Both the position numbers and the translations under genes were made by a program. Of a DNA stretch of 32,862 bases, positions 1-32,862 are shown piece by piece. Location: contig JAISEB010000263.1 in NCBI GenBank assembly GCA_031264395.1, positions 1 to 32,862 on the forward strand. Reading direction: 5' to 3'. Positions within the stretch are counted from its first letter, which is position 1. Every line of letters begins with the position of its first letter. A model generated the notes under the pieces. That model was not told the DNA's origin. It saw only the letters and a program-made list of their open reading frames with translations, and searched no databases. Source of the DNA: Treponema sp. (GTDB lineage: Bacteria > Spirochaetota > Spirochaetia > Treponematales > Breznakiellaceae).

Positions 1-572
1 ATTTTATTTCTATTTATATAACTTGCTATCAACAACACTACTGCAACAAATATTGAACCAAGCATTTCGTGTGGCATAGTCCATAAGGCGGTACTATATG
101 GATTGCCGCTACCAAAAAAAGTTGATAAAAAAGTATAACCAATAACTTTAAATAGGCTCGAATCAAAATTATAACACCATGACAGCCATGTATTTTTTCC
201 CAAAACATCAATGGCTTTAAAATTAAACATCAAACTTGATTTCATCAAAAAATGGCTGATTAATGCCATTGAAAAAATTGGTATCCCAAGGCGTGGTATT
301 CTTTTTATTATCATGGCCGCCAATTTTGTGAAATCAGATTTTTTTATAAAAGCCATTGAAAGTACAATACCAGACAGAACAAAGAATATTTTTACCGACA
401 GCCCGCCATCTAATAATAGTCTAAAATATCCATTTTGGAGGTTTGTCAGAAAGCGAGGCTGGTTTGGAACATCATAAGTAAACGTTAATGCCGTATGACC
501 CATACAAGCAATTAAAGCTGACCAGCCACGTAATCCATCCAGGTAATTTATTCTATTCTCGTTCTTTATCAT
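1..572 (-). CDS. Acyltransferase 3 family membrane protein (OafA/YrhL-like), 3' end beyond the window start
   Basis: Minus-strand reading frame from ATG at 572, open to base 1 (MIKNENRINYLDGLRGWSALIACMGHTALTF...GGLSVKIFFVLSGIVLSMAF...). NYLDGLRGWSAL and FFVLSGIVLS are typical of acyltransferase 3. A GGAGGT RBS lies just upstream. Not in the ORF track because it runs off the window. Confidence 0.85.
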   Translation of the reverse strand, partial: MIKNENRINYLDGLRGWSALIACMGHTALTFTYDVPNQPRFLTNLQNGYFRLLLDGGLSVKIFFVLSGIVLSMAFIKKSDFTKLAAMIIKRIPRLGIPIFSMALISHFLMKSSLMFNFKAIDVLGKNTWLSWCYNFDSSLFKVIGYTFLSTFFGSGNPYSTALWTMPHEMLGSIFVAVVLLIASYINRNK

Positions 573-597
573 TTTTATACCTCCGTTAAAGTCTCGT

Positions 598-628
598 ATA
601 ATATTGTAATTATTTAACAAATTGTCAA
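598..628 (-). promoter_or_regulatory. Possible sigma70-type promoter for the acyltransferase gene
   Basis: Minus strand TTGACA (628-623) and TATTAT (603-598), spacer 19 nt (long), followed by GGAGGT and ATG. Confidence 0.35.
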
Positions 629-690
629 GTCATTATTTTCACCGTCATGGACGGCGGCGCTTTTTAAATTCCGGTTTTTATGTCATTTAA

Positions 691-887
691 CGCGCAATAT
701 ATGAAAACAATTACCGCCCCATCCTGGATGGGTATTTGAATGTGCAGAAGGCCTGGAATGAAATAGAATGCGGCAACCACTATGTCAGATCCATGGCAAG
801 CTTGGGTATTTACACACAGAGAAAAGACGAAACCGGAAAACTTTTCCGCCGTGTTGAAGTAATAGAGTTGTTCAATAACTTCCTTTA
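691..887 (+). pseudogene. Orphan coding fragment without a start codon, unidentified family
   Basis: Open frame RAIYENNYRPILDGYLNVQKAWNEIECGNHYVRSMASLGIYTQRKDETGKLFRRVEVIELFNNFL* preceded by an in-frame stop. Protein-like composition but no start, and its 3' end coincides with a hairpin-repeat half site. Confidence 0.35.
867..879. repeat. Half-site of the GTTGTTCAATAAC hairpin repeat
   Basis: GTTGTTCAATAAC at 867-879 is identical to the left arm of the hairpin at 1873-1885. Confidence 0.6.
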
Positions 888-919
888 AAAACCAGAGTTA
901 CCCTTATCGCCGCCGCCAT

Positions 920-1771
920 TCACCCTTTCACGCCCGCGGCGATGAGCTTTTCCGCCCTTTCGTCATAGGCCGACTTGTCCCAGTCCCCGTATATTTCCAC
1001 GGAGGAAAAACCCGCCTCTTGGAGCAGGCGGCGCAGTTCGGAGGCGGCGTAGAGGCGCTGGGTAAAAACCTTCTCGAAGCGCTCCCCTTCTTTCAGGAGT
1101 ATCCACCGGTTTGTAAGGGCCGCCCAGGAATCGGCCGGTTCGGATTCGACAAGCACCGTGTAACCGGCGCGCTCAAACCATTCGCTTCTGCCGAAATCCC
1201 GCACGGCCGTTTCCTTGCCCAGCGTCTCGATGATGAAGACGCCGCCGGGCTTGAGGGACTCAAAAACATTGCGGGCCACTACAAGATCATCTTGGGGATT
1301 TTCGAAATATCCAAAGGAAATATAAAGGTTCACCGCGGCGTCAAAGAACAGGGGCCGTTTGAAGGACCGCGCGTCTTCGCGGATAAACTCTATGTCAAGA
1401 CCTTCGTGAAGGGCGTCTTCCCCGGCGGTACGGAGGTAGGTTTCGGTGATGTCAACGCCGGTAACGGCGAAGCCCCGGCGGGCAAACTCCAGGGCAACGC
1501 GGCCAAAACCGCAGCAGAGATCCAGAAGGCGGGGGCCTTCCGCCCCGCCGCGCGCGCTCCGCACGGGTAAAGAGCCGGCTTCTTCCTCACGGGAGGACGA
1601 ATACTGATTCAGGCGGACAAGGGAAATCACCCCGTCGGCGACACGCGGCACCTCGGCCCAATGAGCGTCGTCAAACATGATCGGGGCGTAACGCGCCCAG
1701 AAATCTTCGTCATTGAACCATTCCTTCCTGCGTTCCACACTTCGATTATACCGGAAAAACGGGAAATACAT
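920..1771 (-). CDS. Class I SAM-dependent methyltransferase
   Basis: ORF of 283 aa with LLDLCCGFGRVALEFARRGFAVTGVDITETYL (motif I) and downstream Rossmann-type motifs. Confidence 0.85.
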   Translation of the reverse strand: MYFPFFRYNRSVERRKEWFNDEDFWARYAPIMFDDAHWAEVPRVADGVISLVRLNQYSSSREEEAGSLPVRSARGGAEGPRLLDLCCGFGRVALEFARRGFAVTGVDITETYLRTAGEDALHEGLDIEFIREDARSFKRPLFFDAAVNLYISFGYFENPQDDLVVARNVFESLKPGGVFIIETLGKETAVRDFGRSEWFERAGYTVLVESEPADSWAALTNRWILLKEGERFEKVFTQRLYAASELRRLLQEAGFSSVEIYGDWDKSAYDERAEKLIAAGVKG

Positions 1772-1776
1772 AGTGG

Positions 1777-1811
1777 ACCTGTTTAGTAACCCGGTTGGTT
1801 ACTAAACAGGT
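1777..1811. repeat. Perfect hairpin, class A loop (CGGTT)
   Basis: ACCTGTTTAGTAACC / GGTTACTAAACAGGT, 15-bp stem, loop CGGTT. Confidence 0.9.
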
Positions 1812-1814
1812 CTT

Positions 1815-1858
1815 GCGATTTTTCAGGCTAAAGCACGGCTTTAGCCTTGCAAAATCGC
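1815..1858. repeat. Two-tier hairpin
   Basis: Outer GCGATTTT/AAAATCGC and inner AGGCTAAAGC/GCTTTAGCCT (10 bp perfect, loop ACG). Confidence 0.85.
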
Positions 1859-1872
1859 GTTTTTAAGCGGAA

Positions 1873-1902
1873 GTTGTTCAATAACTGAAGTTATTGAACA
1901 AC
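1873..1902. repeat. Perfect hairpin, class B loop (TGAA)
   Basis: GTTGTTCAATAAC - TGAA - GTTATTGAACAAC, 13-bp perfect stem. Confidence 0.9.
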
Positions 1903-1970
1903 CTTAATGTTTCCTCACAGCGCCCTTAATTTCTTGATTCTCCCTTCCGGTATTGTTATATTATATAGGT

Positions 1971-2735
1971 ATGAAAGGAAACTGTTTTCTGTACGCCGTT
2001 TGGCTTGTGTCGTTTCCGTTTTTCTTTTCCTGCCAGGGCGGTCCCCGGAACGCGGCAGAGGCTCTTGAAAACACGGAATTTTCCCCCTATGTGATTGAAA
2101 AAGACATTGTTTCGCCCGAAAGACGCGGGCGTATTTCGGTTTCGCTTGCCATGCTTGCCCTTGACGGACAGGCGGAGTTTTCCCCCTTGTTAAAGAACCT
2201 GCTCTATGAGGGCATGGATTCAGGGCAGTACGCGGACAGGCGCATCGCGTATCTGGAAGGGCTTTCCCCGGACCTTGACAGGGCGGCGAGGGAAACGGGC
2301 GGGAAAGAAATCGTGTGGGAATATACGGAAACCTTTACGCCGATAACGGAGACTTCCGATCCGGATATCCTTGTGATAAGCCGGGACAGGGATTACTACC
2401 TGGGCGGCGCCCACGGCACAAGGGAAAAACAGTACTTTTCCGTCAGCCGTTCACGGGGAGCGGAGCTTGAGCCGGGCGATTTTGTCCCGCCCGAAAAAGA
2501 CGGGGCATTCCTCACGCTGATAGAAGACGCCCTCCGTGAATACTCGGGGCTCAGGCCCGGCGCCCTCCTCGGCGAAGGAGGCTTTTTCGAGGATGCGCTG
2601 GAAGAAATACCGGACAATTTCTACCCCGGCCGGGCCGGAATGGTCTTCAGGTGGAATCCCTATGACATAGCGCCCTACGCCATGGGGCCCATAGAGGTAA
2701 CCGTTCCCTGGGAGAAGATCAGGTCTCTTCCGTAA
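1971..2735 (+). CDS. Putative lipoprotein, DUF3298/RsiV-like
   Basis: ATG at 1971 inside ORF 1953-2735. N-terminus MKGNCFLYAVWLVSFPFFFSCQGG fits a lipobox. DYYLGGAHGTREKQYFSVSRSRGAELEPGDFV resembles DUF3298 (GGAH...). Confidence 0.6.
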   Translation: MKGNCFLYAVWLVSFPFFFSCQGGPRNAAEALENTEFSPYVIEKDIVSPERRGRISVSLAMLALDGQAEFSPLLKNLLYEGMDSGQYADRRIAYLEGLSPDLDRAARETGGKEIVWEYTETFTPITETSDPDILVISRDRDYYLGGAHGTREKQYFSVSRSRGAELEPGDFVPPEKDGAFLTLIEDALREYSGLRPGALLGEGGFFEDALEEIPDNFYPGRAGMVFRWNPYDIAPYAMGPIEVTVPWEKIRSLP

Positions 2736-2741
2736 AATCCC

Positions 2742-4433
2742 ATGAAAATCCGCAGCAGGATCATTTGGGTAGTACTGCCGCTCCTCGTCACGGCCCTGGC
2801 GCTCGCGGGGACGGCGTCCTATTTTTCGGCGGCAAACGGCATAACAAGAATAACGCGGGAATTTTTCGGATTCAAACTTCTTGAACTGCGCAAATACGCC
2901 GAAAACCAGTGGGCGCTGCTCATCGAAAACGGCTATGCCGGCAATCCTGAAATGGTGGACGCGGCGAAAAAGGCCCTTGAGATCTACGCCGGCAGCATAA
3001 TCCTCAGCGAAAGCGAAGTGATCTTCGCCCTTGACAATTCAGGGGCTGCCGCCATGTCCGCCTCTCTTGGAAACGCCCCTGAAATACCGGCCGGGGAAGG
3101 CGCCGCCCTTCTTCTTCTCCTTGACGAACAGGACGATGAACTTGTAACCGCCTTCGCGGGCGGAAAGGAGCGCGTCATGCGCTCCTTCTATTTTACCCCT
3201 TTTCAGTGGCGGATAATCCTGTCCGAGGAAAAGAGCAGTTTCTACCGGGACCTTGACCGCATCAAGTCAAGGACGGCGGCCGTTACGGCATTTTCCTCCC
3301 TCGCCGCCATCGTGCTGCTTGTCCTCTTTTCCCGTATAATAACAAATCCCCTTGTAAAGATGGTAGACGCCATGCGGAAGATCATCGAAACTACGGATCT
3401 TTCCTCGAGGGTGGACGTGACCTACGGCGACGAAACGGGCCGGCTTGCCCATACCTTCAACGTCATGACAGGCGCGCTTGAAAACGCCTACGCCCAGATC
3501 AAGCGCTACGCCTTTGACGCGGTTCTTTCGCAGAAAAAGGAACAGCGCATACGGCAGATCTTCCAAAAGTACGTGCCCCAGGATGTCATCAACGAATCTT
3601 TCAGGAATCCTGAACAGCTTTTGCCGGGCAAAAACATGGATCTGGCCGTGCTCTTTTCCGACATACGGAGTTTCACCACCCTTTCCGAAGGAATGTCCCC
3701 GGGGGACCTTGTGGAACTCCTCAACCGGTATTTTTCCCCCCAGGTTTCCGTCATATACAACAGGAACGGCATTGTCGACAAGTACATAGGAGACGCCATC
3801 ATGGCCCTCTGGGGAGCGCCTGTCGGGCACGGCGACGACGCCCTTCAGGCGGTTCTCTCCGGCATTGAAATGATAGCGGCGCTTGAAACCTTTAACAAAG
3901 ATCAGAGAGGGCGCGGGCAAAAGGAAATCAACATTGGCATAGGGATCAACTACGGGGAAGTAACGGTGGGCAATATAGGCGCCGAACAGAAGCGGGACTA
4001 TACGGTCATAGGCGATCCGGTAAACCTCGCTTCCCGCCTTGAGGGCCTTACCAAAATATACCGTTCGCCGCTGCTCATCTCCGAATTCCTTTACGGCGAA
4101 CTTGTAAAAGGGAGAACCGGAACGGAAGGAGCGGAACTCCGTTTCAGGTTGCTTGATACGGTAGCGGTAAAGGGAAAAACAAAAGGCGTCAAAATTTACA
4201 CGGTGAAGAACGGCCTTACGGACACCGAGCAAAAGGCGTGGCCCGTCCACGAAAAGGCCATGGAACTCTACTACCGCCGTTCCTTCCGCGAGGCGGCGGA
4301 GGCGTTCCGGGAGCTTCTTTCGCTGCTTCCCGGGGATTATAACGGCGAACATCTGTTGCGGCGCTGCGTCGCCTGCGCGCTCGATCCTCCTCCCGCCGGC
4401 TGGGACGGTGTTGAAATCATGCATTCCAAATAA
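2742..4433 (+). CDS. Membrane-anchored HAMP-domain class III adenylate/guanylate cyclase
   Basis: N-terminal TM, sensor region, second TM and HAMP (RIITNPLVKMVDAMRKI), then cyclase core VLFSDIRSFTTLSEGMSPGDLVELLNRYF...GDAIMALWGAP...GIGINYGEVTVGNIGAEQKRDYTVIGDPVNLASRLE. Confidence 0.92.
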   Translation: MKIRSRIIWVVLPLLVTALALAGTASYFSAANGITRITREFFGFKLLELRKYAENQWALLIENGYAGNPEMVDAAKKALEIYAGSIILSESEVIFALDNSGAAAMSASLGNAPEIPAGEGAALLLLLDEQDDELVTAFAGGKERVMRSFYFTPFQWRIILSEEKSSFYRDLDRIKSRTAAVTAFSSLAAIVLLVLFSRIITNPLVKMVDAMRKIIETTDLSSRVDVTYGDETGRLAHTFNVMTGALENAYAQIKRYAFDAVLSQKKEQRIRQIFQKYVPQDVINESFRNPEQLLPGKNMDLAVLFSDIRSFTTLSEGMSPGDLVELLNRYFSPQVSVIYNRNGIVDKYIGDAIMALWGAPVGHGDDALQAVLSGIEMIAALETFNKDQRGRGQKEINIGIGINYGEVTVGNIGAEQKRDYTVIGDPVNLASRLEGLTKIYRSPLLISEFLYGELVKGRTGTEGAELRFRLLDTVAVKGKTKGVKIYTVKNGLTDTEQKAWPVHEKAMELYYRRSFREAAEAFRELLSLLPGDYNGEHLLRRCVACALDPPPAGWDGVEIMHSK

Positions 4434-4480
4434 CCGCTTCCCTTAAGCCCGCCCGGTTTTCTTCCGAAAATAATAGCGGG

Positions 4481-4515
4481 AGCCTCTAAAAACCCGGCCG
4501 GGGTTTTCAGGGCTT
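4481..4515. terminator. Hairpin downstream of the cyclase gene, class A centre (ACCCGGCCGG)
   Basis: AGCCTCTAAAAACCC-GGCC-GGGGTTTTCAGGGCTT imperfect palindrome just after the cyclase stop; could be a terminator or a member of the dispersed hairpin family. Confidence 0.5.
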
Positions 4516-4575
4516 CCCCGGTGAATCCCGGTGAGGCCGAAGGGCTTTCCCGGAAGACCCTTTGGAGGAACTGCG

Positions 4576-4773
4576 ATGAAACGTTACTGCATAAAAAGCC
4601 GCGGCGGCCGGACTGAATATTTTGATATTGTCAGGGAAATAGAAGACGGATTTATTGTCCGGCTCACAAGAATAAGCGACGGAAACGAAAAAACCATTGA
4701 AGAATCACTGACAAAGCATCTTTTTGACATATGCCTCAAAACCGGCTACATCTACGAAGCCGCGACGGCTTAG
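4576..4773 (+). CDS. Small conserved-looking hypothetical protein (65 aa)
   Basis: ATGAAACGTTACTGC preceded by TTTGGAGGAACTGCG (GGAGG RBS); MKRYCIKSRGGRTEYFDIVREIEDGFIVRLTRISDGNEKTIEESLTKHLFDICLKTGYIYEAATA. Confidence 0.7.
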   Translation: MKRYCIKSRGGRTEYFDIVREIEDGFIVRLTRISDGNEKTIEESLTKHLFDICLKTGYIYEAATA

Positions 4774-4935
4774 CGGTCTGATTACACTAAAACCACGGAT
4801 ATGTGATTGGCGTTTTCAGGAAAAACCGCAGAGCTGCACGGAGTTTCACGGAGGAAGAACAGGGCATCGGCGTTTATTTTCATATACCGGGAAATTACCA
4901 GGTTTTGGAAGAATTTTTAACCGCAAGGTCAAATA

Positions 4936-4994
4936 AGTCGAAAAAGTTTCGGTACAAAGTTTCGCTTTCTCTTCCTTCTTCGGCTTTTTCGACT
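4936..4994. repeat. Inverted repeat, possible terminator
   Basis: AGTCGAAAAAG (4936-4946) / CTTTTTCGACT (4984-4994), 11-bp perfect. Confidence 0.5.
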
Positions 4995-5055
4995 CCGAGG
5001 TAAATTTTTTCTTCAATTCCGGTTGTTTGGTCCAAATGCCGCAGACTTCCGGCGG

Positions 5056-6315
5056 CTACTGGGTCAGGGCTTGCAGCGCCTGGCGTATTGAAGCGAGCTG
5101 ATTGTTAAGATTTTCTATTGCCTCAGCCTGTTCGGCGCCGCGGGCGCGGAGTTCGGCGATTACCGCGTCCTGCGCGGCGGCCGTTCCGGCAAGTTCGGCG
5201 TTCCGCGACTGAAGAGCGGCAACGGCGGCGTCCCGCGATGCGATGTCCGCCTCGCGGGAGACGTCAAGCGCCCGCAGGGCCTGTATGTTTTCCTCATACT
5301 CGGAAACGCGCCGGGCAAGATCGGAACCCTCCGCGTTACGGGCCGCGGCGCTTTCGGCAAGCCGGGCGTTTTCCGCCCTGAGTTCCGCGATGATCCCCTC
5401 CGGGTTCTCCGGGGAAAGGGCCGCGCCCGGCGAATTTCCGTCGTTCCGCCTCATGGCGGCCTCCAGAGCGCCGGCCGCCCGGACATAGATTTCCTTCCGG
5501 GATCTAAAGGCGGCTATCCCCTGAAAGGCCGGGGTTTCAAGAAAATCCTTTATGCTCAAAAGAACGTCCTGCGCCCCGGCAAAATCCCCGTTGCCCGCGC
5601 GGGCGTTCACTTCGGCGTACAGGCCCGCAAGCTGGCCTTCAATGACGGCCAGCTTTTCCTGCTCCCCCGAAAGGCGCGCCAGTTCATTCCGGGCTCCGGC
5701 AAGGGCGGCGCTGGTTCCCGCGAGGGCCGCCCCGCTTTCTTCCGAAACGGCGGCAAGCTCCCTCGCGCGCTCCTCAAGCTGGACGCGCAGTTCCTCTTCC
5801 CTGGCGCGGGATGTTTCAAGAACGAGCGTTCTTTCATCGTGAAGGGTATCTATCCTCCGGCGGTATTCCTCCTGAAGCCGCGTGAGGTATTCGCGGCGCG
5901 TTTCCGCCTCAAGGCCCGCGGCCTCCTGAAGCTCCTGAAGCTCCGTGTCGACGCCTTCAAGCCGGGAAACAACAAGAGCAATTTCCCTTTCCTTTTCCGT
6001 AATGCGTTCGGCGGTTTCCCTGCGTATTTCCCGGATCAGGGCGCGCTCGGCGGCATTGTACACCACCCTCCCCTGCCGTATCTGGAGATCCTCTTTTTCC
6101 TGTACAAAGAAAAGAAAAAAAACGCCGCCTGCAAGCAGGAGGACGCACGCGGCGTTTACAACAAAGGGAAAAAATACGCCGCGCTTTCCCGGCTTCCCCG
6201 GCGCGGAAAGGGACAGCCGGTTTTTCCCGGCGGCGCTGTCAATTCCGGCAAGTATCTCTTTCTGCTCGTCTATGGAAATCCCCGACGCGGTATCAAAAAC
6301 AACTTCGTCTTTCAT
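5056..6315 (-). CDS. Membrane-anchored coiled-coil protein of unknown function
   Basis: 419 aa; cytoplasmic N-terminus, one TM (GVFFPFVVNAACVLLLAGGVFFLFFV), then a long Glu/Arg/Ala-rich coiled coil. Starts about 10 bp after the parC stop, same strand. Confidence 0.75.
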   Translation of the reverse strand: MKDEVVFDTASGISIDEQKEILAGIDSAAGKNRLSLSAPGKPGKRGVFFPFVVNAACVLLLAGGVFFLFFVQEKEDLQIRQGRVVYNAAERALIREIRRETAERITEKEREIALVVSRLEGVDTELQELQEAAGLEAETRREYLTRLQEEYRRRIDTLHDERTLVLETSRAREEELRVQLEERARELAAVSEESGAALAGTSAALAGARNELARLSGEQEKLAVIEGQLAGLYAEVNARAGNGDFAGAQDVLLSIKDFLETPAFQGIAAFRSRKEIYVRAAGALEAAMRRNDGNSPGAALSPENPEGIIAELRAENARLAESAAARNAEGSDLARRVSEYEENIQALRALDVSREADIASRDAAVAALQSRNAELAGTAAAQDAVIAELRARGAEQAEAIENLNNQLASIRQALQALTQ

Positions 6316-6324
6316 TACGCTTCC

Positions 6325-8247
6325 TCATTTTACATCGACGCCGGCCGCTTCCTTCGCGGCAAGGCGCACCCCGCCGGCCTTAAGGCCCCTGACGTTGTAA
6401 TCCTGGGCCTTGAAGGTTTCGGAAAGAACCTTGAGCCGGGGTTTGGGGACATATTTAACGCTGAAGGTGAATTTGGACCGGGTGTCGAAGTGGAGAATTT
6501 GCGCGCCGTCGGGAACCGGAAAATAGTCCTTGTTCATTATCCAGCCTTCAATAACAAAACGCTTGATAAAGGGGAATCCCGCGGCCTTGTCCCTGTAAAT
6601 AATCGTAAAAACCGTTCCGGCAAGAAGCTCCTTGTCGGCGACGCCTATCCACCATGCGCCTGCGCCCACAAAGAGTTTGTCCGGCAGATCCGTAACGGTA
6701 TACATACCGTTTTTGCGGATGACAAGAATACGGTCAAAGGGCGAAACCTCGGCGGCCACGGCCCCGGTGGAAACGGAGGAACCCAGGTAGCCGGTTTTTT
6801 TGTCGTAGCGCAGCTCCACGTCCCGCTTGACCACTTCCTTGATGTCGATCTTGTCAAAAGCGCCCACTCTGGTTTTGCGCGCCCCCCTGCCTGCTTCCTC
6901 GTTGGCCTTTACCTTTTCGATAATTTCCTTGAGGAAGCTCACGGAATAGGCGACGATGTTCTTGAGGTGGGCGTTAATCTCCTTGATGCGCGCCTGAATC
7001 TGCTGCATCTCTTCCTTTGCCCTGTTGATGTCGTAAAGGGAAATTCTGCGGATGGGAATGCGAAGGAGGTGTTCCACGTCGTCGCCGCTTACGCCGCGGG
7101 GGCCCACTTCCTTGAGGAAGGGTTTGAAGCCGGAAACAACCGCGTCTTCAACGCCCCTGGCGGTCTTCATCTTTTCAATGGCCTTGTAGATCCGCTCCTC
7201 AATAAAAATGCGCTCCAGAGTACGGAGGTGAAATTTGTCAAGGAGCTCCTACTTTACAAGCTCCAGTTCTTTGGTAAGGATCTTTACAAGCTGCTTCGCG
7301 TGATGTTCGATTACTTCGGTAATGCTCATCACCGAAGGAAGGCCGTCGCGGATCACAAGGAGGTTCACCGAGATGGACTGCTCGCATTCGGTAAAACCGA
7401 AAAGGGCGTCCACGGTTTCCCCGGCGTAAACCCCCCGGGCCAGCTTTATCTCTATTTCAACCTTGTCCGAGGTATAATTGCTGATTCCCTGTATTTTGAT
7501 CCGCCCCGCCTTTGCCGCGGTATCGATGCTGTTGATAATGCTTTCGGTGGTTGAACCGAAGGGAAGCTCGGTGATAAGGATGCGCTTGGGGTCGGATGTG
7601 TCGAGCTTCGCCCTGACCAGAACCTTGCCGTTTCCGTCCTGGTAGCCTGAAACGTCGACAAGGCCGCCTGTGGGAAAGTCCGGGTAAAGCTCGAACTTCT
7701 TTCCCAAAAGGCACGCCTTTTCCGCTTCCAGCACTTCAATGATGTTATGCGGCAGTATCTTTGTCGACATGCCGACGGCGATTCCCTCCGCGCCCATGAC
7801 AAGAACAACGGGGATCTTCGCGGGAAAAAGAACGGGCTCCCTGTTGCGGCCGTCGTAGGAGTCGGCCATGGCGGTAAGCTTGGGATTGTAAAAAACATCT
7901 TTGGCAAGGGCGCTTACCCGGCACTCGATGTAGCGGGGCGCGGCGGCTTCGTCGCCGGTGTGGATATTTCCGAAGTTCCCCTGCCGGTCGATAAAGTAAT
8001 CCTTGTTCGCCAGCACCACCAGAGCGGAACCGATGGAGGCGTCGCCGTGGGGGTGGTACTTCATGCACTCCCCCACAATATTGGCTACCTTGTGGAATTT
8101 CCCGTCGTCTTTGTTAAAAAGAGTATGGAGAATCCGCCGCTGTACGGGCTTGAGGCCGTCCTCAAGATCAGGAATGGCCCTGTCCTTGATAACGTAGGAC
8201 GCGTATTCCAGAAAGTTTCTGTCAAAGAGGTTTTTTATGTACGCCAT
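6325..8247 (-). pseudogene. parC: DNA topoisomerase IV subunit A (ParC), interrupted by an in-frame TAG at 7251-7249
   Basis: N-terminal part (8247-7249): LFDRNFLEYASYVIKDRAIPDLEDGLKPVQRRILHTL...AAPRYIECRVSALAKD...TKELELVK*. The same frame then continues ELLDKFHLRTLERIFIEERIYKAIEKMKTARGVEDAV... to the stop at 6325, as expected for one continuous ParC. Confidence 0.88.
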
Positions 8248-8259
8248 AAACTCCTCCCG

Positions 8260-10188
8260 TCAACCCGCGTCTTCTATCAGATTCTTCATGATATAGTCCC
8301 GGCGCTCAGGGGTATTCTTGCCCATGTAAAAGGTCATTACCTGGGGAACCAGCTTGAGGGTTCCCACGGCTACCGGCACCAGGCGCATATCCTCTCCGAT
8401 AAACTGGCCGAATTCTTTGGGACTGATTTCCCCCAGACCCTTGAAGCGGGTTATCTCGCTCTGGCCGCCGAGTTTCGCGGCCGCCTCGTCCCGCTCCTTT
8501 TCCGAATAACAGTAACAGGTTTCCTTTTTTGTCCGCACCCGGAAAAGGGGCGTCTCCAGAATGTACACCCTGCCCGCGGTAACAAGTTCCTCAAAATAAG
8601 AAAGAAAGAACGTGAGCAGGAGGTTCCTGATGTGGAAGCCGTCAAAGTCCGCGTCCGTGGCAATGACGATACGGGCGTAGCGGAGGCCCGAAATGTCGTT
8701 CTCTATGCCCAGGGCCGTCATCATGTTGTAGAGTTCCTCATTCTTGTAAATGGCGGCCCGTTTCTTCGAATACATGTTTTCGATCTTGCCCCGGAGGGCG
8801 AAAAGGGCCTGGGTCATTACGTCGCGGCTTGAAACCATGGAACCCGCGGCGGAATCCCCCTCGGTAATGAAGATGGTGGAATTCTCCCCCTTCCCGCCGT
8901 CTTCAAGGTGGTATTTGCAGTCCTTGAGTTTCGGTATGTTAAGGGCAATCTTCCTGGCCGCCTCCCGAGCCTCCTTCTTTACCGCGTTAAGCTCCGTCCG
9001 AAGGCTCTCGTTGGAGACGATCTTCTGCTCAAGTTTTTTCGCCGCCTCGACGTTCTTGTGGAGCCAGTCCTCGACGGCGTTCCGCGTTTCCTGCACTATC
9101 CAGACCCGGATGTCGGAATTGCCCAGCTTGTTCTTGGTCTGACTTTCAAAAACCGGGTTCTTGAGTTTAACGGCCACCGCCGCGATGCAGCCCTCGCGGA
9201 TGTCCTCGCTGCGGTAGTCTTTTTTGAAGTAGGTCTGTATCCCCTTGAGGAAGCCTTCCTTAAAGGCCGAAAGGTGCGTACCGCCGTCACTGGTAAACTG
9301 GCCGTTTACAAAGGAAAAGTATTCCTCGCCGTAGTTGTTGGTGTGGGTAAAGGCAAACTCGATGTGATCTCCCTTGTAATAGCCCATGGGGTAAAGGCAG
9401 TCCTCTCCCGTTTCTTCGGCAAGAAGATCGTAGAGCCCCCGTTTGGAAACGTACTGTTTGCCGTTGAACGAAAGGGTAAGGCCCGTATTGAGATACGCGT
9501 AATTCTGCATGCGTTTCTCGATAAATTCCATGTTGAACGCGTATTCGCCGAAGATGCCGGTGTCGGGGGTAAACTCCACATAGGTGCCGTCCTTCTGCTT
9601 CTTCGCCGGGGGGAATTTTCCCGTGCGCTGCGATTTGAGTTTTCCCCTTTCAAAGACCGCCTCGGCAAATTCGCCGTTCCGTACCGCCACCGCCCTGAAA
9701 TGGGAAGAAAGCGCATTCACCGCTTTGGTACCCACGCCGTTAAGCCCCACGGAAAACTGAAACACGTCGTCGTTGTATTTTGCCCCGGTGTTGATAACCG
9801 AAACGCACTCCACAAGTTTTCCCAGGGGAATGCCCCGGCCGTAGTCGCGGACCCTGGCAGATCCGTCCTTTACGGCAACCTCGATGAGCCTGCCGTTCCC
9901 CATGATGAATTCGTCAATACCGTTGTCTATTACTTCTTTAAGGAGCACATAAATGCCGTCGTCGGGATTGGAACCGTCGCCCAGGCGGCCTATGTACATG
10001 CCCGTCCGCAGGCGTATATGCTCCAGGGACGAAAGGGTCTTGATCTTCGATTCATCGTAGACGGCGGCTTTTTTGGGCCGGGGCGCGTCCTTGCCCGCGC
10101 GGGGCTTCCCGGCCGTCTTCCCCGGTGACACCGGGCCTTTTCCGTTTGTTTTTGCTTTTACCACGTCAAATTTTCTCCAATTCGGCAA
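8260..10188 (-). CDS. parE: DNA topoisomerase IV subunit B (ParE)
   Basis: GHKL ATPase motifs (EVIDNGIDEFIMG, VRDYGRGIPLG, GLNGVGTKAVNALS) and TOPRIM motifs (ITEGDSAAGSM, IATDADFDGFHIRNLL); located directly upstream of parC. Confidence 0.93.
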   Translation of the reverse strand: MPNWRKFDVVKAKTNGKGPVSPGKTAGKPRAGKDAPRPKKAAVYDESKIKTLSSLEHIRLRTGMYIGRLGDGSNPDDGIYVLLKEVIDNGIDEFIMGNGRLIEVAVKDGSARVRDYGRGIPLGKLVECVSVINTGAKYNDDVFQFSVGLNGVGTKAVNALSSHFRAVAVRNGEFAEAVFERGKLKSQRTGKFPPAKKQKDGTYVEFTPDTGIFGEYAFNMEFIEKRMQNYAYLNTGLTLSFNGKQYVSKRGLYDLLAEETGEDCLYPMGYYKGDHIEFAFTHTNNYGEEYFSFVNGQFTSDGGTHLSAFKEGFLKGIQTYFKKDYRSEDIREGCIAAVAVKLKNPVFESQTKNKLGNSDIRVWIVQETRNAVEDWLHKNVEAAKKLEQKIVSNESLRTELNAVKKEAREAARKIALNIPKLKDCKYHLEDGGKGENSTIFITEGDSAAGSMVSSRDVMTQALFALRGKIENMYSKKRAAIYKNEELYNMMTALGIENDISGLRYARIVIATDADFDGFHIRNLLLTFFLSYFEELVTAGRVYILETPLFRVRTKKETCYCYSEKERDEAAAKLGGQSEITRFKGLGEISPKEFGQFIGEDMRLVPVAVGTLKLVPQVMTFYMGKNTPERRDYIMKNLIEDAG

Positions 10189-10387
10189 TGCGCCGCCATG
10201 AGGCTTCTACGCGCCCCTTACGTTCGAAAGCGGCATGTTACGGACTTTCCGGATCTTTATCTCAAGGTCCGCAAGGTTTTTTTCCTTCGTCCATATATAT
10301 TTTACTATATTATAAAGACATTTTTCTTGACAATCAGGGCCCACCCGTACCAATATGAATGATACTTACGCAACAGAGGAGCCCCGT

Positions 10388-12469
10388 ATGAGTTACAGTA
10401 CCGAAAACATCAAGAATGTATCCATCGCCGGTCACGGCCAGACCGGCAAAACGAGCCTCTTTGAACATTTGCTCTTCGCGGGCGGGGTAATTTCCCGGGC
10501 GGAAACGGTGGAATCGGGAAAAACCACGAGCGATTACAGTCCCGAGGAAATCGAACGGAAAATATCGATCCACGCGGCGCTGGCCCACATAGAGCGGAAG
10601 GGCAAAAAAATCAACTTTTTCGATACGCCCGGATCATCCGATTTTACCGGGGACGTGATCCTCTCTTTCAGGGCAAGCGAATTCGCCCTCCTTGCCGTGG
10701 ACGGGCGTTCGGGGGTGCAGATAGAAACGATCAAACTTTGGCGTAACCTTGACGGCAGAAACAAGCCGCGGGGGATTTTTGTTACCAGAATGGATGAAGA
10801 GAGGGCCGGTTTCGAGAATGTCCTTGCCGATGTCAAGGAGAAATTCAAGACAGGCGTGGTTCCCTTTACCATGCCCATGGGTTCCGGCGCCGCTTATAAA
10901 GGGGTCATAGACGTACTTAACGGAAAGGCATGGTTCGCCCAGGGGGACGCCCCCGAAAAGGAGGGGGAGATTCCCCCCGAATTCAAGGACGCCGCCGCGG
11001 CGGCCCTGGAACGGCTTATCGAAGCCGCCGCCGAAGGGGACGATACCCTCATGGAGCACTACATAGACAAGGGCTCCCTTTCCCCCGAGGAGATGCACAA
11101 GGGGCTCATAGAGGCCCTTTCGGAAAACAAGATAGTCCCCGCCTTTGCCGGTTCGGCGCTGAAAAATTCCGGCCTCGTTCCCTTTCTTGATTTTGCCGCC
11201 GACATAGCCCCGGGCCCCGCGGCCGCCAGGGACAGCGGGAAAAATACAAACGGCGAAGAAGTTGACGTTCCGGTAGATCCGGGAAAACCCCTTTCGGCGC
11301 TGGTCATCAAGACCTCTTACGATCAGTTTTCAGGCAAACTTTCGTGGATCAAGATCATAAACGGAAAACTTTCCGCCGATTCGGAAGCCTTCAACGTCAG
11401 CGAAAACAGGAAAGAGCGGATAGGAAAACTCTACGTCTGCCAGGGGAAGAAACTCGAAGAGGTAAAGGAACTTTTTGCCGGGGACATAGGCATAGTCGCC
11501 AAATCGGCGACCTTCAAAACCAACGACACCGTTACGGCGGGGGAAAACGCCCTGCAGTTTGTCCCCCTGCGCCTCCCCGATCCGGTGCACGCCGTGGCGG
11601 TAAACGCTCTGGCGAAAAAAGACGACGACAAGCTTGGCGAATTCCTCGTGCGGGCCGCCGAGGAAGACCGGACCTTCCGCTACAGCTTCAACGCCGAAAC
11701 CAAAGAGGCGGTTATCTCCGGCATGGGCGAGCTGCAGATCAACATCATCCTTGACAAGATAAGGGCGAACCAGAAGATAGAAATGGAAACCCACGTTCCC
11801 CGCGTCGCTTACCGGGAAACGATCACAAAGAAGGCGGGCGCGGAATACACCCACAAGAAACAGACCGGCGGCCACGGCCAGTACGGCAAGGTGGTTCTGG
11901 AAATCGCCCCCCTTCCCCGCGGCGAAAAATACCGTTTCGTCAACGCCATATTCGGCGGGGCCATTCCCAAAAATTACATTCCGGGCGTTGAAAAGGGAAT
12001 TGTGGAAGGGATGGCCGCGGGCACCATGGCCGGCTACCCCGTCGTCGACGTTGAGGTAAAAATAACCGACGGAAAATACCACCCGGTCGATTCTTCGGAA
12101 CTGTCGTTCAAGCTGGCCGCGCGGAACGCCTTCAGGGAGGCGATGCGGCAGAGCAGCCCCACGCTGCTTGAACCTGTCATGAGCCTTACGGTCTTTGTGG
12201 AGGAAAAATACCTGGGAGACGTGATGAGCGATCTTTCGGGCAAGCGGGGCAAGATACTGGGACAGGATTCGGTGGGCGGCATCGCGGAAATACGGGCGCA
12301 GGTTCCCCAGGCGGAACTGCTCCGCTATTCCATAGACCTCAGATCCGTCACGAGCGGCACCGGTTCCTTCAGCGTCGAATTTGATCATTACGCGCCCATC
12401 GCGGGCAAGCTGGCCGACGAGATTATCAAGGCGGCGGAAGCCTTCAAGGTGCAGGAAACGGAAGAATAA
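10388..12469 (+). CDS. Elongation factor G-like GTPase (divergent FusA paralogue)
   Basis: G1 GHGQTGKTS, DTPGSSDF, VTRMDEER, EF-G domain IV/V features (HKKQTGGHGQYGKV, GTGSFSVEFDHYAPI). Start taken at ATGAGTTACAGT after a GAGGAG RBS; the ORF also has an upstream ATG at 10355. Confidence 0.88.
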   Translation: MSYSTENIKNVSIAGHGQTGKTSLFEHLLFAGGVISRAETVESGKTTSDYSPEEIERKISIHAALAHIERKGKKINFFDTPGSSDFTGDVILSFRASEFALLAVDGRSGVQIETIKLWRNLDGRNKPRGIFVTRMDEERAGFENVLADVKEKFKTGVVPFTMPMGSGAAYKGVIDVLNGKAWFAQGDAPEKEGEIPPEFKDAAAAALERLIEAAAEGDDTLMEHYIDKGSLSPEEMHKGLIEALSENKIVPAFAGSALKNSGLVPFLDFAADIAPGPAAARDSGKNTNGEEVDVPVDPGKPLSALVIKTSYDQFSGKLSWIKIINGKLSADSEAFNVSENRKERIGKLYVCQGKKLEEVKELFAGDIGIVAKSATFKTNDTVTAGENALQFVPLRLPDPVHAVAVNALAKKDDDKLGEFLVRAAEEDRTFRYSFNAETKEAVISGMGELQINIILDKIRANQKIEMETHVPRVAYRETITKKAGAEYTHKKQTGGHGQYGKVVLEIAPLPRGEKYRFVNAIFGGAIPKNYIPGVEKGIVEGMAAGTMAGYPVVDVEVKITDGKYHPVDSSELSFKLAARNAFREAMRQSSPTLLEPVMSLTVFVEEKYLGDVMSDLSGKRGKILGQDSVGGIAEIRAQVPQAELLRYSIDLRSVTSGTGSFSVEFDHYAPIAGKLADEIIKAAEAFKVQETEE

Positions 12470-12525
12470 GCTTTACACGCGGGCCTTGCGGAAGATTACT
12501 TCCGCCCGCCAAGGGGCGTGTAAGC
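12470..12525. terminator. Probable bidirectional terminator hairpin between convergent genes, overlapping the 3' end of the citrate synthase gene
   Basis: GCTTTACACGC...GCGTGTAAGC closing an inner CGGAAG-ATTA-CTTCCG. Lies immediately after the EF-G stop and includes the last codons of the 12496 CDS. Confidence 0.5.
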
Positions 12526-13839
12526 GCGGCGGGGCTGGACGCATTTGTAGGCGGGACGTATGATCCTGCCGCCTGAGATTATCTCCTCAAGCCGGTGGGC
12601 GCACCAGCCGGCAACACGGCTTACGGCAAAGAGCGGGGTGTACAGTTCGTGGGGTATTCCCATCATCCTGTAAATAAAACCGGAATAAAAATCCACGTTG
12701 GCGCAGATATCCTTGGAAGAGGGCCCCTTTATCTTTTTGAAAATCTCGGGGCCCAGCCGCTCAATAAGGCGGTAGAGATTGAACTCCTCGTCAAGCCCTT
12801 TCTCCGCGGCAAGGACCGCGGCCTTGTTCCGCAGAAGCACAGCCCGGGGATCGCTTTTGGTGTACACGGCGTGGCCCAGGCCGTAGATGAGCCCGGAATG
12901 ATCGTGCGCCCTGCCCCGGAGCATCCATTCAAGATAATCGGCCACGTCTCCTTCGCTGTCCCAGCGCCGGACGTTCCGCTTGATGTCTTCCATCATCCCC
13001 ATGACCTTGATGTTGGCGCCGCCGTGTTTGGAGCCCTTGAGGGAATTGATTCCCGCCGTGATGGCCGCGTAAGTGTCGGTGTCGGCGGAGGAAAGAAGGT
13101 GCACCGCGAAGGTTGAATTGTTTCCGCCGCCGTGTTCGGCGTGAAGCATGAGGGAAAGATCGAGGATCTCCGCCTCAAGCCGCGAGTACTGCTGGTCGGG
13201 CCGTATCAGGGACAGGATAGTTTCGGCGCTCTGGCAGGAAGGGGCCGGCAGATGGATGATGAGGCTTTCATGATCGTAGTAGTGCTTCTTTGCCATGTAG
13301 GAATAGGCGACAATGGTGGGAAAGCGCGCGATAAGCTCTATGCACTGGCGGAGGACGTTTTCAGGCGAATTGTTGTCGGGGTCCTCGTCCCATGAATACA
13401 GGGTCAGCACGGAGCGGCCGAGCTTGTTCATGATGTCCCTGGACGGGGCCTTTATGATGGAATCCTCGGCAAAATTTTCGGGAAGCCCGCGGCACCGCCC
13501 CATGAGGGCGCAGAACCGTTCAAGCTCCTTTTTGGAGGGAAGATGCCCGAACATAAGGAGGTACACCGTTTCCTCAAAACCGAAACGCTTCTCCCTTTCC
13601 GCGGCGGCGACAAGATCCTCCACATCGTAGCCCCGGTAGTAGAGCCTGCCGTCAACAGGGACCTTTTCCCCCTCGTCCATGATATAACCGTGAACGTCGC
13701 CGATGCGGGTAAGCCCCACAAGAACCCCCGTGCCGTCGGCGTTCCGCAGCCCGCGCTTTACATTGTATTTTTCGTAGAGCCCCGGTTCAATGCGGCCGCT
13801 CCCGGTAATCTCCGATACATATTCCTCAAGCGCGCTCAT
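12496..13839 (-). CDS. gltA: Citrate synthase family protein
   Basis: 447 aa; [88 protein letters not shown]. Confidence 0.9.
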
Positions 13840-15620
13840 GATCCTTCTTCCCCGCGTATCTCTACCCGCCTGATCTTCCCGCTTATGGTCTTGGGAAGTT
13901 CCGTTACAAATTCAACAATGCGGGGATATTTATAGGGCGCGGTGATCTTCTTTACATGGTTCTGGAGTTCCAGCTTGAGGGCCTCCGACGCGATGTAGCC
14001 TTTGGAGAGGACCACGGTGGCCTTGACCACCGCTCCCCGGTCGGGATCGGGAACCCCGGTAATGGCGCACTCCAAAACCGCGGGGTGCTCCATGAGGGCG
14101 CTTTCAACCTCAAAGGGGCCTATGCGGTAGCCTGAACTCTTGATAACGTCGTCGGCGCGGCCCACAAACCAGTAGTAGCCGTCTTCGTCGCGCCAAGCCA
14201 TGTCGCCCGTGTAATAAATATCGCCGTGCCACACCGATTCGGTAAGGGCGCTGTCCCGGTAGTAGCCGCCGAACATTCCGGCGGGTTTCCGTTTGTCTGT
14301 CCTTACCACGATCTGGCCTTCCTCGCCCATGCCGCAGGAACTGCCGTCTTCACGAAGAAGATCTATGTCGTAGCCGGGAGACGGTTTTCCCATGGAGCCC
14401 GGTTTCGGCTCAAGCCAGGGATAAGTGCACAGGGTAACAGTAAGTTCCGTCTGCCCGTAACATTCCCTGAGCTTGATCCCCGTAGCTTCCCTGAACTGAT
14501 CGTAGATCTCGGGGTTAAGCGGCTCTCCCGCGACGGCGCAGTTTTCGAGGGCCGAAAAATCATACACGGAAAGATCTTCTTTTATAAAGAAGCGGTAAAT
14601 CGTGGGAGGCGCGCAGAATGTCGTGACCTTGTGCCGCGTTATCACGTCCAGCATGGCGGAAGGAACAAAACGGTCGTAATCGTACACGAAGATAGCCGAG
14701 CCGCAGATCCACTGGCCGTAGATCTTGCCCCAGGCGGCCTTTGCCCAGCCGGTATCGGCGACGGTAAGGTGAAGCCCGCCGGGCCTGACGCGCTGCCAGT
14801 ATTTGGCGGTGAGTATGTGCCCCAAAGGATACGCGAAGTCATGGCGGACCATCTTGGGCATGCCCGTTGTGCCGGACGTAAAATAAAGGAGCATGATGTC
14901 GTTATTGTCATTAACGTGTTCCGGGCGGACAAAAGAGGAGGGCGCGTTGTTCATAAGGAGGCTGAAATCGGACCAGGGAACAAGGGAGCCTCCCGCCGCG
15001 GATTTTCCGCGGCCCGGGGAAACGCTTCCCGAACGGGCGGCAAAGAGTTCCGCCGCCTGGGACGCGGGATCGGTCCCGGCGGGGGTATGAACAGAACGGA
15101 CAAACGCCTTGAACCTGAGCGCGCTTTCGCCTTCCCCGGAATTCCGCTCCAGTTTGGCTTCCGCTTCATCCACGCGGTACATCAGCTCGGGATCGTCCAC
15201 ACACACAATGCCCGCTATATCGGCGGCGCCGCAGCGGTACACAATATCCTTGGTGGTAAGAAGATGCGTCGCGGGAATTCCCACCGCGCCTATCTTGTGG
15301 AGGGCAAGGAGCACCGGCCAGTATTCGTGGCGGCGCTTCAGGATGAGCATTACAGGATCGCCCTTCTTTATGCCCGCCTTGAGGAACACTCCGGCGGCCT
15401 TGTCGGAAAGCCTTTTCATGTCGGCGTAGGTAAAAACCGCCTCGGCGCCTTTTTCGTCGCACCATACCATAGCCCGCTCTTCACCCTGCCGCTCCGCAAG
15501 GACATCGACCACGTCGTAGGCAAAGTTGAAATTATCGGGGGTGGTTACCGAAAAATTGCCGTAAAAATCCTCATAGGACTCAAATTCGCTTTTGGAGAGA
15601 TACGTTTCAAGCAGATTCAC
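13836..15620 (-). CDS. Acyl-CoA synthetase, AMP-forming (acetyl/medium-chain ACS-like)
   Basis: 594 aa; [19 protein letters not shown] (P-loop), [59 protein letters not shown]. Overlaps the citrate synthase start by 4 bp (ATGA). AGGAGG RBS upstream. Confidence 0.92.
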
Positions 15621-15661
15621 ATTTCCTCCTGTACAGAGTCTGTTTATAATGCAGACATATT

Positions 15662-15702
15662 AGAGCTTGTTCCAAAACCCGGCTGGTTTTGAAACAAGCT
15701 CT
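15662..15702. repeat. Hairpin, class A loop (CGGCT)
   Basis: AGAGCTTGTTCCAAAACC - CGGCT - GGTTTTGAAACAAGCTCT, 17/18 pairing with a G-T wobble at the mismatch. Confidence 0.9.
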
Positions 15703-15703
15703 T

Positions 15704-15760
15704 GGAGAAAATTGCCAATTTCTTGTAAGACAGGCATTTGCCTTTCATGCAATTTTCTCC
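15704..15760. repeat. Hairpin with 12-bp perfect outer stem
   Basis: GGAGAAAATTGC (15704-15715) / GCAATTTTCTCC (15749-15760), inner AGGCATTTGCCT. Confidence 0.85.
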
Positions 15761-15770
15761 GGGGTAAGAA

Positions 15771-15801
15771 GCTGTTCCAAAAACTGAAGTTTTGGAACAG
15801 C
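15771..15801. repeat. Hairpin, class B loop (TGAA)
   Basis: GCTGTTCCAAAAAC - TGAA - GTTTTGGAACAGC. Confidence 0.9.
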
Positions 15802-15867
15802 CTCATTAAGTAACCGGTTTTGCGGACGGGCCGGGAAGCTCTAAAAACCGAAGTTTCCAGGGCCTCC

Positions 15868-16422
15868 CTACATAATCATGGCAAGAAAACGGGCCCGCTT
15901 TCCGCCTATTGCTTTCATTCCGTGAGGTTCGCCTGAGTCGTAATAAACGCTGTCCCCGGGCCCCAGTTCCATTTCATGGCCCCCTATGGACATGAACAGC
16001 CGCCCTTCAAGAACATAGTCAAATTCCTGGCCGGGATGGGTATTAAGGCTCAAGGGCTTGTCTTCCGTTTCGGGATTCGCCTCGACAAGAAAGGGCTCCG
16101 CCTTTTTCCGGTGGAAATTATAGGCGAGATTCCAGTAAGCGTACATGGGACGGCGGCTGACTTCGGGAGCCTCCCCCGCCCTGCTAAGGCAGTAGGCCCT
16201 GAGTTTGGGAGTTTCGCCCGTGACAAGTTCCTGCAGATCCACCTTGAAGCGGGCGGCCAATTCCACAAGAGCGCCGATGGGAAAATCCTTTTCCCCCGAC
16301 TCCCATTCGTTGTATTCCCCCGGATCAAAACCCAGCTCCCTGGCCAGCGTTTCACCGGATATTTCCTCGATTTCCCGCAGTACCTTTATACGCCGGATAA
16401 TTTGACACACGTCGTCGGTCAT
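15868..16422 (-). CDS. XRE-family transcriptional regulator with C-terminal cupin domain
   Basis: N-terminal HTH (IKVLREIEEISGETLARELGFDPGEYNEWESGEKDFPIGALVELAARFKVDLQEL) and cupin (LNTHPGQEFDYVLEGRLFMSIGGHEMELGPGDSVYYDSGEPHGMKAIGGKRARFLAMIM). Confidence 0.9.
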   Translation of the reverse strand: MTDDVCQIIRRIKVLREIEEISGETLARELGFDPGEYNEWESGEKDFPIGALVELAARFKVDLQELVTGETPKLRAYCLSRAGEAPEVSRRPMYAYWNLAYNFHRKKAEPFLVEANPETEDKPLSLNTHPGQEFDYVLEGRLFMSIGGHEMELGPGDSVYYDSGEPHGMKAIGGKRARFLAMIM

Positions 16423-16551
16423 GGCTCCTCCTCGGTTCAGAAGGACCTTAGCACAAACGGCGTGTTTTTACAAGAGAGAAAGGACAATTCCGAATTTAAC
16501 CACAACGAACCTCCGGTTCGCCCTCGCGGACAAACACGGACTCTATTGTAA

Positions 16552-16650
16552 GAATTCAACCACGGACTTTACGGACAAAACCGGACTTTTGGTTTCAAAT
16601 TTATATTTTGTCCGTGTTGGTCCGTGTCTGTCCGTGGTTATTTTGAATTC
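16552..16650. repeat. About 99-bp inverted-repeat element (CCGTGG type), copy A
   Basis: GAATTCAACCACGGAC...GTCCGTGGTTATTTTGAATTC ends, inner GGACAAAA/TTTTGTCC. Near-identical core at 29477-29556. Confidence 0.8.
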
Positions 16651-16678
16651 GACATTATTGCGCCCCGCGCCGGGATGC

Positions 16679-17326
16679 TCAGGGGGCGGCGTTTCCCCGG
16701 AGGGCGGCGGCAAGTTCCTTCCAGACAAGCTGATCCTTTTCAGAAAGCCGCCTGAATTCGTCCTGCCTGCCGTAGGCGGAAAGCTCTATGAAACGGTCCG
16801 TCCGCTCTTTCAGGGCGGCGAATTTTTGCTCTTCGAATTCGGCAAGCCAGGGGGGAATTTTTTTGAAGGACGAAAGAAGCGCTCCGTAATGCGGGGCGCA
16901 CAGCCCTTCGGAAGAAGTAAAGGCGTTTATCAGATCCTGTTCATCCGCTTCCGCGCCGCCGCATCCCGCCAGAAAGCCAAGATACTCATGCTCTATGCGG
17001 TCCTTCTCCGCGCAGATGGGGCATTGCCCGGCGGGCCGCCAGGGTTTCCGTTTTTTGAAATGGGCTATCCTGTCTTCAAGAATATCACGCCCCAGAATGG
17101 CGACGGCAAGGCCGTCACGGAAGGAAAGGAGCTTCCGGGAATGGAAGGCGCAGAACCCCCCGGCATCGCGGTGAGCCTTGCGGAAACCCCGGTCGGACAC
17201 ATGCTCAAAGAGCAGGTTGTCGATGTACCGTTCGGCCCTGTCCGATATGATGCGGCAGAGGGGGCAGCCGGGAAGGGCCGAAGCCTTCTGGAGCTCAAAA
17301 TAATTGATGTGCCTGTCCGCCGCCAT
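16679..17326 (-). CDS. DUF6062-like protein with two CPxC...CxxH motif pairs
   Basis: 215 aa; FELQKASALPGCPLCRIISDRAERYIDNLLFEHVSDRGFRKAHRDAGGFCAFHSRKLL and CPICAEKDRIEHEYLGFL...GLCAPHYGALL. Confidence 0.75.
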   Translation of the reverse strand: MAADRHINYFELQKASALPGCPLCRIISDRAERYIDNLLFEHVSDRGFRKAHRDAGGFCAFHSRKLLSFRDGLAVAILGRDILEDRIAHFKKRKPWRPAGQCPICAEKDRIEHEYLGFLAGCGGAEADEQDLINAFTSSEGLCAPHYGALLSSFKKIPPWLAEFEEQKFAALKERTDRFIELSAYGRQDEFRRLSEKDQLVWKELAAALRGNAAP

Positions 17327-18027
17327 TATTTCCTCACCTCTACCGTTCCGTCCCCGCGGGCGGCGTACAGCACGGGCCGGAGCCTTGTAAAGAAGCCGTT
17401 TTCCACGACGCCCGGTATACGGTTAATTTCGTCTTCCATGACAACAGGATCGGCGCTTTCCCTGAACCTGACGTCAAGGATGAGGTTCCCGTGTTCGGTG
17501 ATCACAGGCCCGGCCTTGCGAAGCGCCGCCCTGAGGATGACTTCCGCGCCGAAGGCTTCAAGGGCGCGGGCCGCCTGAACGCGGGCTTCCGGGATGATCT
17601 CCACGGGTACGGGAAAACTCATTCCCAGGCTCTTTACCAGCTTGCGTTCGTCGGCCACAAGGGCGAAGGAAGATGACGCGTAGGCGGCCAGTTTTTCAAT
17701 GAGCAGCGCCCCGCCGCCGCCCTTGACACAGCGGTTTTCGCCGTCCACTTCGTCGGCGCCGTCTATGGTAAGATCGAGGCCCCCTTCAAGCTCCCGCGAA
17801 TTAAGGGTAAAGACGGGGATCTTCCATTTTTCGCAGTCCATAAGCGATTGAAAACTCGTGGGAAACGCGGCGACGTCCCTCAGTTTTCCACAGGCGAGCA
17901 GTTCACCCACCCGGCCTATCACGTGAACGGCGGTGGAGCCTGTGCCCAGCCCCAGCTTCATGCCGCTTTTTACCAGGGCGTCCGCGGCGGTCCTGCCCGC
18001 AAGGATCTTCATGTCGTCACTGTTCAT
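17326..18027 (-). CDS. rpiA: Ribose-5-phosphate isomerase A
   Basis: MKLGLGTGSTAVHVI, LTIDGADEVDGENRCVKGGGGALLIEKLAA, VVMEDEINRIPGVVENGFF. Start placed at 18027 (MNSDDMK) to reduce overlap with the upstream gene. Confidence 0.92.
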   Translation of the reverse strand: MNSDDMKILAGRTAADALVKSGMKLGLGTGSTAVHVIGRVGELLACGKLRDVAAFPTSFQSLMDCEKWKIPVFTLNSRELEGGLDLTIDGADEVDGENRCVKGGGGALLIEKLAAYASSSFALVADERKLVKSLGMSFPVPVEIIPEARVQAARALEAFGAEVILRAALRKAGPVITEHGNLILDVRFRESADPVVMEDEINRIPGVVENGFFTRLRPVLYAARGDGTVEVRK

Positions 18028-18034
18028 GGCTTCC

Positions 18035-19543
18035 TCAAAAAACAACGCGCGAAACAAGCTGTCCGCTCAATTCCTTTCCCATAAAGGCGGCGTACTGAAA
18101 GCAGGCCTGCCGTATGAGCATGTCCCTTCCGTTTTTGATGCGGCACCCGGCGGCAAGGGCCCGCTGGAGGAGGGGCGTAACCTCGGGCCTGTACACAAGA
18201 TCCATCACCTGCTCGCGGCCGTGAAACACATAGGACGGCAGGGGGTCTCTTTCCGCGCTGCCTTCCATGCCGGCCGGGGTGGTATTGATGATAATGTCTG
18301 AATAATTGCCCATCGCCGCGAGCCCCTGGCTGTCCAGCCCGCCCCACCGGAATTTATAGACGGAGGCAAGATCGCGGGCGCGCACCACCGTCCGGTTCAG
18401 GATAAGGGCCCTGCCGCCAAGGCGGTGAATCTCAAAGGCTACGGCGCGGGCCGCCCCCCCCGCTCCTATGATCGTGACGCGCCGCCGCTTCAGGTTTTTG
18501 AGCCCCGAAAAATCCAGCAGCGAATCCGAAAATCCCCTGGCGTCGGTGTTGAACCCCGTCCACAATCCGCCGGAATTGACTATGGTATTGCAGGCCCCTA
18601 TGGCCACGGTCTCGGCGGACCTGTGGGCAAGCATGGGAAGGATCGCTTCCTTGTAGGGCACCGTTACCGAAAGCCCCGAAAAGCCGAGTTCCTCCGCGAG
18701 CGACACAAGGGACGCGGCCGAATCGGCGGGAACGGGCACGTATACCGCGTTGGTATTTTCCATGGCAAAGACGGCGTTGAAGAAACGGGGACTGTCGCTG
18801 ACCGTAAGGGGATACCCTGTTACGCCGTAAATTTTTGTGGAAAGGCCAATCTCCCGGAAACGGTACAGTTCGGCAAGTTCCCGCACGTCTATCTGTCCTG
18901 GAGCGGCGGGCGGTATATCCTTCTCGCCCGAGGGGCTCGCGTAACTCAGGCGGGAACCTATCCGTTCGGCAAGGATGCGCGTGATCATGCCGAAGCGCCC
19001 CATGCCAAGGACAACCTTCTCTATGTCCGCCGTTTCCCCGGCGGCCTGCACGATGCGTATAACATCGGCAAGAGAACGGGGCGTTACCGCCATCTTCGCC
19101 ATTTCATCGCCGGCGTGGCAAAGGCTTTGTATCTTTTCGGCAAGGTTCCCTTCCGCGCCGTTTATGTCGTGACAGGAACGTATGATCCTTGTACCGAAGG
19201 TCCGCGCCGCCTCTTCAAGGCTCGGCACGTTGAGATCTTCCTCTATGTCCACATAGGCAAAATTCCGCCTGCGGTCCGCCTCGGCAAAGGCAAGGCCCCG
19301 CGAAAGGAGGTTGATGCGCGCGCCTTCTCCGCCCGAATAAAAGCCCCCGTCCGCCTTGCGCCTGATGGTAAGGATCACGGGAAGCCCCGCCTGTTCGGGA
19401 AAACGGCGTATCATGAGCCGTTCGTCCGGCTCAAGACAGTCGACCCGCAGTTCGGCGATGTCGGCGTATTTCCGGTACTTTGCCAGAATTTCCAGATCGC
19501 GGGCAAGGGTTTTTCCGGTAAGGCAGAGACAGATTTTAGCCAT
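18035..19543 (-). CDS. aroDE: Bifunctional type I 3-dehydroquinate dehydratase / shikimate dehydrogenase
   Basis: N-terminal AroD-like (ELRVDCLE, RIIRSCHDINGAEG, MAKMAVTPRS) fused to AroE-like (VPYKEAILPMLAHRSAE, GACNTIVNSGGLWTGFNTDARGF, IIGAGGAARAVAFEIHRLG, IINTTPAGM). Confidence 0.92.
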   Translation of the reverse strand: MAKICLCLTGKTLARDLEILAKYRKYADIAELRVDCLEPDERLMIRRFPEQAGLPVILTIRRKADGGFYSGGEGARINLLSRGLAFAEADRRRNFAYVDIEEDLNVPSLEEAARTFGTRIIRSCHDINGAEGNLAEKIQSLCHAGDEMAKMAVTPRSLADVIRIVQAAGETADIEKVVLGMGRFGMITRILAERIGSRLSYASPSGEKDIPPAAPGQIDVRELAELYRFREIGLSTKIYGVTGYPLTVSDSPRFFNAVFAMENTNAVYVPVPADSAASLVSLAEELGFSGLSVTVPYKEAILPMLAHRSAETVAIGACNTIVNSGGLWTGFNTDARGFSDSLLDFSGLKNLKRRRVTIIGAGGAARAVAFEIHRLGGRALILNRTVVRARDLASVYKFRWGGLDSQGLAAMGNYSDIIINTTPAGMEGSAERDPLPSYVFHGREQVMDLVYRPEVTPLLQRALAAGCRIKNGRDMLIRQACFQYAAFMGKELSGQLVSRVVF

Positions 19544-19545
19544 GC

Positions 19546-20022
19546 CTAAAAATCCGAACGGGACACAAAAATGGCGGTAACAAGGCCCCCGGCGTCCAGG
19601 CTGACCTGAAGCTCCACGGGCCAGCCCCTTCCCGGCAGGGAAAGGCGGATCAGGTTTCCTTCATCCAGGGCGTCTTCCCCCAGCTCCAGCGCGACGGCCG
19701 GTTTTCCGTCCCCTATCTTTACCTTCCGGTAGGTTTTAAGCCCGACCTGCCAGACCCTGTCCTTGAAAATATAACAGTCCGCCGCGTCGTACACAAACAC
19801 AACGTCGTCCTGCCATTCGGCGTTTCCCCTGACGGCGTACACGGATTTGGGAGGGCCAAAACGGCCTATGAGGTTTTCAAGGGTGAAGCCGATAAGGGAA
19901 GCCGCGTCGGCTTCCGCCGGGGAAGCGGCCGGAACGGAAGGAGAGGCGGGCGGCTCGTCGGGCCAGAGGGGGGAAACAAGGATGAAAAACGGAAGGAGCC
20001 AGAAAAGCCGGAACACCACCAT
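19546..20022 (-). CDS. Secreted/periplasmic hypothetical protein
   Basis: 158 aa with N-terminal signal-like MVVFRLFWLLPFFILVSPLWP and a repeat-free C-terminal domain. Confidence 0.6.
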   Translation of the reverse strand: MVVFRLFWLLPFFILVSPLWPDEPPASPSVPAASPAEADAASLIGFTLENLIGRFGPPKSVYAVRGNAEWQDDVVFVYDAADCYIFKDRVWQVGLKTYRKVKIGDGKPAVALELGEDALDEGNLIRLSLPGRGWPVELQVSLDAGGLVTAIFVSRSDF

Positions 20023-20095
20023 GCCCTTACTCTATACGGATCGCGCGGATTTCGCAACCTTTTCCCCCGGTTTCTGTCTTATATGGGTGAAGAAA

Positions 20096-21682
20096 ATGAT
20101 AGTTCTTGAAAAAATGACCCTTTGCGAGGTATGCCGCAAAGCGGAAGCGAAATACAGGAACAGGCCGGCCTTCCGCGTGTTTTCTGGCGGCGGCGTTTCC
20201 CGCGAAACAAGTTACCGCGAATGGGGGAATCTGTCGCGGAATTTCGCCGCGCGCCTTGCGTCAATGGGAATCGCGCCGGGTGGCAGGGTGATGATCCTCG
20301 CGGAAAACTGCCCCGGCTGGGCCGCCGCCTATTTTGGAACGGCCCTGGCCGGCATGGTGTCGGTGCCGGTGCTGACGGATTTCAGCCCCGTCCAGATAGC
20401 CGGCATCGCCGCGCACGCGGGTATTTCGGCCTGCTGCGTCACAGAGGGAACCCTGGCAAAGGCAATGGCCGCGATCCGGGAGGGCGGCGCGGAGGGAAAC
20501 CTGAACGCGGATTTCCCCCTGATTTACATAGACAGGCCCGAAAGTTTCGCCGCCCCTTCGCGGTTCCCGGACCCGGCGGAACCGGAGCCGGACGATCTTG
20601 CGTCCATCATCTACACAAGCGGAACCATGGGCGCAAGCAAGGGGGTAATGCTTTCCCACCGCAACATCGTCTTCTGCGCGGCGGCTTCCCGGTCCTTTGT
20701 AAAAATATACCCCCGCGACAGGCTTCTTTCCGTCCTTCCCCTTGCCCACGCGTATGAATGTACGCTGGGGCTCGTTACGCCGGTGATAAGCGGCGCTTCC
20801 GTTACCTACCTGGACAAGCCGCCTTCCCAAACGGTTCTCTCTCCGGCGCTCAAGGCAATACGGCCCACCGCCATGGTGACTGTCCCCCTGTTCATTGAAA
20901 AGATCTTCAGGCGGAACATGGCCCCCGCCCTCGCGGCAAACCCCCTGTTCCGTTTTCCCCCGGCCCGGCCGCTCGCGCTGTTCATAGCCGGGCGGAAGCT
21001 CGCGGCGGTGTTCGGCAAATCGATACGGTTCTTCGGCACGGGCGGCGCGCCGCTTCAGGCGGAAACCGAAGACTTTCTCCGCAAAATCAAATTCCCCTAC
21101 GCGCCCGGCTACGGCCTTACCGAGACGGCCCCGCTTGTCGCCGGAACAGGCCCTTTCCGCTTTCCCGCCCGTTCCTCAGGTTCCGTGCTAAAAGGCGTCC
21201 GCATACGCCTTTCCGCCGAGGGTGAAATACAGGTACAGGGCCCCAATGTCATGATGGGTTATTACCGGGACGAGGAAAGAACCAGGGAAGCCTTTACCCC
21301 CGACGGGTGGCTCAAAACCGGCGACACGGGTTCTCTGGACAGGAAGGGACGCCTGTACATAAAAGGGAGGCTCAAAAACATCATACTTGGCCCCTCGGGC
21401 GAAAACATCTACCCCGAGGAAATCGAAGAGCTCCTTACCTCCTCCGTACTGGTGGAAGACGCCCTTGTCCGCCCCGGAGAAAAAGGAGAGATTGTGGCGT
21501 TTGTGGTGTTAAGCGAAACGGCGAAGACCGCCGCGAACGCCCTTGGAAACGCGCTTGAAGAACTTAAAAAAATAGTCAACCGGCGTCTCGCGGCCTTTTC
21601 CCGCCTCAGCCGCATAGAGGTACAGAAGGAGCCTTTCAAAAAAACCCCGACAATGAAAATCAGAAGGTATCTTTACAGTTAG
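20096..21682 (+). CDS. Long-chain fatty-acid-CoA ligase-like AMP-forming synthetase
   Basis: IIYTSGTMGASKGVMLSHRNI, FGTGGAPLQAETEDFLRKI, YGLTETAPLVAG, WLKTGDTGSLDRKGRLYIKGRLKNIILGPSGENIYPEEIEE. ATG at 20096; the longer ORF start at 19847 would overlap the divergent gene. Confidence 0.9.
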   Translation: MIVLEKMTLCEVCRKAEAKYRNRPAFRVFSGGGVSRETSYREWGNLSRNFAARLASMGIAPGGRVMILAENCPGWAAAYFGTALAGMVSVPVLTDFSPVQIAGIAAHAGISACCVTEGTLAKAMAAIREGGAEGNLNADFPLIYIDRPESFAAPSRFPDPAEPEPDDLASIIYTSGTMGASKGVMLSHRNIVFCAAASRSFVKIYPRDRLLSVLPLAHAYECTLGLVTPVISGASVTYLDKPPSQTVLSPALKAIRPTAMVTVPLFIEKIFRRNMAPALAANPLFRFPPARPLALFIAGRKLAAVFGKSIRFFGTGGAPLQAETEDFLRKIKFPYAPGYGLTETAPLVAGTGPFRFPARSSGSVLKGVRIRLSAEGEIQVQGPNVMMGYYRDEERTREAFTPDGWLKTGDTGSLDRKGRLYIKGRLKNIILGPSGENIYPEEIEELLTSSVLVEDALVRPGEKGEIVAFVVLSETAKTAANALGNALEELKKIVNRRLAAFSRLSRIEVQKEPFKKTPTMKIRRYLYS

Positions 21683-21684
21683 TT

Positions 21685-21721
21685 GAGCTTGTTCTAAAAA
21701 CTGAAGTTTTGGAACAGCCTC
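21685..21721. repeat. Hairpin, class B loop (TGAA)
   Basis: GAGCTTGTTCTAAAAAC - TGAA - GTTTTGGAACAGCCTC, directly after the acyl-CoA ligase stop. Confidence 0.85.
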
Positions 21722-21734
21722 AGATGTTAAACAG

Positions 21735-21755
21735 CCTGTTATGTGCCATTATGCC
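21735..21755 (+). repeat. Left copy of 21-bp inverted repeat bracketing the R-M island
   Basis: CCTGTTATGTGCCATTATGCC; its reverse complement matches 24032-24052 at 20/21 positions. Confidence 0.85.
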
Positions 21756-21774
21756 TAACAATTTTTTATAGTAA

Positions 21775-22683
21775 TTAAAAATAACCTCTACTAAGAATTT
21801 CATTTTCTTCAATATCGTTTATTAAACTGGCAATATGTTCAATAAATCTCAAAAATGTATCATCAGCAAATGGATGAGAAGTAAGAAATTCTCTATAGGC
21901 ATCTATTTTTGAAATTCTTTCGATGGACGAAGAATAATTTTGCCTTTCCCCAGATCCAATTCTTTTTGCTTTTCGCAAAATAATTATTTCATCAATAGCA
22001 GTTGTACTTGAACTTATAGGTGTCATATCAAGCCATTCGCATAACAAAATATATTTTGCTGTTGGAACACTTGATTTTAAGTCTAACGCCGTTGCAGATG
22101 CTTCTTGGAACATCGTTTTATCCAAATTTGTTTTGCATTCACACGCCAAATAAGCAATGTTTGCTTCTCTTGTAATACTTTTTTCAAAAGACGGATAATG
22201 GCTTGATTTTAAATATATAGGACGTGCTATTGCAAAGTCTTGATCTTTTTGCTTTAAAACAATACCACCGCCAGCAGTTTCTATAGATAAAGTTGAATCA
22301 AACCTGATACCGGAAATACAAGAGGTAGGACCAAGGACAATATTTTTTTCTTTGATTTTTTCTTTAAAAATACAATTAACCAATAAAGGCAAAAATTCCT
22401 CTAATACAGTATTGTCCAGTTTTAACTGTCCCTTTTGTCTATATAAGAAATCTTCACCACTTGCAAATATAAGATCGATCTCTATGTAGTTTTTATACGT
22501 GTTTAATAATTCTACGGAACTGGAGACAATTTTATCAAATTTACCTTCCAGGTGTAATAGCGTGTCTCTCCAAATAACATATCTATCAATTGCTTCTTTA
22601 ATTTTTGTTTTATCTGAGGCAGGCAATTTGTTATTGTTTAACAATGCTTTAAGTTTATCACCGTGTGTTGTTGGAATATCCAT
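21775..22683 (-). CDS. Type II restriction endonuclease, probably Bpu10I-family
   Basis: 302 aa; FLYRQKGQLKLDNTVLEEFLPLLV and IAYLACECKTNLDKTMFQEASATALDLKSSVPTAKYILLCEWLDM (PD-(D/E)xK-like E-C-K). Immediately 3' of a DNA methyltransferase gene, with a GGAGG RBS in the methyltransferase 3' end. Confidence 0.65.
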   Translation of the reverse strand: MDIPTTHGDKLKALLNNNKLPASDKTKIKEAIDRYVIWRDTLLHLEGKFDKIVSSSVELLNTYKNYIEIDLIFASGEDFLYRQKGQLKLDNTVLEEFLPLLVNCIFKEKIKEKNIVLGPTSCISGIRFDSTLSIETAGGGIVLKQKDQDFAIARPIYLKSSHYPSFEKSITREANIAYLACECKTNLDKTMFQEASATALDLKSSVPTAKYILLCEWLDMTPISSSTTAIDEIIILRKAKRIGSGERQNYSSSIERISKIDAYREFLTSHPFADDTFLRFIEHIASLINDIEENEILSRGYF

Positions 22684-22685
22684 CT

Positions 22686-23900
22686 TTAAACCTCCACTAA
22701 CGAATTGATTTTATAAAAAGGTGATGGTTGTATATCAGATACCCTTTCCATTGCGTTGTATAAATCATCTAGCGATTCAGCAGGTGCAGACGATAAAACA
22801 CTTGTTAATAACCTATGGGCAATATCTTTTGATTTCGGTATTGGATTTGTTATATTTTTTGATGAAGTAAAATGCAAAATATCCTCATAAATATTTATAC
22901 CATATCTATTAACAAAAACTCGTTCTTGTCTGTTTAATAATCCCATATCCGAACAGGTACAAGCAATCTCAGCGACGATCTCGCCATTTAAAAAATTGGT
23001 TTTTCTAACAGATGACTCCCTCCCAACAATAAACACTATCCTTGAATTATTTTTACAAATACGATTTAATTCTGTAAAAACTAAAGCCATGTCAATGCAA
23101 TATTGTATAACAGTATAAAACCTGTTTCCCCTGTTTTTTCTATTTGATCCTATTTCTGCTTGAGCAGATGGTAAAACATTTCCGTTTAAATACTCAGATG
23201 AACTTCTATACTGCTGATGATAATTGAAAACATTGATGTACGGAGGTGAAGTTATTACAAAATCAATTAAGGAATTGGGAAAAGATGTTTCTCTTGCATC
23301 TTCTTGAAGTACAGATATTTTTTGCGTTGAAATCGGCAAAGACTTTATCAAATCCTTGATCTTGAACCATTTCATTACCAACCATTTTTTTGAAAAATTT
23401 TTCTTATAAAAATCAATTAATATTATAAAACAGTCTAGTAATATTTTGTATTTTGAATCGGAATATTTATCGACCAATTTTTCTATCTGAATTATAACAT
23501 TATCATTTTCTGCAAATAAAGATTCTGAGTACAATATTCCATATTTAATTAAAATATTTTCAAACTCGTTTACTAATAATATTCTATACGCAAAATCGTA
23601 ATTTATTAATTCATAAATTTTTGATAGACAAATAGCCGCATAATTTATATCTGTTCCATAGGTTTGTCTATGTAACTCACCAGCTTCCAAAAGAGTTGTT
23701 CCACTTCCTAAGAAAGGATCATATATTGTATCTACACTTTTTGAATAGTAATTTAATAACACCTGAACTAGCTGTGGAGAAAATTGCCCATTCCAAGGCA
23801 GAGGATTAGTCTTATATCGATTATCTATATTCAACAAATTTTGCTCTATTGAATTATTATCAAGGGGAATATTTTCGAAAAACCCATTAAAATGCCCCAT
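22686..23900 (-). CDS. Site-specific DNA methyltransferase (TSPPY type, probably N4-cytosine)
   Basis: From ATG at 23900: MGHFNGFFENIPLDNN...IYDPFLGSGTTLLEAGELHRQTYGTDIN...DFVITSPPYINVFNYHQQYR. ORF-track extension to 24140 rejected. Confidence 0.88.
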   Translation of the reverse strand: MGHFNGFFENIPLDNNSIEQNLLNIDNRYKTNPLPWNGQFSPQLVQVLLNYYSKSVDTIYDPFLGSGTTLLEAGELHRQTYGTDINYAAICLSKIYELINYDFAYRILLVNEFENILIKYGILYSESLFAENDNVIIQIEKLVDKYSDSKYKILLDCFIILIDFYKKNFSKKWLVMKWFKIKDLIKSLPISTQKISVLQEDARETSFPNSLIDFVITSPPYINVFNYHQQYRSSSEYLNGNVLPSAQAEIGSNRKNRGNRFYTVIQYCIDMALVFTELNRICKNNSRIVFIVGRESSVRKTNFLNGEIVAEIACTCSDMGLLNRQERVFVNRYGINIYEDILHFTSSKNITNPIPKSKDIAHRLLTSVLSSAPAESLDDLYNAMERVSDIQPSPFYKINSLVEV

Positions 23901-23929
23901 TTTTATCCATTTTCTCCTGTATATTCTGT

Positions 23930-23958
23930 ATAATATCACAGAATGAAACCTTTGACAA
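23930..23958 (-). promoter_or_regulatory. sigma70-like promoter of the R-M operon
   Basis: Minus strand TTGTCA (23958-23953), 17-nt spacer, TATTAT (23935-23930), followed by AGGAG at 23918-23914. Confidence 0.65.
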
Positions 23959-24031
23959 GATCCCCCCCCTATGGATTTTGTCCCCGATGGATTTTTATGT
24001 AAAAAACATAAAGTACAGTATATTGCGGGAC

Positions 24032-24052
24032 GGCATAAGGGCACATAACAGG
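24032..24052 (-). repeat. Right copy of 21-bp inverted repeat bracketing the R-M island
   Basis: GGCATAAGGGCACATAACAGG, inverted relative to 21735-21755 (one mismatch). Confidence 0.85.
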
Positions 24053-24053
24053 A

Positions 24054-24200
24054 CTGTAACTGTACGCCGCCAGTAGGCGGCCAGGCTATACAAAACACCA
24101 GTCGGGCTTGCGCCCTTTGCGGTGTTTTGTTCCGCCACATTTTTTGTTTGCGAGAAACTGCTTGTACAGTTTCTCGTAAACAAAAAAACGTCAGTTACAG
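24054..24200. other. 147-bp cloverleaf-like palindromic element (closing stem plus three hairpin arms)
   Basis: Closing stem CTGTAACTG (24054-24062)/CAGTTACAG (24192-24200). Arm 1: GCCGCC-AGTA-GGCGGC (24066-24081). Arm 2: ACAAAACACC...GGTGTTTTGT (24090-24130) with inner GGGC-TTGC-GCCC. Arm 3: TTTTTTGTTT.GC.GAGAAACTG-CTTGTA-CAGTTTCTC.GT.AAACAAAAAA (24140-24187). Confidence 0.75.
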
Positions 24201-24217
24201 CCGAAACGAAAGACGCG

Positions 24218-24934
24218 TCACACGATCCCCTTTTGCGCTTCCCGGAAAATGCTTATAAATTCGGACGTGCTTATGACCTTTGCCCCGAGTTTTTCTTTAT
24301 AGTCCAGAGGCATTCCCAGATCCCAAAAAGCGAAACCGTGATCCGAAAGCCAGCGGGAAGTAAGGATCATCTGTACGGTCCCCGCATTGCTTTCTTCCCG
24401 GTAGCCTGAATAGCTGGTGTAGACCCGTCCGGCGACGACCCCGAATTCCCCGGCCCGGAGCGTCCCGTCACGGTAGACGCCGAAAGAAAAAGGCCGCGCC
24501 CGGCTGCCGCTTTTTTCGCGGACTTTACGGAGAAGATCGAGCAGGGGCGGAGTGAGCCAGCCGCCGCCATGAACGGCGACGCATTTATCGACAATGAGAT
24601 CAAAATCCTCGTCCGCCCGCAGTTCGTACCGCGAAAGAAAACGCCTCACGGATCTGCTTTCGTGAAGATCGGGGAAGAAGAGAACCGACCGCCATATATG
24701 GTGCCTGGGCACAAGGACGGTAATGACCGAATCTTCGGTGCTGGCGGGACCCGACATAAGGAGGAACCCTTCGGCCATAAGACCCGCGGCGAAATCAGGA
24801 TCAAAATCCAGTGCCAGGCACTCTTCCTCCGCGTATCCGGTTTCCATGATGGCGTCGATGACGCGGCGGGGATCGTCTTTGGGGGAAACAAGAATATGCC
24901 CCGACGACGTATAGGAAAGATTAAACGCGTCCAT
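24218..24934 (-). CDS. Leucyl/phenylalanyl-tRNA-protein transferase-like (divergent Aat family)
   Basis: LVPRHHIWRSVLFFPDLHESRSVRRFLSRYELRADEDFDLIVDKCVAVHGGGWLTPPLLDLL and GFAFWDLGMPLDYKEKLGAKVISTSEFISIF parallel the Aat signatures (LHISRSMKRF, W-I/L-T, SLGA...). Alternative start at 24946. Confidence 0.75.
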   Translation of the reverse strand: MDAFNLSYTSSGHILVSPKDDPRRVIDAIMETGYAEEECLALDFDPDFAAGLMAEGFLLMSGPASTEDSVITVLVPRHHIWRSVLFFPDLHESRSVRRFLSRYELRADEDFDLIVDKCVAVHGGGWLTPPLLDLLRKVREKSGSRARPFSFGVYRDGTLRAGEFGVVAGRVYTSYSGYREESNAGTVQMILTSRWLSDHGFAFWDLGMPLDYKEKLGAKVISTSEFISIFREAQKGIV

Positions 24935-26855
24935 TTTCCTCTTCACCGTGTTCCCGTATCACCGCCATAAAGCCCTCCCCGTATCTTTCCAGTTTCACCG
25001 ATCCCACGCCTCTTATGTTCAGAAACTGGCCGGGGGTAAGGGGCCGCTTCCGGCACATTTCCCGGAGGCTGGAGTCGGGGAAAATAATATAGGCGGGCGC
25101 GGCGGCTTCCTTCGCCAGGCGGTTCCGCAGTTCCCTGAGCTTTAGAAAAAGCGCGTCTTCCGCGCCGCCGGACTCAGGATCCCCGCCTGAAGAAGGCGCC
25201 TTTTTCCGGTTTTCTTTTCCCTTTTCCGCGTCTTCCGGGCCCGGGCCGCGCCGTTCCCGCGGCGCGCCCCCGTGCGTACGCGGCGCGTCTTTGGGCAGCA
25301 TCATCTTGAGGATCTTCCCTTCGCTTACAATCTCCCTCCAGCGCGGCCCCAGGCGCAGAACCGGGTATTCGTCGCCCTCAAGGCCAAGGTACTGTTCCGC
25401 TATGAGGTGATCCGTTATCCGCCGGATCAGGCGGGGATCCGTGTCCGCCATGATGCCGTACGTGCTCAGGGTATCGCAGCGGGAGGCGCGGATCTTTTCG
25501 TTTTTATCGCCCCGGAGTATGCCTGTCACCATGGTTTTGCCGAAGGACCGGCCCCGCTCGGCGAGCCTGAACACGCAGGAGATAATTTTCCGCGCCTCAA
25601 GGGCAACGTCGGCCTCCTCGTAAACGGTGTTGCAGTTGGAGCAGTTGCCGCACCAGGCGGGGCCTGATTCCCCAAAATAAGAGAGCAGGCGTGAGCGGAG
25701 GCAGTCGGAAGCGGTGGCGTAGAAGGTCATTGCTTTGAGGAGTTCCAGATTGTGTTCCACAAGAGCCTGATCTTTTACATCGTCTTCATCCTGGCTGTTA
25801 CGGATAAGGTAGGTGTTGATCCGCACGTCCTGCGGGCTGTAAAGGAGAATGCAATCCGCCTTTTCCCCGTTCCGGCCGGCCCGGCCCGCCTCCTGGTAAT
25901 AACTTTCGATATTTTTAGGCATGTTGTAGTGGATCACAAAGGACACGCCCGGCTTGTCTATCCCCATGCCGAAAGCGTTGGTGGCCACCATAACGGGTTT
26001 CCTGTCACAGATAAAATCATCCTGATTGTCCCGCCGTTCCCGGTCGTTAAGGCCGGCGTGGTACCGGGTTACGCCGAAACCTTCGGCATCAAGGGCGCGG
26101 CACACTTCCTCCACGGTCTTCCGGGTGGAGCAGTAGATGATCCCGCTCTTGTCCCGCCGGGAAGAAAGGCATTCCAGCAGGGCGGCGAACCTGTCGCGGG
26201 GCTTCTGCACCTCAAAATACAGATTGCCCCGGTCAAAACCCGTGGTCAGGCTGTAGGGATCGCGGAGGGACAGGGCGCGCCTGATGTCGTCTTTTACCCT
26301 GCCTGTGGCGGTGGCGGTAAAGGCGGCGGTGATGGGCCGCGTTTTGAGCCGGCGGATAAAGGCGGTGATCTCAAGATAGCTGGGACGGAAATCGTGGCCC
26401 CACTGGGACACGCAGTGGGCCTCGTCTATGACCACAAGGGCGATTCCCGGCGAGGAAGAAGACGGTTCGGCAAGCCGGGAGGGGAACCCCTTTTGCAGCC
26501 GTTCCGGGGCAATGTAGAGGATGCGGTATTCACCCCGGAAGGCGCGAAAAACCGTCTCCGTGTATTCGCCCGGGTCAAGGGAACTGTTAAGAAAAGCGGC
26601 GGAAATCCCCGCGGCCTCCAGGGCGTTTACCTGATCTTTCATAAGGGAGATAAGGGGGGAAATGACCAGAGTAAGGCCCTCCAGAAGCATGGCGGGGATC
26701 TGGTAGCAGAGGGACTTTCCGGCCCCGGTCGGCATTACCGCAAGCACGTCCCGGCCGGCGAGGATGGCGTCTATAACCTCTTCCTGGCCGGGGCGGAAAC
26801 GCGGGTACCCGAAACAGCGCCTGAGTATGTCCGCTTTGCCTGCGCCGCCCGTCAC
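24921..26855 (-). CDS. recQ: ATP-dependent DNA helicase RecQ
   Basis: FRPGQEEVIDAILAGRDVLAVMPTGAGKSLCYQIPA, VIDEAHCVSQWGHDFRPSY, ATNAFGMGIDKPGVSFVIHYNMP, YYQEAGRAGRNGE, C-terminal HRDC-like region. Confidence 0.95.
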   Translation of the reverse strand: MTGGAGKADILRRCFGYPRFRPGQEEVIDAILAGRDVLAVMPTGAGKSLCYQIPAMLLEGLTLVISPLISLMKDQVNALEAAGISAAFLNSSLDPGEYTETVFRAFRGEYRILYIAPERLQKGFPSRLAEPSSSSPGIALVVIDEAHCVSQWGHDFRPSYLEITAFIRRLKTRPITAAFTATATGRVKDDIRRALSLRDPYSLTTGFDRGNLYFEVQKPRDRFAALLECLSSRRDKSGIIYCSTRKTVEEVCRALDAEGFGVTRYHAGLNDRERRDNQDDFICDRKPVMVATNAFGMGIDKPGVSFVIHYNMPKNIESYYQEAGRAGRNGEKADCILLYSPQDVRINTYLIRNSQDEDDVKDQALVEHNLELLKAMTFYATASDCLRSRLLSYFGESGPAWCGNCSNCNTVYEEADVALEARKIISCVFRLAERGRSFGKTMVTGILRGDKNEKIRASRCDTLSTYGIMADTDPRLIRRITDHLIAEQYLGLEGDEYPVLRLGPRWREIVSEGKILKMMLPKDAPRTHGGAPRERRGPGPEDAEKGKENRKKAPSSGGDPESGGAEDALFLKLRELRNRLAKEAAAPAYIIFPDSSLREMCRKRPLTPGQFLNIRGVGSVKLERYGEGFMAVIREHGEEENGRV

Positions 26856-27892
26856 AGCTGATCCGGGAAAGGCTCCCGGGGGGGACGCACCGTTTCCCGG
26901 TGCATTTCGCGGTTAATCATGGAAAGCACCAGCGTCGTACCCAGGGGCAGCCGGTAGGGCACGGTAAAATCGCCGCCGGGATACTCGACGGTAACGATGC
27001 GCCGCTCTTCCCCCGACGGCAGAATGGCGTCGAGCCGGACCGGAAGGGGGTAGGGATTTTTGGGAACGGGATAGGTAAAAAGGCCGAAGATCTCCCCCTC
27101 TTCAAGATCGGAGGGAGAAGTAACGGTGAGCCGTATGAGGCCGTCCTGCCTTACCCGCGTTCCTTCGCCCGGGTCCTGGGCCGTCACGGTTTCGCCCTTT
27201 TCCCCTTCCCTGGGATCACGCACCGTAAAAACAAAATTCATCCCCATCTGCCGGAGCTGTTCAAGGCTCGCGGAAACCGAAAGGCCGGTAAAACCCGGCA
27301 TGACCACCGTTACGTTTTCCGGGCCCAGGCTCACCACAAATTCCAGCGCCGTCGCCCCGGATATTTCCCTGCCCGGCTCCGGGTTCTGCCTGAGAATTAC
27401 CCCCGGCGCTTCGGCGGAATGCTGGTACATGAAAGGTTCCCTGAGCGAAAGCAGGGGCTGGGGGGAAGAGGCGAACATGGTCTGGAGATCCATACGGACC
27501 TCGTCTATGTTTCTCCCTATGTAGTTTTCCACCCGGTCTATAATTACCCCCTGGCTCACCACAAGCCAGACGCGGCGGCCCGCCTTGACTATGGCGCCGG
27601 CCCTGGGGTCCTGCTCCAGCACAAGCCCCTTGTCGTAGGACGACTGCGAATAGCGGAGGCGGATGCGGGGATCAAGCTCCTTGACCTGAAGTTCAAGCAG
27701 GGCGTCGGTAAGTTCCTTGCCCCGGACTTCGGGAACCATGGTTTCTTCCGCTCCCCGCACGGCGACAAAAAAAACCGAAAGGGCGACTATCCCCACAAAC
27801 ACAAGAAGCCCCGCGGCCATGGAAATAAAAAGCCGCAGATGGTTGGCGACATAACTTTCCATGGCGTCAAAATCAAAATGTATCAGTTTCAT
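26852..27892 (-). CDS. PASTA-domain membrane protein
   Basis: One N-terminal TM followed by repeated PASTA-like units (MVPEVRGKELTDALLELQ...GLVLEQDPRAGAIVKAGRRVWLVVSQG; VVMPGFTGLSVSASLEQLRQMG...TVTAQDPGEGTRV). No kinase domain. Confidence 0.85.
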   Translation of the reverse strand: MKLIHFDFDAMESYVANHLRLFISMAAGLLVFVGIVALSVFFVAVRGAEETMVPEVRGKELTDALLELQVKELDPRIRLRYSQSSYDKGLVLEQDPRAGAIVKAGRRVWLVVSQGVIIDRVENYIGRNIDEVRMDLQTMFASSPQPLLSLREPFMYQHSAEAPGVILRQNPEPGREISGATALEFVVSLGPENVTVVMPGFTGLSVSASLEQLRQMGMNFVFTVRDPREGEKGETVTAQDPGEGTRVRQDGLIRLTVTSPSDLEEGEIFGLFTYPVPKNPYPLPVRLDAILPSGEERRIVTVEYPGGDFTVPYRLPLGTTLVLSMINREMHRETVRPPREPFPDQL

Positions 27893-27920
27893 GGTTTTCC
27901 CCGTTCATGTTTTTTGCCGC

Positions 27921-28868
27921 TTATGCCCGCCCGGCGCCAAGCCGGGTTCCGATAAAATCCCTTGCCCCGTTAAGAAAGGCCCGCCATTCCAGCGCCTTCC
28001 TCTTTTCAAACTGAAGGATCTCCGCCGCCAAAACTCCGTCTCCCGTTTGTATCAATATCCCGTGCCTTTTGTCTACACCCAGAACAAGACCCGGCGCGGC
28101 CCCTTCCCCGGCGGGCGGGGGAGGCGCAGGATGCGCCCGCAGTATGTAGAGATCCGTTCCGTTGCAGAATGTCCTGGAGAGCGGCCAGGGGGTAAAGGCC
28201 CGTATCCTCGCGTCTATGAGCGCGGCGCCGGCCGTCCAGTCTATGATACCGTCTTCCCGGGAAATAAGGGAGCAGTACACCGCTTCTCCGTGGTTCTGCG
28301 GCCGGCCCCGCGCGCTTCCGTCCGCGACAGCCTCAAGCAAAGGGGGCAGCATGGCGGCGGATTTGAGGGCGGCGGCGAGCGAAAGGCTTTCGGACGTTTC
28401 GCGCCCATTCAGGGGAATGATTTCCTGCGCCAGAATATCGCCGCTGTCCATTTCCGGCGCGAGGCGCTGTATGGTGACACCTGTTTCCGCGTCGCCGTTC
28501 AGTATGGCCCCGGCAATGGGAGAAGGGCCGCGGTATCTGGGCAAAAGACTCGGATGTATGTTGACGCCGCCCAGCGGAAAAAGCGAAAGAAATTTGGGGC
28601 CAAAGATCCGGCCGTAGGCAAAGGATACAAGAAGATCCGGCTTCAGCGCGCGGACGGCTTCCCGCGCCGCCCCGTCAAGTTTTTCCGGCTTGAGGACAGG
28701 GACGGAAAGCCGCACGGCGGCGGCGGCGGCCTCGGTGGGCTCGCGTTTCCCGCTCCGGCCGCGCGGGCTGTCGGGATTGGTAAGGACGGCGGCAAGCTCC
28801 GCGGCCTTCGCGGCCGCTTCCATGGAAGGCACGGCAATGGCGGGGCTTCCGGCAAAGAGGAGCCTCAT
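27921..28868 (-). CDS. fmt: Methionyl-tRNA formyltransferase
   Basis: MRLLFAGSPAIAVPSMEAAAKAAELAAVLTNPD, GGVNIHPSLLPRYRGPSPIAGAILNGDAETGVTIQRLAPEMDSGDILAQ. Confidence 0.95.
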   Translation of the reverse strand: MRLLFAGSPAIAVPSMEAAAKAAELAAVLTNPDSPRGRSGKREPTEAAAAAVRLSVPVLKPEKLDGAAREAVRALKPDLLVSFAYGRIFGPKFLSLFPLGGVNIHPSLLPRYRGPSPIAGAILNGDAETGVTIQRLAPEMDSGDILAQEIIPLNGRETSESLSLAAALKSAAMLPPLLEAVADGSARGRPQNHGEAVYCSLISREDGIIDWTAGAALIDARIRAFTPWPLSRTFCNGTDLYILRAHPAPPPPAGEGAAPGLVLGVDKRHGILIQTGDGVLAAEILQFEKRKALEWRAFLNGARDFIGTRLGAGRA

Positions 28869-29368
28869 GTCTTCCAGGCCCGCCTCTTTGCCGCCGCCTT
28901 TTCCATTTTGGCAAGCAGCCTGTTCCGCTTCTGTTCGGGAAGGCGGTCGGTAAAGAGTATCCCCTCCAGATGATCGTATTCGTGCAGTATGACGCGGGCC
29001 AGCACGCCGCCCGCTTCCAGGGTAAAGGGACGGCCCTTTTCATTCCAGGCCTGAACCTTCACCGTCCTGGGCCGTACCACGTCGGCCCAGACGCCGGGAA
29101 GCGAAAGGCAGCCTTCCTCATACTTCGCCGTCTCCTGGGAGGTCTCTATAATGGACGGATTGACAAACACCCTGGGCTCCTGCCCTTCTACCTGAACCAC
29201 AAAAAGCCGCTTCATAAAACCAACCTGGGGCCCGGCAAGCCCCACGCCCTTGCCGTCCTTAAGGGCCGCTATCATTTCCCCGGCAACGCCTGATATCTGG
29301 TCGTCGATTGTTGACACCGGTTCCGCCTTCATGCGGAGCAGTTCATTTCCCAGGGTAAGTATCTTCAT
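28865..29368 (-). CDS. def: Peptide deformylase
   Basis: GKGVGLAGPQVG, EEGCLSLPGVWADV, VILHEYDHLEGILFTDRL (three deformylase motifs). 4-bp overlap with fmt. Confidence 0.95.
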   Translation of the reverse strand: MKILTLGNELLRMKAEPVSTIDDQISGVAGEMIAALKDGKGVGLAGPQVGFMKRLFVVQVEGQEPRVFVNPSIIETSQETAKYEEGCLSLPGVWADVVRPRTVKVQAWNEKGRPFTLEAGGVLARVILHEYDHLEGILFTDRLPEQKRNRLLAKMEKAAAKRRAWKT

Positions 29369-29476
29369 GTTCTAAATAGTAATAAAAAAAACGGAGAACC
29401 GGCAAGGGTAAAATGCGCGTAACGGGGAATTCGGAATTCAACCACGGCCCCTCATGGGTGTATGTACGAAGAAGTT

Positions 29477-29556
29477 AACCACAGACTTCACGGACAGAAC
29501 CGGACTTTCAGTTTCAAATGTATATTTTGTCCGTGTTGGTCCATGTCGTCCGTGGT
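29477..29556. repeat. CCGTGG-type inverted-repeat element, copy B
   Basis: AACCACAGACTTCACGGACAGAACCGGACTTTCAGTTTCAAATGTATATTTTGTCCGTGTTGGTCCATGTCGTCCGTGGT, closely matching copy A at 16552-16650. Confidence 0.8.
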
Positions 29557-29604
29557 ACCTGGGTAAACAGACGGACTACTTCGTAGACCCGCTTGTGTCT
29601 ATTG

Positions 29605-30459
29605 TCACGGAGCTGGCATTTTTTTGAAAGAAGTTCTGAATATTTCGGTTACCGGCCTGCCTATCCAGGGCTGGGGCATTTTTACACCAAAAATGTACGC
29701 GATTGTGGCGGGAATATCATATATCATGACCATGGATTTTATCGTATGGCCAGCTTTGATATTTTTTCCGAAAAATATAAGCGGAATGTTCCGTTCCATG
29801 GGCGTATCGCCGCCATGATCCTTTCCGATGCCTCCGTGATCCGCGGTCAGGATGAAAACGGTGTCATCATAATTTCCGGAATCTTTTACGCCCTTTTCTA
29901 TTATGGCCGCAAAAGAATCGAGCTGGGTCAGAAGTTCGTAGTAGGGAGGCGTATCATGCCCCTTTTCATGACCCCGGTGATCCGGTTCATCAAACTGGAT
30001 AAACGTAAAGTCCGGTTTCTCCCTCTTGATGTAGTCCGCTATTTTTTCAGCCATGGCGGAATCGTATGAAAGCCCGGGAAGCATCTCTTTGTGATGCACC
30101 ACCGTATCCGGGCAGAACAGTCTCATGAGGTCCCATTCATAAAAATAAGCGGTCTTGAATTCCGGCCGCTGATCCTTTATCAGTGCGAAGATTGTCGGGA
30201 ATATACCGTAATGATCCACCGGGGTTTCAAATGCCGGAACCTCCGTATCCCAGTCTATATAGCCGTGAATATCCGGGCCGGCACCCATAATCATGGAAGC
30301 CCAGTTACAGGAACTTTTCGCCGGTCTGACGCACCGGGCGTTCATGGCGCAAGCCCCGTTTTTTGCCATGCGTTTTGCCAAAGGCATGTCAGCCTTCGGG
30401 AAGCTGTATGCACCCCAGGCGTCAAAACCTATCACTACAACTTTCGTTTCGCCGCTCAT
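29605..30459 (-). CDS. Alkaline phosphatase superfamily / type I phosphodiesterase-like hydrolase
   Basis: KVVVIGFDAWGAY, SSCNWASMIMGAGPDIHGY, FIQFDEPDHRGHEKGH, VFILTADHGGIGKDHGG: metal-ligand pattern of the superfamily. Confidence 0.82.
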   Translation of the reverse strand: MSGETKVVVIGFDAWGAYSFPKADMPLAKRMAKNGACAMNARCVRPAKSSCNWASMIMGAGPDIHGYIDWDTEVPAFETPVDHYGIFPTIFALIKDQRPEFKTAYFYEWDLMRLFCPDTVVHHKEMLPGLSYDSAMAEKIADYIKREKPDFTFIQFDEPDHRGHEKGHDTPPYYELLTQLDSFAAIIEKGVKDSGNYDDTVFILTADHGGIGKDHGGDTPMERNIPLIFFGKNIKAGHTIKSMVMIYDIPATIAYIFGVKMPQPWIGRPVTEIFRTSFKKMPAP

Positions 30460-31475
30460 TTTTCCTCCACCTGTAATACGTCATTCTCCGGGATAGTTAT
30501 GAATACTTCACTTCCTTCATGGTAAAGCCGCGCCGTATCATAGAGTATGTCTATGTTGAATTCCACTCTGCCGCACTGAACCGCATAGCGTATAATGTTT
30601 CCGTGGGAGGTACTGCCCCGTACTGCCCCTTTTAGTGTCCAGGCCCCGGCCCTGTCCGCAGCTTCATTTGAAATACCGATAACTTCGGGCCGCACGACGA
30701 CATTAGTGCAAGGGTACGAACTTCCTGTCAATGTGTTAAAATCGCTGGCGTTCACGATATTGTAGTGCCCGATAAAGGAAGCGGCGAATTTTGTTTTTGG
30801 TGAAGCGTATAGTTCCGTGGCGGTTCCGGACTGTTCAAGATAGCCGACGTTGAAAAGGTGTATTCTGTCGGAGATAACCATGGCCTCGTCCTGATCGTGG
30901 GTAACAAAGATCGTAGTGATTTTTAGATCCCGTTGTATGCGCCGGATTTCACTCTGAAGATTGCGTCTCAACAGGGCGTCTATGGCACTCATGGGTTCGT
31001 CCAAGAGCAGGACCTTGGGCTCCATGACCAAGGCACGGGCAAGAGCAACACGCTGCTGCTGACCCCCGGAAAGCTGGCTGGGATACTGCTTTGTCTTTTC
31101 CGTAAGTCCTACCATGTCGAGCATGGTTCCAACCTTTTCATTGATGCTCTTTCTGTCCATCTTCTTGATGTGAAGGCCAAACCCCACGTTCTGTTCCACA
31201 TTCAGGTTGGGGAAAAGGCTGTATTGCTGGAACACCATGCCTATGGCCCGCTGTCTGGGGGAAAATTCTGTGATATCTACGCCGTCAAGATAAATCTTTC
31301 CCGATGTGACCGTCTCAAGCCCCGCAAGACAGCGCAAAAGGGTACTCTTGCCGCAACCAGACGGACCCAGGAGGGTAACAAGTTCTCCCTTGTTGACACT
31401 CAGGGTAATCCCCTTGAGGGCCTGCATGTTTCCGGGAAACACCTTGTATATGTTGTCAAATTGTATGTAGGCCAT
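30456..31475 (-). CDS. ABC transporter ATP-binding protein (PotA/FbpC/PhnT-type)
   Basis: Walker A LLGPSGCGKSTLLRCLAGLE, Q-loop, signature QLSGGQQQRVALARALV, Walker B VLLLDEPMSAIDALLR, C-terminal TOBE-like region. Confidence 0.93.
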   Translation of the reverse strand: MAYIQFDNIYKVFPGNMQALKGITLSVNKGELVTLLGPSGCGKSTLLRCLAGLETVTSGKIYLDGVDITEFSPRQRAIGMVFQQYSLFPNLNVEQNVGFGLHIKKMDRKSINEKVGTMLDMVGLTEKTKQYPSQLSGGQQQRVALARALVMEPKVLLLDEPMSAIDALLRRNLQSEIRRIQRDLKITTIFVTHDQDEAMVISDRIHLFNVGYLEQSGTATELYASPKTKFAASFIGHYNIVNASDFNTLTGSSYPCTNVVVRPEVIGISNEAADRAGAWTLKGAVRGSTSHGNIIRYAVQCGRVEFNIDILYDTARLYHEGSEVFITIPENDVLQVEEK

Positions 31476-31476
31476 A

Positions 31477-32298
31477 TTATTCCCCTGCGTTCACGGTTTT
31501 GATTTTTGAAGATTTATCCTGATCCCTCATTTGCAGGTACAGAGCGCTCAGGGATACGGACAAGGTAATGATCATCAGGACTACCAGTACAACGCTGGAA
31601 ACCTGTATGGGCTGGTTACGGGTGGCAAAAAGGTAGAGCTGGGCAGTCTCATAAATAGAAGCCGCGATAATCCGTACCATGGCGTAATCGCCAAAGATGC
31701 CGGCCATGCACATGAGCATGGAAACCATGATACCCGAAACCATGCAGGGCACGACTATCCTGAAAAAGGCGTAGAGCCTCCCGGCGCCGAGAATTTCCGC
31801 CGCCTCAATGAGTTGCCTGAGGTTGACTGCGTACATATTGTTTCGTATGGCCCTGAAAGTAATGGGCAACCCGCCGACACAGTAAATACAGATGAGCATG
31901 ACAAGCCGGTTTGAAAATATGGTACCCGATCCGGCGTATGTTGCCAGTACCGCCGTGGCAAGCACGACGCCGTTAATGGTGTAGGGTACCATGCTGATCA
32001 ATTCAAGGACGCGCTCCAGCCTGGGTGAATAAACCAAAGCCGTATAAAGCGCCAGAATCACGAACAGCGAAGTCATGCACACGGGTATGATGGAAATGGC
32101 GACACTGCGGAGTACAGCCATGATAAACCGCCTGTCCGAAAGGATCTGGATGTAGTATTTGAGGGTGAAACCCCTAGGTAATATGCGGGTCCAGTTTAAG
32201 GTAAACGAATATATCAGGGTTGTGGCAAGTGGTATGGTCAGATACAATAATACCACAATTAAAAAAATAACGCCGCCTTTGCCTGTTTTGGTTTTCAA
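31477..32298 (-). CDS. ABC transporter permease (PotC-like, binding-protein-dependent)
   Basis: Six-TM style permease; EAA-like loop QLIEAAEILGAGRLYAFFRIVVPCMVSGI. Confidence 0.85.
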   Translation of the reverse strand: MKTKTGKGGVIFLIVVLLYLTIPLATTLIYSFTLNWTRILPRGFTLKYYIQILSDRRFIMAVLRSVAISIIPVCMTSLFVILALYTALVYSPRLERVLELISMVPYTINGVVLATAVLATYAGSGTIFSNRLVMLICIYCVGGLPITFRAIRNNMYAVNLRQLIEAAEILGAGRLYAFFRIVVPCMVSGIMVSMLMCMAGIFGDYAMVRIIAASIYETAQLYLFATRNQPIQVSSVVLVVLMIITLSVSLSALYLQMRDQDKSSKIKTVNAGE

Positions 32299-32862
32299 TT
32301 TACGTTGCCCCTGGAACAGAGCTTTCTTACCAGGTTGGAAAATCCTAAAACCAGAAAGATAAAAGCCAGCATAATCATGGAAAATGCCGATCCCATGTTC
32401 GGCCTGGGACGGTTATCGCCGACAAAAATGCTTGCGATGTTTATCCCCATGAGAGGCGCGTTGCTTAACATTACCATGGGCGTAGCATAGGCAGTTATGG
32501 CATTCGCAAAGAGCATGGAAAAGGTACCGGTTATGGACGGGATCATGACAGGAATGCCCACCTTGATCCAGAATTGAAGGGAGCTTGCTTGAAGCAACTC
32601 TGCCGATTCCTGCCACTCGGGCCGTATAGCCTCGAAAGCCGGAAGCATAAGGAGGGTACCCATGGGTATCTGGAAATAGATATACAGCAAAAAGAGACCC
32701 CGCAGGGTGTAAAGATTATATTCCGCCAAGGGCCTAAAGTTTATCGCCTTGCCGGTCAACACAAGGACACCTGAAACTCCAAGGAGGGAAATAAACGAAA
32801 AGGCCAGGGGGACGCCCCAGAAATTGGCTGTTACCGTCAGAAGGGTCATGTAGAGCCGCTTT
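32295..32862 (-). CDS. ABC transporter permease (PotB-like), 5' end beyond the window
   Basis: Permease with EAA-like loop EWQESAELLQASSLQFWIKVGIPVMIPSI. Frame stays open past the ORF-track start to the window end (KRLYMTLL...). Confidence 0.82.
   Translation of the reverse strand, partial: KRLYMTLLTVTANFWGVPLAFSFISLLGVSGVLVLTGKAINFRPLAEYNLYTLRGLFLLYIYFQIPMGTLLMLPAFEAIRPEWQESAELLQASSLQFWIKVGIPVMIPSITGTFSMLFANAITAYATPMVMLSNAPLMGINIASIFVGDNRPRPNMGSAFSMIMLAFIFLVLGFSNLVRKLCSRGNVN

What the first reader, a model, noticed from the sequence alone, without database searches (positions are those of the whole stretch)
21735..24052. R-M module bracketed by a 21-bp inverted repeat: candidate mobile cassette
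CCTGTTATGTGCCATTATGCC (21735-21755) and GGCATAAGGGCACATAACAGG (24032-24052) are inverted copies with one mismatch, enclosing exactly the methyltransferase, endonuclease and promoter. The enclosed DNA is strongly AT-rich against GC-rich flanks. No transposase or integrase is present, so this may be a non-autonomous element mobilised in trans or a recombination-defined cassette. No target-site duplication is obvious.
Basis: partly seen in the sequence, partly recalled or inferred. Interest (0 to 1): 0.68.

Follow-up and report, generated by a model that had tools for sequence, protein, structure and literature searches.

The report
Restriction-modification genes in an integron cassette
A DNA-cutting defence gene pair in a termite-gut spirochaete sits in a 2,470-base mobile cassette that was spliced cleanly into the chromosome, and the cassette belongs to an apparently undescribed integron system of these spirochaetes whose integrase lacks the part thought essential in known integron integrases.

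Summary
The 21-bp inverted repeat is real. It is the outer edge of an integron-type gene cassette, not a transposon end. A same-genus genome (G050; flanks about 95% identical) has the empty site: GCCTG|AAAGACGCGTCAC. The window has GCCTG|TTATGTGCC…CAGCCGAAACG|AAAGACGCGTCAC. The inserted unit is therefore 21739-24208 (2,470 bp), without target duplication, cut after a G as integron cassettes are.

About 12 relatives of this site lie in each of three genus genomes, and a related pattern occurs in 118 of 200 family genomes. They form same-strand arrays of AT-rich genes whose cassettes carry their own matched inner ends. In other genera, arrays follow an attI-like site and a ~390-aa tyrosine recombinase (74 of 200 genomes) that is sister to IntI but lacks the IntI-specific domain. 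A 2013 study reported no integrons in termite-gut treponemes.

The R-M pair also occurs as a canonical cassette in another genus and at a different locus in a third genome. No such recombinase was found in the window's incomplete genus genomes. Recombination itself is untested.

The parts
21735..21738 (.).
   Evidence: The empty site in G050 reads GCCTG|AAAGACG
21739..21755 (+). Cassette start: R' remnant TTATG plus the cassette-specific extension TGCCATTATGCC
   Evidence: extension of cassette-start type by comparison with array cassettes
21739..24208 (+). Whole inserted cassette, 2,470 bp, 32% GC (the ends are ambiguous by one base, the shared G)
   Evidence: Comparison with the empty site
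21775..22683 (-). Restriction endonuclease of the Bpu10I family, 302 aa
   Evidence: PF09549 1.4e-82; activity not tested
22686..23900 (-). DNA methyltransferase, 404 aa, N6/N4 type (motifs DPFLGSGTT and TSPPY seen by eye)
   Evidence: PF01555; start chosen by comparison with L166
23930..23958 (-). Promoter-like site TTGTCA-17-TATTAT upstream of the methyltransferase
   Evidence: consensus match only
24032..24049 (+). Cassette end: cassette-specific extension and R'' box (CATAAC at 24044-24049)
24043..24208 (+). attC-like site, 166 nt, R'' to CCGAAACG; branched hairpin with a CTGTAACTG/CAGTTACAG stem
   Evidence: Folding z -7.6; similar to the attC beside integrases in G119 and G188
24209..24221 (.). 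AAAGACGCGTCAC: target DNA resumes, identical to the empty site

Best explanation
The R-M pair is a solitary integron-type gene cassette (21739-24208) inserted into the chromosome outside any integron. A circular cassette with one attC recombined, at its R' box, with a chromosomal site after a G. This left a bare cassette start (G|TTATG) on one side and the whole attC (...CCGAAACG|) on the other, with no duplication. The cassette comes from an integron system of these spirochaetes: a ~390-aa IntI-related tyrosine recombinase, an attI-like site, and arrays of AT-rich cassettes with 95-223-nt attC sites. SHOWN: the exact junctions and the empty site; the repeat family and arrays; cassette-specific matched ends; the order integrase, attI-like site, first cassette in other genera; the same R-M pair as a cassette elsewhere. 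INFERRED: that this recombinase (supplied in trans, since lost, or in the unassembled part) made the insertion; that the event was a gain in this lineage and not a loss in G050; that attC acts as a folded single strand; that the R-M pair is active.
For: Empty site with flanks at 95.3% and 94.3% nt identity and base-exact junctions. Twelve related sites in each of three genus genomes; pattern in 118/200 family genomes with no control hits. Same-strand arrays. Ends match within a cassette at mean 9.9/14 against 5.8 for random pairs, p about 1e-4. L arms covary within a site: 454 paired cells, shuffle maximum 442 of 5,000; R boxes do not: 287 against 285. attC folds with z -7.6. Recombinase heads arrays with an attI-like site and a matched first cassette in 7 loci. 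R-M is a canonical cassette in Cd354_bin14; in Gx481_bin132 identity with the window ends at the CATAAC box.
Against: No such recombinase in the window's genus: only XerC and XerD in four genomes of 62-87% completeness. Across the family, presence of the recombinase and of the pattern are not associated (42/74 against 76/126, counted). The box GTTATGY departs from the classical GTTRRRY at one position. R-M genes run opposite to the attC orientation seen in arrays. The left flank differs from G050 by a small indel a few bases upstream of the junction and by a separate hairpin repeat.
Confidence: 0.88

Rival explanations
1. A non-autonomous transposon (MITE-like or cargo element) whose terminal inverted repeats are the 21-mers, moved by a transposase in trans.
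For: Inverted ends and AT-rich cargo without its own recombinase.
Against: No target duplication, and the CCTG of the left arm is target. The inserted unit runs 156 nt past the right arm and ends in a hairpin. Inner ends are specific to each cassette, whereas a transposon family shares its ends. Same-strand arrays downstream of an integrase.
Confidence: 0.03
2. The cassette was ancestral at this locus and G050 lost it by precise excision, so the event seen is a loss and not an insertion.
For: No outgroup resolves the direction: G110's locus lacks the ligase neighbour and G082 lacks a close orthologue.
Against: Only one attC is present, so the usual attC-by-attC excision is not available. The R-M gene is in 3 of 200 family genomes, and a close copy sits at another locus in Gx481_bin132.
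Confidence: 0.12
3. XerC/XerD at dif-like sites move the cassette, as in pdif modules, which would explain why no other recombinase is found.
For: XerC and XerD are the only related recombinases seen in the genus; the left end contains GCATAATG, which recalls dif (from memory).
Against: The GCATAATG-like part is cassette-specific and absent from other cassettes. Sites are long hairpins with covarying L arms, not 28-bp sites. In other genera a dedicated recombinase heads the arrays.
Confidence: 0.04
4. A canonical IntI from a neighbouring genus, not the domain-lacking recombinase, moved this cassette.
For: Canonical IntI exists in 5 of 150 family genomes, and IntI is known to use genomic attG sites (Loot 2024, cited in PMC12901181).
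Against: Those genomes carry none of this attC pattern, while arrays of this type sit beside the other recombinase.
Confidence: 0.08

Closest known systems
Chromosomal integrons of Treponema (T. denticola type; PMC3607928)
   Same: Spirochaete host; tyrosine recombinase, cassettes with attC hairpins and arrays of small genes
   Different: Longer attC sites here (95-223 nt by the arms measured); an integrase without the IntI-specific domain; cassettes dispersed singly; found in termite-gut lineages reported to lack integrons
attG insertion of integron cassettes into bacterial genomes (Loot et al. 2024, as cited in PMC12901181)
   Same: Single cassette inserted at a non-attI chromosomal site; attC retained, no duplication
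   Different: Seen here as a natural insertion with its empty allele in a sibling species and with no canonical IntI; the attG sequence rule could not be checked because the paper is not held
Orphan attC clusters and single attC sites (CALIN/SALIN in survey terms, from memory)
   Same: attC-bounded cassettes with no integrase in the assembly
   Different: Here a candidate integrase exists in related genera but falls outside the IntI profile
Bpu10I-type restriction-modification systems
   Same: Endonuclease family PF09549 over its full length, next to an N6/N4 methyltransferase gene
   Different: Carried as a cassette with one endonuclease and one methyltransferase gene; specificity and subunit make-up untested

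Membership tests
Integron gene cassette | Insertion boundary after the G of a GTT core, no target duplication | tested here: met
   Empty site in G050
Integron gene cassette | 7-bp core GTTRRRY / RYYYAAC | tested here: inconclusive
   GTTATGT / ACATAAC here: one position is T instead of R. Family variants include GTTAGGC and CCTAAC, which fit
Integron gene cassette | attC: long imperfect palindrome with conserved R and L arms and a variable middle | tested here: met
   L-arm covariation; fold of the window site
Integron gene cassette | Core complementarity belongs to the cassette (circular form), not to the linear site | tested here: met
Integron gene cassette | Gene in the direction that ends at attC | tested here: not met
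   The R-M genes start next to attC in the window; the usual direction is seen in Cd354_bin14. Taken as a usual, not an obligatory, feature
Integron platform (relatives) | Integrase gene, attI and cassette array in one place | tested here: met
   in other genera; not in the window's genus
Integron integrase IntI | IntI-specific additional domain; score above the TIGR02249 cut-off | tested here: not met
   Insert absent in the alignment; 186-219 bits against 265
Integron integrase IntI | Recombines attC bottom strand with attI | not testable with these tools
   Needs an assay
Transposon with terminal inverted repeats | Target-site duplication and symmetric ends | tested here: not met
Type II R-M system, Bpu10I type | Uninterrupted endonuclease and methyltransferase genes side by side | tested here: met
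   activity and specificity not tested

The most novel reading that the evidence does not exclude
Termite-gut treponemes have a widespread, separate lineage of integrons whose integrase captures attC cassettes without the IntI-specific domain held to be necessary, and whose cassettes often land in ordinary chromosomal sites. The window shows one such landing caught together with its empty site.
Probability: 0.62. Interest if true: 0.85.

Novelty: new variant of a known kind. Interest (0 to 1): 0.74.

Why it matters
Integron surveys rest on a profile of the IntI-specific domain (PMC9668308). A clade of integrons with an integrase lacking that domain would be missed and its arrays filed as orphan attC clusters. 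It offers a natural test of what that domain is for, extends integrons to spirochaetes reported to lack them (PMC3607928), and shows at base resolution a natural landing of a defence cassette outside an integron.

Tried and rejected
Rejected: a transposon reading (no duplication, asymmetric ends); a pdif/XerCD reading (no dif layout shared between cassettes); the idea that the left arm is a truncated attC (the empty site shows CCTG is target); a first idea that canonical IntI drives the arrays (the five IntI genomes in the family carry none of this repeat).

Led nowhere: direction of the event from G110 and G082. A second empty site (G050:C22 against G000:C179) was blurred by other sequence at the junction, although C184 and G050:C44 show different cassettes at one shared site. 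AlphaFold of the recombinase gave low global confidence (pTM 0.45); Foldseek only confirmed an IntI/Xer fold. The match in contig C315 lies in GC-rich sequence without the element and is taken as chance. Presence of recombinase and pattern across genomes did not correlate.

Full report
Observation. The inverted repeat is present at the stated coordinates with 20 of 21 complementary bases, and 0 of 300 block-shuffled copies of the region have one like it. Between the arms lie a Bpu10I-family endonuclease (PF09549, 1.4e-82) and an N6/N4-type methyltransferase, both on the minus strand, with a promoter-like site upstream. The enclosed DNA has about 30% GC against about 59% outside.

Not a common exact repeat, yet not alone. 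In the own genome (2.9 Mb, 354 contigs, 85% complete; the window is contig C12) the 21-mer with up to 3 mismatches occurs twice here, once clearly in contig C226, and once by chance in C315. The right outer DNA also matches C184 and C262. A pattern made from these finds 12 sites in G000, 12 in G050, 12 in G082 and 2 in G110, all of one genus; the reversed control gives 0-2. Read in context, most are one end of a palindromic element with AT-rich DNA beside it. Measured between the conserved arms, 56 complete elements are 95-223 nt long. A pattern for the other end is in 118 of 200 genomes of the family, with no control hits.

Cassette arrays. In several relatives the elements lie in tandem in one orientation, about 500-1,000 nt apart, with one or two AT-rich genes between each pair, mostly on the strand that reads towards the CATAACAGG end. 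Each cassette carries its own inner inverted ends. The 14 nt inside the box at one end match those inside the box at the other end of the same cassette (mean 9.9 of 14), but not across one hairpin (6.1) nor between random cassettes (5.8), p about 1e-4. Inside one hairpin the L arms covary (454 paired cells; shuffles mean 424, maximum 442) while the R boxes do not (287 against 285). That is the logic of integron cassettes, where the last bases of attC belong to the next cassette and the match is complete only in the circular cassette.

Empty site. The neighbour gene 24218-24946 led to G050:C1. Flanks align at 95.3% over 2,183 nt on the left and 94.3% over 2,799 nt on the right. G050 reads ...TTAGGGCTGTTAAACGGACCGCCTG|AAAGACGCGTCAC...; the window reads ...GTTAAACAGCCTG|TTATGTGCCATTATGCC ... 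CAGCCGAAACG|AAAGACGCGTCAC.... The unit is 21739-24208, 2,470 bp, 32% GC, with no duplication. Its left end is a bare cassette start. Its right end is a 166-nt hairpin element; folded with the adjoining extension (180 nt) it gives -49.7 kcal/mol, z -7.6. The left extension has the features of cassette starts in arrays (A at position 5, ending CCTA) and the right one ends CCGT like the attC side. A separate hairpin repeat (21683-21722) is also absent in G050. Whether this was a gain here or a loss there is not resolved by an outgroup; the rarity of the endonuclease gene (3 of 200 genomes) and the single attC favour a gain.

The same R-M pair elsewhere. In Treponema sp. Cd354_bin14 (JAIRND010000046) a pair with a 75%-identical endonuclease lies in the usual direction between ...CAGCCGGAACGTTATGCGAAATGGTACGCC and GCGCACCACTTCGCATAACAGGGCC..., that is, as an ordinary cassette with matched ends. 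In Spirochaetales bacterium Gx481_bin132 (JAISAF010000313) an 89%-identical endonuclease lies in a different place, before a gene that looks like guaB (read by eye), and nucleotide identity with the window ends at the box CATAAC. In the window the genes are reversed with respect to attC, which is workable because they have a promoter-like site of their own.

The recombinase. Canonical IntI (TIGR02249 above cut-off) is in 5 of 150 family genomes, none with this repeat. A looser search of repeat-rich genomes found another tyrosine recombinase of about 384-413 aa. It lies just upstream of, and on the same strand as, AT-rich cassettes in G019, G039, G119 and G126, and near arrays or at contig ends in others; in G118 no array follows it directly. 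Downstream of it comes an attI-like site: a G|TTATG-type box and a first cassette whose ends match at 10-11 of 12 and finish in CATAAC or CCTAAC, in 7 loci. G039 shows the whole order on a complete 4.06-Mb contig; by size this may be T. primitia, from memory and not verified. The window's attC resembles the one beside the integrase in G119 (73% over its full length) and the first one in G188 (84% over 101 nt). The recombinase is found in 74 of 200 genomes and 35 of 57 genera. It carries PF00589 and PF13495, scores below the cut-offs of TIGR02249 and NF040815, has IntI4 as best PDB relative by sequence and by fold (the model itself is of low global confidence), and groups with IntI away from XerC/D with SH-aLRT 97 (a quick tree with long branches). 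It lacks the IntI-specific domain, which is described as defining and necessary and which survey software relies on (PMC9668308).

Limits. The window's genus shows only XerC and XerD in four incomplete genomes. The insertion therefore needed a recombinase that is unassembled, lost, or came with the donor. Presence of the recombinase and of the sequence pattern are not associated across genomes (42 of 74 against 76 of 126, counted), perhaps because the pattern is too specific for some genera and assemblies are incomplete; physical linkage, not co-occurrence, carries the argument. Nothing here shows recombination or restriction activity.

Known or new. Searches of the open-access library found no report of integrons in termite-gut spirochaetes, and one paper states their absence in T. 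azotonutricium and T. primitia (PMC3607928). Subscription papers are mostly not held, so novelty is provisional. Insertion of integron cassettes at genomic attG sites is known (Loot et al. 2024, as cited in PMC12901181). I file the finding as a new variant of a known kind: it works like an integron cassette and meets the junction and attC tests, while the platform's integrase fails the IntI-domain test.

Noticed in passing
window 21683-21722 and 15773-15805: A hairpin repeat (TTGAGCTTGTTCTAAAAACTGAAGTTTTGGAACAGCCTC) with about 20 copies in the own genome; absent at this locus in G050. Unrelated to the cassette.
   Followed up: partly
window 23962-23969: A run of eight G on the minus strand just upstream of the -35 of the methyltransferase promoter-like site; the relative in L166 has four G there. 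A possible phase-variable switch of the R-M pair.
   Followed up: no
G000:C184 (L033 about 5548) and G050:C44 (L092): The same chromosomal site (...ACTAAAACAAGTG|TTAGGCG) carries different cassettes in two sibling species.
   Followed up: partly
array cassettes; window 21744-21755 and 24032-24043: The two inner ends of a cassette match except for a regular difference at position 5: A at the cassette start, usually G at the attC side (C in the window). It may mark direction.
   Followed up: no
L250-L258, recombinase residues 1 to about 110: The treponeme recombinase has an extra N-terminal domain (motif like YLFYE...RIPFYDYDK...GxWD...FxLP) with no Pfam match; a similar-looking stretch precedes the canonical IntI of G022.
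   Followed up: no
G022, G028, G038, G070, G099 (L035-L044): Five family members have canonical IntI above the cut-off but none of this attC family, so two integron lineages seem to coexist in the family.
   Followed up: partly
many loci: Contigs of these assemblies often end at or near the attC elements, so arrays and adjacent integrases are probably under-assembled.
   Followed up: no
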